Part shown: in pieces, positions 1 through 64,000 of the stretch
Layout of the letters: each line of letters starts with the position of its first letter
Numbering within the stretch: the stretch's first letter is position 1
Source of the DNA: Bacteroidales bacterium
GTDB lineage: Bacteria; Bacteroidota; Bacteroidia; Bacteroidales; Marinilabiliaceae
Direction: 5' to 3'
NCBI GenBank assembly: GCA_024401365.1
Contig: JAKSLE010000002.1
Span: forward strand, 124,001-188,000
Length of the DNA: 64,000 bases
Made by a program: the position numbers and the translations under genes
Notes under the pieces: generated by a model
Database searches by the model: none
Told to the model about the DNA's origin: nothing
The model's input: the letters and a program-made list of their open reading frames with translations, nothing else

Positions 1-845
1 CAGGCGTTGAAATCATCGTCGACGATACTCCAGAGGCTATCGTACTCTCAGCTTTCGACCCTATGCGTCGTGAGATCGCTCGCCTCGCTTTGCACCAACT
101 TGTGACTGACGGTCGTATCCACCCTGCTCGTATCGAGGAGGTTGTAAACAAAGTCCGTAAGCAGGTTGAGGAGGAGGTCCTCGAGACTGGTAAGCGTACA
201 AGCATCGACCTCAGCATACACGGTCTCCACCCAGAGCTTATTAAGCTCATCGGTAAGATGAAGTACCGTTCTTCTTATGGTCAGAATCTTTTGCAGCACG
301 CCCGCGAAACAGCTAACCTCTGCGCCGTAATGGCATCAGAACTTGGATTGAATGTCAAGAAGGCTAAGAGAGCTGGCCTCTTGCACGATATAGGTAAGGT
401 TTCCGACGAGGAGCCTGAACTTCCACACGCAATCCTCGGTATGAAGCTTGCCGAGAAGTACAAGGAGAAGCCTGAAATCTGTAACGCTATCGGTGCTCAC
501 CACGACGAGGTGGAAATGCAGACTCTCATCGCTCCTATCGTTCAAGTTTGTGATGCTATCAGTGGCGCCCGCCCAGGTGCTCGTCGCGAGATTATCGAGG
601 CTTACATCAAGCGCCTCAACGACCTCGAGAATATGGCTCTCTCTTACCCAGGCGTTATCAAGACTTATGCTATCCAGGCTGGTCGTGAGCTCCGCGTTAT
701 CGTAGGTAGCGAAAAGATTACCGACAAGGAGGCAGAGACAATATCATACGATTTGGCTCGCAAGATCCAGACCGAGATGACATACCCTGGTCAGGTTAAG
801 ATTACAGTAATCCGTGAAACACGTGCTGTAAGCTACGCTAAGTAA
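1..845 (+). CDS. rny: Ribonuclease Y, C-terminal part (cut by window edge)
   Basis: Membrane-anchored endoribonuclease that starts mRNA decay. The frame is open from base 3, so the true start lies outside the window; about 280 residues of a usual ~510 are visible. The fragment opens inside the KH RNA-binding domain ([16 protein letters not shown], then [13 protein letters not shown], typical of RNase Y). The HD phosphohydrolase domain follows, with metal-binding residues in [17 protein letters not shown] and [13 protein letters not shown]. The N-terminal membrane helix and coiled coil are missing only because of the edge. The family assignment is firm because the KH-HD order and these motifs are specific to RNase Y. 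Confidence 0.95.
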
Positions 846-869
846 AAATTCATAATGTAGTTGATACGG

Positions 870-910
870 AAGGGCTCCACGCTATGATTCGAGGAGTCCT
901 TCTCTATTTC
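870..910 (+). terminator. Possible terminator after rny
   Basis: A 9-bp stem (870-878 with 893-901, one G-T pair) and a 14-nt loop lie 25 bp after the rny stop. The following run is only CTCTATTT, so termination would be weak. Confidence 0.4.
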
Positions 911-979
911 CCTCAAATACCTTGTTTGCTGCACACAACAATTCGGCAACACACATATTAACAGAATAGGTATTATGAC

Positions 980-987
980 TACATTTG
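980..987 (+). promoter_or_regulatory. -7 element TACATTTG for the CE6-GH43 gene
   Basis: Exact match to the Bacteroidetes -7 consensus TAnnTTTG, 43 bp before the ATG at 1031. No clear -33 TTTG is seen. Confidence 0.55.
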
Positions 988-1018
988 CAGTATTATAAAA
1001 GAATAATTAAACCATTAA

Positions 1019-3241
<2,223 letters not shown>

Positions 3242-3276
3242 TATATTTCACAAATCATATATACACAAAACGAAAG

Positions 3277-3309
3277 GAGTATGCGCGTGATGTGCATACT
3301 CTTTTTTTT
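3277..3309 (+). terminator. Intrinsic terminator after the CE6-GH43 gene
   Basis: Perfect 8-bp stem GAGTATGC / GCATACTC with a 9-nt loop, then eight T, 35 bp after the stop codon. Confidence 0.9.
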
Positions 3310-3319
3310 ATTGTTTATA

Positions 3320-3359
3320 GGTACTTGCTGATATAAGAGAAGTACCTTCTTGCTCGCAG
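3320..3359. repeat. Intergenic palindromic repeat, unit A
   Basis: A 40-bp unit holding a 7-bp inverted repeat (GGTACTT, 13-nt loop, AAGTACC) followed by TTCTTGCTCGCAG and seven T. A second unit starts 55 bp later. Its end, TTGCTCGCAG plus a T tract, recurs at 20.8 kb and 46.15 kb. Confidence 0.85.
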
Positions 3360-3374
3360 TTTTTTTATTTAATG

Positions 3375-3413
3375 AGTACTTGCTGATACAATAGAAGTAC
3401 CTTCTTGCTCGCA
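3375..3413. repeat. Intergenic palindromic repeat, unit B
   Basis: Near copy of the unit at 3320-3359, differing mostly in the hairpin loop and the first base. It contains GTACTT / AAGTAC arms and CTTCTTGCTCGCA, and is followed by A7 instead of the T tract. It ends 40 bp before the -7 element of the phosphatase gene. Confidence 0.85.
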
Positions 3414-3452
3414 AAAAAATAGAATAGCGTTGTGATTTAACGAGCAAATAAT

Positions 3453-3460
3453 TACTTTTG
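3453..3460 (+). promoter_or_regulatory. -7 element TACTTTTG for the phosphatase gene
   Basis: Exact TAnnTTTG, 25 bp before the ATG at 3486. A TTG at 3430-3432 is placed about right for a -33 box (20 bp spacer). Confidence 0.6.
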
Positions 3461-3485
3461 AGAAATCAATTAACACCTAAAATAT

Positions 3486-4814
3486 ATGAAACCATTATTC
3501 ACGTTATTATTGGCTGCAGTTGGCGTTACATGTGCCGCACAGACCAAGTTGACAGAAGAGATCATGGACAAGTATCCAGACCTCGCTACATCTAATTACA
3601 TCTATTACGACACAGCTGTTAAAACATTCAACGAGATAAACGGGGGCAAATACGACTACCCTACGCTCTCAGATGCGCCTAAAGGCTATGAAGCATTCTA
3701 CATCAGCCACTATGGTCGCCATGGTTCAAGATACCACTATAGCCAGCGCGACTACGATTGGTGGGCGGCAACTCTCGATTCGGCAAAGAACGAAGGCTTT
3801 CTCAACGAGCTTGGTTTGAAGATAGAGCACGATATGGCTATCCTATGTAAGGATGCTCAAGGTCGTGCAGGCGATCTCACCCCAGCAGGAAGAAAGCAGC
3901 ATCAAGGCATAGCAAAACGTATGATGGCCAATTTCCCTGAGGTATTCAAAGGCAAGGATGCTGTCATTGATGCCAAGTCTACTGTTGTACCTCGCTGTCT
4001 GCTCAGCATGGATGCATTCTGCCAGGAGTTGAGAGCAGGTCGCCCTGAATTGACCATCAATAACGATGCTGGTCACTGCTTCCAGAACTACATGATGAAC
4101 GAGCAGGATGGTAATCGCCCTATGGTAAAGACCGACACATGGAAGAAGGCCAGCATGGGCTTCTATATGGGCATGGGACATCCTGAGGTGGCATGTAAGC
4201 GTCTTTTCAAAGATCCAGAGGCTGCCGGCAAGAGATTCAACCTCATGAGAATCGATCAGGCTCTCTACAACGCATACTCTTCTCTCGAGGGTGTAGTTCT
4301 TGAAGATGTAAACACTCTTCGCACATTCCTCTCCTCTAAGGAGATGGTCAACTCTTACAAATCGAGCAACTTCTACTGGTATAGTACCTTCGCTTGTGTG
4401 CCACAACTTGGAGGCGTGAAGAATAGTCACTGTGCAGCCAACCTTGGCAGCAAGATAATCGAAGAGGCTGAAGCAGTATTGAGCGGCAAGAGTACTGTCC
4501 GTGCCAACCTACGATTTGGACACGACTCTGCACTTATGCCTCTGTTGGCACTATTCAACATCAACGGCGCAGGTACAGAGATTGAAGATTTTGCTACATT
4601 GCACAACCAGTGGAGCGTAGATGAGTATGTACCTATGGCTGGCAATGTTCAGATTATCTTCTACCGAAGCAAAAAAGACCCTAAGTCGGATATCCTCATC
4701 AAGATTCTCCAAAATGAAAAAGAGAGCAAGCTACCTATCGGCGATGGTCCATACTACAAGTGGAACGACGTTAAGGCTTACTGGCTCAAGCGCATTGAAG
4801 ATAGCAATTACTAA
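3486..4814 (+). CDS. Exported histidine acid phosphatase (MINPP/phytase-like)
   Basis: Phosphomonoesterase of histidine phosphatase clan branch 2, probably acting on inositol phosphates or other organic phosphates in the periplasm or outside. The signal peptide is residues 1-18 (VTCAAQ). The phospho-accepting His is in RHGSRY (residues 78-83) and the proton-donor pair is H346-D347 (FGHDSAL). The length, 442 residues, fits bacterial MINPP-like proteins. The donor is HD rather than the HAE of classical MINPP, so the exact substrate is not certain. It is followed after 26 bp by a small Cys-cluster protein, probably in one transcript. Confidence 0.85.
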   Translation: MKPLFTLLLAAVGVTCAAQTKLTEEIMDKYPDLATSNYIYYDTAVKTFNEINGGKYDYPTLSDAPKGYEAFYISHYGRHGSRYHYSQRDYDWWAATLDSAKNEGFLNELGLKIEHDMAILCKDAQGRAGDLTPAGRKQHQGIAKRMMANFPEVFKGKDAVIDAKSTVVPRCLLSMDAFCQELRAGRPELTINNDAGHCFQNYMMNEQDGNRPMVKTDTWKKASMGFYMGMGHPEVACKRLFKDPEAAGKRFNLMRIDQALYNAYSSLEGVVLEDVNTLRTFLSSKEMVNSYKSSNFYWYSTFACVPQLGGVKNSHCAANLGSKIIEEAEAVLSGKSTVRANLRFGHDSALMPLLALFNINGAGTEIEDFATLHNQWSVDEYVPMAGNVQIIFYRSKKDPKSDILIKILQNEKESKLPIGDGPYYKWNDVKAYWLKRIEDSNY

Positions 4815-4840
4815 GTAAACTTGGCGGCTTAAAGATCGCA

Positions 4841-5119
4841 ATGAACAATAGTACTGAGCCCAACCAGTTTATGCCATGCAGAATGGGGTGCGGTGCGTGC
4901 TGCATAGCGCCATCCATATCCTCGCCTATCCCAGGCATGCCCAATGGCAAGCCGGCTGGAGTAAGGTGTGTAAACCTGACAGACGATAATCTGTGTAAGA
5001 TATTTGGCTCTCCCGACCGCCCCAGAGTATGTGGAGGCTTTCAGGCAGAACCTCTGTTCTGTGGAGAGACTCGCGAAGATGCGCTGAGGATATTATCCTC
5101 TCTGGAGAGTGCTGAATAG
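4841..5119 (+). CDS. YkgJ-type Cys-cluster protein
   Basis: Small (92 residues) cytoplasmic protein of the YkgJ/UPF0153 family, thought to bind zinc or an iron-sulfur centre; no reaction is known. The pattern is CRMGCGACC near the N terminus, then single Cys residues in GVRCVNL, NLCKIF, RVCGGF and LFCG. The PGMPNGKPAGVRC stretch is characteristic. It sits 26 bp behind the phosphatase gene and before a strong bidirectional terminator, so it ends that operon. Nothing suggests truncation. Confidence 0.85.
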   Translation: MNNSTEPNQFMPCRMGCGACCIAPSISSPIPGMPNGKPAGVRCVNLTDDNLCKIFGSPDRPRVCGGFQAEPLFCGETREDALRILSSLESAE

Positions 5120-5144
5120 GATTAATATTTCGACAAAACAAAAA

Positions 5145-5171
5145 CAGGGTGTATCCGAAAGATACACCCTG
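5145..5171. terminator. Bidirectional terminator between YkgJ and TonB genes
   Basis: Perfect 11-bp stem (CAGGGTGTATC / GATACACCCTG) with a 5-nt loop, A-rich on the left and T-rich on the right. It can serve both converging genes. Confidence 0.92.
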
Positions 5172-5183
5172 CATTATTTTTAT

Positions 5184-5876
5184 TTATCGCTGAATTACAA
5201 AATTGATAGGTACCGTGAAAGCAACCTTGACTGCTCTACCTCGCTGGAGACCTGGAGACCACTTAGGCATTGACTGGACTACGCGGACTGCCTCTTTGTC
5301 AAGGCTTGGGTCAAGAGGACGTGCAACACGAACATCTGTCACATTGCCCTCCTTATCGACAACGAAAGAAACGAATACTCGTCCCTGAACACCGTTCTCG
5401 AGAGCAAGAGGAGGATACTTGACTGACTGAGCGAGAAACTTACGCAACTCGAGGTCGCCACCTGGGAATACAGGCATCTGCTCTGCAAAAACAAATGTTT
5501 CTTCGAAGCATAATACATCCTCTTCTGGAACATCTATTGGCTCGTAGTTCACGACATCATCAGGATTTGCCTCAGTATTGAATACGTCCAGATCATTATC
5601 GAGATCCTCTCCATTATCAACAATGTTGATAACATCGGCCATCTTTGGAGGAGGTGGAGGAGCTGGTGTTGGAGCCTCAGGCATTCTTGTAATAGGAGTC
5701 ATCTCTGGAATATCGAAATCAATAGGAGCAGACATACCTGTCATATTGATTTCTGCAGCAGTCGTTGACCACTCGAAGACCGTGAAGCACACAACAAGTG
5801 CAAGAATCATACCGATTTCGGTAAAGAGACCCTTCTTGTTCTCAAGGTCTGCTCTGGGAGTTTTTTTAGCATCCAT
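5184..5876 (-). CDS. tonB: TonB-family energy transducer
   Basis: Couples proton-motive force at the inner membrane to TonB-dependent outer-membrane receptors. It has a short cytoplasmic N terminus and one membrane helix at about residues 18-38 (EIGMILALVVCFTVFEW). A Pro-rich periplasmic linker follows (APTPAPPPPPKM), then an acidic spacer and the C-terminal TonB fold (FPGGDLELRKFLAQSVKYPPLA, VQGRVFVSFVVDKEGNV). At 230 residues it is a normal Bacteroidetes length. No ExbB/ExbD genes are next to it. The upstream 330 bp separate it from the minus-strand PH-domain gene, so it is probably its own unit. Confidence 0.92.
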   Translation of the reverse strand: MDAKKTPRADLENKKGLFTEIGMILALVVCFTVFEWSTTAAEINMTGMSAPIDFDIPEMTPITRMPEAPTPAPPPPPKMADVINIVDNGEDLDNDLDVFNTEANPDDVVNYEPIDVPEEDVLCFEETFVFAEQMPVFPGGDLELRKFLAQSVKYPPLALENGVQGRVFVSFVVDKEGNVTDVRVARPLDPSLDKEAVRVVQSMPKWSPGLQRGRAVKVAFTVPINFVIQR

Positions 5877-6077
5877 AAGTCAAACGTATTATGGCAACCA
5901 GGTTGCCGGTTAATAACTCAGTTGTCGCTATAGAACTAAGGCCTTATTTCTTTAATTGCAAACTACCAATAAAAATCGACAATTCATAGGAATGGGAGCT
6001 ACATTTGAGATTATTTAAGAATACCATATATCAGGCGTGGAGAAATTAACTGTGGTTTAACAAAACGACAACAAAAT

Positions 6078-6097
6078 TAGGGGTATATAGACCCCTA
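6078..6097. other. Perfect short hairpin TAGGGGT / ACCCCTA
   Basis: 7-bp perfect stem, 6-nt loop (ATATAG), no T tract on either side. It lies just beyond the terminator of the thioredoxin operon; its role is unknown. Confidence 0.6.
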
Positions 6098-6103
6098 TAG
6101 GAA

Positions 6104-6132
6104 TAAAAAAGGACCTCCTGGATGGAGATCCT
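6104..6132 (-). terminator. Terminator of the trx / PH-domain operon
   Basis: 9-bp stem (110-118 with 124-132 of the 6-kb line, one mismatch or wobble) with a T tract on the minus strand, 75 bp after the PH-domain stop. Confidence 0.8.
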
Positions 6133-6206
6133 ATACTGATATACGAACATATATGGTAGTGTGATTATGATATAGGCTTGCAAGACATTCCGTGATAACC
6201 TTGCAT

Positions 6207-6581
6207 TTATAACATATATGAAGCAATAAGTTTACCTATTTCTATAATATCTGTCGACCCAGAGAACTCTAATTTGATTTTACCTACACCACTGAAGTAT
6301 AGCTCCAACTCACAATCGAGGTCAAATGTTCCTGCGGTTTCAATACTGTAGACCGATATCTTTTTGTAGGGGAGAGAGGTCAAATCCTTCTTTGAACCAG
6401 TAATACCCTGAACATTGGCTGTTATCAGTCGCTTGTTGGTAAAAATCACAAAATCGCGTATTGCCTTGTACGAGCTAATAATCTCCTCTCCCTCTATAAG
6501 GAGCGGAGTAATCTTATCTGCCATAGAGGCATTATCTACCTTCTTGAGCTTACAAAATGAGCCGTTGTTAAAATCTATCAT
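6207..6581 (-). CDS. Bacterial PH-domain protein
   Basis: 124-residue single-domain protein resembling the bacterial pleckstrin-homology family bPH_1 (also called DUF1696). Typical features are ADKITPLLIEGEEIISSYKAIRDFVIFTNKRLI, followed by SLPYKKISVYSIETAGTFDLDCELELYFSG. No signal peptide or membrane helix is seen, so it is probably cytoplasmic. Family members form pentameric rings of unknown ligand; no reaction can be claimed. It follows the thioredoxin gene by 46 bp and shares its terminator. Confidence 0.8.
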   Translation of the reverse strand: MIDFNNGSFCKLKKVDNASMADKITPLLIEGEEIISSYKAIRDFVIFTNKRLITANVQGITGSKKDLTSLPYKKISVYSIETAGTFDLDCELELYFSGVGKIKLEFSGSTDIIEIGKLIASYML

Positions 6582-6627
6582 ATATTATATATGTGTTGTT
6601 GCCCCTAGAAGAGACGTTATACCATTA

Positions 6628-6924
6628 TTATTCATGACTTTCTATTACCTGCATCAGCGATGCGAGAGACATAGCTCCAGTCTGTTTCCACAGCATTTCG
6701 CCCTTTCTGAATAGGATTAGAGTGGGAACAGACAACACACTATATTGAAGACAGAGATTCTCGTTATGGTCTACATCGATCTTAAGGATTCTGATGCGGT
6801 CGCCCATCTTCTCCTTGAGTTGCTCCAATACAGGATGCATCATCTTGCATGGCCCACACCATGTGGCGAAGAAATCGACCAACACCAGCGAGTCAGAAGA
6901 TATTATCTCATTGAAATTATCCAT
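6628..6924 (-). CDS. trxA: Thioredoxin
   Basis: Cytoplasmic dithiol-disulfide oxidoreductase. The active site is WCGPCK with the two Cys at residues 23 and 26; a cis-Pro lies in VLSVPTLILF. The protein is 98 residues, complete for the fold and slightly shorter than E. coli TrxA. Neither a signal peptide nor a fused domain is present. It is the first gene of a two-gene minus-strand operon with the PH-domain protein. The likely promoter region (about 6975) has only a degenerate -7 element (TATTATTG). Confidence 0.93.
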   Translation of the reverse strand: MDNFNEIISSDSLVLVDFFATWCGPCKMMHPVLEQLKEKMGDRIRILKIDVDHNENLCLQYSVLSVPTLILFRKGEMLWKQTGAMSLASLMQVIESHE

Positions 6925-7046
6925 AAAAATCCTCCTGTTTATTGTCTAGTTATTACTACTCATTTTTGATATTGCAATAATAGGAAATATTCTACCTCAT
7001 CCCAAATAATAAAGAGAAAAGGAATGGTAATTTTGAGCATACAATT

Positions 7047-7054
7047 TATCTTTG
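7047..7054 (+). promoter_or_regulatory. -7 element TATCTTTG for the Nim-like gene
   Basis: Exact TAnnTTTG, 51 bp before the ATG at 7106. Confidence 0.55.
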
Positions 7055-7105
7055 TAAAAAATAACAACTGCACGCCATAGCAGACACATCATAAGCATAT
7101 ACACC

Positions 7106-7621
7106 ATGAGAAAAGAGAGCAGACAGATGAGTGCGGAGTGGGCATTAGAAGTGTTGGACCGCGCACCATATATAACAATGAGCATGACAGACACCGATGG
7201 CATGCCATATTCTGTACCATTGTCATTAGCCCGTACCGATGAAAAGACATTCTACTTTCACTGCGCTATGGAGGGCAAGAAACTTGACGCCATAAACAAG
7301 AATCCCAATGTCTGCCTCAGCGCTGTAAGCAAATGCAAACCTACAGTTGGTCCAAAGGATGGCAGTTTTACCCTTGAGTTCAAATCGGCAATAGCCTTTG
7401 GCAAGGCAGAGATAGTCAACGATGAGGCAGAAAAGATCTCTGCTTTGCGTGCAATATGTGAGAGATTTCTACCTAAGCATATGGACGCTTTCGACGTATC
7501 CATAGCAAGAAGCTTGGCTCGTACTGCAGTGGTACGCATTACACTCAGCGAGCCCCCTGTAGGCAAACGCAAAGAATACGATGCTCAGGGCGAAGAGATG
7601 AAATGGGGAAGAATGGAATAA
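7106..7621 (+). CDS. Nim-like pyridoxamine-phosphate-oxidase fold flavoprotein
   Basis: 171 residues with the split-barrel FMN-binding fold of the NimA / pyridoxamine 5'-phosphate oxidase superfamily. Visible family features are YITMSMTDTDGMPYSVPLSLA, FYFHCAMEGKKLDAINKNPNVCLSAV and the RPI-like C terminus RITLSEPPVGKRKEYD. Relatives include nitroimidazole reductases, but most chromosomal members have no proven substrate, so a resistance role should not be assumed. It is cytoplasmic. The DUF1460 gene starts 21 bp downstream, so the two are probably co-transcribed. Confidence 0.85.
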   Translation: MRKESRQMSAEWALEVLDRAPYITMSMTDTDGMPYSVPLSLARTDEKTFYFHCAMEGKKLDAINKNPNVCLSAVSKCKPTVGPKDGSFTLEFKSAIAFGKAEIVNDEAEKISALRAICERFLPKHMDAFDVSIARSLARTAVVRITLSEPPVGKRKEYDAQGEEMKWGRME

Positions 7622-7642
7622 TGAGAAAAATGTACGGACAGC

Positions 7643-8533
7643 ATGAAAAACATTTTACTTATCATCACTATAATCTGTCTTATCAGTTGTAAGGCGCAAG
7701 TAAACAAACCTACTACCGAGGAATACGAATACTCGGGAGATCGTACCTACATGCGTGAAGACAGTTTGAAGATTAGTCAGTTGCTGTATCAAGCCAGCAT
7801 CAAGGGAGACTATAGAGAGCATATAGAGAGCCTAGTGTTTGCTCGCAGTTTTTTAGATATTCCATACGTGGGACACACCCTTGAAGTGAACGACGAAGAG
7901 AAGTTGGTCATCAATACAAGAGAACTCGACTGTACTACATTTATGGAAAATGTGGTAGCACTGACTCTGTGCGACAAGGCTGGCAGATATACATTTGACG
8001 ACTTCTGCTATTATCTGCAAAAAATAAGATACGGCGAAGGAGACACTGTGGCATACTGGAACAGAAACCACTATTTCTTTGGTTGGATGGCCGAAAATGA
8101 AAAGAAAGGCATAGTAGAGAGGATAACCGACGAAGCGTATCATACAGCAAAGATGGAAGCCGATATCGACTTTATGAGTACACACGTGGGCAACTACAAG
8201 ATGCTGGATGCACATAAAGAATGGGTACCACAGATTGCTGATATGGAAAAAATGGTCACAGGCCTGCGATATACATATATTCCCAAGGGCAAAATCGACA
8301 ACTCTGCAGAACTGAGAGCGCTAATACACAACGGGGACATACTAGGACTAACCACCGAGATAAAAGGACTAGACACTCAGCACGTAGGCATTGCTGTTTG
8401 GAAAGAAGATGGACTACACCTGATGAACGCCTCACTACTACATAAAAAAGTAGTATTAGAAGAGAAACTACTATACGACTATCTGCAAGGACAAAAGAGA
8501 ATGACCGGCATGATAGTGGGAAGAATAAAATAA
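7643..8533 (+). CDS. DUF1460 lipoprotein (N-acetylmuramoyl-L-alanine amidase-like)
   Basis: Probable cell-wall amidase of the NlpC/P60-like DUF1460 family. The lipobox LISC places Cys at residue 16, so it should be a lipoprotein facing the periplasm. Family motifs: ARSFLDIPYVGHTLE, the catalytic Cys in RELDCTTFMENVVAL, the catalytic His in DTQHVGIAVW, and NASLLHKKVVLEE near the end. 296 residues is a normal length. Seventeen bases of its coding sequence (7839-7855) exactly match the core of the repeat found at 20.8 kb and 46.15 kb, but they encode the conserved ARSFL motif, so the protein does not look disrupted. Confidence 0.88.
   Translation: MKNILLIITIICLISCKAQVNKPTTEEYEYSGDRTYMREDSLKISQLLYQASIKGDYREHIESLVFARSFLDIPYVGHTLEVNDEEKLVINTRELDCTTFMENVVALTLCDKAGRYTFDDFCYYLQKIRYGEGDTVAYWNRNHYFFGWMAENEKKGIVERITDEAYHTAKMEADIDFMSTHVGNYKMLDAHKEWVPQIADMEKMVTGLRYTYIPKGKIDNSAELRALIHNGDILGLTTEIKGLDTQHVGIAVWKEDGLHLMNASLLHKKVVLEEKLLYDYLQGQKRMTGMIVGRIK
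7839..7855 (-). repeat. 17-bp match to the CTGCGAGCAA repeat core, inside a gene
   Basis: Exact 17-base identity (TTGCTCGCAGTTTTTTA on plus) with the reverse complement of the copy at 20.8 kb. The match stops at both ends and codes for a conserved motif, so shared descent is uncertain. Confidence 0.4.
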
Positions 8534-8634
8534 TCTGGCTAAATACCACTTTAATGCGATTTTTTTGAAAGAAGGGGTATTTGATTTGGGTGTTTTATGG
8601 TCTTTATAGTAAAAGACTAAAAACAATAAGGCTT

Positions 8635-9126
8635 ATGGATTACACGAGGCAGCAATTTGAGCGGCTTTACAAAGACAACTACAAACAGATGTATCGTCTG
8701 GCCTATTCGGTATTGACAGATGCCGATGAAGCCCGAGATGCAGTCAGTCAGGTTTTCACCCAAATATGGCATAGCAAACCCCAGATAAGCGAAGCCACGG
8801 TAAGAGGTTACCTGCTTGTAGCCACCAAGAACCAAAGTTTACATATCCTGCGGCAACGCAAACTTAGGCTAGAACTAGAGCGGCAATTGCACGAGGAACA
8901 AGAAGAAGCTGAGAACAACGAGCGAGAAGAATTGCTAGAAGAGCTCAAGCAAGTCATAGAAGACAACCTCACTCCGCAGGATAAAAAGATTCTCAATCTC
9001 CACTACGAAGAAGAGATGACCTATGGCGAGACGGCAGAAGCATTGGGCATCAGCTCATCAGCCGTCAACAAGCACATAACCAATTCACTATTCAAAATCA
9101 GACAAAACCTAAAAATTGCAAAATGA
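8635..9126 (+). CDS. ECF-type RNA polymerase sigma factor
   Basis: Group 4 sigma factor of 163 residues. Region 2: QFERLYKDNYKQMYRLAYSVLTDADEARDAVSQVFTQIW. Region 4: LTPQDKKILNLHYEEEMTYGETAEALGISSSAVNKHI. I start it at the ATG at 8635; an in-frame TTG at 8581 would add 18 residues unlike the family. It overlaps the anti-sigma gene as ATGA and is followed by an outer-membrane protein with an STN domain. That order is typical of cell-surface signalling units: the barrel senses a ligand, the anti-sigma relays it, and the sigma factor activates the barrel gene. Confidence 0.92.
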   Translation: MDYTRQQFERLYKDNYKQMYRLAYSVLTDADEARDAVSQVFTQIWHSKPQISEATVRGYLLVATKNQSLHILRQRKLRLELERQLHEEQEEAENNEREELLEELKQVIEDNLTPQDKKILNLHYEEEMTYGETAEALGISSSAVNKHITNSLFKIRQNLKIAK

Positions 9127-9617
9127 TGAAGCCAGAAGATATAGACAATAAGATCGGGATGCCCGACATCGACAAAGAGTGGGAGAAGTTCCAACGAGAG
9201 GTCATAGATGCTGAAGAGAAAATTGTACCTATCCGCTCCACTATATATAGGAAGATAGCTGCTGTAGCTGCGACTGTTGTCGGACTCAGCTGTTTTTCAT
9301 ACGCGTGCATTTGGTTTTCAGGAGCACTTGAAAGAGATGAGGCACAACCGACAGACGGACAAATTGTAGAATCTACTAATGACAATTTGACTACACCCGA
9401 TGTCTTCCTCTTTGACAATGTAGAGATGGAAGAGATAGCAGAAACTATTTGTCGCTACTATCAGATGGAACATGAATTCGAGAACGATGAAGTAAGACAC
9501 GTCAGAATGTTCCTACAGATAAACAAAGGAGAGAGCGTAGAGAATATAGTGGATATGCTCAACAACTTCAAGAAGGTAAACGTCAGACTTGAAAACAACA
9601 AGCTATTCATTAAGTAA
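9123..9617 (+). CDS. Short FecR-like anti-sigma factor (DUF4974)
   Basis: 164 residues. A cytoplasmic N terminus of ~44 residues rich in D/E/K (DIDKEWEKFQREV) is followed by one membrane helix (about 45-65, IAAVAATVVGLSCFSYACIWF). A ~100-residue periplasmic part ends in a DUF4974-like fold (NVEMEEIAETICRYYQMEHEF ... ESVENIVDMLNNF ... VRLENNKLFIK). The usual FecR beta domain between helix and DUF4974 is absent, making it about half the normal size. Position, overlap with the sigma gene and topology support an anti-sigma role; sequence alone would not prove it. The outer-membrane gene starts 14 bp downstream. Confidence 0.75.
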   Translation: MMKPEDIDNKIGMPDIDKEWEKFQREVIDAEEKIVPIRSTIYRKIAAVAATVVGLSCFSYACIWFSGALERDEAQPTDGQIVESTNDNLTTPDVFLFDNVEMEEIAETICRYYQMEHEFENDEVRHVRMFLQINKGESVENIVDMLNNFKKVNVRLENNKLFIK

Positions 9618-9631
9618 ACACCTCATGTCAT

Positions 9632-12307
9632 ATGAAAAAGATTATCGTCATAATATTGCTGGGATTAATCACACACCTGGCATACTCTCAAGATATACAT
9701 CTGAGTTTCAATAATGTCTCGCTATCCGAGGCATTGAAAAAAATCAACCAAAGTTTCCCTTCAGCGCAAGTACAGTTTATCTATGATGAATTGGAAGATT
9801 TTCACGTACAGAAAAATATTGAGTGCCGAAATGCTCTCGATGCCATACGTGAAGTCTGCGGTTCATATCCTATCAAGATTACAAGCAAAGGCAAGAATAT
9901 ATTTGTAGAGTGCACGCTTGAGGGCAGCACAAAGATGGTAGGTAGGGTAATTGATGAGAATGGAGAATCACTAGAATACGCTAGCGTAGCTCTCCTATCA
10001 GTCAAAGACAGTGCCTTTATAGGTGGCGCCGTTACAAATTCTAATGGCGACTTTGTAATACCATGCGCAGAGGAGAAGGCAGATGTACGAGTATCATACA
10101 TTGGCTATGGAACAGTCCGCGACGAGCACGAAACAGGCAACATAGGCACTATCCAGATGAAGACAGAAGACGTAAATCTGCAACCAGTGAGAGTTAGCGG
10201 CATGCGCCCTTTGTCTACCATAGGTAGCGACAGAATAGTATTCGACATGTCACCCCTTCAAGGAGACATGCCTTCGGACGATGCATATGGGTTATTGACC
10301 CGATTGCCATATGTAGTAGAGAATGACGGCAATTTTATGGTTGGCAATCAGGCAGCGACACTGATAATCAACGGCAAAATAATGACTATGTCGCAAGAAC
10401 AGGCAAAGAAGATCCTCAAGAATATGTCTGCAGAATCTCTAGAGAGTGCTGAAATAATGCTTTCTGCTCCATCCAGATATCATGTTCGAGGTACCGTTAT
10501 CAATATTGTGACCAAAGCCAACAACGGTGGCAAAAATTTCTCGGGACAAGTCTCCACATCCCTATTAAGAGACAAAAAAAATAGTGGTATCATTAGCACA
10601 ACAGCTCAATATACCAGCAATAAATTTGCGATAGAGGGAATGGTGTCGTGGACACGAGGTAAAAGATACTACCGTCTAGACGAAAATAGCTCTTTTGGCA
10701 GCACTGCAAACTCATTATTTTACATAGATAAATATGTAACAAACGGAAATGACCTGCTATTAAAGTTAGAGGGAGAGTATGCATTCGCACAAAACCATAG
10801 AATTGGGTTGACCTTCTATAACGACATTGTAAATGACAAATCAACTGACCAGACAATAATCGGTTGGGATTATTTATACCCTTTGCACTCACTTGGTAAT
10901 TGCAGAACAAAATATAATCTCAAGAATACCATTCTGCATTATTCAACACCATTCGGTTTGTCGTTTAATGCATCGTTTCTCAAATACAAGAGTCCAGAAA
11001 GGGCTATGAAAGATAGCTACTCCTTATCAAATACCCCTAGTCAAATAAGTACATTTAATGAGAATATATCCTGCAATCAGAATATTGACAATTGGACATT
11101 CACATTAGATCAATGTCACAAAGTCGATAATATCGGTACTATAGAATATGGCATCAAGTTCCAATATGCCAAGGATAAGTTGAATGACTTTCAATATACG
11201 ACACCAAAAGATCCAAAAGATGAAGAGTTCTTCTATTTAGGCAATATTTATGGGAAGCAATTAACAGAACGCATAACTAGTGGGTATCTATCGTTTACAA
11301 CAAAACCAGGTAGCAAAGTAAGTGCTACAATCGGCATTGAAGCTGAATACTACAATCCCAGCAGAACAATAGCTAGCTATCCAACACCACAGTCTCAATC
11401 AGACCCTGATCGATGGATGGAGAATCTGGAGTCTAAGTTCTTCTTTTTACCAAATCTCAACTTAACATGGAAAGCAAATGAAAAAAATACTATACATATT
11501 TCTCTTGGCGGCAATGCTTCTTATCCTGCATACTGGCAATTGCTTGGTTCTTATTTCTTTACTACTAGCCGCACTGCAATATACTCATATCCTGTGATAA
11601 CCCCTAGTCATGACTACCAATTCTCTGTATTGTGGAGATTGAAGAACAATTTCAGCGTCAATTTGTTCTCAAATCTCAGTAAGGACCATATTGTTGATGT
11701 TCCGGCATTCATTTACTCATTGAGTGATTATCGTATCATGTTCATGAATGTTGATTCATACAACACTTTGGGCATGACAGCTTCTGGACGTTTCAATATT
11801 GGCAAGGTAATCAATGGAAACATCAACGCCACGATTATGAATAATCACTGGAAAAACGACAATTTGATAAAATTTGACAAGAAGCAGCTCTCTGCCGTCT
11901 TTGCCAGCACTGTGTCGGCAAACCTTGTACCTAATCATAATATCCGACTAATAGTACGACCAAGATATCAGACAAAGAGTATCAAAACGACGTGGGAGAT
12001 TGATCCACTTTTCAATCTTGATGCTTCTCTAAGATACATATCCCCCAATGGAATATGGTCGGCTAGCTTATCATGCGACAATATAACCAACTCTTCTAAA
12101 AACTTTTCTTATTCAGAATCTGGACATCCTGCATTAGAGTCCTATGATGATCTATATCCTATAATGGATGAATGTAATTACAACCTTAAGTCTTGGCAAA
12201 ACTGGAGAAGATACTCTCTTACCCTAATATGTAAGTTTGGAGGATTCAAAGAAAACAAGACCAAAGAGGTTGACACAGATCGCATAAAACGCATCAGATA
12301 TTTTTAG
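9632..12307 (+). CDS. Outer-membrane beta-barrel receptor with STN domain
   Basis: 891 residues, exported (signal peptide 1-19, LAYSQ). Order: STN secretin/TonB short N-terminal domain (about 22-100, SLSEALKKINQSF ... FVECTLEG); carboxypeptidase-regulatory-like beta domain (MVGRVIDENGESLEYASVALL, about 107-190); a plug-like part (LLTRLPYVVENDG ... APSRYHVRGTVINIVTKA); then a barrel like family OMP_b-brl_3. The STN domain and the sigma/anti-sigma genes just upstream suggest signal transduction from the cell surface. No SusD-like partner follows, so the ligand cannot be guessed as a glycan. Base composition is more A+T-rich than nearby genes, and Arg is often AGA/AGG. Confidence 0.87.
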   Translation: MKKIIVIILLGLITHLAYSQDIHLSFNNVSLSEALKKINQSFPSAQVQFIYDELEDFHVQKNIECRNALDAIREVCGSYPIKITSKGKNIFVECTLEGSTKMVGRVIDENGESLEYASVALLSVKDSAFIGGAVTNSNGDFVIPCAEEKADVRVSYIGYGTVRDEHETGNIGTIQMKTEDVNLQPVRVSGMRPLSTIGSDRIVFDMSPLQGDMPSDDAYGLLTRLPYVVENDGNFMVGNQAATLIINGKIMTMSQEQAKKILKNMSAESLESAEIMLSAPSRYHVRGTVINIVTKANNGGKNFSGQVSTSLLRDKKNSGIISTTAQYTSNKFAIEGMVSWTRGKRYYRLDENSSFGSTANSLFYIDKYVTNGNDLLLKLEGEYAFAQNHRIGLTFYNDIVNDKSTDQTIIGWDYLYPLHSLGNCRTKYNLKNTILHYSTPFGLSFNASFLKYKSPERAMKDSYSLSNTPSQISTFNENISCNQNIDNWTFTLDQCHKVDNIGTIEYGIKFQYAKDKLNDFQYTTPKDPKDEEFFYLGNIYGKQLTERITSGYLSFTTKPGSKVSATIGIEAEYYNPSRTIASYPTPQSQSDPDRWMENLESKFFFLPNLNLTWKANEKNTIHISLGGNASYPAYWQLLGSYFFTTSRTAIYSYPVITPSHDYQFSVLWRLKNNFSVNLFSNLSKDHIVDVPAFIYSLSDYRIMFMNVDSYNTLGMTASGRFNIGKVINGNINATIMNNHWKNDNLIKFDKKQLSAVFASTVSANLVPNHNIRLIVRPRYQTKSIKTTWEIDPLFNLDASLRYISPNGIWSASLSCDNITNSSKNFSYSESGHPALESYDDLYPIMDECNYNLKSWQNWRRYSLTLICKFGGFKENKTKEVDTDRIKRIRYF

Positions 12308-12331
12308 GGTGGTGAGATACCACCCTTTTTT
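12307..12331 (+). terminator. Terminator of the OMP gene, running into the SDR promoter
   Basis: Perfect 7-bp stem GGGTGGT / ACCACCC with a GAGAT loop and six T. It begins at the last base of the OMP stop codon, and the next -7 element starts 8 nt after the stem. Confidence 0.92.
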
Positions 12332-12333
12332 CT

Positions 12334-12341
12334 TATTTTTG
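12334..12341 (+). promoter_or_regulatory. -7 element TATTTTTG for the SDR gene
   Basis: Exact TAnnTTTG formed in the T-rich tail of the preceding terminator, 21 bp before the ATG. Confidence 0.55.
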
Positions 12342-12362
12342 TGATATCAAACAGAGAATGAT

Positions 12363-13109
12363 ATGGCAGAGAAGTTCAAGAATAAAAGGGCTGTTATCAT
12401 TGGAGCCACCTCCGGTATTGGTCGTGAAGTAGCCAAACTGCTACATGCTGATGGTTGGACTATCGGCATCGCAGGACGACGGACAGAACTACTAGATGAG
12501 TTGAAAAATGAACTTGGAGATAGAGTATACACCAAACAGGTAGATATTTGCAAATACGGCGCAGATGAGAAGTTCCTGGAACTGGTCAAAGAGGTAGGCA
12601 ATGTAGATCTCATCTTCCACGCATCAGGTGTCGGTAAACAGAACCCCAACTTGGAAAAGGATATTGAGATGAGGACCATGGACACCAATGTAATGGGCTT
12701 CACGAGAATAATAACTGCCGCTTACAGATATTTTGCCTCAAACGGAGGAGGACATATTGCTTGTATCTCATCCGTAGCTGGCACTAAGGGATTGGGGGCA
12801 GCTCCAGCATACTCCGCTACAAAAAGATTCCAGAATACTTATATACAGTGTCTGTGTCAACATGCGTCAATGTACGGCACAGGAGTGACATTCACAGACA
12901 TTAAGCCTGGATTCGCCAGAACCGCAATACTCAACAGCGAGAAGAAATATCCATTATTGATGGAGGCTCCCTACGTTGCCAAGAAGATAATAAAGGCTGT
13001 TTACGGCAAGAAGAGAAGCATTATTATCGACTGGAAGTACCGTTTACTCATTGGCGTATGGAAGATGATACCCGACTGGCTCTGGGAGAGATTGAAGATT
13101 AAGAATTAA
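12363..13109 (+). CDS. Short-chain dehydrogenase/reductase
   Basis: Cytoplasmic NAD(P)-dependent oxidoreductase, 248 residues, classical SDR type. The dinucleotide-binding motif is GATSGIG (14-20), with AGRR after beta-2 (residues 37-40) suggesting NADP(H). The catalytic triad is Ser in ISS (136-137), Tyr150 and Lys154 (YSATK). The substrate is unknown. The C-terminal segment IDWKYRLLIGVWKMIPDWLWERL is hydrophobic and may touch the membrane. The small membrane protein gene starts 34 bp later, so they are likely one operon. Confidence 0.9.
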   Translation: MAEKFKNKRAVIIGATSGIGREVAKLLHADGWTIGIAGRRTELLDELKNELGDRVYTKQVDICKYGADEKFLELVKEVGNVDLIFHASGVGKQNPNLEKDIEMRTMDTNVMGFTRIITAAYRYFASNGGGHIACISSVAGTKGLGAAPAYSATKRFQNTYIQCLCQHASMYGTGVTFTDIKPGFARTAILNSEKKYPLLMEAPYVAKKIIKAVYGKKRSIIIDWKYRLLIGVWKMIPDWLWERLKIKN

Positions 13110-13143
13110 TAGCCAAATAAAGAAACAAAAAACAGAAAACGAT

Positions 13144-13557
13144 ATGCGTAAGTTTATTTTTGGTACATTGCTAGTAATAATACTAGGAGTTGTAGGTTGG
13201 GGCTATTACAGCTACTATTATGTTTTTGGCGAAGGTGTCAAGACTGGTCAACTCAACTACATTGTTTACAAAGGCTATGTCTTCAAGACTTATGAAGGCA
13301 AATTGATTCAGAGTGGCTTTCGTGGTACATCCACCACTACCCCAGTTGGCAATAGCAAAGGATCGTCTTCTACAGTTACCACAAGTGGGTTCCAAAGTTA
13401 TGAGTTTGAATTTTCCGTTGAAGATCAGTCAATAGCCGACTCTCTTATGCGCTGCGGTGGCAGAGAAGTGGAGCTACATTATAAAGAGTACCTCAACACA
13501 TTGCCTTGGAGAGGCGTAAGTAAATATGTTGTTGATGGCATACTTGAAGTGAGATAA
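13144..13557 (+). CDS. Small single-pass membrane protein, function unknown
   Basis: 137 residues: Met-Arg-Lys, then one hydrophobic helix (4-21, FIFGTLLVIILGVVGWGY), then an extracytoplasmic domain with SGQLNY-like and KGYVFKTYEGKLIQSGF stretches and a Ser/Thr-rich loop. Similar Bacteroidetes proteins exist and have sometimes been named 6-phosphogluconate dehydrogenase in databases. I see no dehydrogenase motif here and would not use that name. It ends the SDR unit. Confidence 0.75.
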   Translation: MRKFIFGTLLVIILGVVGWGYYSYYYVFGEGVKTGQLNYIVYKGYVFKTYEGKLIQSGFRGTSTTTPVGNSKGSSSTVTTSGFQSYEFEFSVEDQSIADSLMRCGGREVELHYKEYLNTLPWRGVSKYVVDGILEVR

Positions 13558-13582
13558 TTATTAAAAAAAACTCATAAATAAA

Positions 13583-13614
13583 AAGTCCAAGACTACACAA
13601 GTAGCCTTGGACTT
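13583..13614 (-). terminator. Terminator of gdhA
   Basis: 14-bp stem (AAGTCCAAG...CTAC with one mismatch), ACAA loop, T-rich on the minus strand, 52 bp after the gdhA stop. Confidence 0.85.
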
Positions 13615-13665
13615 ACCATTTCTAAAACTCTTATTTGTATGCGTGTGTGTATGCAATACTCGAAT

Positions 13666-15018
13666 TTATACAAGACCCTGAGCGATCATCGCGTCAGCAA
13701 CCTTAACGAAGCCACCGATGTTAGCACCCTTTACGTAGTCGATCTTGCCATCCTTGCCTGCACCATACTTAGCACATGTAGCGTGGATGTTAACCATGAT
13801 CTGGTGGAGCTTAGCGTCAACTTCCTCGCTTGTCCATGGGAGACGCATTGAGTTCTGTGTCATCTCAAGACCTGAAGTAGCAACACCACCTGCGTTAGAA
13901 GCCTTGCCAGGAGCGTAGAGGATACCAGCTGCTTGGTATACTGCGATAGCCTCGTTTGTTGAAGGCATGTTAGCACCCTCAGCAACGCACCATGTACCGT
14001 TAGCGATGAGCTTCTTAGCGTCAGCCTCGTTGATCTCGTTCTGTGTAGCACATGGAAGAGCTACATCACACTTTGTACCCCAAGGACGCTCGCCCTCTGT
14101 GTAAACTGCTTTTGGATACTTAGCAACATACTCCTTGATACGACCGCGCTTAACGTTCTTCAACTCCATTACGAATGCGAGCTTCTCAGCGTCGATACCG
14201 TCAGCATCATAGATGAAGCCGTTTGAATCAGAGAGAGTAACTACCTTAGCGCCGAGCTGTGTAGCCTTCTGGCAAGCGTACTGTGCAACGTTACCTGAAC
14301 CTGAGATAACAACTGTCTTGCCCTTGAAATCCTTGCCCTGTGTAGCGAGCATCTCAGAAGCGAAGTATACGAGACCGTAACCTGTAGCCTCTGGACGGAT
14401 GAGTGAACCACCCCAGCCGAGACCCTTACCAGTGAGGACACCAGTAAACTCGTTGCGGAGACGCTTGTACTGACCGAAGAGGAAACCGATCTCACGGCCA
14501 CCTACACCTATATCACCAGCAGGTACGTCAGTGTCAGCACCGATGTGACGCTCGAGCTCTGTCATGAAGCTCTGGCAGAAACGCATTACCTCATTGTCTG
14601 ACTTGCCCTTAGGGTCGAAGTCTGAACCACCTTTACCACCACCCATTGGGAGAGTTGTGAGGGAGTTCTTCAATACCTGCTCGAAAGCAAGGAACTTAAG
14701 TACGCCGAGGTTTACAGTTGGGTGAAGACGAAGACCGCCTTTGTATGGACCGATTGCTGAGTTCATCTGAACGCGGAAACCACGGTTGAACTGCATCTCG
14801 CCCTTATCATCCATCCAAGGAACTCGGAAGATAATAACACGCTCAGGCTCTGCCATACGCTCAAGGATCTTAGCTGCCTTGTACTTAGGATTCTCCTCGA
14901 TGAATGGCATAAGGCTTGTTACAACCTCTTTTACTGCCTGGTGGAACTCGCTCTCACCTGGGTTCTTGGCGATGATCTTCGTCATGAACTCGTTAATCTG
15001 TGCTTCGTACTTTGCCAT
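13666..15018 (-). CDS. gdhA: Glutamate dehydrogenase (hexameric, probably NADP-dependent)
   Basis: Interconverts glutamate and 2-oxoglutarate plus ammonium in the cytoplasm, a main nitrogen entry point in these anaerobes. 450 residues, the standard length of the small hexameric class. Substrate-site Lys residues are in IGPYKGGLRLHP and PMGGGKGGSDFDPKGKSD. The proton-transfer Asp is in DTDVPAGDIGVGGREIG, and the Rossmann motif is SGSGNVAQYA. Codon use is strongly biased, as in highly expressed genes. It has its own promoter and terminator. A 36-bp imperfect palindrome lies upstream of the promoter. Confidence 0.96.
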   Translation of the reverse strand: MAKYEAQINEFMTKIIAKNPGESEFHQAVKEVVTSLMPFIEENPKYKAAKILERMAEPERVIIFRVPWMDDKGEMQFNRGFRVQMNSAIGPYKGGLRLHPTVNLGVLKFLAFEQVLKNSLTTLPMGGGKGGSDFDPKGKSDNEVMRFCQSFMTELERHIGADTDVPAGDIGVGGREIGFLFGQYKRLRNEFTGVLTGKGLGWGGSLIRPEATGYGLVYFASEMLATQGKDFKGKTVVISGSGNVAQYACQKATQLGAKVVTLSDSNGFIYDADGIDAEKLAFVMELKNVKRGRIKEYVAKYPKAVYTEGERPWGTKCDVALPCATQNEINEADAKKLIANGTWCVAEGANMPSTNEAIAVYQAAGILYAPGKASNAGGVATSGLEMTQNSMRLPWTSEEVDAKLHQIMVNIHATCAKYGAGKDGKIDYVKGANIGGFVKVADAMIAQGLV

Positions 15019-15069
15019 AATTAGCTTGTATCTTTAAAGTGTTTTACTTTTGTTTTTTTCTTATGGGAG

Positions 15070-15077
15070 CAAAATTA
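15070..15077 (-). promoter_or_regulatory. -7 element TAATTTTG for gdhA
   Basis: Exact TAnnTTTG on the minus strand, 51 bp before the gdhA start. Confidence 0.55.
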
Positions 15078-15119
15078 TAGGCTTTTTGAATAGGTGTTCC
15101 ATTTCTATATATTCTTTAC

Positions 15120-15155
15120 GTGTACGACGTAATATATTACGTGATTTGCGTACAC
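15120..15155. promoter_or_regulatory. Nested palindrome between gdhA and the M64 gene
   Basis: Inner perfect 16-bp palindrome ACGTAATATATTACGT (15127-15142) within outer arms GTGTACG / CGTACAC (15120-15126, 15149-15155). There is no T tract on the minus strand, so it is a poor terminator for the M64 gene. At 43-78 bp upstream of the gdhA -7 element it could be an operator. Confidence 0.5.
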
Positions 15156-15156
15156 C

Positions 15157-16422
15157 CTACTCTAAATACTCACCTATTTTTCGCTCTACTGCCATAGCAC
15201 AGGCAGGACAGAATGGCTCATTCAAAACTCTCATCAGACAAACATCCGTAGCTCGATACATACCCTTGGTTGTATAAGCTGCCCCTTCTAGTAACCCTGC
15301 CTTACCTTGGTCATACAGCGCCTTCCACTTGAGTTCAAAGTGCTTGAGAGAGGTGAGGTTTGGCTCCCATGGCTCTACCGATGTATCATAATACTCTTCT
15401 AAATTGTCCTCCGGATTGTAATACTCATCGCCTAAACCCGCAAATCCATGTCCACCCTCATGAAGTGCCAACTCTATGGCCAACGGATGGTGCGCCGCAA
15501 ACGTGGTAATCTCGTTATATACTCCCCCACCTCCATATGTGTCAGTATTGACGGCTACTATAACATAGTCGGCTGGAATATTGCCAACGTAGTCCGACTG
15601 CTTGAATACATCATTTGTTATCAAGTATCTGTCCGATCCATGCCAACCAAATTGTGAGTTGAGTATCGAAAATTCTTTTATCGATTTATCTCTGCAATCT
15701 CCCACCACATTTGTCTTTGATGGCAAAAAGGCTGTCCTGAAAGATATTCTATCTTTATATCTGCACCACGGCTCGCGACTAAGCCACTGCGAGACTATAC
15801 TTTGTGCCATTGAGTCGAACCGTACCTCCTCATCAGCCATATATGCATCTGCTAAAATCAGAAAATCCAATGTCGTACGTGGATCTCCCGCATCATTGAT
15901 ACATTTCACTGTCGGCTCAAGCAGCGTGCCACAGGGCTTAATATCATTTGGCATTATACCTACCCTCTGCACCTCGGTATATACACCGTTCCGCGCCCTT
16001 TGCTCTATAACAAGGGTCGACTTCCTCCTTGGCATAGGTGCATATATGGTGTGCTCGTAATCTATGATGGTCTTACCTTCGTATGGAGTATTAACCCATT
16101 CTTCATATAGAGCACAGAAGCCATCTGTCCAGATCGTATCTCTCGACTTGTCGTCTATTATATGATAAACAAAATTACCCATCGGGCGATTGTCTACCTT
16201 ATATATATCGCCTCGCCTGCCTGTCCACTCTTTCAATGAAGAGACCGATATTATATCCACTTCCCTATTGGGCATAGAATCTCGTAATATAATATCAACC
16301 CTAAGCGTCCCTCGCTGAAACCGACTCTCAAATAGTGAAATATTGGCTACCCTACGTGTGGTTGTTGTCAAATTGCAACCAATGAATATAATTGTCGCAC
16401 AAAGTGCAAGAAATAATCGCAT
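15157..16422 (-). CDS. M64-family (IgA peptidase-like) metalloprotease, lipoprotein
   Basis: Zinc metallopeptidase of family M64, 421 residues. The lipobox FIGC (Cys15) makes it a likely surface or periplasmic lipoprotein. About 15-125 is an N-terminal beta domain as in other Bacteroidetes M64 proteins. The catalytic domain holds LDFLILADAYMADEE and the zinc motif HEGGH in LALHEGGHGFAGLGDEYY; a Cys pair near the end is CPAC. The IgA specificity of the founding Clostridium enzyme cannot be assumed. It is transcribed from a promoter facing away from the Lrp gene. Confidence 0.88.
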   Translation of the reverse strand: MRLFLALCATIIFIGCNLTTTTRRVANISLFESRFQRGTLRVDIILRDSMPNREVDIISVSSLKEWTGRRGDIYKVDNRPMGNFVYHIIDDKSRDTIWTDGFCALYEEWVNTPYEGKTIIDYEHTIYAPMPRRKSTLVIEQRARNGVYTEVQRVGIMPNDIKPCGTLLEPTVKCINDAGDPRTTLDFLILADAYMADEEVRFDSMAQSIVSQWLSREPWCRYKDRISFRTAFLPSKTNVVGDCRDKSIKEFSILNSQFGWHGSDRYLITNDVFKQSDYVGNIPADYVIVAVNTDTYGGGGVYNEITTFAAHHPLAIELALHEGGHGFAGLGDEYYNPEDNLEEYYDTSVEPWEPNLTSLKHFELKWKALYDQGKAGLLEGAAYTTKGMYRATDVCLMRVLNEPFCPACAMAVERKIGEYLE

Positions 16423-16447
16423 AACCAGTGATATTTTTTGTCATTTG

Positions 16448-16455
16448 CAAAATTA
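16448..16455 (-). promoter_or_regulatory. -7 element TAATTTTG for the M64 gene
   Basis: Exact TAnnTTTG on the minus strand, 25 bp before the M64 start and only 4 bp from the opposing Lrp -7 element. Confidence 0.6.
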
Positions 16456-16459
16456 GCCT

Positions 16460-16467
16460 TATTTTTG
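16460..16467 (+). promoter_or_regulatory. -7 element TATTTTTG for the Lrp gene
   Basis: Exact TAnnTTTG, 31 bp before the ATG. Back to back with the M64 promoter, so both cannot be occupied at once. Confidence 0.6.
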
Positions 16468-16498
16468 CTTTATTCAATTATAGTACAGTCAGTAAAAT

Positions 16499-16999
16499 AT
16501 GGCAGACATTTCTAATAAATTTGATATCGCACCTCAAATAGACGACCTTGACAAAAAGATCCTCAAAATGATCATGGCCAATGCTCGTATCCCTTATCTT
16601 GAGGTGGCTAGAGAGTGTGGCGTATCAGGTGCAGCTATCCATCAGCGCGTACAGCGTCTGGTGCAGATAGGCATTATCAAGGGTTCGGAATTTATCATCA
16701 ACCCTACACGTATAGGGTACCAGACATGCGCATACATCGGCATCTTCCTCAAGGACTCACGTTATTTCGATAAGGTAGTTGACGAAATGAAAAAGATTCC
16801 TCAAATCATAGAGTGTCACTATACTACAGGCCAGTATGCTATCTTTATCAAGATATACGCTAAGAGCAACGAGCACATGAAGTACATTCTTCACGACAAG
16901 TTGCAGGCTATCGAGGGTATAGCTTCTACCGAAACCATCATCTCTCTCGAGGAGAGCTTCAAGAGACAGATAACAATTGATGACGATATCGACTTCTAA
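16499..16999 (+). CDS. Lrp/AsnC-family transcriptional regulator
   Basis: 166-residue DNA-binding regulator. The N-terminal winged helix-turn-helix is typical (DLDKKILKMIMANARIPYLEVARECGVSGAAIHQRVQRLVQIGIIKG). The RAM/AsnC effector domain follows (YIGIFLKDSRYFDKVVDEMKKIPQIIECHYTTGQYAIFIKIYA). Family members respond to amino acids and bind as octamers. Its divergent neighbour is a peptidase and glutamate dehydrogenase lies next to that, so control of amino-acid use is a reasonable guess, not shown. Confidence 0.92.
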   Translation: MADISNKFDIAPQIDDLDKKILKMIMANARIPYLEVARECGVSGAAIHQRVQRLVQIGIIKGSEFIINPTRIGYQTCAYIGIFLKDSRYFDKVVDEMKKIPQIIECHYTTGQYAIFIKIYAKSNEHMKYILHDKLQAIEGIASTETIISLEESFKRQITIDDDIDF

Positions 17000-17026
17000 A
17001 TAGTCTTATCCTTTACAAAACAATAA

Positions 17027-17068
17027 CGGCTCGGTAAATCTCATGACTTACCGAGCCGCTCTTTTTTA
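17027..17068 (+). terminator. Terminator after the Lrp gene
   Basis: Perfect 11-bp stem CGGCTCGGTAA / TTACCGAGCCG, 10-nt loop, then CTCTTTTTTATT. Shared with the converging lipoprotein gene, though its minus-strand tail is weaker. Confidence 0.9.
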
Positions 17069-17075
17069 TTGTCTC

Positions 17076-17675
17076 TTACTTCTTAGTCTTCTTTTCTATA
17101 GACTCTCCTATCGACTCCATAGATTTAGCGATAGATTCAAACGACTTGCCCATCGACTCTCCCATTCTTTCAAGAGATTCGCCCATCTTCTCAAAGTCTC
17201 CTTCTACATTCTTGAAGTTGCCATCTACTGCCGATAGCGACTTCTCGAGCGACTGACCAAGTGCTTCAAAGGTCTTACCAAATGCATCCGATACAGATTT
17301 TTCACCTGCATTGCCTAGCCCCGAAAGAAACCCTTCCATAAGCCCCCCAAATTGTTGCGCCGCTGCACCCATGGCTTCTGCAGCCTTCGACATGGCTTTG
17401 CCTACGAAAAGGCCTATACACTTAGCTCGCAAACGATCTATCTGTGCTCGCTCTTCTGGCGTAAATTTATCTTTATTAGCCTCTATATCTTCAGCAATTG
17501 ATTCAAATTCAGTTGCCACCTTGTCCCAATCTTCCTCACTATAAGTAGAGGCATTGGTATCCAACTGCGCAGTGAGTACCTGAAGCCTATTAATGGTATC
17601 CTGCTTCTTGTTCGAGCATGATGCTGACACTATCATGACAGCAACAAAAGTGATACATACTAGTAATTTCTTCAT
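17076..17675 (-). CDS. Putative lipoprotein with helical heptads, function unknown
   Basis: 199 residues. The lipobox SASC puts Cys at residue 20 of a clear signal peptide. The first half (about 25-95) is acidic (TYSEEDWDKVATEFESIAEDIE) and resembles a small Bacteroidetes DUF group that I cannot name with certainty. The second half is low-complexity helix: Gly/Ala-rich AMSKAAEAMGAAAQQFGGLMEG, then repeats of M-G-E-S-x-E-x-(I/M) (EKMGESLERMGESMGKSFESIAKSMESIGESIEKK). A periplasmic coiled coil is likely. No enzyme motif is present. Confidence 0.7.
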   Translation of the reverse strand: MKKLLVCITFVAVMIVSASCSNKKQDTINRLQVLTAQLDTNASTYSEEDWDKVATEFESIAEDIEANKDKFTPEERAQIDRLRAKCIGLFVGKAMSKAAEAMGAAAQQFGGLMEGFLSGLGNAGEKSVSDAFGKTFEALGQSLEKSLSAVDGNFKNVEGDFEKMGESLERMGESMGKSFESIAKSMESIGESIEKKTKK

Positions 17676-17700
17676 AAGTCCAATTTATTGTTGTTTTGTG

Positions 17701-17708
17701 CAAATATA
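17701..17708 (-). promoter_or_regulatory. -7 element TATATTTG for the lipoprotein gene
   Basis: Exact TAnnTTTG on minus, 25 bp before the start at 17675. Confidence 0.6.
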
Positions 17709-17882
17709 GCGAAAAATCAATGCGTTGGAACTTTTACGCAAATTATGTGAACAAATCAGAAAGCCCATCAACCAACCTCATCGTACATTTGCACTATCTA
17801 AAAATGACAGAAAGTTACATCCAAACCTAATAAGTAACCTTACTTATAAATCAGCCCTAACAACAAATAATACTTACCTACC

Positions 17883-17918
17883 AAAAAAGCTCGTCCATCT
17901 CCTAGGACGAGCTTTTTA
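17883..17918. terminator. Terminator of the DUF1294 gene
   Basis: 9-bp stem AGCTCGTCC / GGACGAGCT with an 8-nt loop and A/T tracts on both sides. It lies 12 bp past the minus-strand stop. The 170 bp to its left (17709-17882) hold nothing I recognise. Confidence 0.85.
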
Positions 17919-17930
17919 TTTTATCTTCAA

Positions 17931-18197
17931 TTACTGATTGAGCAACCAACTTAACCCAGCAACCCATAATACTACAAATAATGGCACTAGTATGGTAAAC
18001 TTGCGATGCTGAGTCTTGTGATGCCACATCTTCATACCCAACCATGCACCTAACGCACCTCCTGCTGCAGCCAACCCAAGCAATGTCATCTCTGGTATAC
18101 GCCACATGTTCTTTATGGCCTTGAATTTATCTACTCCATAAACTATTAAAGTAATGACGTTAATCGCTAGCAGGTAGTATGCAAGTGTTTCTATCAT
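17931..18197 (-). CDS. DUF1294 small integral membrane protein
   Basis: 88 residues with the DUF1294 layout: two or three membrane helices around VYGVDKFKAIKN, MWRIPEMTLLGLAAAGGALGAWLGMKMWHHKTQ and HRKFTILVPLFVVLWVAGLSWLL. The conserved DK-A and RIPE motifs are both present. I start at the ATG at 18197 rather than the longer frame from 18293, because the extra 32 residues overlap the promoter region and lack family similarity. Function is unknown. Divergent from the GH3 gene. Confidence 0.85.
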   Translation of the reverse strand: MIETLAYYLLAINVITLIVYGVDKFKAIKNMWRIPEMTLLGLAAAGGALGAWLGMKMWHHKTQHRKFTILVPLFVVLWVAGLSWLLNQ

Positions 18198-18226
18198 ACA
18201 GGTGGAATTTTTGATTTTAACTATTA

Positions 18227-18234
18227 CAAAGGTA
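18227..18234 (-). promoter_or_regulatory. -7 element TACCTTTG for the DUF1294 gene
   Basis: Exact TAnnTTTG on minus, 29 bp before the chosen start at 18197; it would fall inside the rejected longer frame. Confidence 0.6.
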
Positions 18235-18246
18235 CAATTATATACG

Positions 18247-18254
18247 TATATTTG
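18247..18254 (+). promoter_or_regulatory. -7 element TATATTTG for the GH3 gene
   Basis: Exact TAnnTTTG, 70 bp before the ATG, divergent from the promoter at 18227. Confidence 0.55.
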
Positions 18255-18324
18255 CATTACAACGTAAACAAATCGAAATACGTCAAATACCAATCAAAAA
18301 AAACAAACGCAAAACATACATAAC

Positions 18325-20799
18325 ATGAAGAAGTACTTTGTTCCAGCTGTTCTGATGGCAATCGGAATATGCTCTTGCACTCAGCAGTCTTCTAAGGTCT
18401 CTCCTGCAATTCCTAGAGATGCCGACCTAGAGGCTAAAGTGGAAGCAATTGTAAGCAAGATGACTCTCGATGAAAAGGTGGGTCAGATGCTCGAACTCAA
18501 CTTCGACGTCTTGGGGAAGATCGTCGTAGAGAATGCAAAAGTGGACCGTGGTAAGGTCAAGCAACTTATGGCAGGTCGACCAGAAGCTGAGGTTAAGGCT
18601 TTCCTGGCTCAATCCGACGAGGAGATTATAAATACCTTGGCAGGATATAATCTCGATATTTACGAGGGCTCTACCGATAAACGCTGGGAGCCCGACGAGA
18701 ATAAACTGGATACATGTATTTCAAAGTACAAGATAGGGTCTATCCTTAATGCCCCAGGCAAAGCCGCTACTGTCGAACAATGGCAGTCATGGATCCGCCT
18801 CATCCAGGAGAAGTCTATGAATTATATCGGAGTACCTGATATATATGGTCTCGATCATAACCATGGCGTTACATATACTCAGGGGGGCACAATGTTCCCT
18901 CAGCCTATCAACTTCGCTGCTTCGTTCAATACCGACCTGGCCTTTCAAATGGCTCAGATCACAGCATACGAGAGCCGCGCAGCTAATTGCCCATGGGTAT
19001 ATAACCCTGTGGTCGACCTTGGCCGCGACCCTCGATGGTCTCGCATCTGGGAGAGCTTCGGTGAGGATGCTATAGTAAACTCTAAGATGGTGGCTGCCGA
19101 GGTTAAAGGCTACCAGGGCGAGGATAACAACCATATAGGTAAATATGGTGTAGCTACTAGCGTTAAGCACTACTTCGGCTATGGTGCTCCTTTCACTGGC
19201 AAGGACCGTACTCCTGCTTATATCGCGCCTAATATGCTCCGCGAAAAATACTTCGAGCCTTTCAAGACGGCTATCCTCGCAGGAGCGCAGACTGTAATGG
19301 TCAACTCAGCATCTATCAATGGTGTACCTGTTCACGCTTCTTACGAGTACCTCACAAAGTGGCTCAAGGAGGACCTCAACTGGGATGGCTTCATCGTTAC
19401 CGACTGGGCTGATATCAACAACCTCTACCAGCGCGAAAAGGTAGCTAAGGATAAGAAGGATGCTATCCGTATCGCTATTAACGCAGGTATCGATATGTCA
19501 ATGGACCCATATAGCACAGATTTCTGCGTATTGCTTAAGGAACTCGTAAACGAGGGCGCAGTAAAGATGTCTCGTATCGATGATGCCGCTAAGCGTATCA
19601 TTCGCGTAAAATATCGCCTCGGTCTCTTTGATGAACCTAATACAGGTGGCGAGGGCTACGAGAAGTTCGGTAGCGAGGAGCACGCTCTTGCAGCTCTTAA
19701 ATCGGCCGAGGAAACAGAGGTTCTCTTGAAGAACGAGGGTGTTCTTCCTATAGCTAAAGGCAAGAAAATCCTTCTCACTGGTCCTAATGCCAACCAGATG
19801 CGCTGCCTCAATGGCGGTTGGACATATACCTGGCAGGGCTCAAATGCCGATGAATTGTACGAGCCTTACAATACTATCTACGAGGCTCTCTGCAATAAGT
19901 ACGGTGAGACGAATGTAATCCTCGAGCAAGGTGTTACATATAATGAGCAAGGTCAGTATTTCGAAGAGAATACTCCAGAAATCGACAAGGCTGTTAAGGC
20001 TGCTGCTAAGGCTGATATCATCTTGGCTTGTATCGGAGAGAATAGCTACTGCGAAACTCCTGGTAACTTGAACGACCTTAATCTCTCTTCCAACCAGAAG
20101 GACCTTGTTAAGGCTCTCGCTAAGACTGGTAAACCTATCGTATTGATTCTCAACGAGGGTCGCCCACGTCTTATCGCTGATATCGAGCCTCTTGCTAAGG
20201 CTGTAGTCCATATCTTCCTCCCTGGTAACTATGGTGCTGATGCCTTGGCTAATCTCTTGTCTGGCGATGCCAACTTCTCTGCTAAAATGCCTTATACTTA
20301 TCCTCGCGAAATCAACTCACTTATTACGTACGATTACAAGGTGAGCGAGGAGGTCGGCACAATGTCTGGCGCATACAACTACGATGCTAAAGTTTCTCTC
20401 CAGTGGCCTTTCGGCTTTGGCTTGAGCTACACAACTTTCGAGTATAGCAACTTGAAGGTCGATAAATCAACTTTCTCTTCCAACGATGTCATTAAGGTGT
20501 CTGTAGATGTCAAGAATACTGGTAGTGTGGCTGGTAAGGAGCCTGTCCTCCTCTATACTAGCGATGTAGTGGCTTCTATCGTACCTGACAATAAACGATT
20601 GAGAGATTTCTCTAAGGTCGACCTCCAGCCAGGTGAAACAAAAACTGTAACTTTCGACCTCCCTGCCAAGAAGATGGCTTTCGTCAACAATGAGGGCAAG
20701 TGGACTCTCGAGGCTGGCGAGTTCATCATCAAGGTTGGAAAGGAGACTGTCTCAGTCGATTGCAAGGAGACAAAAATCTGGGACGAACCAAATATCTAA
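18325..20799 (+). CDS. GH3 beta-glucosidase-type lipoprotein
   Basis: 824 residues. A signal peptide with a lipobox (GICSC, Cys16 or 18) gives a lipid-anchored exported enzyme. GH3 N-terminal TIM barrel: [50 protein letters not shown], and the nucleophile Asp360 in FIVTDWADI. The alpha/beta sandwich domain ([26 protein letters not shown]) and a fibronectin-III-like C-terminal domain follow ([29 protein letters not shown]). This pattern is that of exo-acting beta-glucosidases on gluco-oligosaccharides. An insertion of about 70 residues near 60-130 precedes the barrel. Its own promoter and a bidirectional terminator make it a single-gene unit. Confidence 0.93.
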
Positions 20800-20808
20800 T
20801 GCATTCGC

Positions 20809-20838
20809 TTAATAAAAAACTGCGAGCAACCCGTATGC
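20809..20838 (+). repeat. CTGCGAGCAA repeat, intergenic copy
   Basis: 30-bp unit containing an A6 tract, CTGCGAGCAAC and GTATGC. It is nearly identical (one A and two bases differ) to 46148-46178 inside hrpB. It runs directly into an 11-bp-periodic array. Confidence 0.8.
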
Positions 20839-20868
20839 TCTATATAAGCAGTATATAGACAGCATATA
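20836..20868. repeat. 11-bp periodic array, class CTATATA (three units)
   Basis: Three consecutive 11-bp units ending in TATATA: 20836-20846, 20847-20857 and 20858-20868. Same period and related consensus as the arrays at 23.9, 29.7 and 54.7 kb. Confidence 0.7.
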
Positions 20869-20869
20869 G

Positions 20870-20912
20870 AAAAAAGCGAGCATGGTACTAAGTATCATGC
20901 TCGCCTTTTTTA
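20870..20912. terminator. Bidirectional terminator between GH3 and EamA genes
   Basis: Perfect 9-bp stem GCGAGCATG / CATGCTCGC (20876-20884, 20896-20904) flanked by A6 and T6. Confidence 0.92.
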
Positions 20913-21788
20913 TTTCTTATTGCTCAACCAAAGACCTAATAATATCAATGCACTTCCTAAGGCAAACCATATCGTTATTACCTCATCTAATACCAACGAT
21001 GCCGCGACAATAGTCGCAATTGGATTGATGTATACATAATTGGTCGCCTCTATAGTCCCTAGCCTGTGTATACATACCGTCCATAGTAGGTAGCATGTAA
21101 AACTTGCAATGACCGAAAGAAACGCCAGATTGCCCCAAACGGTAGCATCAAGGAATATCCCTAAGTCAGTAGGTATCTCTTCTGGTCTGAAGAAGAAATA
21201 TGGAAGAATGGTCAATACTCCATAAGCAAAGACTTTTCGCGTAATAAACTTGCTCGAATATTTATGCCCCACCTTCTGCGTAAGCAGGGAGTAAAACGCC
21301 CAACATATACAGGCTATAAACGCCAACATATCACCGTAGGGATTGAGATTGAGCACAAAACGACCGTTCAAGACTACAGCTACCATACCGAAAAAGGCAA
21401 CTCCAGTGCCCAACCATTGTATCTTGTTCAAATGCTGCCCGGCCAACCACGAGCAGAGCAACGAGGCAAATAGCGGACATGAACATACAATAAGCGATGT
21501 ATTGGTGGCCGTGGTGTACTCCAACGCCATATTCTCCGCCAGAAAGTATAGACTGCCTCCCGTAATACCAAGACCAGCCATAGCTATCTCGTCTTTCAAC
21601 GTGTCACACCACATCTTTTTGTGCGATATGGTCAATATCAAAAGATAGGCAACTATAAAGCGTATAGTGAAAATAACTGCTGGTGTCAGTCCCGCAAGTA
21701 TCAGCATCTTGGTCGACACAAATGTTGTACCCCAGATTATTACAATGACTATCGCTAGGATATGGTACGATATTTTAGTTGATTGCAT
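20910..21788 (-). CDS. EamA-family (DMT) transporter
   Basis: Inner-membrane permease of 292 residues with about ten helices in two EamA repeats. The first begins IVIVIIWGTTFVSTKMLILAGLTPAVIFTIRFIVAYLLIL; the second starts near LAFIACICWAFYSLLTQKVG. Substrates of this family range over amino acids, sugars and metabolites, and none can be assigned. I choose the ATG at 21788 over 21818: the promoter element ends at 21816 and would lie inside the longer frame. Confidence 0.9.
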   Translation of the reverse strand: MQSTKISYHILAIVIVIIWGTTFVSTKMLILAGLTPAVIFTIRFIVAYLLILTISHKKMWCDTLKDEIAMAGLGITGGSLYFLAENMALEYTTATNTSLIVCSCPLFASLLCSWLAGQHLNKIQWLGTGVAFFGMVAVVLNGRFVLNLNPYGDMLAFIACICWAFYSLLTQKVGHKYSSKFITRKVFAYGVLTILPYFFFRPEEIPTDLGIFLDATVWGNLAFLSVIASFTCYLLWTVCIHRLGTIEATNYVYINPIATIVAASLVLDEVITIWFALGSALILLGLWLSNKK

Positions 21789-21815
21789 ACTACACCGACG
21801 TCTAAATATTTCACG

Positions 21816-21823
21816 CAAAAGTA
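21816..21823 (-). promoter_or_regulatory. -7 element TACTTTTG for the EamA gene
   Basis: Exact TAnnTTTG on minus, 27 bp before the start at 21788. Confidence 0.55.
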
Positions 21824-21920
21824 TTGAAAATTAGTGAAGTACAATATCCATCTCAATAGCCCAATAAATAATATAACATTTTTTACACTTTTAACGATGA
21901 CAATGGACTGATATTGCTTG

Positions 21921-21928
21921 TAATTTTG
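21921..21928 (+). promoter_or_regulatory. -7 element TAATTTTG for the carbonic anhydrase gene
   Basis: Exact TAnnTTTG, 32 bp before the ATG. Confidence 0.55.
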
Positions 21929-21960
21929 CGCCCCAGAATAAAACTATTTGTAATCCGATT

Positions 21961-22665
21961 ATGAAAAAAATGATTTGGGCTTCAGCCCTCGTTGTCGCTC
22001 TCATTTCGAGCTGTACAGCAAATGTTAATGTTCAATTCGACAATAGCGAGAAAGTCGCTGCTCTCGAGTCTAATATCGAAAAAGTAGCTACTCCTGAGGA
22101 GGCTCTCGCTCGCTTGCAGGAGGGTAACGCTCGCTACGTAGCCGATTCTCTTCTCTATCCTCACACCAACAAGGCGCGCATTTCAGCTGTAGCTCCTCAC
22201 CAGGCTCCTTTCGCTGCCGTTGTAACTTGTTCCGACTCTCGCGTTCCTGCCGAGTTTATCTTCGACCAGGGTATCGGCGATATATTCGTTATCCGTACTG
22301 CCGGCAACTCTGTTAACGACGACGTAGTTATGGGTAGCGTAGATTACGCTTTGGAGCACCTCGGTGTTAAAATATTGGTTGTCATGGGTCATGAGTCTTG
22401 CGGTGGCGTTACTGGCGCTATCACAGAACTTGAGGAGGACGACAATAGCAATGTCGACGAGTTGTTGGCTGTTATCCGTAAGGATGTTGCCGATTTCGTA
22501 GGCAAGCCTGAACTTCTCGACGAGGCTATCCGCACTAACGCTAAGGCTCAGGTCGACCGCATCTTGGCTAAGAACAATGTTAAGGAGTTGGTCGAGGCTG
22601 GCAAGACTATGGTTATCGGTGCTTACTACAACGTTCATGACGGTAGCGTAGTATTCAACAAGTAA
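21961..22665 (+). CDS. Beta-class carbonic anhydrase with lipoprotein signal
   Basis: Hydrates CO2 to bicarbonate. Zinc ligands Cys90, His144 and Cys147 and the Asp92-Arg94 dyad are all present (VVTCSDSRVP, MGHESCGG). The IFVIRTAGNSVNDDVVMGSVDYAL stretch is typical of the beta class. Unusually, it begins with a signal peptide and lipobox (SSC, Cys18), so it should be anchored in the envelope rather than cytoplasmic. The residues after Cys18 form a short acidic linker. It is a single gene with its own promoter and a terminator with a TTCG loop. Confidence 0.92.
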   Translation: MKKMIWASALVVALISSCTANVNVQFDNSEKVAALESNIEKVATPEEALARLQEGNARYVADSLLYPHTNKARISAVAPHQAPFAAVVTCSDSRVPAEFIFDQGIGDIFVIRTAGNSVNDDVVMGSVDYALEHLGVKILVVMGHESCGGVTGAITELEEDDNSNVDELLAVIRKDVADFVGKPELLDEAIRTNAKAQVDRILAKNNVKELVEAGKTMVIGAYYNVHDGSVVFNK

Positions 22666-22688
22666 AAGATCTGTCAATAATGATAATT

Positions 22689-22722
22689 GGCGAGTCTGTC
22701 TTCGGATAGGCTTGCCTTTTTT
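22689..22722 (+). terminator. Terminator of the carbonic anhydrase gene
   Basis: 12-bp stem (22689-22700 with 22705-22716, with wobble pairs) capped by TTCG and followed by six T. The next -7 element begins 8 nt after the stem. Confidence 0.88.
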
Positions 22723-22724
22723 AT

Positions 22725-22732
22725 TATCTTTG
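22725..22732 (+). promoter_or_regulatory. -7 element TATCTTTG, predicted leaderless start of the methyltransferase gene
   Basis: Exact TAnnTTTG ending 4 nt before the ATG at 22737. With Bacteroidetes spacing, transcription should begin at or next to the ATG. Confidence 0.65.
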
Positions 22733-22736
22733 CCAC

Positions 22737-23858
22737 ATGATTTATACTTTCGCCGAGGCACTGGAGGCTTGCGGTTTTACCGATAGGCTCAGTTATAATA
22801 AGGAACTGGATGTCAAGAATAGAGCCATAGCTTTGTTCTTCGAGAAGAATATGATTCCAACTTCTCCCGCTCCCGTCATCCCTAGCCCTATGCCCGAGGG
22901 CTATCGTACCACAACTAAACGTCGCGCCAAAATAGGTCGCAACGGATTCTCTTTCGGCGTGGACGAAGCCCCCGTAACCGAACCTCGCGAACATCAGGAT
23001 ATTTACTCTTTCGTAGAGGGTAAACTCCAAACTCCGCCTTACCGACCTATGGCTGAGGCTCTCAACTGGGTCATCCTGAGGGGTAGCTATACTAGCCGTA
23101 CCGTCATATTCAACGTGCGCGAACTTAATGCCCCTATCGTCAGAAAACTTAAACAACTGGCCGACCACCTCCAAAAATTACCTAAGCCTGTTACCGCAGC
23201 TCACGTTTACGTGGCTAAAACATCGGATTATTACCTCGAAATGGACCAGCCTACCGATTCTATGGCGTTCAAACAGCTGTACGGCCCTCGCGAACTAGCT
23301 CTTAAATTGGATGGTTTTTCTCTCAAATACCCAGTCACGGGATTTAGCCAAATCAATGAGTCTCAAGTCCGTAACATGCTTTCTGCCGCCAAAGAAATGG
23401 CTCAATTGGATGCTAATACCAATTTCATGGATCTCTATTGCGGATATGGCTTGTTCGGCTTCGGCATGGCCGAGGAGGCTCATAGCATCTTGGGAGTTGA
23501 GTGGACGGGCGAATCTATAGAGTGCGCCAAACGTAGCGCTCAGTTCTTAAAACGCAACGCTCAGTTCATCGCCGGCCGCATCGATAGTAAGTTCATCGAT
23601 AAATTGCCTAAACCTAAAGGCCCCGAGGTCATATTGCTCGACCCTCCTCGCAAGGGCACTCTCCCAGGCGTCATCGCAGCCCTAGCTAAACGCCACGCCC
23701 GCCGTATCGTCCATATATTCTGCGGTACCGACGAAATTCCTCGCTCTATAAAGGAATGGGATTCAGCAGGATACCGTATCGAAAAGGTTCAGCCCCTGGA
23801 TATGTTCCCTAAGGTTCGCCACATGGAGACCCTCGTCTGCCTTGTCCCCAAGGAGTAA
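22737..23858 (+). CDS. TrmA/RumA-family RNA (uracil-5-)-methyltransferase
   Basis: SAM-dependent methylation of uridine in tRNA or rRNA; cytoplasmic, 373 residues. No TRAM domain is evident at the N terminus. SAM-binding motif I is FMDLYCGYGLFGFG; motif IV is VILLDPPRKGT. The catalytic Cys lies in HIFCGTDEIPRS, and the closing motif is PLDMFPKVRHMETLVCL. The loop after the catalytic Cys differs from the usual SCNPATLARD, so the target base or RNA may differ from E. coli TrmA, RlmC or RlmD. No neighbour helps. The ATG nearly coincides with the predicted transcription start. Confidence 0.87.
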   Translation: MIYTFAEALEACGFTDRLSYNKELDVKNRAIALFFEKNMIPTSPAPVIPSPMPEGYRTTTKRRAKIGRNGFSFGVDEAPVTEPREHQDIYSFVEGKLQTPPYRPMAEALNWVILRGSYTSRTVIFNVRELNAPIVRKLKQLADHLQKLPKPVTAAHVYVAKTSDYYLEMDQPTDSMAFKQLYGPRELALKLDGFSLKYPVTGFSQINESQVRNMLSAAKEMAQLDANTNFMDLYCGYGLFGFGMAEEAHSILGVEWTGESIECAKRSAQFLKRNAQFIAGRIDSKFIDKLPKPKGPEVILLDPPRKGTLPGVIAALAKRHARRIVHIFCGTDEIPRSIKEWDSAGYRIEKVQPLDMFPKVRHMETLVCLVPKE

Positions 23859-23927
23859 TCTTCAAAAACTCCACCCCAATACCCCCAAAAGTACTTCTTT
23901 TCGTCATAAAGAATTGTTATCATAACG

Positions 23928-23993
23928 CTCTCTTAATACTCGCTTAACACTCGCTTAATACAGTCTTAATACAGAGGCTATACAGCGAGTGAT
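23928..23993. repeat. 11-bp periodic array, class CTCGCTTAATA (six units)
   Basis: Six back-to-back 11-bp units start at 23928, 23939, 23950, 23961, 23972 and 23983. The second and third are CTCGCTTAACA and CTCGCTTAATA; the later ones decay (CAGTCTTAATA, CAGAGGCTATA). It lies after the methyltransferase gene and 56 bp before the first promoter of the Nudix regulator. Confidence 0.8.
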
Positions 23994-24048
23994 ATATTCT
24001 TTATCATTATCCTAATCTATACCTCATATTGCTTAGTAGCGCTTAGTT

Positions 24049-24056
24049 TATCTTTG
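24049..24056 (+). promoter_or_regulatory. Distal -7 element TATCTTTG of the Nudix regulator
   Basis: Exact TAnnTTTG; its last base is the first base of an inverted repeat. Confidence 0.55.
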
Positions 24057-24070
24057 TGTAAATAATACAC
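24056..24070. promoter_or_regulatory. Inverted repeat O1, GTGTA-N5-TACAC
   Basis: Reads GTGTAAATAATACAC. It overlaps the initiation region of the distal promoter. Same GTGTA/TACAC arms as O2; centre-to-centre distance is 28 bp. Confidence 0.7.
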
Positions 24071-24083
24071 AATATATTTGGTA

Positions 24084-24098
24084 GTGTAAATTTTACAC
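24084..24098. promoter_or_regulatory. Inverted repeat O2, GTGTAAATTTTACAC
   Basis: 15-bp palindrome with 7-bp perfect arms around one central base, immediately upstream of the proximal -7 element. A likely operator for the regulator encoded just downstream. Confidence 0.72.
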
Positions 24099-24100
24099 AT

Positions 24101-24108
24101 TACATTTG
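24101..24108 (+). promoter_or_regulatory. Proximal -7 element TACATTTG of the Nudix regulator
   Basis: Exact TAnnTTTG, 24 bp before the ATG at 24133, 2 bp after inverted repeat O2. Confidence 0.6.
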
Positions 24109-24132
24109 CCTTCAAATCATCAGCACTATACC

Positions 24133-24831
24133 ATGTACACTTACAAATACCCACATCCTGCAGTTACTACCGACTGCGTGTTATTTGGCTTCGATGGCAA
24201 GGATATGCATATTTTGCTCATCGAACGTGGCTTAGACCCCTACAAGGGGGCATGGGCTCTTCCTGGCGGATTCCTAAACATGGACGAAACGGCCGAGGAG
24301 GGCGCTAAACGTGAACTTCTCGAGGAGACTAATGTCTCAAATGTCTACCTCGAACAGTTCCATACTTTTACTGCTGTCAATCGCGACCCTCGCGAACGTG
24401 TGCTTACTATCGCTTTCTTCGCCCTCGTGCGTAAGGCTGATTATAAGGTTATCGCAGGCGATGATGCCGCAAGGGCTGAGTGGTTTAATATCAATAATCT
24501 GCCCCCATTGGCTTTCGACCACGCGGAAATAATCGAGATGGCTCGCAACCGTGTGCGCGAAAAATTGGCCGTGAAACCTATCGCATTCCGCCTCCTCGAC
24601 GAGAAATTCAAAATGAGCGAACTGCAACGCCTATACGAATTGATCAATGGTACAAGCTACGACCGCCGCAATTTTTCTAAGAAAATGATGGCTACCGGAT
24701 TCTTGTCCGACGAGGGAATCAACCCTGTCCGGGAACAGAATAGGGCTGCCAACCTCTTTAGCTTCAACGAAAAGGAGTTCGAGGCTAAACAGGCTACTGC
24801 TGATTGTAAAAAATTCCCATTCGATTTCTAA
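24133..24831 (+). CDS. NrtR-like protein: Nudix domain plus winged helix
   Basis: 232 residues. Residues 1-140 are a Nudix fold with a complete box (G46, E52, R60-E61, E64-E65 in GGFLNMDETAEEGAKRELLEET), so hydrolysis of an ADP-ribose-type nucleotide is possible. Residues ~150-232 form the C-terminal winged helix of NrtR-type regulators (LDEKFKMSELQRLYELINGTSYDRRNFSKKMMATGFL). Family repressors sense ADP-ribose or related ligands. Two inverted repeats overlap its promoters, which suggests autoregulation, and an ADP-ribosylglycohydrolase follows 31 bp later. I start at ATG 24133; an in-frame TTG at 24106 lies inside the promoter. Related Bacteroidetes proteins control sugar use instead, so the ligand is open. 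Confidence 0.87.
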   Translation: MYTYKYPHPAVTTDCVLFGFDGKDMHILLIERGLDPYKGAWALPGGFLNMDETAEEGAKRELLEETNVSNVYLEQFHTFTAVNRDPRERVLTIAFFALVRKADYKVIAGDDAARAEWFNINNLPPLAFDHAEIIEMARNRVREKLAVKPIAFRLLDEKFKMSELQRLYELINGTSYDRRNFSKKMMATGFLSDEGINPVREQNRAANLFSFNEKEFEAKQATADCKKFPFDF

Positions 24832-24862
24832 TCTGTCTAACCAACCTAATTCTTTCAAGACT

Positions 24863-25678
24863 ATGAAAAATATTTCTCTTCTAGGCGCCATCGCCGGCGA
24901 TGTTATTGGCTCAGAATACGAATTCCGCGCTACCAAAAGGTACAATTTTAAGTTACTGAGCAAATATATGTCCTATACCGATGATAGTATTATGACTGTC
25001 GCCGTGGCCGACTGGTTAATCCGCGGACGTAAAGCGAATAACGATTTTTCTACCGAGTTGCTGATAAATACCATGCGCAAATGGGGCAACCGCTACCCTA
25101 CTCCTATGGGAGCTTACGGTGGCATGTTTTCTAATTGGCTATTCAGCAACGACCCTCAACCATACAACTCTTTTGGCAATGGCTCTGCTATGCGCGTGAG
25201 TGCCTGCGGCATCGCTTTCAACTCTCTAGAGGAGACTCTCGCCATGGCTGAACGTAGCGCAATAGTGACTCACAACCATCCCGAGGGTATCAAGGGGGCT
25301 CAAGCTACTGCCGCCACTATTTTCTTGGCTCGCAACGGAAAATCTAAGGACGAGATAAGGGATTATATATCAACTACTTTCGGATATAACCTCAATCGCA
25401 CTTGCGATGAAATACGCCCAGATTATTCTTTCGAGGGTAGCTGCCAGGAGACCGTACCTCAATCTATAATAGCTTTCTTGGATAGCAAGGACTACGAGGA
25501 TGCAATCCGATTAACCGTCTCTTTGGGTGGCGACGCCGATACAATGGGCGCTATCACAGGCGCAATAGCAATCGCTTTTTACAAGGAGATGCCCGACGAA
25601 ATATACAACTTTGTCACAAATCTCTTGCCCAACGACATGAAAAGGGTTATAGAAAATTTCTCTGAAATGATAGCCTGA
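24863..25678 (+). CDS. ADP-ribosylglycohydrolase family protein
   Basis: Removes ADP-ribose from proteins or hydrolyses related ADP-ribose compounds; DraG/ARH fold, 271 residues, cytoplasmic. Metal-binding motifs: GAIAGDVIGSEYE near the N terminus, SYTDDSIMTVAVADWL (TDDS), and GGDADTMGAITGAIA near the C terminus. GNGSAMRVSACG and THNHPEGIKGAQA are also diagnostic. It is probably transcribed with the NrtR-like gene, which makes it the natural target of that regulator. The order fits an ADP-ribose or NAD salvage module; the physiological substrate is not known. Confidence 0.93.
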   Translation: MKNISLLGAIAGDVIGSEYEFRATKRYNFKLLSKYMSYTDDSIMTVAVADWLIRGRKANNDFSTELLINTMRKWGNRYPTPMGAYGGMFSNWLFSNDPQPYNSFGNGSAMRVSACGIAFNSLEETLAMAERSAIVTHNHPEGIKGAQATAATIFLARNGKSKDEIRDYISTTFGYNLNRTCDEIRPDYSFEGSCQETVPQSIIAFLDSKDYEDAIRLTVSLGGDADTMGAITGAIAIAFYKEMPDEIYNFVTNLLPNDMKRVIENFSEMIA

Positions 25679-25702
25679 CAACGCCCTAGCAGATCCTTCT
25701 TG

Positions 25703-28456
25703 CTAGAACCTACCGTTGTCTCGTGGACTGTTCGACTGGGTATACTTCAGGTCTCTGAGTATAGATGAGTTGACAGCTATATTGAATGAGTACGATTTGT
25801 ACTTACCCGTAGGAACAAGGTTGAAATTCATCGACCAGCAGTGCAAATCTCTGGTGATACCTATAGATGTCTGCGAAAGCTTCTTCTGGTCAAATGAATA
25901 ACCCGAAGTCACCGAAACCTTCCATTTTGGTGTGATGGATATGTTACCATTGACATTCACCGTCTGCGATATCTTGTGCGAATAACGACAGGTCTCAGGA
26001 TCAAACTTATCTGGACTTACACGCAATGAATAGTTGAACGAGAGCGACCATGGCATGTCAAAGGCAGCATACCCTTCATCTCCTTCGGATAGTCGGGTAT
26101 CATCGCCTTGCTTATTGCGCTCCATCTGCGCTCCTGCTTCCATCTCGTCAGCATCAGAGGCCTTCATTGCCCAGTCTTCATCTTCGTCATCTTCTACCGA
26201 CGAATTCTTGTCCTTCTTGTCTTTCTTCTTGAATGTGTCTGGCGAAATCTGATAGCCAAAACTTAATGACGCACTTTGCAGGTGGGCTAGTACGTGGTTT
26301 TGCCTCAATGCCGACTTGTCTATACGTATAGGCTGACCTTTTTTGTCGGCTACTCTGGCATATTGATCAAATGACGCCGAAAGGTTGACCGCTGTTCCAA
26401 ATACCTTGGTACGCGCACTGGCGCTGATGGTCGACCACTTCATGGAGTCTGCCAACATATTATAACTGGTCGATAAATTAAGGCTCTCCAACAATGGTAT
26501 CTTCTTGTATCCCGTAGTGTCTTGGTCCGACTTGATCTTCATCTCCAGTTGGTTAGCAAGACTTAAACTGAGCGACGCCGACTCGGATGAACCTGGAGTA
26601 CCGTGCTGATATCCCTCAAAATATGAGTATTTGTAGTCTTTTACAACTTTGTTCTGATTCTTGTCATAATAGTCAAACTTGTCATACGACCCAAATCTTG
26701 GCTTTGAGAAGTCTGGCGTATACGAGAACGAAACCGATGGTGTCATCACGTGTCGTATTGCATTTACCTTGTCTCCAAATATCGCCCTTATCGGCCTGTA
26801 AAATGCATACACTTTTGTCGATAATCCTGTCGAAAAACTGTAGTTGTACGACCTGAAGAAGCCTGATACAGGGTCTAGCTTGACTATCTTTTGCTGCTCT
26901 TCATCCCATTTCCTAGGGGTCTTGGTCGCATACCACCTTTCTGTATATGAGAAACTTGGCGCCATCGTGAAATAGCGACCCAACTTAATGTTCGTAGTGA
27001 CAGGTATAACATGCTGAGCTCCCGATTTCCACATGGTGGTGAAATCTTTAGGCGCAAATGTCAAATCCTTCTCCTTGCACGAGGTAGTATTCTTGAACGA
27101 GAAGGTATAGTTGATATTTATATCGGTAATAGGATTTCCCTTACCCAACATCTTCTTTGGCTTAAATGGATAGAATCGCCTCGTACTTGATAGATTGATG
27201 TCTGGCAATGTCAGCGAAATAGTGGTATCCTTACTGTTCTGTGAATGCCTCAACGTCATCTGAAGCCTGAACGGAAACCCTTGCCACTTACGCGAGTAGG
27301 ATACACTCGACGATTTTTGGTTGGTCGCCAATTGCTGAGGATTAACTAGATTGTTGACGTTGTTCTTATTGTACGACGACGTAGAGAAGTCTACAGATGC
27401 CGAAAATGTTACGTCTGGATTGGTCTTCTGATCTTGAGAGTGATTCCATCTCACCGAGAAGTCTCGCGTCTCATTGTAGTCCGGCAAATCTTTTTCCGAC
27501 CTCACGTTTACAATATAATCTCCTGAGAATGAACCGGAAAACTTATATCGCTTCTTGTAAGTAGACGATAAGTGCGCACCCCACGAACCCTTGGTATATA
27601 TATCCGCCAATAACCTTACATCAAAATACTCATTGGCAGCTAAATAATATCCTCCGTTTCGTAGGTAGAAACCACGGGTCGACTCATCTCCATACGTAGG
27701 TATAATGATACCGGATGAGTACGACTTTGTATTCGGTATAATGGCAAATGGAATGGCAACGGGCAATGGCACATCATGAAGTACCAAGTAGGCAGGTCCC
27801 GTAACCGTCCTCTTCCCAGGTACAACCTTGGCCTTGGTCAGATTGAGATAGAAGTGCGGATGATAGTGATTCTGACAGGTCGTATACTTCGCATCTCGCA
27901 TATAATACGTACTCTCATCTACTCGCTTGGCCCTCTGTCCTACCACAAATCCCTCTCCTTGCTCCGTCACAATATGCGTAATTATCGCCTTCTTTGTCTC
28001 AAAGTTGTACTTCATCATACGCATCTCATACTCGCCACTCTTGTCTTTGAATACCGGATTACCTTCTCCGGTAGCCACCCCTAACGAGTCTCGCTTACCA
28101 TACGCATAGGCTATCGTCGAATCCATGTCAAGCTCTATGGCATAGGCACTTAACGAAATCTCCCCATAGTTAATCTTGGCATCTCCAAAGAGATACATCT
28201 TCTTTGTCTCAAAATCAAACGAAAGGGAATCTTTACAGGAATATTTTACCTCAGCGTCCAAAAATGGAGCAGATCCTTGATGCGCAGGCTCATCTTCACT
28301 TGGCTTGGCAATAGTAAGAGTATCAGCCACCACTTCAGTCGTAGTAGCCTGCTGTGGCTGCGTAGCAACGGGAGTTTGTGCTGTCGCCTCCAATATGACA
28401 AGAAGACTCAATAGCAGCACTTGGGTGGCCCGCTTTATATATCGTATAAGTTTCAA
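25703..28456 (-). CDS. lptD: LPS-assembly protein LptD (Bacteroidetes type)
   Basis: Outer-membrane barrel that inserts lipopolysaccharide into the outer leaflet. 917 residues. Signal peptide ~1-27 (LLLSLLVILEATAQ). An OstA/LptA-like jelly roll covers about 65-230 (LSFDFETKKMYLFGDAKINYGEISLSAYAIELDMDS). The barrel begins near residue 240 (VAIPFAIIPNTKSYSSGIIIPTYGDESTRGFYLRNGGYY). A very acidic/Lys-rich loop (KKKDKKDKNSSVEDDEDEDW) sits near residue 750. The start is TTG: the codon just before it is an in-frame stop (TAG), and the only other upstream choice within the signal peptide, a GTG, would remove the basic n-region. Confidence 0.9.
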   Translation of the reverse strand: MKLIRYIKRATQVLLLSLLVILEATAQTPVATQPQQATTTEVVADTLTIAKPSEDEPAHQGSAPFLDAEVKYSCKDSLSFDFETKKMYLFGDAKINYGEISLSAYAIELDMDSTIAYAYGKRDSLGVATGEGNPVFKDKSGEYEMRMMKYNFETKKAIITHIVTEQGEGFVVGQRAKRVDESTYYMRDAKYTTCQNHYHPHFYLNLTKAKVVPGKRTVTGPAYLVLHDVPLPVAIPFAIIPNTKSYSSGIIIPTYGDESTRGFYLRNGGYYLAANEYFDVRLLADIYTKGSWGAHLSSTYKKRYKFSGSFSGDYIVNVRSEKDLPDYNETRDFSVRWNHSQDQKTNPDVTFSASVDFSTSSYNKNNVNNLVNPQQLATNQKSSSVSYSRKWQGFPFRLQMTLRHSQNSKDTTISLTLPDINLSSTRRFYPFKPKKMLGKGNPITDININYTFSFKNTTSCKEKDLTFAPKDFTTMWKSGAQHVIPVTTNIKLGRYFTMAPSFSYTERWYATKTPRKWDEEQQKIVKLDPVSGFFRSYNYSFSTGLSTKVYAFYRPIRAIFGDKVNAIRHVMTPSVSFSYTPDFSKPRFGSYDKFDYYDKNQNKVVKDYKYSYFEGYQHGTPGSSESASLSLSLANQLEMKIKSDQDTTGYKKIPLLESLNLSTSYNMLADSMKWSTISASARTKVFGTAVNLSASFDQYARVADKKGQPIRIDKSALRQNHVLAHLQSASLSFGYQISPDTFKKKDKKDKNSSVEDDEDEDWAMKASDADEMEAGAQMERNKQGDDTRLSEGDEGYAAFDMPWSLSFNYSLRVSPDKFDPETCRYSHKISQTVNVNGNISITPKWKVSVTSGYSFDQKKLSQTSIGITRDLHCWSMNFNLVPTGKYKSYSFNIAVNSSILRDLKYTQSNSPRDNGRF

Positions 28457-28475
28457 CTATTGCCTATTTGTTTCG

Positions 28476-28483
28476 CAAAGATA
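28476..28483 (-). promoter_or_regulatory. -7 element TATCTTTG for lptD
   Basis: Exact TAnnTTTG on minus, 19 bp before the TTG start, which supports that start codon. Confidence 0.6.
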
Positions 28484-28508
28484 GAAAAATAATTACAAAA
28501 CTCCCTAT

Positions 28509-29072
28509 TCAGAGCAGAATAGACAGTACTACTCCCAATAATCCTCCAAGAAATGTCAATGTTATGGCTCCTAGCTTGGTAAAACGTATCAGCAGATATA
28601 TAAAAACTGCGATGAACAAGGAGATATAGTTGACATTCCCTTCTGATAGCGACGACCACGAGAGACTGGAATCTATCATAATCGCCGTCTGTACCATAAA
28701 CGCAAATGCAGACGCCATAAGCCCCACCGTAGCTGGCTTTATGCCAAATAGTATCGCTTGAACTACTTTATTATGCTTAAACTTTTCTAAAAACATAAGC
28801 GCAAGCATAATAAGCGAAAATGATGGCAAAGAAACAGCAAAGGTCGCTACTATAGCCCCCAGCATCCCGTATGTCCTGTATCCTACATAGGTAGCAGCAT
28901 TTATGGCTATCGGTCCAGGTGTCACTTGCGATAGGGCAACTAAATTCGAAAAGTCATCGGCTGTCATCAACCCAAACGCTTGTACGTCTTGGTATATCAT
29001 CGGTAGAATGGCGTAACCTCCACCAAAACCTAATAGGCCAACTTTGAAGAATATCAGAAATAGCGTCAACAT
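28509..29072 (-). CDS. Chromate transporter-family subunit (second half)
   Basis: 187-residue half-size CHR protein with about five or six membrane helices. Family signatures: FFKVGLLGFGGGYAILPMI at the N terminus and LSQVTPGPIAINAATYVGYRTYG. Paired short-chain CHR proteins act as a heterodimer. Although named for chromate, many have no known substrate and may carry other oxyanions. Its ATG overlaps the stop of the upstream half by one base (TAATG), indicating translational coupling. Confidence 0.92.
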   Translation of the reverse strand: MLTLFLIFFKVGLLGFGGGYAILPMIYQDVQAFGLMTADDFSNLVALSQVTPGPIAINAATYVGYRTYGMLGAIVATFAVSLPSFSLIMLALMFLEKFKHNKVVQAILFGIKPATVGLMASAFAFMVQTAIMIDSSLSWSSLSEGNVNYISLFIAVFIYLLIRFTKLGAITLTFLGGLLGVVLSILL

Positions 29073-29617
29073 TATTGCTTTTTGGTTTTGGGTTTAACTA
29101 CAAATAATTTCATGACTATTCCTGCTACAGCACCAAACAATACCGCCCATGCCGCCGAAAAATTGAGCATCACTATCAGCAACGCCAATATGGCCAAACT
29201 CCAGGCAAATTGGGTCTTGACCGTCTTCTTCGCCAGACGTATTACCGTATCAAGTATCAATGCCGCCGAGGCCGCCTTAATACCCATAAAGGTGTACTGA
29301 ACATATATATTCTCCTGAAAACCTTGTAGGCATACCAATATCAACACTATCGATAGTAACGCCGGAAGAATGGTACCTACTGCCGCAGCTATGGCCCCTC
29401 GTAACCCGGCCAACTTATGCCCCGTCAATATGGAAATATTTACAGCTATAACTCCGGGAAACGACTGCGAGAGTGCTACCATCTCGTTCATCTCGTCTTC
29501 CTTTATCCACCTCTTCTTATTGATAAATTCATCTTGTATGAATGGCAACATGGCCAATCCTCCACCAAAAGTGAAGAACCCTATCTTGAAGAACGACCAA
29601 AATAGACTGAATAACAT
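29072..29617 (-). CDS. Chromate transporter-family subunit (first half)
   Basis: 181-residue partner of the downstream gene. Family signatures: LFWSFFKIGFFTFGGGLAMLPFI and ALSQSFPGVIAVNISILTGHKLAGLRGA. Several membrane helices, no signal peptide. The two halves share the FFK(I/V)G--(T/G)FGGG block, as expected from an ancient duplication. It has its own promoter and is the first of a two-gene operon. Confidence 0.92.
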   Translation of the reverse strand: MLFSLFWSFFKIGFFTFGGGLAMLPFIQDEFINKKRWIKEDEMNEMVALSQSFPGVIAVNISILTGHKLAGLRGAIAAAVGTILPALLSIVLILVCLQGFQENIYVQYTFMGIKAASAALILDTVIRLAKKTVKTQFAWSLAILALLIVMLNFSAAWAVLFGAVAGIVMKLFVVKPKTKKQ

Positions 29618-29641
29618 CGTATCTGTTGTATATTGTCACCC

Positions 29642-29649
29642 CAAAGTTA
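29642..29649 (-). promoter_or_regulatory. -7 element TAACTTTG for the chromate transporter operon
   Basis: Exact TAnnTTTG on minus, 24 bp before the start at 29617. Confidence 0.6.
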
Positions 29650-29744
29650 CAGATTTTGACAAACAAAAAAAATATTACCTCATCTCCAGCATCAATACTT
29701 TACTTCCTAAAATCAAAACAAAAACTTCCCTACCACTTTCTCTG

Positions 29745-29777
29745 ACTTCTATATACGCTCTATATAGACACTATATA
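29745..29777. repeat. 11-bp periodic array, class CTATATA (three units)
   Basis: Units 29745-29755, 29756-29766 (CGCTCTATATA) and 29767-29777 (GACACTATATA) each end in CTATATA. It lies about 100 bp upstream of the operon's -7 element. Confidence 0.72.
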
Positions 29778-29867
29778 ACCAAACACTACCCAGAGCCCTC
29801 CAAATTATCATAATATTTTTATCTGCCCAATTTTCACCGCAAAAGTCTACCTCTGCCCACCTCACAT

Positions 29868-29903
29868 AAAAAAAGTGCCCTGGCATAAATCCTGCCAAGG
29901 CAC
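29868..29903 (-). terminator. Terminator of the TPR-like gene
   Basis: 11-bp stem GTGCC-TGGCA / TGCCA-GGCAC with one mismatch, 7-nt loop, and a T7 tract on the minus strand. Confidence 0.87.
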
Positions 29904-29925
29904 CCTTAAATCTTTTTTCAAACAA

Positions 29926-30564
29926 TTACTTCAACTGATCCTTGATAGCATTGATGAATACTGATACATTCTTGTTTGTTGGGTCAATCTCACCTGCCTT
30001 CTCAAAGATTGGGAGAGCCTTCTTGAACTCTTCCTTAGCACGACCCTGAATCTCAGCATATTGCTCTGGCTTCGCAGAAGCTACCTCCTTGAGAATCTCT
30101 GAACCCTTGTCGTAGCTAACCTTTGCCTCGTTTACATATATCTTTGCAAGGTCCTTACGGATAAATGACGCTACCTTACCTTCTGTAAACTTCTCCATTG
30201 CCGAAGTAAGCTGCGCCTTTGTTCCTTCTACATCACCCTTCTTCTCAATCGCCTTTGCAATGTAATATGCACAGTAATCTGTCTTGTAATCGCCAGCCTC
30301 ACACTTCTTGAACAACTCTATAGCCTTGTCATTCTCGTTAAGCTTACGAGCGCAGTCTGCCGCATTGTACACAGTTGCCATCTCAACCTCCTCACCTGCT
30401 GCTTCCCATGCAGAAATAGCCTTCTCGAAATTCTCCAAAGCACCTTGAATGTTCTTTGCGCGAAGAGCCTCGTTACCTGCATTCTTGAAATCTGCAGCCG
30501 ACTCTTGTGCGAATGAGAGCATCGATATAGCTGCTACCGCCAATGTTAGAAATAATTTTTTCAT
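29926..30564 (-). CDS. Exported TPR-like repeat protein
   Basis: 212 residues with a signal peptide (1-19, MLSFAQ). The rest is alpha-helical repeats of TPR type: AADFKNAGNEALRAKNIQGALENFEKAISAWEAAG, VYNAADCARKLNENDKAIELFKKCEAG, AYYIAKAIEKKGDVEGTKAQLTSAM, and EFKKALPIFEKAGEIDPTNKNV. Probably a periplasmic scaffold for protein contacts. No enzyme motif. It lies 65 bp after the SPOR lipoprotein gene in the same orientation. Confidence 0.82.
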   Translation of the reverse strand: MKKLFLTLAVAAISMLSFAQESAADFKNAGNEALRAKNIQGALENFEKAISAWEAAGEEVEMATVYNAADCARKLNENDKAIELFKKCEAGDYKTDYCAYYIAKAIEKKGDVEGTKAQLTSAMEKFTEGKVASFIRKDLAKIYVNEAKVSYDKGSEILKEVASAKPEQYAEIQGRAKEEFKKALPIFEKAGEIDPTNKNVSVFINAIKDQLK

Positions 30565-30629
30565 GTTTATCTCGATTTTTGATTATACAAATTGATTAGT
30601 CTATATTCAAATACTATGCCAAATCATTA

Positions 30630-31346
30630 TTACTTCTTAATCTTCAATAACCACATACCTGTATACTCAGGATGCGCCTTGAGAATATCTACAACCTTAG
30701 CTCTCGCCGTATTCTCATCATCTACAGTATATATAGAGACTCTGTAAAGCCCATCTGCATTCTCCATCACACTGGGCAGATATCCTTGCTCAACAGCCTT
30801 GTCACAAAGTACATTCGCATTGTCCATCGATTTGAATGAACCTACTATAACATGGTATTGCCCCGATGTCGATGACTTGCTCGACAAAACTGTCGCAGCC
30901 TCTTCCCTGACAGCTACCGATGCCGCTACCTTCTGCTGAACATTCTCGGCTTCTTGCGCTACTTGCTCCTTTATCTTCGCAGCCTCTTCTTTGGCCTTGG
31001 CTTCAGCCGCCTCCTTCGCTTGAGCTACCTTCTCTGCTCTTATCTTCGCCTCTTCTTCTGCTTTCTCCCTCGCAGCCGCAGCTTTTTGCATTACTTCTGT
31101 CCCCGCCGCTATAGCTCTCGCCTCTGCTTCCGACACTGCTCTCTCTTGCGCAGCCTTAGCTTCTGCTTGCTTGGCTGTAATCGTCGTGGAAATCTTCTGA
31201 TCCGAACGTACCACAGGCGCATTGCTCTTGGCTGTCGTCTTGGTCACATCCCCTAGACTGGATGTCCCCTTGCCCGATGAGCACCCTGCCAATGTTACAA
31301 CTGCAAACAACAAGGCAGAACTGATATAAATAACCTTACAATTCAT
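30630..31346 (-). CDS. SPOR-domain lipoprotein with long coiled coil
   Basis: 238 residues. The lipobox LAGC (Cys22) marks a lipoprotein. Residues ~50-155 are an Ala/Glu/Lys-rich helix (AKAAQERAVSEAEARAIAAGTEV..., EEEAKIRAEKVAQAKEAAEAKAKEEA), a probable coiled-coil stalk. Residues ~160-238 are a SPOR domain (YHVIVGSFKSMDNANVLCDKAVEQGYLPSVMENADGLYRVSIYTV) that binds septal, denuded peptidoglycan. A role at the division site or in envelope spacing is inferred. It has its own promoter. Confidence 0.87.
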   Translation of the reverse strand: MNCKVIYISSALLFAVVTLAGCSSGKGTSSLGDVTKTTAKSNAPVVRSDQKISTTITAKQAEAKAAQERAVSEAEARAIAAGTEVMQKAAAAREKAEEEAKIRAEKVAQAKEAAEAKAKEEAAKIKEQVAQEAENVQQKVAASVAVREEAATVLSSKSSTSGQYHVIVGSFKSMDNANVLCDKAVEQGYLPSVMENADGLYRVSIYTVDDENTARAKVVDILKAHPEYTGMWLLKIKK

Positions 31347-31366
31347 AAGACATGTTTTTCGGTTTG

Positions 31367-31374
31367 CAAATATA
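31367..31374 (-). promoter_or_regulatory. -7 element TATATTTG for the SPOR lipoprotein gene
   Basis: Exact TAnnTTTG on minus, 20 bp before the start. Confidence 0.6.
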
Positions 31375-31410
31375 GAGATTATATCTTTAAATGCAAAAAA
31401 ATGTAAAAAT

Positions 31411-33606
31411 CTAATTCTTCTTCAACCAATTGAGCATCTTTCGATACACATAATACCTCGATCGAACAAGACTGTGATTTTGATTTGGGAACGTAAACAT
31501 CTCAAAATCCTTATCTGCATCTATAAGTTCTTCCACAAACTCCATCTGGTTCTGATAGTGTACATTGTCATCTGCCGAACCATGAATAATGAGCAACTTA
31601 CCGCTGAGATCTGCTGCATGGGTAATAGGTGAATAATCATCATATCCCGATGGATTCTCTTCTGGAGTACGCATAAATCTCTCTGTATAAATTGTATCAT
31701 AGAATCTCCATGACGTAACAGGCGCAACGGCTATTCCCGAATGGAAAAGGTCCGACCTACAGAGCGACAAACATGTCATGAATCCACCATAGCTCCATCC
31801 CCAAATAGTAATCTTTTTCGAATCTATATATGGCATAGACCCTAATTGCCTTGCAACAGCGGCCATATCATCTGTCTCGTACTTGCCTAGCTTCTGGTAT
31901 GTACATTTCTTGAAGTCAGCACCTCTCGCCCCAGTACCTCGTGGGTCAACACAGACTACAACATATCCTTGACCAGCCAATACTTGCTCCCAATCCAACG
32001 ACCAACTGTCTTTTACTTGCTGTGAGCCTGGGCCTGAGTATTGAGTAATAAGTACAGGATATTTCTTGTCTTGCTTGAATCCATTTGGCTTTATCATCCA
32101 GGCATACAAATCTGTCTTGCCATCATCTGCCTTGAATGTCATGAACTCTTTTGGCAATATCTTGATCGACTTCTTGAGACTGGCAACTTGCTCTGTCTTG
32201 TCATCAATATTTCTGACCACCTTTCCTTGCAGATCATATAGATCTACCACATCCGGCGTATTGGCTGTCGAATATTTTACTTTTATGTACTTATTGCCTC
32301 CTAACATCTTGGCACTATAGTAACCGTCCTTCGCACCAATAACTACATTGCGCTTCCCGTCAAGCGAGGTCACACATATACGTCGCTGCGTTGGCAATGG
32401 CTTGGCAACTGAATATACTACCGAGTTGCTTTGTGGCTCATACCCTAATACATCCATCACATCATAATCCCCAGATGTAATCTGCCTCATCAATACTCCT
32501 TGCATATTGTAATGGTACAACTGCATGTATCCCGACGCCTCCGACAAAACAAGGAAACCCTTGCCGTTTGGAAGGAACAGCAACTTCTGGTACACCAATT
32601 CGTCAATGTACGACTTGTCCTTGTCTGTATACACCACTTGCGCTACTGTCGATTGCGTGTCTACTATCAGAAGTTCCATCACGTTCTGCCTGCGATTGAG
32701 ACGAACTACGGCCAACTTATGTGGCTCCGATGTCCAGTATATTCGTGGAATGTAAAAATCTCCCTTGCTTGGTGCTACCTGCATGGCCTTTGTCTTGCGA
32801 GTAGCTATATCGTAAACGTGAACGGAGATGGTGGAGTTGACCTCTCCCGATTTAGGATACTTGTATGTGTACTCCCCTGGATAGGATGATGTATTTTTGT
32901 CTTTCGGAGAATACTCATACAATGGCATCGAATACTCCTTTACAGCAGATTCGTCATACTTAATATAGGCCAACTCACTATTGTCTGGAGAAAAAGCAAG
33001 CGAACGGTCAGTCGAGAACTCTTCCTCATATACCCAATCTGGCGCACCATTGATAATCTTATTGATTTCGCCGTCTGATGTAATGGCCGATGTACTGTTG
33101 TACCTGATCTTTTTAAGAAAAATATTGCCATCACGAACAAATGCAGCATATTGCCCATCAGCAGAAATCTCCACACACCTCTCCCTACCTTCTTGCGACA
33201 GCGGAGTCAGTGTCTTGTAATGTATATTGTATATGTAATAGTTCGATTCCGCAGAGTGCCTGTATATGGATTGACGATTGGTCTCTATCAGATATTGGTC
33301 AGGATGGCTCGTAGGAACAATGGAACTAACTTTATCTAATACGTCTGACGAATTTGGAATGTCAGCCAACTTAAAGAGCGTACGCTTAAGTTTTCCCGTG
33401 GCTATACTCATCACTCTGGCCTCTTGCCAGTCTGCCTCGAAATAGGCATCTGGCTCCATAGCCATATCATCAACCGGAGCCAAGTACGAATATCCCGCAT
33501 ACATCATGTGGTCTCCATACAGATTCTCCAATGTCATAGCTTTCTGTGCCAAGACAGATGCTCCAAACGATAATACTAAAGAAAGGGTTAATGTCAGTTT
33601 TCGCAT
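31411..33606 (-). CDS. Dipeptidyl peptidase IV-type serine peptidase (S9)
   Basis: 731 residues, exported (signal peptide MRKLTLTLSLVLSFGASVLAQ). A DPP-IV N-terminal beta-propeller (about 100-460) is followed by the S9 alpha/beta-hydrolase domain. The nucleophile Ser is in GWSYGGFMT, Asp in IHGSADDNVHY, and His in FPNQNHSLV. The Glu pair that anchors the substrate N terminus in DPP-IV is probably in VYEEEFSTDRS. It removes X-Pro or X-Ala dipeptides in the periplasm. I start at ATG 33606: the promoter ends at 33630, and the longer frame from 33681 would read through it and overlap aat. Confidence 0.92.
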   Translation of the reverse strand: MRKLTLTLSLVLSFGASVLAQKAMTLENLYGDHMMYAGYSYLAPVDDMAMEPDAYFEADWQEARVMSIATGKLKRTLFKLADIPNSSDVLDKVSSIVPTSHPDQYLIETNRQSIYRHSAESNYYIYNIHYKTLTPLSQEGRERCVEISADGQYAAFVRDGNIFLKKIRYNSTSAITSDGEINKIINGAPDWVYEEEFSTDRSLAFSPDNSELAYIKYDESAVKEYSMPLYEYSPKDKNTSSYPGEYTYKYPKSGEVNSTISVHVYDIATRKTKAMQVAPSKGDFYIPRIYWTSEPHKLAVVRLNRRQNVMELLIVDTQSTVAQVVYTDKDKSYIDELVYQKLLFLPNGKGFLVLSEASGYMQLYHYNMQGVLMRQITSGDYDVMDVLGYEPQSNSVVYSVAKPLPTQRRICVTSLDGKRNVVIGAKDGYYSAKMLGGNKYIKVKYSTANTPDVVDLYDLQGKVVRNIDDKTEQVASLKKSIKILPKEFMTFKADDGKTDLYAWMIKPNGFKQDKKYPVLITQYSGPGSQQVKDSWSLDWEQVLAGQGYVVVCVDPRGTGARGADFKKCTYQKLGKYETDDMAAVARQLGSMPYIDSKKITIWGWSYGGFMTCLSLCRSDLFHSGIAVAPVTSWRFYDTIYTERFMRTPEENPSGYDDYSPITHAADLSGKLLIIHGSADDNVHYQNQMEFVEELIDADKDFEMFTFPNQNHSLVRSRYYVYRKMLNWLKKN

Positions 33607-33629
33607 GCTACTATGTGTTATAACGGTTG

Positions 33630-33637
33630 CAAAAATA
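33630..33637 (-). promoter_or_regulatory. -7 element TATTTTTG for the DPP-IV gene
   Basis: Exact TAnnTTTG on minus, 23 bp before the chosen start. Confidence 0.6.
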
Positions 33638-33647
33638 AGAAAAATGT

Positions 33648-34340
33648 TTACTTGTACCAGAGTTCTTTTGGTACATCCCACATGATGTTTATATACTCTT
33701 CGTAAGGAATATATCTGCCTCCCATCGACTTCAAATGTGCCGTCTCTAGTTGACAGTCTATAAATTTTCCGCCAATCTCTTGCATACGCATAGCAAGATA
33801 AATGAGGGCCAATTTTGATCCACTAGGCACAAGGGAGAACATACTCTCTCCTATAAACACCCCCTGAATCCAAATACCATAAAGCCCTCCCACAAGCTTG
33901 TCTTCGTTGTCCCAAACCTCTACACTGTGGGCTTTACCCAATTCATGCATCTTGGTGTAGGCTTGAATTACCTTCTCCCCTAGCCAAGCTCCCTCTTCAT
34001 GTATCCTCAATTCCGAACAGTTGCGTATCACGTCCGAAAACGCAACATCTATCGACACCCTATACATATTCTTATTTATCAGATTGCGCATCGAGTGTGA
34101 TATGTGTATCTCGTCCGGAAAAATAACAAAACGCTGCATCGGACAATACCACGCATATTCAGGCGCCGTAATATCTGTCCACGGAAATATTCCATTCTGA
34201 GCCGCAACCCATAGTCTCTCAGGCGACAAATCTCCTCCAATGGCTATCAAACCACTAGGCTCCCTCTTATCTTCTGGTATAGATAGCGGATTAGGAAATA
34301 ACGTCGGATCGTCTTCTAATAATCTATAAATCATGGGCAT
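33648..34340 (-). CDS. aat: Leucyl/phenylalanyl-tRNA-protein transferase
   Basis: Adds Leu or Phe to proteins with N-terminal Lys or Arg, marking them for ClpS/ClpAP-type decay. 230 residues, full length. Diagnostic motifs: GLIAIGGDLSPERLWVAAQNGIFPW, YAWYCPMQRFVI, SVEVWDNEDKLVGGLYGIWIQGVFIGESMFS, and FIDCQLETAHLKSMGGRYIPYEEY. The start could be Met1 (34340) or Met3 (34334). Its promoter faces away from the ECF sigma gene. Confidence 0.95.
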   Translation of the reverse strand: MPMIYRLLEDDPTLFPNPLSIPEDKREPSGLIAIGGDLSPERLWVAAQNGIFPWTDITAPEYAWYCPMQRFVIFPDEIHISHSMRNLINKNMYRVSIDVAFSDVIRNCSELRIHEEGAWLGEKVIQAYTKMHELGKAHSVEVWDNEDKLVGGLYGIWIQGVFIGESMFSLVPSGSKLALIYLAMRMQEIGGKFIDCQLETAHLKSMGGRYIPYEEYINIMWDVPKELWYK

Positions 34341-34352
34341 TATTTGTGGTTA

Positions 34353-34360
34353 CAAAAGTA
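34353..34360 (-). promoter_or_regulatory. -7 element TACTTTTG for aat
   Basis: Exact TAnnTTTG on minus, 12 bp before the aat start; very short leader. Confidence 0.6.
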
Positions 34361-34384
34361 GCAAGAATAATCAAAAAATAACAT

Positions 34385-34392
34385 TACCTTTG
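34385..34392 (+). promoter_or_regulatory. -7 element TACCTTTG for the second ECF sigma gene
   Basis: Exact TAnnTTTG, 12 bp before the ATG at 34405; mirror image of the aat promoter. Confidence 0.6.
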
Positions 34393-34404
34393 TGCTGTAA
34401 GACA

Positions 34405-35031
34405 ATGGCAATGGCTAAAGAACGGGAAATACAGTTGATGACACTCATAGCTAACGGCGATGAGCGAGCTTTTCGTGAACTGTACGACCTCTACTATACA
34501 CCCCTGACCGTTTACGCCAATAGAATTGTAGGTGACTTGGACATAGCCCTGGATATAGTGCAGAACATATTCGTAGGCTTGTACTCCGAACGCGAACGAA
34601 TGTTGCAAATCAGCTCTATCCGTTCCTACCTCTACCAAAGCGTACACAACCATAGTCTGAACGAAATCAAGCACCAGAAGATTGTCCAGAAACATCAACA
34701 GGAGACTCTCAAAAATGCCTCGTCCCAAAAGGCAAATAATGTCAATATAACTGAAGATGTCCACGAGGGCACCAATACTCTTGATGACGCAACACCAGAG
34801 GAATTGATAGAATACGCCGAACTGCAAAGCAAAATCGAACAGGCTATATCTTCCCTGCCAAGCCAGTGCCAACTGGTGTTTCGCATGAGCCGAATGGAGG
34901 AGAAAACAAACGACGAGATAGCAGCCGAACTGAATTTGTCTAAACGCACAGTCGAAACACAGATTTCTAAGGCACTAAAACGCCTTCGCGATGTTTTGCT
35001 CTCTATCATCATTGCCATAGCAATGTTATAA
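34405..35031 (+). CDS. ECF-type RNA polymerase sigma factor
   Basis: 208-residue group 4 sigma factor. Region 2: DERAFRELYDLYYTPLTVYANRIVGDLDIALDIVQNIFVGLYSER. Region 4: ISSLPSQCQLVFRMSRMEEKTNDEIAAELNLSKRTVETQISKALKRLRD. The linker (about 105-150) is long and polar, and the C terminus is a hydrophobic tail (VLLSIIIAIAML). No anti-sigma or receptor gene follows; an LptF/G permease gene starts 8 bp after it. The start at 34405 (or the ATG at 34411) is chosen because the frame upstream runs through the promoter. Confidence 0.9.
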   Translation: MAMAKEREIQLMTLIANGDERAFRELYDLYYTPLTVYANRIVGDLDIALDIVQNIFVGLYSERERMLQISSIRSYLYQSVHNHSLNEIKHQKIVQKHQQETLKNASSQKANNVNITEDVHEGTNTLDDATPEELIEYAELQSKIEQAISSLPSQCQLVFRMSRMEEKTNDEIAAELNLSKRTVETQISKALKRLRDVLLSIIIAIAML

Positions 35032-35039
35032 CGTACAGA

Positions 35040-36122
35040 ATGAAAAAAATTGATCTATACATACTGAAGAAATTCATCGGTACCTACATATTCATTGTGG
35101 GTATCATTATCGCTATCGTAATCGTTTTCGACCTAGTGGAGAAAATGGATGACTTCCTCGAAAAACAGGCCCCTTTCAGCATGATAGTTTTCGACTACTA
35201 TCTTAACCTGATCCCTTACTACGCTAATATGCTCTCCCCTCTCCTGGTTTTCCTGGCTGTCATATTCTTTACTAGCCAAATGGCGGGACGAACGGAGATT
35301 ATCGCCATATTAGCCAGCGGCGTGAGCTTCAAACGCTTGATGTTCCCCTACGCAATAGGCGCCACAATTATCGTAATAGCTACTTACTTCCTTAGCTCCG
35401 ACGTCATTCCGGTAGCCAACCGTACCCGCCTCGATTTCGAAGGAAAATATATCAAGGCCCCTAAGGATTACGGCATGGACGACATCCACATGCAAATTGA
35501 ACCTGGAGTATACGTCTACCTCAAAACATTTTCTTCTTTTACCAATAGAGGCCTTCGCTTTAATATCGAAAAATACAACGACGATAAGTTGGTGTCCCGA
35601 TTGTTCGCTGGACAGATATCTTACGATAGCCTCAAGACTTGTTGGACCCTTAACAGATGTACCCAATGGGATTTCGATGAGGATGGCATTACTCATAAAA
35701 TAACCAAATTCGAGTCGGTCGACTCTGTCATCAATATCTTGCCTAGCGATTTCACAAAGGAACGCAAAGCATTCGAAATGCTGACTAACCGAGAATTGAC
35801 CGAACATATCGAGGAACTTCGCCGACGAAATGTAGGTAATACCGAGGAGTTCGAAATAGAACTCCGCAAACGTCAGGCTTCCCCATTCGCCGCCTATATC
35901 CTTACCCTCATAGGTGTCTCTCTCGCCTCCCGCAAAACTCGCGGTGGTATGGGCGTACATATTGGCATAGGTCTTGTATTGAGTTTTATATTCATATTGT
36001 TCCTGACTGTCTCTTCTAGTTTCGCCGTAAATGGTGGAATGAACCCAATATTAGCAGTCTGGTTGCCAAATATTACCTTTAGCTTGATAGGTATATATTT
36101 GTACAATATGGCTCCAAAATAG
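35040..36122 (+). CDS. LptF/LptG-family permease
   Basis: Inner-membrane subunit of the LPS transporter that extracts LPS and passes it to the periplasmic bridge. 360 residues. N-terminal helices (LYILKKFIGTYIFIVGIIIAIVIVFDLVEKMDDFLEKQAPFSMIVFDYYLNLIPYYANMLSPLLVFLAVIFF), then a periplasmic beta-jellyroll (about 130-260), then three C-terminal helices. Whether it is LptF or LptG cannot be decided by eye. It pairs functionally with the LptD gene at 25.7 kb. It lies between the ECF sigma and rsmG genes with 8-bp gaps, so the three are probably co-transcribed. Confidence 0.92.
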   Translation: MKKIDLYILKKFIGTYIFIVGIIIAIVIVFDLVEKMDDFLEKQAPFSMIVFDYYLNLIPYYANMLSPLLVFLAVIFFTSQMAGRTEIIAILASGVSFKRLMFPYAIGATIIVIATYFLSSDVIPVANRTRLDFEGKYIKAPKDYGMDDIHMQIEPGVYVYLKTFSSFTNRGLRFNIEKYNDDKLVSRLFAGQISYDSLKTCWTLNRCTQWDFDEDGITHKITKFESVDSVINILPSDFTKERKAFEMLTNRELTEHIEELRRRNVGNTEEFEIELRKRQASPFAAYILTLIGVSLASRKTRGGMGVHIGIGLVLSFIFILFLTVSSSFAVNGGMNPILAVWLPNITFSLIGIYLYNMAPK

Positions 36123-36130
36123 ATCATAAC

Positions 36131-36793
36131 ATGGAATTGATTGATAGATATTTCCCCGAGTTCGACTCTGCTCAGCGTGAGCGTTTCAGCGCATTAACCG
36201 CTTTGTACGAGGAGTGGAATTCTAAAATAAATGTAATATCTCGCAAGGATATCGAACATTTCGAAGTGCGCCACCTATTGCACTCTTTGGCTATAGCTAA
36301 ATATGTCAAATTGGCTAGCAAGGATAGCAACGGATTCCCTAGTGGCTCTTCTGTTATCGATGTCGGTTGCGGCGGTGGCTTCCCTGGTATCCCCTTGGCT
36401 ATCGCTTTCCCAGAGGTCCATTTCACCCTTATGGATAGTATAGGCAAAAAAATCAAAGTCGTCGAGGGTGTAGCTAACGCATTGGGGCTTACCAACGTGG
36501 AACCTATCCAGGCTCGTAGCACAGATGTTCACGACCGTAAGTGGGATTACATGGTCAGTCGCGCCGTAACAGCTTTCCCCGATTTCGTACGACAGACAAA
36601 GCACATGCTCAATGGTCACAAAGCTACCGACGAATTCGACTTCATACTCCCTCATGGTACATTCTACCTCAAAGGTGGTGACTTCAAAGCGGAGATAAAC
36701 CCATTCGGTTCCCGCGCCAAAGTGCAGAGCATAGCAGAGTGGTTCAATGACGAATTTTTCGAGACTAAGAGCGTAATATTCCTCAAACAGTAA
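36131..36793 (+). CDS. rsmG: 16S rRNA (guanine527-N7)-methyltransferase
   Basis: Methylates G527 in the 530 loop of 16S rRNA. 220 residues, cytoplasmic. Motifs: EWNSKINVISRKDIEHFEVRHLLHSLAIAKY at the N terminus, SAM-binding VIDVGCGGGFPGIPLAIAFPEVHFTLMDSIGKKIKVVEGVANALGL, and DYMVSRAVTAFPDF. All are standard for GidB/RsmG. It is the last gene of the ECF-lptFG-rsmG run. The tRNA-Arg gene converges on it from the other strand. Confidence 0.95.
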   Translation: MELIDRYFPEFDSAQRERFSALTALYEEWNSKINVISRKDIEHFEVRHLLHSLAIAKYVKLASKDSNGFPSGSSVIDVGCGGGFPGIPLAIAFPEVHFTLMDSIGKKIKVVEGVANALGLTNVEPIQARSTDVHDRKWDYMVSRAVTAFPDFVRQTKHMLNGHKATDEFDFILPHGTFYLKGGDFKAEINPFGSRAKVQSIAEWFNDEFFETKSVIFLKQ

Positions 36794-36798
36794 CACAC

Positions 36799-36833
36799 AA
36801 AAAAGCACCAACAGAATCATTTCCTGTCAGTGC
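36799..36833 (-). terminator. Terminator of tRNA-Arg
   Basis: Stem GCAC-ACAG / CTGT-GTGC (10 bp with an internal CA/CA mismatch), 9-nt loop, T6 on the minus strand, 7 nt after the tRNA 3' end. Confidence 0.75.
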
Positions 36834-36839
36834 TGTTTG

Positions 36840-36911
36840 TGATCCCGAGGGGGGTCGAACCCCTATCGTCAGAACCGGAATCTGAAATTCTATCCATTGA
36901 ACTACGGGACC
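36840..36911 (-). tRNA. tRNA-Arg (CCG)
   Basis: 72 nt, 3' CCA not encoded. Acceptor GGTCCCG pairs with CGGGATC (one G-T) and the discriminator is A. Anticodon arm TCAGA-TTCCGGT-TCTGA gives anticodon CCG, reading CGG. T arm AGGGG-TTCGACC-CCCCT. D arm GTTC / GAAT. A promoter element lies 17 bp upstream and a terminator just downstream, so it is a single-gene unit. Confidence 0.95.
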
Positions 36912-36928
36912 TTCCGTAAAATGCAGTG

Positions 36929-36936
36929 CAAAGGTA
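36929..36936 (-). promoter_or_regulatory. -7 element TACCTTTG for tRNA-Arg
   Basis: Exact TAnnTTTG on minus, 17 bp before the mature tRNA 5' end. Confidence 0.6.
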
Positions 36937-36969
36937 ACATCTTTTTTAACAGGGACAACTAGTAGCATA

Positions 36970-39957
36970 ATGAAAAACCTAGCGCCCATAGTCCTATTCA
37001 CATACAACCGTCCAGAACATACCAAACGTGTGCTGGATGCTCTGTCTGTATGCGACGGAGCTAAAGATTCTTGCCTGTACATATTCTCCGATGGTGCTGC
37101 ATCTTCAGATAACATCCCCCAAGTGGAGGCCGTTCGTAATGTCATACGGCAGCCATACCCTTTTAAGTCTATAGAGATAGTTGAACGTCAACAGAACGTC
37201 GGTCTGGCTCACAATATCATCTCTGGCGTATCGGATGTAATAGCTGAACATGGACGAGTAATCGTCTTGGAGGATGACATAATTCCTCAACGTGGATTCA
37301 TATGCTACATGAACGATGCCCTCGATTTTTACGAGCAACGTGATATCTGGAGCATAGCAGCATATTCTCCAATAAATAATATCGACCCCGAATACCCCTA
37401 CTCTACTTACATGATAAAACGCAACTGCTCTTGGGGATGGGCAACATGGTCGGATAGATGGCAAAAAGTCGATTGGGAAATGTCCGATTACGAATCTTTT
37501 GCTAAAAATCCTAATCTGCAGAACGATTTCAACTTGGCAGGGGGGACCGACCTCTCTCCTATGCTCAAAAAATACCACTTGGGACGTATCAAATCGTGGA
37601 GCATCAGATTCTGCTTCGCCGGTTTCATGGCTAACAAGCCTACCGTCTACCCTCATACTTCCATCATCAGCAATGCGGGAGTAGATGGGTCTGGTAGCAA
37701 CATGCGTAGTTCAACAAAATATATTACTAATGTCGTGGAAAATATAGACTCACAGAGATTTTGCCCTTCTACAGAGGTGCAACCTCATCTTTTGAAGCAG
37801 TTTAGAAAAAAATACAATATATCGCCTATCCGCAAAATCATCAATAGCTTGACTCTCTGCCTCGCTTTGCTTTTCTGCCTGGCTTTGCCTGCTAATGCTC
37901 AGCTTAATACGGAGCGTCTTATGCAGGTGGGTCGTAATGCTATCTATTTCGAGGATTATGTCTTGGGTATGCAGTATTTCAACCGCGTAATCAATGTCAA
38001 ACCATACCTGGCTGAACCATATTATTACCGAGGCGTAGCAAAATATTACCTCGATGATATGGTGGGAGCAGCTGCCGACTGCGAAATAGCCTTCGAAATC
38101 AACCCTTTCATGATCAATGCCTACAATCTTCATGGCATCATCATGCTTCGCTCAGGTAAATCAAAGGAGGCTTTGGAGGATTTCGACCGCGGCCTTAAAA
38201 TAGAAAAGGATAATGTTAACCTTCTGATGAATAGCGGCATCGCAAACATCAATCTCGATGAGTACGACAAAGCTATCGAATGTTGCGACAGGGTTCTCGA
38301 TTTCGACAAACGTAATGTCTCAGCTATTCTCTACCGTGGTATAGCAATGGTCCAGAAGGGCGACTCTATTCAGGCAATGACCGATTTTGAACATGCCGTA
38401 GAAATAAATGCCTACTCCCCCGATGCACAGACTTATCTGGGTATGCTCAACTATCAGTTGAAAAACTACAACAAGGCTTTGGAATGTTACAACCGCCTGG
38501 CAGAACTTCGACCTAAAGATGCCAACGTATACGTCAATCGTGGTATAACTTACTACAACCTCGACAACTACGAACAAGCATTTGCCGACCTAGAGGAGGC
38601 TCTCAGGTTGGATCGTAAAAATCTAATGGCAAACATTAATATAGGTATGCTCCACGCTGAGGTGGGACGTACGTCTGACGCTATTACAGATTTCGGAAGA
38701 GTGCTTGCTCTCGACCCAGATAATGATATGGCTCTCATGAACCGCGCTATACTTTATATGCAGATTGGTGAAATGAATAACGCCTTGGCGGACCTTAACG
38801 TGGTCATAGCTCGCCACCCTGAATTTGGACCTGCTTATTATCAGCGTGCAATAGTTAAACGTAATCTCAACGATCCTAAGGGTTCCGAAATCGACTATAT
38901 GACTGCCTATACATTCGAGCAGGAGCGTATCAAGCGTGGTCTTGCAGCTGCCGCAGATACAACGTCTAATATTACTACAACAGAGACAGCAAAGGCCGAC
39001 AAGCCAGACAACAAGGATAAAAAGAGCAAGAAAAACTCTCGCAGTAAAAATGATGACAGCCTGGAGAAGTACGACCAACTGGTCGTAGTAAGCGATTTTG
39101 CTGATAACGATGATAAATTGCAACAGGAGAAGGACCAGATTCGCGGACGTGTCCAGGATCGCGATATAATAATCGACCTGGAGCCAATGTTCGAATTGTC
39201 TTTCTTCCAGACAGACACCATCTTGCCTAGAGCTAAATATTATGCCAAGAGCGTAGAGCAGTTCAATAACTCCAGAATATACGAGCGCCGCATGGTATTT
39301 ACCAATAGAGAGGCATCCTCGTCCCAAAACGATATGCTCAACTATTTTAATGAGATACGCGAACTGAGCAATCGTATCGACAAGGATGTCGAGGAGTCTT
39401 CGTCTAGCATGATAGGTCTCTACCTGGTACGTGGTACGTTGCACAATCAGGTAATGAGCTACAATCAGGCTATCAGCGATTATAACGTATGTATCCTGAA
39501 AAACCCTAACGACATAAACGCCTTGCTCAATCGCGCCGCTACACGATTCAAGACAGTGGAACTTATTCGTTCAATGGATAACCAAAATGATGGCCCTTCT
39601 CTTGGTCGCCCTCAGCAATCGCCTTCTGCCAACTTGCAGTGGAGCACTACTTTGCTGGATCTCGACCTGATAATGGTCGACCTCAATAAAGTGGCTGACC
39701 TTGATCCTAATATGGCTATCGTATACTACAATATGAGCCTCGTCCATTGCATGAAAAAGGAATTCGACCTTGCTCTGAAAAAACTTAGCAAGGCTATCGA
39801 ACTTGATAATACTCTGGCCGAAGCATACTTCAATCGTGGCATCATAGAGATTTACAACGACAATATCGAAAAGGGTCACCAGGATCTGAGCAAAGCAGGT
39901 GAATTGGGTATTTTCAAATCATACAATGTCATAAAACGATACACTAGCGAACAGTAA
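36970..39957 (+). CDS. Glycosyltransferase - internal signal sequence - TPR fusion protein
   Basis: 995 residues joined from two proteins normally separate. Residues 1-~285 are a GT-A fold glycosyltransferase (VLFTYNRPEHTKRVLDAL, IIVLEDDI-type motif VLEDDIIP at 99-106, CSWGWATWSDRW) as found in surface polysaccharide loci. Residues ~288-311 (IRKIINSLTLCLALLFCLALPANA-Q, broken here at Q) form a perfect signal peptide in the middle of the chain: basic, hydrophobic, then ANA before Gln311. From 311 the sequence continues as an exported TPR protein (GRNAIYFEDYVLGMQYFNRVI...) with many repeats, a Lys-rich spacer near 660-690 and more TPRs at the end. No stop codon or ATG lies at the joint. Predicted topology: cytoplasmic enzyme, periplasmic TPR. 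Confidence 0.88.
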   Translation: MKNLAPIVLFTYNRPEHTKRVLDALSVCDGAKDSCLYIFSDGAASSDNIPQVEAVRNVIRQPYPFKSIEIVERQQNVGLAHNIISGVSDVIAEHGRVIVLEDDIIPQRGFICYMNDALDFYEQRDIWSIAAYSPINNIDPEYPYSTYMIKRNCSWGWATWSDRWQKVDWEMSDYESFAKNPNLQNDFNLAGGTDLSPMLKKYHLGRIKSWSIRFCFAGFMANKPTVYPHTSIISNAGVDGSGSNMRSSTKYITNVVENIDSQRFCPSTEVQPHLLKQFRKKYNISPIRKIINSLTLCLALLFCLALPANAQLNTERLMQVGRNAIYFEDYVLGMQYFNRVINVKPYLAEPYYYRGVAKYYLDDMVGAAADCEIAFEINPFMINAYNLHGIIMLRSGKSKEALEDFDRGLKIEKDNVNLLMNSGIANINLDEYDKAIECCDRVLDFDKRNVSAILYRGIAMVQKGDSIQAMTDFEHAVEINAYSPDAQTYLGMLNYQLKNYNKALECYNRLAELRPKDANVYVNRGITYYNLDNYEQAFADLEEALRLDRKNLMANINIGMLHAEVGRTSDAITDFGRVLALDPDNDMALMNRAILYMQIGEMNNALADLNVVIARHPEFGPAYYQRAIVKRNLNDPKGSEIDYMTAYTFEQERIKRGLAAAADTTSNITTTETAKADKPDNKDKKSKKNSRSKNDDSLEKYDQLVVVSDFADNDDKLQQEKDQIRGRVQDRDIIIDLEPMFELSFFQTDTILPRAKYYAKSVEQFNNSRIYERRMVFTNREASSSQNDMLNYFNEIRELSNRIDKDVEESSSSMIGLYLVRGTLHNQVMSYNQAISDYNVCILKNPNDINALLNRAATRFKTVELIRSMDNQNDGPSLGRPQQSPSANLQWSTTLLDLDLIMVDLNKVADLDPNMAIVYYNMSLVHCMKKEFDLALKKLSKAIELDNTLAEAYFNRGIIEIYNDNIEKGHQDLSKAGELGIFKSYNVIKRYTSEQ

Positions 39958-42015
39958 ATGGACGACGAGGAGTACATAGAGTCAACGGATATATCTGTTG
40001 AGGTCGATGAGGATGCTAATATCGATTTGGACAACAAGGAGTTCCAAAACGTTCTTAGCCTCGTCAACAATACCTCATCTTCTGTCTATATGACAGGTCG
40101 CGCAGGAAGTGGCAAGTCTACATTCCTGAGATATATCGTACGCAATACCCGAAAAAAATGCGTCGTCTTGGCTCCTACTGGCATAGCTGCTGTAAATGTC
40201 CACGGACAGACTCTTCACTCGTTTTTCAAGATCCCTTTCGCTCCATTCGCTTTGGACGATATCAATTATATTGATGACAGACGACTTAAGGATAGACAGA
40301 AATTCAACTCGGATAAAATAAAACTTATCCAGTCACTGGAACTGATCGTCATCGACGAGGTCTCTATGGTTCGCGCCGATGTTCTCGATTTCGTCGACCG
40401 CGTCCTTAAGTGCTACCGACGCAACCGCCGTCTGCCTTTCGGTGGTATTCAGATGCTCCTAGTGGGGGACGCTTTTCAGCTCGAACCTGTAGTAAAACGC
40501 GAGGACTGGGATATCTTGCGCCGTTTCTATCGTACAGCTTATTTTTTCGACGCGCAGGTCTTCTCGTCTATTCCTTTGGTCAGCATCGAGTTGCAGAAAG
40601 TTTACCGTCAGAGCGAACAACGATTCTTGAATATCTTGGACCGCGTCCGTATGGGTCGTATGCTCAACGACGACTTGTCTGCTATCAATAGCCGACATCT
40701 CCCAACAGCTCCTATCGATGAACATGAGGATAAATTGCGTATCACGCTATGCGCCCTTCGTGCCTCTGCTGATGCCATCAACGAAGATCGCCTCAATGCC
40801 ATAGATTCAGAACCGAAAGTATATACCGCAACTAGTGAGGGCGATTTCCCGGAAAGTATAATGCCTACCAATATGGAGCTCATACTTAAAAAGGGTGCCC
40901 AGATAGTTTTCGTCCGCAACGATCGCGAACACCGCTGGTACAATGGTACTCTTGCTATCGTCAGTAAATTGGATGACGACGGAATATGGATCGAACTGGA
41001 TAATGGCGACCACCATTTCGTAGAGCCTTGTGTCTGGGATAATATAAAGTATAAGTACAACGAGGATAAAAAACAGGTCGAGGAGGAGGTTATTGGTTCT
41101 TTCCGCCAACTCCCTATCAAACTGGCATGGGCTATTACTATACATAAAAGTCAGGGACTAACTTTCGACAATGTCTCTATCGATTTCGGCAATGGCGCTT
41201 TCGCTTCCGGCCAAACATATGTAGCATTGAGCCGCTGCCGTACCTTGGAGGGCATCCGTCTGCTCCAACCTGTCTCTGCCCGCGATATCCGTAGCAATAC
41301 CGCTGTCCAACAATTCGCCTCCCAAGCCAATAACTTGGCTCTCATCAGAGGGGAACTGGAACGTGCCCGAGCTCAGACTTTGTCTAAAATGGCCGATGAC
41401 GCATTCCGCCATTCTGATATAGATGGTGCCGTCCATTATATCATAGAGGCTCTTAAAATGGCGCCTAATATACTCAACAGACCTGGTGTGGAACGCTTGA
41501 TCGCCCGCCGACTTCATCGCATATCTCGCCTAGAGGAGGAAATACACAACTTGGTGGATCTCAGAAAAGAGGAACACGAACATATCCGAAAATATGCCGA
41601 GGAGTATTTCTCTATGGCTGTGGAGTGCAAAACAGCTTACAAGGATATTAAGGCTGCTATAGCCAACCTCAACAAGGCTATTGATATCTCCCCCGATTAT
41701 GTCGAAGCTCTCGAAATGAGAGCCGATATGCACAATCGCCAACATGCATACGACTTGGCTCTGGAGGATTGCAAAACAGCATTGACATACAATAAACGAA
41801 ATATCAAGGTCCTTATCCTAAAGGCCAAAATAGAATACAAACTAAAGCGGACAAACGATTCCTACAACTCGCTTTTGGTCGCCTTCCGCGTCGACCCGTC
41901 CAACCGCAGAGTCATAACGCTACTGCGCGACATCTGCTACGAACTGGGTGAAAACGACGATGCAGCAATGTACGACAACTTATTGTCTCAATACGATTCC
42001 GATATCGACGAATAA
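39958..42015 (+). CDS. Pif1/RecD-like helicase with C-terminal TPRs
   Basis: 685 residues, cytoplasmic superfamily 1 DNA helicase. Walker A TGRAGSGKST (46-55), motif Ia VVLAPTGIAAVNVHGQTLHSFF, Walker B LIVIDEVSM, motif III LLVGDAFQL, and the UvrD_C_2 block WAITIHKSQGLTFDNVSIDFG ... YVALSRCRTLEGIRL. Residues ~560-680 add three TPRs (AIANLNKAIDISPDYVEALEMRADMHNRQHAYDLALEDCKTAL). The ATG directly follows the stop of the upstream fusion gene with no gap (TAA-ATG), so translation is probably coupled. The TPR part may bind a partner; no target is known. Confidence 0.9.
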   Translation: MDDEEYIESTDISVEVDEDANIDLDNKEFQNVLSLVNNTSSSVYMTGRAGSGKSTFLRYIVRNTRKKCVVLAPTGIAAVNVHGQTLHSFFKIPFAPFALDDINYIDDRRLKDRQKFNSDKIKLIQSLELIVIDEVSMVRADVLDFVDRVLKCYRRNRRLPFGGIQMLLVGDAFQLEPVVKREDWDILRRFYRTAYFFDAQVFSSIPLVSIELQKVYRQSEQRFLNILDRVRMGRMLNDDLSAINSRHLPTAPIDEHEDKLRITLCALRASADAINEDRLNAIDSEPKVYTATSEGDFPESIMPTNMELILKKGAQIVFVRNDREHRWYNGTLAIVSKLDDDGIWIELDNGDHHFVEPCVWDNIKYKYNEDKKQVEEEVIGSFRQLPIKLAWAITIHKSQGLTFDNVSIDFGNGAFASGQTYVALSRCRTLEGIRLLQPVSARDIRSNTAVQQFASQANNLALIRGELERARAQTLSKMADDAFRHSDIDGAVHYIIEALKMAPNILNRPGVERLIARRLHRISRLEEEIHNLVDLRKEEHEHIRKYAEEYFSMAVECKTAYKDIKAAIANLNKAIDISPDYVEALEMRADMHNRQHAYDLALEDCKTALTYNKRNIKVLILKAKIEYKLKRTNDSYNSLLVAFRVDPSNRRVITLLRDICYELGENDDAAMYDNLLSQYDSDIDE

Positions 42016-42024
42016 CATATCATC

Positions 42025-44145
42025 ATGAAATACAGACATATCATTACTTCTATCTTGTCCACCCTCTTTCTCTCTCCTGTATTGGCAGACGAGGGTATGT
42101 GGGTACCTTTGTTTATCAACAAAAATATCGCCGACATGCAGGCTAATGGTTGCAAATTGTCTGCAGAGGATATCTATAGCGTAAACAAAACAAGCCTCAA
42201 GGATGCCGTTCTTATATTCGATGGAGGATGCACAGGCGAACTGGTGAGCAACGAGGGACTTATCCTCACCAACCACCATTGCGGTTACAATGCCATCCAA
42301 TCTCTGTCTAGTATCGAACACAATTATCTGGCCAATGGATTCTGGGCCGAGAATAAGGCAGCCGAATTGCCTTGCTACGGCGTCAGCGTCAAACAGCTGG
42401 TCAGAATAGATGATGTCACAGCAGATGTCCTCAAGGATACCGAGAATCAGACCAATGCCAGTTACCGTCAGGCTACAATAGGAAGAAATATCAAGGATCT
42501 ATGTAAAACACTGGAGTCGGGGAGCTCTAACGTTTCCGTAGATATAGAGCCTTTCTTGGGCGGCGATCAGTACCTCGCATATACTTATAAGGTATTCAAG
42601 GATGTGCGACTTGTAGGTACCCCTCCTTCTAACTTGGGTAAGTTCGGCGGCGATACAGACAACTGGGCTTGGCCTCGCCATACGTGCGACTTCTCTATAT
42701 TCCGCGTCTACGCCGATAAGAATAATGAACCTGCAGAGTTTTCTACTGATAATGTACCTTACCACCCAGCTACTCATTTACGAGTATCTACTAAGGGCGT
42801 CAAGGAGAACGATTTCGTAATGGTAATGGGATACCCAGGCTCTACAGATATCTACAATACCGCCTCATACGTCGAAATGTATACCCAGGAGATTCTCCCT
42901 CCTAAAATAGAACTTCGTACGGCTAAACTGAATGTCATGAACCATTTCCAGAGCCTCGACGAACGTATCAATATCCAATACGCTTCCAAAAACGCTAGCG
43001 TATCTAACGCATGGAAAAAGTGGCAGGGCGAAATACGTGGCGTTCGCCGATCTCAGGCAGTAAGAAAAAAGAGAGAGAGAGAGGATTCTCTGCAATTTTC
43101 ACTAAAAGAACTGCAAGAACTTGAGGAGCTGAACAAACTCTACACCGACCGCTCTGAGAGAAGTTACGCTAAATTCGAGGCAACTTATGGCGTTCTTTTG
43201 GAGGTTCTGCGTAATGGTGGCGTCGAATTGTTCCGCGTTTCCAACTGGGTCAACATTATCTCTAATGGTAATGATGATTACATTCAGAGAGCCATCAATT
43301 ACCTGACTAATACTTTCTACCCCGACCATAATGTCGATGTCGACCGCGAAATGTCTAAGCAGGTCCTTATGGTCATGCGTAAGTATGTCCCCGCTGAATT
43401 GCTCCCTAAATGGTGCCAAAATGATAATTCTATCTGCAAATCAATTGATAAAATGTTCAAAAACAGCGTTTTCACCGACTCTGCCAAAACATTGTCCCTG
43501 ATCCGCCAAGGCAAAATATCCACCCTTACCAAAGATATTGCCTATACATATTATGATGAGCTGTATAACATAATCAGCAAGGAACTGTACAATTACTTCA
43601 GCCCCAAATTATCTCAGTCCAAAATAATGGAGATGTCCAACGATATAGCTCGCGCTACTATCAAGGCAACGTCAACTTCTGATCAGCCTCGAATGTCGGA
43701 TGCCAACTTCACCCAGCGTATATCGTATGGAAAGGTCCTTGGATACGAGGGTTCCGACGCCGTAGTATATAGATACTATACAACTCTCGATGGCTTGGTT
43801 CAAAAACTGGATGCCGGCGCATACGATTACGTGGCTCCTGATACTATTCGTATAATGTGCAAAAATAACGACTTCGGTCCTTATGCCGACCCCTCCGATG
43901 GCCGTCTGCATACTTGCTTCGTTGCTACCTGCCATACTACTGGAGGCAATTCGGGTAGCCCTGTGCTAAACGCCGATGGCGAATTGGTGGGGTTGAATTT
44001 CGACCGCGCTTGGGATGGCGTAATGTCCGATTATTTCTACGACCCAGCTATTTGTCGCAATATCTCTCTTGATATACGCTACCTTTTGTTCGTCGTGGAT
44101 AAACTTGGCGGCGCTAAATGGATCGCTCAAGAAATTATCAATTAG
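42025..44145 (+). CDS. S46-family dipeptidyl peptidase (DPP7/DPP11 type)
   Basis: 706 residues, exported (signal peptide 1-22, SPVLAD). Chymotrypsin-like serine exopeptidase that removes dipeptides. The catalytic His is in LILTNHHCGYNAIQ, Asp in FGGDTDNWAWPRHTCDFS, and Ser in TTGGNSGSPVLNADGELVGLNFDRAWDGVMSD. The helical cap domain lies in the middle. The FDRxWDGxMSD stretch and a Gly-rich segment near the C terminus look closer to DPP7 (hydrophobic P1) than DPP11 (acidic P1), but this needs alignment. It follows the Pif1-TPR gene by 9 bp. Confidence 0.92.
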   Translation: MKYRHIITSILSTLFLSPVLADEGMWVPLFINKNIADMQANGCKLSAEDIYSVNKTSLKDAVLIFDGGCTGELVSNEGLILTNHHCGYNAIQSLSSIEHNYLANGFWAENKAAELPCYGVSVKQLVRIDDVTADVLKDTENQTNASYRQATIGRNIKDLCKTLESGSSNVSVDIEPFLGGDQYLAYTYKVFKDVRLVGTPPSNLGKFGGDTDNWAWPRHTCDFSIFRVYADKNNEPAEFSTDNVPYHPATHLRVSTKGVKENDFVMVMGYPGSTDIYNTASYVEMYTQEILPPKIELRTAKLNVMNHFQSLDERINIQYASKNASVSNAWKKWQGEIRGVRRSQAVRKKREREDSLQFSLKELQELEELNKLYTDRSERSYAKFEATYGVLLEVLRNGGVELFRVSNWVNIISNGNDDYIQRAINYLTNTFYPDHNVDVDREMSKQVLMVMRKYVPAELLPKWCQNDNSICKSIDKMFKNSVFTDSAKTLSLIRQGKISTLTKDIAYTYYDELYNIISKELYNYFSPKLSQSKIMEMSNDIARATIKATSTSDQPRMSDANFTQRISYGKVLGYEGSDAVVYRYYTTLDGLVQKLDAGAYDYVAPDTIRIMCKNNDFGPYADPSDGRLHTCFVATCHTTGGNSGSPVLNADGELVGLNFDRAWDGVMSDYFYDPAICRNISLDIRYLLFVVDKLGGAKWIAQEIIN

Positions 44146-44208
44146 TAACATTTTTGACGCAATTAGTGTATAACACTTTATTACGACATTTCATTAACAA
44201 ATACTAGT

Positions 44209-44883
44209 ATGGAAGCACTTAAAATAGCAATTATTGCACTTTTCGGCTTGGGCATATCAGCTTCAGCCCAGACAGTCCAAGAGAAAGTTGACGCAAAAAT
44301 ACAGGCAGCAACTACAGCTTACGAAGCAGCTCTCGCTAAGGTAGAGGCAGCTAAACGTAAGGTATTCGTTGCCGACTCTCTTATCAATACAGGCGAGGAG
44401 ACTATAGCTCGTAGCGAGGAACTTATCGACTCCCTCAACGATGCCCGCAAGGCTATCCTCAAGGAGAATGCTACCGAACGTAAAATCCTAGGCAAAGAGG
44501 CTAAGTCTCGCGACAAGGATGTTATGAAACAGGCTCAGACTCAGCTCAAAGAGCTTGATAAGGCCGAGAAAAATGCTCTCAAAGAGATCGATAAGCAGAT
44601 AGCCAACGCTACAAAGGCTAAGACCAAAGCTTCAGCTAATATCGCCAAGGGCAAGGGTACTATCAAGGCCGCTGAACAGGGCCTCGAACTCGCCATGGAT
44701 AAATACAACACAGCTGCCGAAAAATACGAGAATGTTACAGGTAAGGTAGCTGAGAGCATCGACGACTCTTTCGGCGACAACAACAAGAAGGCTAAGAAGG
44801 AGAAGAAAGATAAGAAGGAGAAAAAGGCCAAGAAGTCCAAGAAGCACGATGACGACGAGGACGACTACGAGGACGAGGACTAA
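44209..44883 (+). CDS. Exported coiled-coil protein with Lys- and Asp/Glu-rich tail
   Basis: 224 residues. Signal peptide 1-20 (ISASA-Q). Residues ~22-185 are continuous helix with heptad character (KVDAKIQAATTAYEAALAKVEAAKRK, KQAQTQLKELDKAEKNALKEIDKQIANATKAKTKASANIAKGKG). The last ~35 residues are a Lys-rich run (KKAKKEKKDKKEKKAKKSKK) followed by an acidic end (HDDDEDDYEDED), a charge-segregated tail. It resembles no enzyme. Periplasmic filament or nucleic-acid/polyanion binding are guesses only. Confidence 0.75.
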   Translation: MEALKIAIIALFGLGISASAQTVQEKVDAKIQAATTAYEAALAKVEAAKRKVFVADSLINTGEETIARSEELIDSLNDARKAILKENATERKILGKEAKSRDKDVMKQAQTQLKELDKAEKNALKEIDKQIANATKAKTKASANIAKGKGTIKAAEQGLELAMDKYNTAAEKYENVTGKVAESIDDSFGDNNKKAKKEKKDKKEKKAKKSKKHDDDEDDYEDED

Positions 44884-44917
44884 TTTATTCCACATCTAAT
44901 ATAACACAACAACACTC

Positions 44918-45583
44918 GTGGAGACTAAACACGGACCTTTCTTTATCTCAGGAGTAGATACAGACTGCGGTAAAACATACGTCACAGGTTGCTTGGCAGC
45001 TTACCTCCGCCATAGAGGCGTATCGGTAATAACACAGAAACCTGTACAGACTGGATGCGAAACAGTTGCCGACGACCTTGTCGAACATCGCAAGGCTATG
45101 GGTATAGGTATCCAGTTGGAGGATAAGGAACGCCGCACTTGTTCTTACCTGTTCCGTAAACCCGCATCACCTCACTTGGCCGCTCGCCTCGAAGGGGTGA
45201 CCATAGATACAAACAAAATAGCCGATGATACCAAGTACTTGCTCCAACGATACGATGTCGTATTGGTCGAAGGCGCAGGCGGATTGATGGTCCCTCTCAA
45301 TGATGAGTGCCTCAATATCGAGTACGTAATGAACCAGAAATTGCCCCTCATATTGGTTACTTCGTCTAAATTGGGTGGCATAAATCACGCCCTACTGAGT
45401 ATCGAGGCTTGCAAAAACCGTAATATCGACCTCCAGGTACTGGTGTACAACCGTATGCCTAAGGACGACCCTATCTTGGCCGATGATGCCCTACAGGTAA
45501 TCCGCAAATATGCCCTCGCCGCATACCCCAATATGAAGATAGTGGATTTCCGCTCTTCCGATAGCTTCTGGGGCGTATTCTGA
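44918..45583 (+). CDS. bioD: Dethiobiotin synthetase
   Basis: ATP-dependent carboxylation of diaminopelargonate to dethiobiotin, the penultimate step of biotin synthesis. 221 residues, cytoplasmic. P-loop variant FFISGVDTDCGKTYVTG (the family usually has GTDTxxGKT), KPVQTGC, and VLVEGAGGLMVPL. The start is GTG at 44918; there is no ATG before the conserved N terminus. It is alone: no bioA, bioB or bioF is in the window, so the pathway is split. A terminator follows. Confidence 0.92.
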   Translation: METKHGPFFISGVDTDCGKTYVTGCLAAYLRHRGVSVITQKPVQTGCETVADDLVEHRKAMGIGIQLEDKERRTCSYLFRKPASPHLAARLEGVTIDTNKIADDTKYLLQRYDVVLVEGAGGLMVPLNDECLNIEYVMNQKLPLILVTSSKLGGINHALLSIEACKNRNIDLQVLVYNRMPKDDPILADDALQVIRKYALAAYPNMKIVDFRSSDSFWGVF

Positions 45584-45605
45584 TAGATTATTGATACCTA
45601 ATATA

Positions 45606-45636
45606 AAGCCTGTCTCTTGCGAGATGGGCTTTTCTT
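45606..45636 (+). terminator. Terminator of bioD, running into the hrpB promoter
   Basis: 11-bp stem (45606-45616 with 45621-45631, two wobble pairs), TTGC loop, then TTCTT. The hrpB -7 element starts 6 nt after the stem. Confidence 0.85.
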
Positions 45637-45637
45637 G

Positions 45638-45645
45638 TATCTTTG
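45638..45645 (+). promoter_or_regulatory. -7 element TATCTTTG, predicted leaderless start of hrpB
   Basis: Exact TAnnTTTG ending 4 nt before the ATG. TTG in the terminator loop (45617-45619) could act as part of the -33 box with an 18-nt spacer. Confidence 0.65.
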
Positions 45646-45649
45646 CACT

Positions 45650-48190
45650 ATGTTTCAATTCCCGCAACTCCCAGCTACTGATATAATCGGAGAGGTCAAC
45701 AACGCTCTCCAGTTCAACGATACCATCTTCATTACCGCCCCTCCTGGTGCCGGTAAGAGTACTGTACTCCCCCTCTCTATCCTCGAGGGACTGAATTCCA
45801 ATGGTAAGGTTCTTATGCTGGAACCTCGCCGCTTGGCCGCCCGTGCTATAGCAGAACGTATGGCCGACATAATAGGCGAACCTGTAGGCCAGACCGTCGG
45901 CTATCGCGTGAGGTTCGATAACTGTACGTCAACAAACACTCGCATCGAGGTGCTTACCGAGGGCATTCTTACCCGTATGCTCCAGTCCGACAACGCTCTA
46001 GAGGGCGTAGATGTGGTAATATTCGACGAGTTCCACGAACGTAGCCTCTTCTCTGATGTCGCACTGGCTTTGTGCCGCGAATGCCAACAGATATTGCGCC
46101 CCGACCTGAAAATTGTTATCATGTCTGCGACTATCGACGTGGAGCCGTTAATAAAAAAACTGCGAGCAACAAGTATGCAGCAAGGTACTAGCAAGGGACC
46201 TGAACATATCCAGAGCGAGGGCAGAATGTACAATGTCGAAAGTGTCTATATGGACAACCTCGCCATCGATGATTCGCTCTTGGATACCCAAACCATAGCT
46301 ACTCAGGTCTCCCGAGCCATAGCTATCGCCTTGGACTCTCAGAGTGGCGATATCTTGGCTTTCCTCCCAGGCGAGGCTGAAATACGTCGATGCGAGGAGT
46401 TGCTTTCGTCCTATGCTACCAACGACCCGTCTCTTCACATCTACCCTCTCTACGGCATGCTCTCTATGAGTAAACAGCGACAGGCTATCGCTCCTTCTCG
46501 CTCAGGCGAACGTAAAGTCGTACTGGCTACACCTATAGCCGAGACGTCTATTACCATCGAGGGGGTACGTATAGTGGTGGATAGTGGACTTTGTCGTCAA
46601 CTTAAATATAGCCCGAATAATGGATTGTCTCACCTCGAAACTGTCCGTATATCAATGGATATGGCCAATCAGCGTGCCGGTCGCGCTGGCCGTACTCAGA
46701 GTGGTATATGCTACCGCCTGTGGTCACGCGCTTCGGAGAATACAATGGCTGAGTTCCGCCGACCGGAGATATTGACTGCCGATCTTACCCAACTGGTCCT
46801 CGATGTGGCTTCGTGGGGCGAATCGGATGTCAATTCTTTGCTTTGGCTCGATACTCCCCCTCGCGGAGCCGTAACAAGCGCCAAGGAGCTGCTCTCTATG
46901 CTGGATGCAATAGATGATAAGGGTAATATTACCGACCACGGACGTAGCTTGCAGAAACTCCCATGCCACCCTCGTATTTCCGAAATGATGCTGGCAGCTA
47001 ATAATAACGCCGAACGTGCCTTGGCTGCCGATATAGCAGCTATAGTGGAGGAACGTGACCCTATGAGAAACGAGGAGTCGACGGATATCAATATACGTAT
47101 CGATGCACTACGTCGCCATCGCGCTCATAATGGGACTTCGCCCTCGTGGAACCGCATCGAAAAGATAGCGTCGCAATATCGTAGCCTCCTTAATGTCAAA
47201 GAGCCTGATAATAGCCCTATGGACTCCAATCTTACCGGATATCTCCTAGCGGCAGCTTTCCCCGAGCGTATAGCCGCATCTAACAGGAATCATGGTAATT
47301 TTACTTTGACTAATGGCCATAGCGCACGATTGAAGTTGTCCGATTACTTGTCTCACGAACCTTGGATCGTGGTGGCTAATCTTGACGCAAGGGATAACGA
47401 TGCTCGTATATTCTCGGCTTCTCCTATCAACCCACGCGACCTCGCAGACAGAATCAAGGAGGTGGAGAATATCTCATGGAATAAACAGCAGGGACAATTG
47501 CTGGCTCAGCGCGAAAAACGTCTGGGTTTTATGGTTATCGCTTCTACTCCTATACAAAAGCCCAACGAACAACTCGTGGTCAATGCGTTGCTGAATGCTG
47601 TCTGTAACCTTGGCGAGCAACTTCTAGATCTGTCTAATGATACCTTCTGCCAGTTGCGCGCCCGTATATCGTCTCTGCTTTCTTGGCACCCGGATATGAA
47701 CCTCCCCAATGTTTCTCACGAGGCTTTGCTTGCTAATGCCGATAAATGGCTGGCTCCATACCTCAACGGAGTACGCAATGCTCAGGATTTCGCTAAACTA
47801 AATCTGTGCGAGGCGCTGTATTCATCCCTGGATTATAACGTGCAACAGGATCTCGACCGCCTCGCACCTGCTTCTATCCAGGTACCAAGTGGTAGCAATA
47901 TCCGACTTAAATATCAACTCAATGGTAGCGCCCCCGTATTGGCCGTACGACTCCAGGAGTGCTTCGGCATGACAGAGACTCCTACCGTCGATAATGGTTC
48001 TCAAAAAGTTATGATGCACCTCCTTTCTCCTGGATATAAGCCTATACAGGTAACTCAGGATATGAAGAGCTTCTGGAGCGAGACTTATTTCATCGTCCGC
48101 AAGGAACTGAGAGCTAGATATCCTAAACATGTTTGGCCCGAAAATCCATACGACGAGGAACCTACTCGCCGTACCAAACGAACGAAATAG
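45650..48190 (+). CDS. hrpB: HrpB-type ATP-dependent helicase
   Basis: 846-residue DEAH-box RNA helicase. Walker A TAPPGAGKSTVLPL, motif Ia LEPRRLAARAIAERM, DEFH box (VVIFDEFHERSLFSDVALAL), motif III IVIMSATID, and C-terminal RecA motifs (LATPIAETSITIEGVRIVVDSG, QRAGRAGRTQSGICYRLWS). The family C-terminal domains follow (SHEPWIVVANLDARDNDARI). Just after motif III, about residues 167-183 (IKKLRATSMQQGTSKGP) are encoded by a copy of the CTGCGAGCAA repeat and break the usual short run to SEGRMYNVE. The frame stays open. I start at ATG 45650; the upstream TTG at 45617 lies in the bioD terminator loop. Confidence 0.9.
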   Translation: MFQFPQLPATDIIGEVNNALQFNDTIFITAPPGAGKSTVLPLSILEGLNSNGKVLMLEPRRLAARAIAERMADIIGEPVGQTVGYRVRFDNCTSTNTRIEVLTEGILTRMLQSDNALEGVDVVIFDEFHERSLFSDVALALCRECQQILRPDLKIVIMSATIDVEPLIKKLRATSMQQGTSKGPEHIQSEGRMYNVESVYMDNLAIDDSLLDTQTIATQVSRAIAIALDSQSGDILAFLPGEAEIRRCEELLSSYATNDPSLHIYPLYGMLSMSKQRQAIAPSRSGERKVVLATPIAETSITIEGVRIVVDSGLCRQLKYSPNNGLSHLETVRISMDMANQRAGRAGRTQSGICYRLWSRASENTMAEFRRPEILTADLTQLVLDVASWGESDVNSLLWLDTPPRGAVTSAKELLSMLDAIDDKGNITDHGRSLQKLPCHPRISEMMLAANNNAERALAADIAAIVEERDPMRNEESTDINIRIDALRRHRAHNGTSPSWNRIEKIASQYRSLLNVKEPDNSPMDSNLTGYLLAAAFPERIAASNRNHGNFTLTNGHSARLKLSDYLSHEPWIVVANLDARDNDARIFSASPINPRDLADRIKEVENISWNKQQGQLLAQREKRLGFMVIASTPIQKPNEQLVVNALLNAVCNLGEQLLDLSNDTFCQLRARISSLLSWHPDMNLPNVSHEALLANADKWLAPYLNGVRNAQDFAKLNLCEALYSSLDYNVQQDLDRLAPASIQVPSGSNIRLKYQLNGSAPVLAVRLQECFGMTETPTVDNGSQKVMMHLLSPGYKPIQVTQDMKSFWSETYFIVRKELRARYPKHVWPENPYDEEPTRRTKRTK
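46148..46196 (+). repeat. CTGCGAGCAA repeat copy inside the hrpB coding sequence
   Basis: Positions 46148-46178 match the intergenic copy at 20809-20838 in all but two substitutions and one extra A. The following bases (GGTACTAGC, then GGGACC) resemble the hairpin arms of the units at 3.3 kb; from AAC to GGACC the unit is 41 bp against 40 bp there. It adds codons in frame. Confidence 0.75.
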
Positions 48191-48289
48191 CTGTACACAT
48201 GTAAATTATTTTCTACCTTTTGTTGAAAAACTCTTAGATATATCGCCGAGGTTTTGTTACTTTGCACTCCAAAACGATAACACTTACAA

Positions 48290-49630
48290 ATGCGTAATAA
48301 AATATTAGCTATTCTGAGTGCAATAATCCTTATCTCCGTGTCGTCTTGCTCGGATGATGTGTTGTTCCTCGACTCATCTTTCGTAAAGACCAACGCTATG
48401 GCTGAGCACACAGATGTGATACCAGTTCAATTATCTACATTCAGACTTGACTCAGTCCTCACGTCTAACCAAAACGTCATGTGGGTTGGTAGAGCTAAAA
48501 AGCCTATCATCGGTAATATTTGCAGCGAATCATTTATCAAAGTTGGCCAACCTCAACTTATCGAAACTAGAGAGTGGGCAGCTAAAGAGAGATACGACTC
48601 TATCGAAATCGTATTCCGCCATACTGGCAAGTACGAAGGTGATACAATGCAGAATCTTACCCTCAATATCAAGCGTTTGGCACAGCCTATACGATTCGCT
48701 AAAAACGAGAGCGCTTTCTTCAACCTTCGAACTTTCAGCGACTCTTCTTCTATCGGACGTCATACTTTCAAACCTCGTCCTCATACATTGCCTCGCGTCC
48801 ATTTCCGCCTCGATGACGAATTCGGAAAGGAACTGGTTAAGTTCGTTCGCGAAAACCGTGTCACTTCAGAAGCTACTGCTATGGCTTTCGAAAAACAGCT
48901 GGGCGGTATTAAGGTGACTTACGAGGGCGACGCTAAGTCTCTCGTGGCTTTCCGCGCCGACTCAATGAAGATTATCCTCCACTCTCATATATCAGATGTC
49001 GTCAATTTCAAGATACAGCGCGTACTGCCTATCATAGAGCCAGAAAAACAATACAATCGCGTGTGGAACGAGGATATGGATGAACCATACGACAATCTGG
49101 TTTCTCGTCGTCGACAGGTAACAGAGGATGAGGGTGGACACCATAGCGTCATGTTCGAAGGTATGGGATTTTATACCCGTATCAATTTCCCGTCCCTCGA
49201 GACCGTTGTGGATAAGAATTACTATGCCCATATAGTAAAAGCAACTCTCACCTTGTACGCCGAAATCGACTCGTATGACAAATATCGCGTCCCTCCTACT
49301 TTCATACTGAGGGAGACTAACCGATACAACGTATTCGGTAACGCAGTCATCAATAACGCCCGACAGATAGTACCGGCTATCCGACACTACAACTCCATCG
49401 ACCGTAACGATCTGTACTATACGTACGACCTTACATATTATATCAACTCGCGATTGGCTACCGAATATATCGAGCCTACCGACGGACTGGTCCTCACATG
49501 GGATGGCGTAGAAAATCCTGTAAATTACGATTTCATGGTTTTCAACGGCCACGGAGTGACAGGTTCTCGCGAACAGTATAGATCAAAACTTGATATTATC
49601 TACTATTTCTACGATAGAGAGGAGCGTTAA
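48290..49630 (+). CDS. DUF4270 lipoprotein
   Basis: 446 residues. The lipobox SSC (Cys20) indicates an exported lipoprotein. The layout fits DUF4270 of Bacteroidetes: an N-terminal part with DVIPVQLSTFRLDSVLTSNQNVMWVGRAKKPIIGNICSESFIKV, and a central block with GMGFYTRINFPSLETV. The fold is beta-rich. Function is not established; it is found with outer-membrane proteins, as here (gap 23 bp to the barrel gene). The likely promoter is TTACTTTG at about 48258, one base off the consensus. Confidence 0.85.
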   Translation: MRNKILAILSAIILISVSSCSDDVLFLDSSFVKTNAMAEHTDVIPVQLSTFRLDSVLTSNQNVMWVGRAKKPIIGNICSESFIKVGQPQLIETREWAAKERYDSIEIVFRHTGKYEGDTMQNLTLNIKRLAQPIRFAKNESAFFNLRTFSDSSSIGRHTFKPRPHTLPRVHFRLDDEFGKELVKFVRENRVTSEATAMAFEKQLGGIKVTYEGDAKSLVAFRADSMKIILHSHISDVVNFKIQRVLPIIEPEKQYNRVWNEDMDEPYDNLVSRRRQVTEDEGGHHSVMFEGMGFYTRINFPSLETVVDKNYYAHIVKATLTLYAEIDSYDKYRVPPTFILRETNRYNVFGNAVINNARQIVPAIRHYNSIDRNDLYYTYDLTYYINSRLATEYIEPTDGLVLTWDGVENPVNYDFMVFNGHGVTGSREQYRSKLDIIYYFYDREER

Positions 49631-49653
49631 CCACATAAATTATTACACCCACA

Positions 49654-51048
49654 ATGATATTACTTAGCAAGATATACAGAAAACTGACTTTGGTAGCCTT
49701 GGCACTCTCTTGTGGAGCCACCATCTACGCCCAGCATAGTACATCTTCTCCTTATTCAATGTTCGGCGTTGGCACCCTCACACCTCAGGAGGATGCTACT
49801 TCCATGGGTATGGGTCACGCAGGCATAGCTTTGGCTCCTAAGGATTGGCTCAATACAACCAACCCTGCCGGCGCTGCCGATCTCGACTCACTGACTTTCC
49901 ATATCAACGCCCAACTTAAGTGGTTCTATGGCCGCGAGGAGAGCGAGCAGCCTCACCATCAGAGTGTCTATAGTACCAATATCGATGGTATCGTCTTCGG
50001 TTTCCGTGCTAAAAAGTGGTGGGGATCTTGCATCGGATATGCACCATACTCTACCGTGGGATATAATATTACCGACCCTAAGGAGTTCGTATTTGGTTCT
50101 TCTTCTGAAATATATAGTGTCAACCATGTGGGTTCTGGCGGCTTACAGCGTGCTTTCTTCAATAACGCATTTACTGTTCTGAACCACGTAACTTTCGGTA
50201 TCAGCGCCGGTGCATTGTGGGGGTCAATAACTAAAAAGGAGACGGCCGACTTCTCTAACATCGGAGGAGAACGTATCTACAATACAAAAAAGTATACCAT
50301 GAACAACTGGTTCTTTGAGTATGGCGTTCAGTTCAACTTCAATATCGGACAGCTCAATAACTTCCGCTTCGGCGCAGTATACAACCAGAAAACTAACCTC
50401 CGTTCGTCCTACGACCATATCGTAAGCAACGATATCTCAAGCGAACTCTTCTTCGACGACGTTACCCCTCTCAAGGGCGAGTTCGCTGTCCCTGAGTCTT
50501 ACGGCTTCGGTATGGCATACAACCGCAAACGTTTCACAGCCGCTTTGGATTACCGCAAAAACCTTTGGGGCGATGTAATGAACGTAAAGTTCCGTGAAAC
50601 AAACAATTTCATCGATAACTGGACTCTCGGTGGTGGTATCGAGTGGGCTTGCGGTAATTTTGGCGACCCATTCTACAAACGCCTCAGATATCGCATCGGA
50701 TGTATCTACGAGACAAGTTACCTGGGTATGAATACCAAGAAGATCAAGAACATGGAGACCGTTACCGAAAAGAACTTGGTATACGACAAAGAGACAGGAA
50801 CATGGAGCATTCAACCTTGCGAAGTCCAAATTCCCGTATTCCAAAAGAGTGGCGCCAACCTCGACGCTTTGGCTTTCACTGCTGGTATAACTATCCCAGT
50901 GGGACAGTGGAGAAATGCCATCGTAGTGGGCTACGAGTACCGCAACCATGGTACCAAGAGCGGTGGACTCATAAAAGAGAAATTCCACAACTTCAAGATA
51001 GCTTTGAATATCCGCGAGACATGGTTCGTTAAGTCTAAGTTCGAATAA
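49654..51048 (+). CDS. Outer-membrane beta-barrel protein (FadL/PorV-like)
   Basis: 464 residues with a signal peptide (about 1-26, ATIYAQ). STSSPYSMFGVGTLTPQEDATSMGMGHAGIALAPKDWLNTTNPAGAADLDSLTFH resembles the start of FadL-like and PorV-like Bacteroidetes barrels, where an N-terminal hatch precedes alternating beta strands. The C terminus (HNFKIALNIRETWFVKSKFE) fits a final strand. It probably forms a unit with the DUF4270 gene. Transport of hydrophobic compounds would be the family analogy only. Confidence 0.82.
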   Translation: MILLSKIYRKLTLVALALSCGATIYAQHSTSSPYSMFGVGTLTPQEDATSMGMGHAGIALAPKDWLNTTNPAGAADLDSLTFHINAQLKWFYGREESEQPHHQSVYSTNIDGIVFGFRAKKWWGSCIGYAPYSTVGYNITDPKEFVFGSSSEIYSVNHVGSGGLQRAFFNNAFTVLNHVTFGISAGALWGSITKKETADFSNIGGERIYNTKKYTMNNWFFEYGVQFNFNIGQLNNFRFGAVYNQKTNLRSSYDHIVSNDISSELFFDDVTPLKGEFAVPESYGFGMAYNRKRFTAALDYRKNLWGDVMNVKFRETNNFIDNWTLGGGIEWACGNFGDPFYKRLRYRIGCIYETSYLGMNTKKIKNMETVTEKNLVYDKETGTWSIQPCEVQIPVFQKSGANLDALAFTAGITIPVGQWRNAIVVGYEYRNHGTKSGGLIKEKFHNFKIALNIRETWFVKSKFE

Positions 51049-51081
51049 CTCTTACGTTCCATATCTGCAAAAAATATACTC

Positions 51082-51111
51082 GAGATTGGGTGATTCTTTT
51101 CGCCCAATCTC
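51082..51111. other. Hairpin between the barrel and maf genes
   Basis: 11-bp stem (GAGATTGGGTG / CGCCCAATCTC, one wobble), 8-nt loop, no T tract. It could attenuate or stabilise the transcript rather than end it; maf starts 15 bp later. Confidence 0.6.
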
Positions 51112-51125
51112 ATTATCGTTAAAAC

Positions 51126-51704
51126 ATGGATAACATAAAAAAGTACAATATACTGCTTGCATCTAATTCCCCTCGCCGCCAGGAACTGCTGTCCCAAATG
51201 GATGTCCAGTTCTCTGTCGTTACCAAACAGGGAATAGACGAGTCTTACCCAAATACTCTCAACGCTTCAGAAGTGGCAGAGTTCTTGGCCAAGAAAAAAG
51301 CAGCCGCCTACCTCCCGGATCTCAAGAACAACGACCTCCTGATCACTGCCGATACAGTGGTAGTGCTGGATAACAGAATTCTTGGTAAGCCACATAGCGC
51401 CGAGGAGGCAGAGGAGATGATATCTAGCCTCGTAGGTCGCTCCCACAAGGTCCTCACAGGTGTGGCCCTCACTTCCACCTCTAAGCAGGTCTCATTCACA
51501 GCCGCTACCACCGTCAGCATGAACCCGCTTAGCAAAGAGCTTATCCGTTACTATGTCAACCACTATAAGCCTCTCGATAAGGCTGGCGCCTACGGCATAC
51601 AGGAGTGGATAGGCTTGGTGGATATCGACCATATTGAGGGCTCTTTCCACAATGTTATGGGACTCCCTACACAACGTCTCTTCACGGAATTATTGTCTTT
51701 CTAA
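51126..51704 (+). CDS. maf: Maf-family nucleotide pyrophosphatase
   Basis: Hydrolyses non-canonical or modified nucleoside triphosphates (dTTP/UTP-type Maf). 192 residues, cytoplasmic. Motifs: ILLASNSPRRQELL at the N terminus, the catalytic Asp in LLITADTVVVLDNRILGKP, SHKVLTGVALTS, DKAGAYGIQEWIGLVDIDHIEGSFHNVMGLP. All are conserved. First of a closely spaced run of plus-strand genes up to 54.6 kb. Confidence 0.95.
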   Translation: MDNIKKYNILLASNSPRRQELLSQMDVQFSVVTKQGIDESYPNTLNASEVAEFLAKKKAAAYLPDLKNNDLLITADTVVVLDNRILGKPHSAEEAEEMISSLVGRSHKVLTGVALTSTSKQVSFTAATTVSMNPLSKELIRYYVNHYKPLDKAGAYGIQEWIGLVDIDHIEGSFHNVMGLPTQRLFTELLSF

Positions 51705-51716
51705 CAGTAATTGTTT

Positions 51717-51938
51717 ATGGCACGAAATTCTTCTCATCCAAAAGCTAAAAGAGATATACCTGTCAAAATATATCTCTCAGAGGAGGAATTGAATGTCATA
51801 GAGCAGTTCCAGAAAAAGACTAAGCAACCTTCTCTGGCTGCAGCCGTCCGCGAGAGTTCCATACGTTTCATAATGGGACACCTCATAGAGAACAATTATC
51901 CGTCTCTGTTCGACCAGCCTCCTACAGACGAGGGATAA
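51717..51938 (+). CDS. Small protein, possible ribbon-helix-helix
   Basis: 73 residues. The centre, KRDIPVKIYLSEEELNVIEQFQKKTKQPSLAAAVRESSIRFIMGHL, has the beta strand-helix-helix rhythm of RHH DNA-binding proteins, but no strong family match is evident. I start at ATG 51717; an in-frame TTG at 51711 would add two residues. It lies 12 bp after maf. Conserved small proteins like this are common beside maf in Bacteroidetes, but I am not certain of that for this one. Confidence 0.65.
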   Translation: MARNSSHPKAKRDIPVKIYLSEEELNVIEQFQKKTKQPSLAAAVRESSIRFIMGHLIENNYPSLFDQPPTDEG

Positions 51939-51998
51939 ATTTCCCTCCCCCCCCTATTCCTACGATAACCTTTTACTAATCATAAAATCCGCTATGCT

Positions 51999-52325
51999 AT
52001 GATAGAGAAAGTATACTATTCCATAGGTGAAGTAGCCGAGAAATTCGACCTCCCTGTTTCTACTATCCGTTATTGGGAACAACAGTTCTCAATCCTTAAG
52101 CCTATGCGTAATAAAAAGGGCGACCGTTTCTTCTCCCAGAAGGATATGCAGAACCTAAGCATCATATACCGCCTCGTCAAGGAACAGGGCCTCACCATAG
52201 CTGGCGCTAAACAACGCCTCAACGAAAACCCCGAGGGCACTAACCATAACGTGGAAATAGTACGCCAACTCCAGGCTATCCGCGATGAGCTTGTTTCTTA
52301 CATGGACGAACTGAAAACTGTATGA
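51999..52325 (+). CDS. MerR-family transcriptional regulator
   Basis: 108 residues. The N-terminal winged helix is typical (YYSIGEVAEKFDLPVSTIRYWEQQFSILKPMRNKKGDRFFSQKDMQNLSIIYRLVKEQGLTIAGAKQRL). The C-terminal helix for dimerisation is short, with no effector domain and no metal-binding Cys. This short form is widespread in Bacteroidetes and its regulon is unknown. Its stop overlaps the start of the Nif3-like gene (ATGA). Confidence 0.9.
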   Translation: MIEKVYYSIGEVAEKFDLPVSTIRYWEQQFSILKPMRNKKGDRFFSQKDMQNLSIIYRLVKEQGLTIAGAKQRLNENPEGTNHNVEIVRQLQAIRDELVSYMDELKTV

Positions 52326-53125
52326 GGGTCCAGGATATAGTCGATATTCTCGACAACGCTTTCCATTTTTCTACACAAGATTCGTGGGATAACTCGGGAC
52401 TGCTCATCGGCAACCCCGATTATACCGCTACAGGTATCTTGCTGGCTCTCGATATCACAGAGTCTGTAGTCAACGAGGCTATCAACAAGGGCCTCAACGT
52501 CATAGTGGCTCACCACCCTATCATGTTCCGCGGCCTCAAACGCCTAGTGTCGGCCGACCCCGAGCAGCGTCTTATCGCCAAGGCTATCCGCTCGGATATC
52601 AGCATAATCGCCGTCCATACCCCACTCGACAAGACACCTCACATAGGTACTAGCTACGCTATAGGCAAACTTCTGTCTCTGCAGAATATGCAGACTCTCT
52701 GCCCCGAAAAACTCCCCTACGACAACTGGGGTTATGGCGCAGTAGGCCAACTGCCTCAGTCTATGCCCGCCGATAAGTTCCTGTCTTTCGTAGCTAACAC
52801 CTTGCACTGCGAAACTATCAGCCATAACGGCAATATACGCAATACCATACAGAAAGTGGCTATCTGCACAGGCTCTTCTGTCGAATTTACTTCCAAAGCC
52901 GAGGCTAGCGGAGCCGACGCATACATAACAGCCGATATAAAGTACCACCAAATGGCGTCTTCCGAAAGCATGCTTTTGATGGATATTGGACATTTTGAAA
53001 GCGAAATAATATCTACTAGCATTTTTTTGCATTTATTCCAAGAAAAAATTCCTAACTTTGCGCTCTGCATATCGGATGCATCAGAGAATATTATAAAATA
53101 CTACATAAATACAGATGGCAAGTAA
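52322..53125 (+). CDS. Nif3-like dinuclear metal-centre protein
   Basis: 267 residues of the Nif3/YbgI (DUF34) family, a hexameric ring with two metals per subunit. Metal-binding residues: HH in VIVAHHPIMFRG, DNSGLLIG at the N terminus, HTPLD, and H..E near the C terminus (LLMDIGHFESE). Some members are annotated as GTP cyclohydrolase 1 type 2; the true function is debated. It overlaps both neighbours, which points to tight co-expression with MerR and the zinc-ribbon protein. Confidence 0.93.
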   Translation: MRVQDIVDILDNAFHFSTQDSWDNSGLLIGNPDYTATGILLALDITESVVNEAINKGLNVIVAHHPIMFRGLKRLVSADPEQRLIAKAIRSDISIIAVHTPLDKTPHIGTSYAIGKLLSLQNMQTLCPEKLPYDNWGYGAVGQLPQSMPADKFLSFVANTLHCETISHNGNIRNTIQKVAICTGSSVEFTSKAEASGADAYITADIKYHQMASSESMLLMDIGHFESEIISTSIFLHLFQEKIPNFALCISDASENIIKYYINTDGK

Positions 53126-53879
53126 TACGACTTCCAAGGATGTGACAATAGAGAGCAAGCTTAAAGCCCTCTACGACCTCCAGCAGGTTTGCACAGAAAT
53201 AGATAAGATTCGTACCCTCCGCGGTGAACTTCCACTCGAGGTAGAGGATCTCGAAGACGAAGTTCAAGGTCTTCAGACTCGTATCGACAAGCTTGAAAAC
53301 GAGGTTAAGCAACTCTCAGATGAGATAATGATCAAGAAAAACGAGATCAAAGAGGCCGACCTCCAAATCAAAAAGTATGAGTCTCAGCAAGAGGCTGTTC
53401 GAAACAACCGCGAGTTTGACGCCATCAGCAAGGAAATTGAGTACCAGAACCTCGAGAAGCAGCTTTGCGAAAAGCGTATCAAGGAGTTTACTGCTGATAT
53501 GAAAAACAGCAAGGAACTCGTTGAGGAGGCTAAAATGCGCCTCGATGAGCGCGCTCAGGATCTCGACAGTAAAAGAGCTGAACTCGATACTATCGTAGCT
53601 GAAACTAAGGCCGATGAGGATGCCCTCCTCGCTAAGGCTTCCGAGATTAAGACTCTCATCGACGACGAGTACACTCTCTCAGCTTTCAACCGTATCCGTA
53701 GCAATGCTCGTAACGGCCTCGCTGTAGTTACAGTTCAGCGTGACGCTTGCGGCGGTTGCTTCAACAAAATCCCACCTCAACGTCAGCTCGATATCCGCCT
53801 CCACAAACGCCTCATCGTTTGCGAGTATTGCGGTCGTATCCTCGTCGACGAAAACATCAACGGCGAAGCAGAAGGATAA
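53115..53879 (+). CDS. C4-type zinc-ribbon coiled-coil protein
   Basis: 254 residues. About 20-190 is a long antiparallel coiled coil (EVEDLEDEVQGLQTRIDKLENEVKQLSDEIMIKKNEIKEADLQIKKYESQQEAVRNNREFDAISKEIEYQNLEKQ). The C terminus is a zinc ribbon with two CxxC pairs (CGGCFNKIPPQRQ, CEYCGRILVD). This family (PF02591 type) is often found next to Nif3, as here, where it overlaps nif3 by 11 bases. A nucleic-acid or protein adaptor role is likely but unproven. Confidence 0.92.
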   Translation: MASNTTSKDVTIESKLKALYDLQQVCTEIDKIRTLRGELPLEVEDLEDEVQGLQTRIDKLENEVKQLSDEIMIKKNEIKEADLQIKKYESQQEAVRNNREFDAISKEIEYQNLEKQLCEKRIKEFTADMKNSKELVEEAKMRLDERAQDLDSKRAELDTIVAETKADEDALLAKASEIKTLIDDEYTLSAFNRIRSNARNGLAVVTVQRDACGGCFNKIPPQRQLDIRLHKRLIVCEYCGRILVDENINGEAEG

Positions 53880-53906
53880 TCCATTCCTATACGGATTTCA
53901 TAACAC

Positions 53907-53945
53907 AAAAAAGGAGGAAGACATATATCTCTTCTTCCTTTTTTA
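53907..53945 (+). terminator. Terminator after the zinc-ribbon gene
   Basis: 11-bp stem AAGGAGGAAGA / TCTTCTTCCTT (one wobble) flanked by A6 and T6. The DUF3109 gene starts 24 bp later. Confidence 0.8.
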
Positions 53946-53968
53946 ATATCCCAAAAAACAATTTACCC

Positions 53969-54559
53969 ATGATAGAAATAGACGGCAAAATAATCTCTTT
54001 CGAAATATTTACACGCAAGTATATATGCGACCTCTCTAAGTGCAAAGGTATATGCTGCGTCGAAGGCGACTCTGGCGCCCCTCTGGAACCAGGCGAACCC
54101 GAAATATTGGAGAGAATATACCCAAAAATCAAAGACCGCCTGACCCATAAGTCTCAAAACGAGGTCGAGCGACAGGGGAAATGGGTAATCGACCAGGACG
54201 GCGACAAAGTAACCCCTATCATCAATGGCGACGAGTGCGTCTACGCCGTACGTAAACCCGACGGTCTGTGGAGCTGCGCTATAGAAGAGGCTTACAATGC
54301 TGGCGAAATCGACTGGAAAAAGCCCATATCTTGCCATCTATACCCTATCCGTGTACAGCATTACAAAAACTACGACGCACTAAATTTCCACGACTGGCAC
54401 GTCTGTAACGCAGCCCTAGCCCTAGGCCAAAAAGAGGGCGTCCCCGTATACAAATTCCTCAAGGAACCAATCATCCGCGCCTGGGGAGAGGATTTCTACA
54501 ACCAAATGGAAATCGCCGCCCCAGAAGTCCAAAAATACGACGAAGAACGCAATAAGTAA
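53969..54559 (+). CDS. DUF3109 Cys-rich protein
   Basis: 196 residues, cytoplasmic. Family features: DLSKCKGICCVEGDSGAPLEPGEPEIL with the Cys cluster, ECVYAVRKPDGLWSCAIEEAYNAG, KPISCHLYPIRV, and WHVCNAA. Spaced Cys residues suggest a bound metal or Fe-S centre, as in the related YkgJ group (compare 4.8 kb). No reaction is known. The start is ATG 53969, after the terminator; a longer frame from 53747 only overlaps the zinc-ribbon gene. Confidence 0.88.
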   Translation: MIEIDGKIISFEIFTRKYICDLSKCKGICCVEGDSGAPLEPGEPEILERIYPKIKDRLTHKSQNEVERQGKWVIDQDGDKVTPIINGDECVYAVRKPDGLWSCAIEEAYNAGEIDWKKPISCHLYPIRVQHYKNYDALNFHDWHVCNAALALGQKEGVPVYKFLKEPIIRAWGEDFYNQMEIAAPEVQKYDEERNK

Positions 54560-54703
54560 TCTTCCTTTGCTCTTACAACACCCTATAAATAAAACCATAT
54601 ACAGCAACAAAACAAACGGCATAGATTCAAAACGATTTCCGCAACTCACCCAACAGCCTAAAATCTTTGCATAAAACAATCTTTAGATTCCCCTCATATA
54701 ACA

Positions 54704-54758
54704 CTCTCTTAACACTCGCTTAATACACGCTTAATACAGGCTTAACACAGCGCCTTAC
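54704..54758. repeat. 11-bp periodic array, class CTCGCTTAATA (five units)
   Basis: Units at 54704, 54715 (CTCGCTTAATA), 54726 (CACGCTTAATA), 54737 (CAGGCTTAACA) and 54748 (decayed). The unit at 54715 is identical to the one at 23950. Confidence 0.8.
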
Positions 54759-54856
54759 TACATGCCTAACATTTTATTCAGTTTATCTAAACTGATACCC
54801 ATTACTATAGACAACTATTCACCATGTCCGTTGTCTAGGTCACTATCCCATCAAAC

Positions 54857-54890
54857 AAAAAAATAGAGACGCGAATCATCGCGTCTCTAT
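54857..54890 (-). terminator. Terminator of the beta-helix gene
   Basis: Perfect 11-bp stem ATAGAGACGCG / CGCGTCTCTAT, 6-nt loop, T tract on the minus strand, 24 bp after the stop. Confidence 0.92.
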
Positions 54891-54913
54891 CAGTGTATTT
54901 TGTTTCGCAAAAA

Positions 54914-56308
54914 TTACTTTGGCATCTGTGCGCCACAGCCCTTAACTGCACCGAAGAACTTCAATGCCTTGTCGTGGTTGTAACGGTTGAAATACATTGT
55001 AGTCTTGCTGCTCATTGTTCCCTGGAGGTTCATGCCCATTGCTGAACGGAACTGGTTAGCTGCAGAGTTAGTATCAACCGACTTTGTCTCTGAATAGCTG
55101 ATGTGGAGGAACTCATTGAGGTATGTCTCATCAATAATACCCTTCAATGCCTTTGGATCAAGATCCTTGTTGCCATCGCTTTCTGCAAGCTGGTCAACAT
55201 CCTCAAATTCCTTGTTCCAGATACGCTGGTACATACCACCACCAGGCAATGTCAAGTCAGCCTGCTTGTTGAGGAAGAACATGTTGTAGTTTGCTGTTGT
55301 AACACGCTTAGCCTCCTTGGTACGGTCACTGTCAACGTGTGTGCGGTCAAGACCAGCAAATGTTGTACAGCCAATGATATTGTGCTCTACGTACTGGTTT
55401 GTACCTGGCATGTAACGGAAACCATAACCCATATCACCAAGGTCCTTCAAACGTGCCCAGCAGAACAATACTGTGTTGTAGTTGAAGTAGAACTCTGTAG
55501 GAATCTTAGCATCGCAACCACGTACCTCAACAGCAGCCATACGACAGTTGATGAAGATGTTGTTTGTGATAGTTACCTTACCCTTGCTCATACCCTGAAT
55601 AGCGTAGTTAGGGCAGTTGATGAATGCACAGTTCTTTACAATAAGCTCGTATGCAACTGGAGTTGTTGTCAACTTCAATACGTTGCTCTGATTTGTAAAT
55701 ACGTTCTCATTCAAAGTCTCTGGCTTAGAGAAGTCACCATTTGCACCCTTATTGCCGATAGGCTGCATCATAGGTGTCTCAAGACCCTCTGGCCAACCCG
55801 AATCCTCACGGTTGTTTGGTCTGTAACGATATGCAATTGAGTTACCACGGTCAAAAATCAAACCGTCAAGTACCATCTTACCATTCTCAGGCAACTTTGT
55901 AATTGTCTTGTCCATAGCACCACCATTTCTCATGCCATAGTCAATGATCATTGTACCCTGACCATTTGCTGTACCATTCGACTCTGGTGTAGGCATAACT
56001 GTTGTAGCATGCTTCAAGATATCACGTGTCTTGAAGTCTGGTGAATAACCACCCTCAATTGTCAAGAGCTTCTTAATCTCAATTGTACCCTTGTCAAGTG
56101 TACCAAAGTAGTTACCCTCAGCAACCTTGATAATATCACCATCCTCAGCCTTGTCTACAGCCTTCTGGATGTTCTTAAGAGGTGCCTCTGGTGTATTACC
56201 AGCCTTTTTATTGCCACCTGTTGATGCCGACACATACCATGTTGTCTGTGCTGCAACTGCACTTGCCGCAAAAATCATAGCAGCTAACGCAAAAATACTT
56301 TTTTTCAT
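54914..56308 (-). CDS. Exported parallel beta-helix protein
   Basis: 464 residues. Signal peptide 1-20 (SAVAA-Q). TWYVSASTGGNKKAGNTPEAPLKNIQKAVDKAEDGDIIKVAEGNYFGTL is the DUF1565-type start of right-handed beta-helix proteins. Later turns carry Asn and hydrophobic ladders (YELIVKNCAFINCPNYAIQGMSKGKVTITNNIFINCRMAAVEVRGC). This fold is shared by pectate lyases and other polysaccharide-binding or -cleaving proteins, but no catalytic set is recognisable. It lies downstream of the xylan operon but has its own promoter and terminator. Confidence 0.82.
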   Translation of the reverse strand: MKKSIFALAAMIFAASAVAAQTTWYVSASTGGNKKAGNTPEAPLKNIQKAVDKAEDGDIIKVAEGNYFGTLDKGTIEIKKLLTIEGGYSPDFKTRDILKHATTVMPTPESNGTANGQGTMIIDYGMRNGGAMDKTITKLPENGKMVLDGLIFDRGNSIAYRYRPNNREDSGWPEGLETPMMQPIGNKGANGDFSKPETLNENVFTNQSNVLKLTTTPVAYELIVKNCAFINCPNYAIQGMSKGKVTITNNIFINCRMAAVEVRGCDAKIPTEFYFNYNTVLFCWARLKDLGDMGYGFRYMPGTNQYVEHNIIGCTTFAGLDRTHVDSDRTKEAKRVTTANYNMFFLNKQADLTLPGGGMYQRIWNKEFEDVDQLAESDGNKDLDPKALKGIIDETYLNEFLHISYSETKSVDTNSAANQFRSAMGMNLQGTMSSKTTMYFNRYNHDKALKFFGAVKGCGAQMPK

Positions 56309-56391
56309 TTCAATTAGCGTAAGGGCTCCAATCTATGTTAATACTAATCAGACTAGTAAGGAACCCATTTTATCCAGCCTGATTGATATTG

Positions 56392-56399
56392 CAAAGGTA
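56392..56399 (-). promoter_or_regulatory. -7 element TACCTTTG for the beta-helix gene
   Basis: Exact TAnnTTTG on minus, 83 bp before the ATG, giving a fairly long leader. Confidence 0.55.
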
Positions 56400-56419
56400 T
56401 ACTCTTTGTACTTGCCGAC

Positions 56420-56438
56420 ATTACGTAAAATTACGTAG
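56420..56438. promoter_or_regulatory. Twin ATTACGTA motifs upstream of the beta-helix promoter
   Basis: ATTACGTAA and ATTACGTAG in tandem, 10 bp apart, the first containing the palindrome TTACGTAA. They lie 20-40 bp upstream of the -7 element. The ATTACGT core also forms the arms of the palindrome upstream of gdhA. Confidence 0.45.
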
Positions 56439-56473
56439 TACCCTATTTTTTTCTGTTTTTTTTGACCTCCAAC

Positions 56474-56501
56474 AAAAAAGCCGCACCAAATTGGCACGGC
56501 T
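56474..56501 (-). terminator. Terminator of the xylan operon
   Basis: Stem AGCCG-CCAA / TTGG-CGGCT with an internal 2x2 mismatch; T6 on minus, 33 bp after the GH31 stop. Confidence 0.8.
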
Positions 56502-56533
56502 CTAATATATGTATCACGTTGATTTTCTTTCAT

Positions 56534-59116
56534 TTAGATACTAAACGCAATTCCGTTCTTCTTGATTATCTCTTCTTTCGTAAATTCCTTCTTAACCTCT
56601 TTTTTAGGTGTTATAATTCGGATTACTACCTTCTTTTCTTTCAATCCCTCAAACTTACCTTCTGGCACTGCGATGCTAAATCTCTTCTCTCCCTCTTTCC
56701 ACTCCATCAAAATACGCGAATAGTTGCCATCTTGATACTGCGTAGTCACACCATCATCCTCATAGTATACAAAGGATGCATCTGCTCCTGTATAAACTCT
56801 TACCTCAAGCGGCATGTCATTCACCTGCGATGAGTTGCTCATCTCACCCCCAGCCATAGGAACAATACTTCCGGCTTTTACAAATACAGGGATGGACTCA
56901 AGGCTGACTTTTGTCTTTATATCACGACCGCCCTTAAAATATTTGTTGGTGTCAAACGCATACCAACCTGCCGATTGTGGCAAGTAGGTATTCCACTCTT
57001 TCTGATTCCCTGCTGTAATAGGAGAAACTAATAGCGCATCTCCACACATAAAATCGGTCTTCTGTGGATTCTCCAACGCCTTGGCATCATCAGCAAAATC
57101 AAATACCAACGGACGCATCATGGTGTAACCTTCACTGCTAACCCTAGCAGCATTGGAGTATATATATGGCAATAGCTTGTATCGCAATTTTATCTGCTTT
57201 ACAATATTGGCCTCAGTCTTGTCTCCATATCGCCATGGCTCTGTCTGACTCATATAGCCATGAACTCGCATGAATGGAAGGAATACCGCCGTCTGCACCC
57301 ATCGGCACAACCTCTCTTTGTATTCCTCACTCTCATATTGGTCTCTTGGTCGGAAAAAGCCACCTGCATCGTATGTCCACCATGGTAAACCTGCAGCATT
57401 CTGCCCAAGACCGCCAACTATCTGCTTCTTGAATGCATTCCAGTCGTTATTAACATCCCCCGACCATGTCACACTGCCATACCTCTGTATGCCAGCACAA
57501 CCGCTTCTCGTAAGAATGCTCGAACGCATTCCTGCCCTGTCTTTTGCCAACCCTTCATATACTGTCTTATTTACAAAGAGAGTATATATATTACGGAACA
57601 GCTCTCCAGGAAGTGTATTGTCTTTTACTTTACGACCAAATAAATCATCGTTCTCTGGCTCTGTAGCATCCTGCCACCACGAATCTACACCCGTTGGTAC
57701 AAGTCTCTTAGAAAAATTGTCCCAATAGTAATTGGCAGCTGCCTGATTCATAAAGTCTATCCAGTCTGTTCCTTCAACATAGTAACCTTTTAGATTGGCC
57801 TCACGACCAACCTCACAGTTCTTATCTATCTTACTCCATACCGATAGCATCAACTTAATGTCCATCCCGTGTAGCTCGTCTGTGAGAGCCTTAGGGTCAG
57901 GATAATGGTCTTCATCAAATTGCATGGCATTCCATCCGTACTTACCCCACCACTGCCAGTCTTGAACTATCACGTCAATAGGAATATTACGCTTTCGGAA
58001 TTCTTTCGCATTGACCAAAATATCTTCACTGCTCACATATCTTTCTCTGCAATGAATATAGCCAAACATCCAACGTGGCAACATTGGCGATGGGCCAGTC
58101 AGATTTCGATACGACGCTATTACTTCATCTGCCGATCCCGCAAATACAGTGTAATCTATAGCACTGGCCATAGGCGAACGGAACGAAATCTCAGCCTTGT
58201 CTATGCCCCAATGCAAAACAGGCTTGTCGCCCTTGGCTCCGTGAAATGCTATTGCGTGCTCTCCAGCACTTAAGTGTACTAATGTAGATATAGTTGGTGG
58301 CAACCATGTATTTTCTGAGTGAACTAGCGTGTCGCCGTCTACAACTATAATCTGCTTGCGAGCCATAGATTGACCTACATCCAAAAGGAATCGGTAATCA
58401 CCGCTCTTGTCTACTTTTATCTTTACCTCAAATGATGAGGAATAACGGGTCTCCCTATTGTTACCATGCGTCGATGTGGCATCTACTGTATATGCCTCTC
58501 CCGAACCTGCCATGGCTTTCATCTCTACCTTATTCTCACACTCGTTGAACTCTGTAAGACCGTAATTGTTCCAGAGTATACCATACCCCTTGCTGGAAAT
58601 AACCATAGGTATAGCAATCTGCGTGTTAACCTGGGTCAAACGTCTGGCAATATTACCAACCTCATTCCATCCATCTTGAAACTGGCCTAATCCGTACACA
58701 TGCTCGTCAACTTGCTGCGTGAACGACTGCTCTACATCGTAGGTAACAATACCTTCATGGTTGTTGACTGCAAATCCGTGCGCTTTAGTGGACAGCAGAG
58801 TCTTGGCTCCCTTCTGGAACGTGAGGTCTTGTGTCAACTTGTCGTATATAACTTCGAAATCGCCTACTGCAAGCACAGTGCGTGAGCCTTCAAACTCACT
58901 GACCTTCGGCTCCAATTCGTCGGAAGTTACATAATAATAGTCGGGCAACTGATATGCCTTTACTCCATTTGGGACATACACTACTCGTACAGCGTTGTCT
59001 TTCAGGAATTTAAGTTTTAATACGCCATCCCCTGCAGGGATATCATAAGCGAAAACAGCTACGTTCGCAGAAAATGCGAACATAGCTGAAAATAAAAATG
59101 AAAAAAGTCTCCTCAT
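56534..59116 (-). CDS. GH31 alpha-xylosidase / alpha-glucosidase with PA14-like insert
   Basis: 860 residues, exported (signal peptide ~1-23). Retaining GH31 TIM barrel: IDVIVQDWQWWGKYGWNAMQFD, the nucleophile Asp483 in WWQDATEPEND, and WSGDVNNDWNAFKKQI for the acid/base region. About 225-315 is a PA14-like domain (SGDYRFLLDVGQSMARKQIIVVDGDTLVH) inserted before the barrel, as in several xyloside-active GH31 enzymes. Distal beta domains follow. Third gene of the GH3 / GH43-GH8 / GH31 operon, 28 bp after the second. The context favours alpha-xylosidase or another hemicellulose side-chain activity, but this is inference. Confidence 0.9.
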   Translation of the reverse strand: MRRLFSFLFSAMFAFSANVAVFAYDIPAGDGVLKLKFLKDNAVRVVYVPNGVKAYQLPDYYYVTSDELEPKVSEFEGSRTVLAVGDFEVIYDKLTQDLTFQKGAKTLLSTKAHGFAVNNHEGIVTYDVEQSFTQQVDEHVYGLGQFQDGWNEVGNIARRLTQVNTQIAIPMVISSKGYGILWNNYGLTEFNECENKVEMKAMAGSGEAYTVDATSTHGNNRETRYSSSFEVKIKVDKSGDYRFLLDVGQSMARKQIIVVDGDTLVHSENTWLPPTISTLVHLSAGEHAIAFHGAKGDKPVLHWGIDKAEISFRSPMASAIDYTVFAGSADEVIASYRNLTGPSPMLPRWMFGYIHCRERYVSSEDILVNAKEFRKRNIPIDVIVQDWQWWGKYGWNAMQFDEDHYPDPKALTDELHGMDIKLMLSVWSKIDKNCEVGREANLKGYYVEGTDWIDFMNQAAANYYWDNFSKRLVPTGVDSWWQDATEPENDDLFGRKVKDNTLPGELFRNIYTLFVNKTVYEGLAKDRAGMRSSILTRSGCAGIQRYGSVTWSGDVNNDWNAFKKQIVGGLGQNAAGLPWWTYDAGGFFRPRDQYESEEYKERLCRWVQTAVFLPFMRVHGYMSQTEPWRYGDKTEANIVKQIKLRYKLLPYIYSNAARVSSEGYTMMRPLVFDFADDAKALENPQKTDFMCGDALLVSPITAGNQKEWNTYLPQSAGWYAFDTNKYFKGGRDIKTKVSLESIPVFVKAGSIVPMAGGEMSNSSQVNDMPLEVRVYTGADASFVYYEDDGVTTQYQDGNYSRILMEWKEGEKRFSIAVPEGKFEGLKEKKVVIRIITPKKEVKKEFTKEEIIKKNGIAFSI

Positions 59117-59144
59117 CTATGGTGTTGTGTTAATATGAATCTGC

Positions 59145-61685
59145 TTACTTCGCAGGCTCTATTACGCGATAGTTACCTGTAAGGTGCATAATTGCAAAAA
59201 GGTGTAGGAACCCATCATAATATGCATCAAAGTAACCATCTTCGTATGGCTCGTGCTTAGATTCTAGCATGTGCTTTACAAACTCATATCCCTTTGAGTG
59301 TGTTGCCACAAGCGATGCAGCCGCTGCTGTGGAAACAAAACCTAAAGAGTGACGAAGTGTTGTATAGCCTCCCGCAGGAAGAATCCTCGCTGGTGTAGTA
59401 CCGTCAACATTGAACTGGTCTACAAACTTATCAACTCCTTGCGAATATAAGAAATCTTGTATTAGATTTGCATACTCTTGCTGCCATTTGACATCAGCAC
59501 CTGCCCATGTGTAGTCAAGTGTAATGTTCATTGGCACACGCCATGAGTCAAAACGGAAGGCATCTCCAAGAATACCTCTACCACCCATCAATGTACCATC
59601 GTAATTGCTGTAGTCAGGATTCAAACCTGTCTTAGGATTGATACATTTGTGGAGATACTCACGGCTCTTTGCAGCACACTCTTTCCAGAAACCTGAACGA
59701 CCGTCGTTGAGATACTTCGCCCAAATCTCATAGAATACTGGCAAATGGTACGATGGATCTGTATATCTGCCACCCCAGTTGTCTGGTGTGAATGTGATAA
59801 GCTTCTCTTCAAGATTGATGAATGGAGCCAATCTGTCCATACCTGTCTTGAGGAATGAGTTATTGATGATGTTTTGCGCCTCTGCTAGGTAGTTGATACC
59901 TGTATCATTGCCCCACTGATTTGAAGCAAAAATAAGCGATGTCACAAAATACAACTCACCATCAGATGCAGCTCCGTCAGAGTTCTTTGTACCATCAAGT
60001 TTGTTGCTCCATGCAAAATAGCCTTTGTATGGACCGTCTTGATGCTGCATATATTTCTTTGCCCAACGCCAAAGCTTGTCAAAACAATCTTTGCGGTTGA
60101 ATTGTACTGCCGTCATCAAACCATACGACATACCTTCTGTACGTACATCATTGTTCTTGATGTCCGAAACGTATGCCATCGAATCGTTGACCTCGAAGTA
60201 TATCTTATTCTTGCCAAAGAACAACTCCTCAAATGTCTTGTTTACAAGTGCCTTTGTCTCAGCTTCACTCATGAAGCCCATCTCTGCAATGAGATTACGG
60301 TACTGACCTGTAGTCATCGCACCATAAATATTAGGTACAAGACCGAAGCCTAACCAGTCAACCTGACAGTCTGTAGAGCCCTTAGCCTCTACTACAAGGT
60401 CTTGCTTGCCGTTTGGAGTAGCTGTAACATTAAATGAAGCTATAGTCCAGTCCTTCGATGGGTTCAACTTAACATTTGCAATTACCTTACCCTTAGTAGT
60501 GCTTATCTGAAGCTTAGCCGCCTTAGATGCCTTATAACGAATCTTTACAGTAGCTAGATCTTTTGCATCTGCAAAATCAACTGCATTGTAAACTACCTTG
60601 TCACCGCTCTTCTTGAACTGTGTATACCAACCCTTGAATGGTACCGAACGATCTATATAGTCGATTGTAGCACCCTTGATTGATGTATAACGGTCTATAT
60701 GTATCTGCTCTGTAGCCTTTGTTATACCTACACCACGACGAGTAGGGATAACTTTTTGGATTGTACCATCAGCATTGAAACTGAGAGAGTCAATACATAC
60801 AGAACGATTCTTATCAAAATTAGGCGAGTAATCGTTGTGGTGATAGAAAAGATACCACTGACCTTGATAGTTGACAATAGAATGGTGATTTGTCCAACAT
60901 CCCGTAGGCGATGCATCCATAATAACACCCTTGTACTCGTATGGACCCATTGGGCTGTCACTCATGGCATAAGCAAGAAGCTCTGTCTCGTCACGTACCC
61001 ATGGGAAGGTGAAGTAGTACTTGCCGTTAGCCTTGAACGCAAATGGACCTTCTTTCAAACCGTTACCCTTAGGGAACGACTCGTCAATACGTGTGACAGA
61101 TGCAGAATCTATCTCCATCATGTTGTCCTTGAGCTTGGCTACTCGCTGTCCCCAACCCGACCAGAAGAGGTACGATTGTCCATCATCGTCTCTCAAGACA
61201 CATGGGTCAATACCTGCAGCACCTTGAATTGGACGGAACATTGGCCTGTATGGACCTTCTGGATTCTGCGCTATGGCTACACCAATACCAAAACCGCCCA
61301 TGCGCTGGCCAGGACGTGGCTTTGGCGCATCTGGGAAGTAGAAGTAATACATACCATCTTTCTCTACACAGTCAGGCGCCCACATAGAGTATGCCTCTGG
61401 ATTACCCCAAGGTACATCTTTCTGATCAAGAATAACACCATGGTCTGTCCAATGTGTCATATCTTCTGACGAGAAAACATGATAGTCTTCCATACAGAAC
61501 CACTCACGCTCTTTGAGGTCTGGCGTTGCTGGTGGAATATCGTGAGATGGGAAAAGATATAGCTTCCCGTTAAAAACACGTGCTGTAGGGTCAGCACAGA
61601 ACTGATCGTGAATAATAGGGTTCTGAGCCCTGAGGCTCAGAACACTAACAAATGAAAATAATATGAGAAAAGATTTACGAATCAT
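59145..61685 (-). CDS. GH43 - CBM6 - GH8 bifunctional xylan enzyme
   Basis: 846 residues, exported (signal peptide 1-20, SLRA-Q). GH43 (~22-330): base Asp32 (CADPTARVFNG), Asp160 (GIDPCVL), acid Glu212 (KEGPFAF). CBM6-like sandwich (~335-450) ending DCQVDWLGFGLVP. GH8 (~451-846): acid Glu517 (RTEGMSYGLM), base Asp575 (AASDGELYF) and alpha-toroid repeats. GH8 members of this type are xylanases or reducing-end xylose-releasing exo-oligoxylanases; the GH43 half would be a xylosidase or arabinofuranosidase. Both active sites are intact. The ATG overlaps the GH3 stop (ATGA). Confidence 0.92.
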   Translation of the reverse strand: MIRKSFLILFSFVSVLSLRAQNPIIHDQFCADPTARVFNGKLYLFPSHDIPPATPDLKEREWFCMEDYHVFSSEDMTHWTDHGVILDQKDVPWGNPEAYSMWAPDCVEKDGMYYFYFPDAPKPRPGQRMGGFGIGVAIAQNPEGPYRPMFRPIQGAAGIDPCVLRDDDGQSYLFWSGWGQRVAKLKDNMMEIDSASVTRIDESFPKGNGLKEGPFAFKANGKYYFTFPWVRDETELLAYAMSDSPMGPYEYKGVIMDASPTGCWTNHHSIVNYQGQWYLFYHHNDYSPNFDKNRSVCIDSLSFNADGTIQKVIPTRRGVGITKATEQIHIDRYTSIKGATIDYIDRSVPFKGWYTQFKKSGDKVVYNAVDFADAKDLATVKIRYKASKAAKLQISTTKGKVIANVKLNPSKDWTIASFNVTATPNGKQDLVVEAKGSTDCQVDWLGFGLVPNIYGAMTTGQYRNLIAEMGFMSEAETKALVNKTFEELFFGKNKIYFEVNDSMAYVSDIKNNDVRTEGMSYGLMTAVQFNRKDCFDKLWRWAKKYMQHQDGPYKGYFAWSNKLDGTKNSDGAASDGELYFVTSLIFASNQWGNDTGINYLAEAQNIINNSFLKTGMDRLAPFINLEEKLITFTPDNWGGRYTDPSYHLPVFYEIWAKYLNDGRSGFWKECAAKSREYLHKCINPKTGLNPDYSNYDGTLMGGRGILGDAFRFDSWRVPMNITLDYTWAGADVKWQQEYANLIQDFLYSQGVDKFVDQFNVDGTTPARILPAGGYTTLRHSLGFVSTAAAASLVATHSKGYEFVKHMLESKHEPYEDGYFDAYYDGFLHLFAIMHLTGNYRVIEPAK

Positions 61686-64000
61686 AGGAGAGTCACCTTG
61701 ATTGATTTAACATTAGCTGAACTATTACCATAGAATACTGTATAGGTTCCAGGTGTAGTGCACACCTTCATAGAGGCCTCGTCGTAGAACTCAAATGCCT
61801 CAGGGGTCAAAGTTAATGTCGCTTTCGCTGTCTTGCCTGCCTTCACGTCTACTCTCTGGAATGCACGGAGCGTCTTGATAGGAGCACCTTCTGTATCTCC
61901 ATCTTTCGAGATGTATACTTGTACTACCTCAGTACCGTCTCGCTTGCCAGTATTCTTAACGTTAAGTGTCAGGTCAAAAGATTTGCCTTTAGCTACTTGA
62001 TTTTCTGTAGCTGCCGATGTCGTGATGTCGAATGTCGTGTACGACAAACCATATCCAAATGGATAGAGCGGCTTCTCTGTCATGAAACGGTATGTACGTC
62101 CCTTCATAGAGTAGTCTCTGTAATCTGGCAACTGCGATGATGATGTGTAGTAGGTTACTGGCAACTTGCCCGATGGGTTGTAATCACCAAAGAGTACTTC
62201 GGCTACTGCCTTGCCACCCATCTCACCTGGATACCAGGCTTGAAGTATAGCATCACACGACTCCGTCTCAGGTGCCAACGCTATAGCCGAACCTGAACAA
62301 CAAACAAAGATTACTTTCTTGCCTGCTGCCTTCAGTGCCTTGAGCATGTTGCGCTGTACCGCTGGGAGTTCTATGTCTGTACGGTCACCACCCTTGAAGC
62401 CTGGAAGGTCAATTGGCATCTCTTCGCCTTCAAGTCTTGCCGATATACCACCACAGAAAATAACTACATCACAGTCCTTGACTTGCTTTACAGTCTCGTC
62501 GTAGTTGATATCCCACTCTTTGCCTAGGTCGAATGTGAGATTGGCATCCCAATTCTCTATTTGTGCATAGAGTATCTCTATCTTGTACTCCTTGCCTGCT
62601 TCAACATTCATACGGGTACGAGTGTCTGTTCTGCGCCATGTACGGTGCATAGTCTTTCTCTCTCCGTTAACAAGCAACTCAAAGTAACTGCATCCTTGCA
62701 GATGTAACATTACCTCTCCACTTTGCTTTGGCTTGAATGTTGTCTCATATTTTGCCGAGAAACCTGTCAATGGCAATCCTGGAGCAAACGCATAGTTGCC
62801 AAATGTCGTAACGTCAATTGGTCGTGTATAGTGTTCTGTAGTAAATACATCGCCTTCACGCTTCTGGTTCTTCCAGAACGAGCCTTTCATGCCTTGCTTG
62901 CCATCGGCATAGCATTGGTCAAAGTATGATTCCAATACCTGATCGTGTACAAGGTCACATCCTTGAACGTACTTTACTTTCTTGGACTTTGTCTTGATAC
63001 CTTCAAGTATGGTTACAGTCTCGTTTGGCACACCATTGTAGTTCCCCCACATAAGTGGCTCATCGTCAGCATTTGGTCCAACTACCGCTACTTTCTTGCC
63101 TTTCGATAGAGGAAGTATGTTGCCCTTGTTCATGAGAAGTGTCATCGACTGACGTGCAAGGTCAAGCGCTATCTGCCTGTGCTCTTTGCAGTCTACTACG
63201 TCTGTAGATACCGACGACCAATGGCAGTCTTCTGGCTTGTCCATCTCACCGAGTGAGAATCTGCCTTCTAGGAGTCGAAGTACCTTTTCGTCAACGTCTT
63301 CTTCTGTGATAAGGCCTAGACGAACTGCTTGTGGTATCTCATGATACGCATAGTTGTATCCACACTCTACGTCAGTTCCTGCCAAAACTCCTTGCGCTGC
63401 GGCATGCTTGGCATCTGATGATGTCTTGTGCGATTCCCAGAAGTCCGAAATGGCTCCACAGTCGGAAACTACCATGTACTTAAAGCCCCACTCTTCACGG
63501 AGTATGCGCTGAAGCAATCGCCTGCTTCCACAGCATGGCTCATCGTCCCAACGCTGATATGCACACATCACTTCTCGTACATCTCCTTTTTGGACAGTCT
63601 CCTTAAATGCTGGGAGATATGTCTCATAAAGGTCTCGCATTGGCACATTGGTAATGTTGTCCACGTGACGTGCCCATTCTGGTCCAGAGTGAACCGCATA
63701 GTGCTTCGCACAGGCCAAAAGTCTACGATACTTGAGTGAATCAGGACCTTGAAGACCTTTTACTACGGCTACACCCATTACTGATGTAAGGTATGGATCT
63801 TCTCCGTATGTCTCTTGGCCTCTACCCCATCGTGGATCGCGGAAAATATTCACGTTTGGTGTCCACACTGAAAGGTCGTGGAAACGTCTGCTCTCTACCC
63901 CATTCTTCTGCCAGTCGTTCCATTTGGCACGCATCTCCATAGATGCTGCATCAAAGGCCGATTTTACAAGCGCAGGATTAAAGGTAGATGCCATACCTAT
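61682..64000 (-). CDS. GH3 beta-xylosidase/glucosidase with PA14 domain (N terminus outside window)
   Basis: 773 visible residues; the frame runs off the right edge (I-G-M-A-S-T-F...), so the signal peptide and the first part of the barrel are missing. Barrel motifs: TPNVNIFRDPRWGRGQETYGEDPYL, CAKHYAVHSGPE, and the nucleophile Asp in YMVVSDCGAI. A PA14 domain is inserted in the alpha/beta sandwich domain (GSFWKNQKREGDVF ... LHLQGCSYFELLVNGERKTMHRTWRRTDTRTRMNVEAGKEYKIEILY). A fibronectin-III-like end follows (LNVKNTGKRDGTEVVQVYIS). First visible gene of the operon with GH43-GH8 and GH31; a beta-xylosidase role fits that context. Confidence 0.93.
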   Translation of the reverse strand: MGMASTFNPALVKSAFDAASMEMRAKWNDWQKNGVESRRFHDLSVWTPNVNIFRDPRWGRGQETYGEDPYLTSVMGVAVVKGLQGPDSLKYRRLLACAKHYAVHSGPEWARHVDNITNVPMRDLYETYLPAFKETVQKGDVREVMCAYQRWDDEPCCGSRRLLQRILREEWGFKYMVVSDCGAISDFWESHKTSSDAKHAAAQGVLAGTDVECGYNYAYHEIPQAVRLGLITEEDVDEKVLRLLEGRFSLGEMDKPEDCHWSSVSTDVVDCKEHRQIALDLARQSMTLLMNKGNILPLSKGKKVAVVGPNADDEPLMWGNYNGVPNETVTILEGIKTKSKKVKYVQGCDLVHDQVLESYFDQCYADGKQGMKGSFWKNQKREGDVFTTEHYTRPIDVTTFGNYAFAPGLPLTGFSAKYETTFKPKQSGEVMLHLQGCSYFELLVNGERKTMHRTWRRTDTRTRMNVEAGKEYKIEILYAQIENWDANLTFDLGKEWDINYDETVKQVKDCDVVIFCGGISARLEGEEMPIDLPGFKGGDRTDIELPAVQRNMLKALKAAGKKVIFVCCSGSAIALAPETESCDAILQAWYPGEMGGKAVAEVLFGDYNPSGKLPVTYYTSSSQLPDYRDYSMKGRTYRFMTEKPLYPFGYGLSYTTFDITTSAATENQVAKGKSFDLTLNVKNTGKRDGTEVVQVYISKDGDTEGAPIKTLRAFQRVDVKAGKTAKATLTLTPEAFEFYDEASMKVCTTPGTYTVFYGNSSANVKSIKVTLL

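Follow-up and report, generated by a model that had tools for sequence, protein, structure and literature searches.

The hrpB gene of this Bacteroidales genome contains, in frame, a sequence that also lies between genes, and the question is whether it entered the gene as a repeat or is present there for another reason. The window analysed is a stretch of 64,000 nucleotides (G000:C12:124001-188000) from the source assembly, G000, which has 3.05 Mb in 76 contigs and is 87% complete. The initial annotation had matched a 30-bp unit at 20809-20838 to a second copy at 46148-46178, and this was found again as described: relative to the first, the second copy has an additional A and differs at two bases of the shared part, and it is in frame in hrpB. 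The reading frame encodes 857 amino acids, and the start is likely the ATG at 45650. The features of the site are as follows.

45617..48190, plus strand: hrpB, ATP-dependent helicase HrpB (ORF, translation, TIGR01970 match of 931 bits, PF08482, 6eud at 5e-176)
46154..46169, plus strand: 16-mer core AAAAAACTGCGAGCAA of the hrpB copy; it codes for (I)KKLRA(T), at residues whose homologue in non-carriers is STKLSA
46170..46202, plus strand: three 11-bp units, CAAGTATGCAG, CAAGGTACTAG and CAAGGGACCTG, 3' of the core
46175..46207, plus strand: 33 nt (MQQGTSKGPEH) beyond relatives with a spacing of 16; the placement of the gap is uncertain by a few codons

Firstly, the distance between SATID and GR in HrpB was compared with that in relatives. 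An hrpB match was present in 60 genomes, loci being drawn solely from the best matches (30). The spacing is 27 residues in G000; among 47 relatives it is 16 in 40, 17 in five, 27 in G013 and unreadable in one, G010 having been excluded because of an N gap in its hrpB at the site. The proposed check by alignment therefore gave a clean in-frame length gap in 45 of the 46 readable relatives, and the exception, G013, is itself a carrier of the repeat. The size of the addition had been put at 12-17 codons, which is too large; the net figure is 11 codons (33 nt, ie 3 x 11) against the 40 relatives and 10 against the five. The idea that the repeat is added sequence holds for the 33 nt after the core, but not for the core, since IKKLRA sits on native residues (STKLSA and similar, KKLRA aligning to, for example, TKLSA). 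The 11-bp period is seen at the G013 site too, and at the same position G010 has another core variant, AAGAAATTTACGATGAACAAGGG, followed by 11-bp units. For G008 only a weak match, and no HrpB orthologue, was obtained. The hrpB genes of G000 and G013 are 71.1% identical and their longest identical run, 25 nt, spans the core; taken alone, such a run of identical codons is not unusual (permutation 0.35). The N gaps in the G010 assembly coincide with the array in hrpB (L061 832) and with that in an amidase-like gene (L179), which might reflect longer or polymorphic arrays in that genome.

That the repeat goes far beyond chance is borne out by its copy number. Allowing one mismatch, G000 has 159 copies of AAAAAACTGCGAGCAA (97 exact and 62 with a single mismatch), 82 on the forward strand and 77 on the reverse. 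This amounts to about one per 19 kb, and the reversed control gave none. The family is dispersed, with copies both between and inside genes, and the frame is kept. In addition to the hrpB site, the window contains the following.

20814..20862, plus strand: intergenic copy between convergent genes, core at 20814-20829 and three units
3316..3420, minus strand: intergenic tandem pair 55 bp apart, with units; exact core at 3350-3365, degenerate core TTGCGAGCAA at 3405-3414
7783..7854, minus strand: copy inside an amidase-like gene (PF07313; ORF 7643-8533, plus strand), core at 7839-7854, units at 7783-7838
28601..28616, plus strand: candidate core TAAAAACTGCGATGAA, degenerate and genic (within ORF 28509-29072, antisense), one mismatch from variant AAAAAACTGCGATGAA
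23905..23987, plus strand: coreless 11-bp array, intergenic
29747..29802, plus strand: coreless 11-bp array, intergenic
54670..54763, plus strand: coreless 11-bp array, intergenic

The minus-strand copy at 7839-7854 is the second exact core within a gene of the window, and its site has variant cores in G013 and G008. The sequence after the hrpB copy had been likened to hairpin units at 3320-3413. That likeness was confirmed (24 nt, 96% complementary), although its basis is the core plus 11-bp units. Elsewhere in G000, a coreless array at C1 59204 is kept between G000 and G013 and differs by one 11-bp unit.

The anatomy of the element was determined from an alignment of 110 of the 159 G000 copies, ie those within the stretches examined. 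A short A/T tract precedes the core, and degenerate 11-bp units, some three to five of them, come after it, the information fading by about unit 5. Within each unit it peaks at positions 9-11: in unit 1, T and C each reach 93% at positions 10-11, and in unit 2, A reaches 83% and G 71%. Positions 5-6 favour TA, and the remaining positions are variable. The register is strict, as 40 of 41 tandem core spacings in the stretches examined are multiples of 11 (44, 55, 66, 77 and 88 bp), the other being 89 bp. Carrier sequence of 203 kb contains 11 arrays with a lag of 11 (four in the window, seven in 100 kb of G013, none in 39 kb of G010), and 296 kb from non-carriers contains two; at other lags there are 0-3 arrays per set. 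Identical 11-mers are shared among loci far more often than in column shuffles (60 pairs in unit 1; shuffle mean 1.6, maximum 6), so that the units are not independent; their recurrence is due to common descent or step preferences. Four G010 copies (L145, L153, L155 and L156) have 88-bp (8 x 11) modules rich in CTAG, a form not noticed among the G000 copies compared.

Complementary arms (score at least 12) were found, after tandem copies had been dropped, in 0 of 91 copies from G000, 1 of 22 from G013, 1 of 16 from G010 and 0 of 7 from G008, with 0-1.7% in shuffles; these scores rule out a palindrome or hairpin as the general form. Terminal inverted repeats are likewise not general, but two G013 copies, L138 and L139, end in an inverted variant core. 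Of the 110 G000 copies, 92 are intergenic, spread over four intergenic contexts (26, 24, 21 and 21); 13 lie inside ORFs and five at locus edges. Given the absence of a preferred gene context, a promoter, terminator or 3'-UTR role was rejected.

The element is confined to few genomes. Among 119 genomes (own included), only G000, G008 (54), G010 (56) and G013 (115) are rich in the first core, with 0-3 matches in every other genome; the eleven non-carrier genomes of the genus have one match in total at up to one mismatch. A second core, ATTACGATGAACAA, is found at the same threshold 175 times in G013, 62 in G010, 49 in G008 and 14 in G000, with 0-4 matches in each of the other eleven genus genomes and 0-5 for reversed controls. 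Intermediates between the two cores exist, which leads to a general core, AAAAAA-YT-R-CGA-(GC or TG)-AAC. In the stretches examined, 102 of 114 G000 cores are CTGCGAGC, and G013 is mixed (23 CTGCGAGC, 16 TTACGATG and 16 others; n=55), a mix biased by the partial selection of stretches with the first core. Exact matches to the general 17-mer number 104 in G000, 206 in G013 (in about 3.3 Mb), 71 in G008 and 24 in G010; the only further hit among the 71 genomes of the family (own included) is a single match. In 393 genomes sampled from the order (own included), there were nine single matches besides G000. A wide distribution is thus rejected: among the genomes searched, the family is abundant solely in four genomes of one genus. 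Carriage by viruses was also rejected, as no match to a 21-mer was found in viral_contigs. Neither the repeat nor any uptake sequence in Bacteroidota is described among the literature matches listed, which cover few subscription journals.

The copies inside genes bear most directly on how the hrpB site arose. Thirteen of the 110 G000 copies lie within ORFs of at least 110 aa, and seven are confirmed as genic: those in HrpB, FeoB, GluQRS, PolA, a ModF-like ATPase, the AmiA-like protein (PF07313) of the amidase-like gene, and L070, a protein with matches in 13 of the 15 genus genomes and no family assignment. HrpB, FeoB, GluQRS, PolA and the ModF-like protein were identified by NCBIfam, the ModF-like match being below its cut-off. 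In PolA, the core and three units are present in G000, G008 and G013, and the residues are changed in place, without a gap in the 25 residues compared across 13 genus genomes (own included). There is also no gap at the core in GluQRS or the AmiA-like protein, where it falls on aligned, substituted residues; G009 is shorter by three residues beside the AmiA-like core and by two upstream in GluQRS, and in the GluQRS unit region the non-carriers other than G009 are shorter by about four. Compared with non-carriers, FeoB is longer by about 14 residues and L070 by about 12, though where the gaps fall is uncertain. The FeoB loop is highly variable; in G008 and G010 it lacks some 48 residues.

Accidental matching of coding sequence to an intergenic repeat, coupled with an ordinary change of loop length, was considered. 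Native codons are partly core-like even in non-carriers, with three mismatches in the amidase-like gene of G009 and in PolA of G004. Six coding sites (HrpB, FeoB, GluQRS, PolA, the amidase-like gene and L070) were compared for a near core, defined as at most two mismatches to a variant. It is present in 10 of 14 orthologues from other carriers, in 0 of 44 from non-carriers and in 0 of 1500 random 60-nt windows. It is missing, with 6-7 mismatches, from FeoB in G008 and G010, PolA in G010 and the amidase-like gene in G010 (beside an N gap). No FeoB was detected in G013, and no L070 in either G013 or G010. This retention, and the single first-core match in all eleven non-carrier genus genomes against seven confirmed genic copies among 110 in G000, refute coincidence, to which we attach almost no weight.

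One GluQRS site has a different core in each of the four carriers: AAAAAACTGCGAGCAA in G000, AAAAATTTGCGAGCAA in G010, AAAAATTTGCGATGAA in G008 and AAAAAATTGCGATGAA in G013. The retention of orthologous coding sites with other core variants is not what a one-off tolerated insertion predicts. The initial annotation had drawn a parallel to Rickettsia palindromic elements, ie an insert that enters genes in frame. The length gap in HrpB and the intact frame fit it, but the palindrome is not general, the hrpB core is homologous sequence with only 33 nt extra, and most copies are not in genes at all. The analogy fails because the cores of PolA, GluQRS and the amidase-like gene lie on aligned residues, with no core insertion, and because one coding site has different core variants across carriers. 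These gap tests largely refute an insert of that kind, which we regard as highly improbable.

Other observations point to mobility. The G013 copies L138 and L139 have about 100 bp in common, from the core to the inverted variant core, within unrelated flanks, and differ by one 11-bp unit. At G013 C1:249239-249602 there is an apparent 82-bp insert between AGGCTA repeats, a motif that is single in G000; this is one case, and loss between repeats would look identical. Spacers of G000 and G013 in contigs C1 and in parts of C12 were compared wherever the two agree in gene order and only one of the species has an element or array. The differences are +123, +82, +125 and +302 bp, and -157 bp for a case with an array only; spacers bearing the element are longer in four of five comparisons (one-sided Mann-Whitney p = 0.049, against 15 controls, all of them spacers of 100 bp or longer, ranging from -116 to +257). 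Elements are also associated with synteny breakpoints, which is suggestive only, as it is confounded by spacer length. From the G000 side, breaks fall in 6 of 11 spacers with an element and 5 of 100 without (6 of 11 against 5 of 33 for spacers of at least 60 bp, p = 0.016), and from the G013 side in 4 of 11 against 3 of 34 (p = 0.05; for spacers of at least 100 bp, p = 0.2). Breaks against G013 and G010 at elements or arrays are at G000 C1 79920, 89424, 198415 and 216189 and at window positions 3240 and 54552; other breaks lie elsewhere.

These data would suit a modular mobile repeat of the BrickBuilt or BOX sort, a leader plus minisatellite that copies itself mainly between genes, grows or shrinks by 11-bp units and undergoes short gene conversion, the genic copies being tolerated insertions or conversions. 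Besides the duplicate, the insert and the longer spacers, it is favoured by the non-independent units, by the strong depletion of copies in genes and by the extra residues in hrpB, FeoB and L070. It does not readily account for cores on aligned residues without a gap in PolA, GluQRS and the amidase-like gene, for core variants that differ between orthologous coding sites, for the periodic conserved positions, or for the lack of general terminal inverted repeats. We consider this explanation a serious one, although it falls somewhat short of an even chance. A RAYT-driven REP was rejected, as a Y1_Tnp match is present in one of the four carriers and four of the eleven non-carriers (one of the latter below cut-off) and so does not track the carriers.

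The reading we prefer, at a probability of roughly 50%, is that the hrpB copy belongs to a genome-wide set of sites for a lineage-specific, helically phased DNA signal that is read by a protein, these sites being largely made and kept in place. A register with variable filling, the absence of gene context, the limitation to one clade, the origin of the PolA site by substitution and the variants at orthologous sites together favour it, and copies in genes such as hrpB resemble a recognition signal that is being maintained more than they do a plain insertion of a repeat. A putative DNA-binding protein would read the near-invariant core, AAAAAA YTRCGA GC/TG AA, and the following units of one helical turn (11 bp), which would place TA steps and a CTC, CAG or YAC trinucleotide on one face of the helix. 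Sites would arise and persist mostly in place, by substitution, exchange or short conversion, with whole 11-bp units gained or lost. At hrpB three units would have been gained, and since 3 x 11 = 33 the frame was kept. The duplicated and inserted copies bring the mobile modular repeat close in weight to the signal, and both may be true, with duplication seeding copies that are then kept as sites. No partner protein for the element was found. The likeliest single role for such a signal, though a tentative one, is the recognition of self-DNA during uptake, or in a comparable process of DNA exchange: a core plus several one-turn units, with variant cores swapping in place at coding sites and reshaping HrpB, PolA and GluQRS. 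Slightly less probable still would be a different reader, such as a protein organising the nucleoid or the chromosome.

Variant cores in related species, as seen for the element, are reportedly also described in a study on dialects of DUS, the uptake signal of Neisseriaceae. The available text on DUS and on USS of Pasteurellaceae (PMC1626085) reveals further similarities: a short core of strong consensus in large excess on both strands, perfect copies outnumbering those with a single mismatch (here 97 and 62), AT-rich segments 3' of the core at about one-turn spacing (here the 11-bp units with TA in the middle), and a preference for non-coding DNA with some genic copies. In the uptake signals, genic copies arise by substitution; of the element's genic copies, those in PolA, GluQRS and the AmiA-like protein have no gap at the core, and those in hrpB, FeoB and L070 come with extra residues. 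The same text applies a gap test, notes single-turn spacing and likens the strength of the consensus to that of young transposons. It gives a density near one per kb for uptake signals, however, and 65% genic copies for that of H. influenzae (PMC1626085). The element is roughly 10-20 times sparser, its phased segments number more than two, its tandem copies keep an 11-bp register, its genic share is far smaller, and some of its copies appear duplicated or inserted. Its density is below the norm for USS and DUS and its role in uptake is putative, so it is not classed with them. Within Bacteroidota, a preference for own DNA in uptake is reported for Riemerella columbina, in the accessible part of that account (PMC7965970).

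The BrickBuilt MITE of Porphyromonas gingivalis, of the same order, resembles the element in having a leader and tandem units, variation in unit number, dispersed copies and narrow hosts. As far as its description is accessible (PMC4596501), it has a 23-nt unit, a leader and tail with small inverted ends, and 19 strictly intergenic copies; the element has an 11-bp unit, inverted ends that are not general and more than 100 copies, some of them genic. Rickettsia palindromic elements also lie in frame within unrelated genes, but in the available portion of the source (PMC10969869) they are palindromic, about 150 bp long and inserted with their coded peptide, whereas the element is non-palindromic and often on homologous residues. 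REP/RAYT systems are similarly dispersed in more than 100 copies and differ in their palindrome and in the tracking of Y1_Tnp.

If the element is a recognition signal, Bacteroidota would join the few lineages with genome-wide DNA watermarks, the multi-turn site could be used to fish out its reader protein, and some protein residues, such as a cysteine in PolA and the 11 extra residues in HrpB, would be set for DNA reasons. If it is a mobile repeat, its growth unit would be exactly one helical turn, with the frame kept in threes.

In the polA region (L084 on G000 C23, L138 on G013 C3 and L160 on G008 C132), G000 matches G013 at 95.9% identity across 2236 bp, and it matches G008 at 95.0% across 2280 bp. 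The other matches listed of at least 300 bp, a list that lies outside the window's own matches, reach at most 85.7%. The likeness of polA suggests interspecies exchange between carriers, with assembly contamination as an alternative. An 11-bp array similar to CTCTCGCTTTC is present in the non-carrier G006 (L216, near 1407), and on this evidence the units may predate the core.
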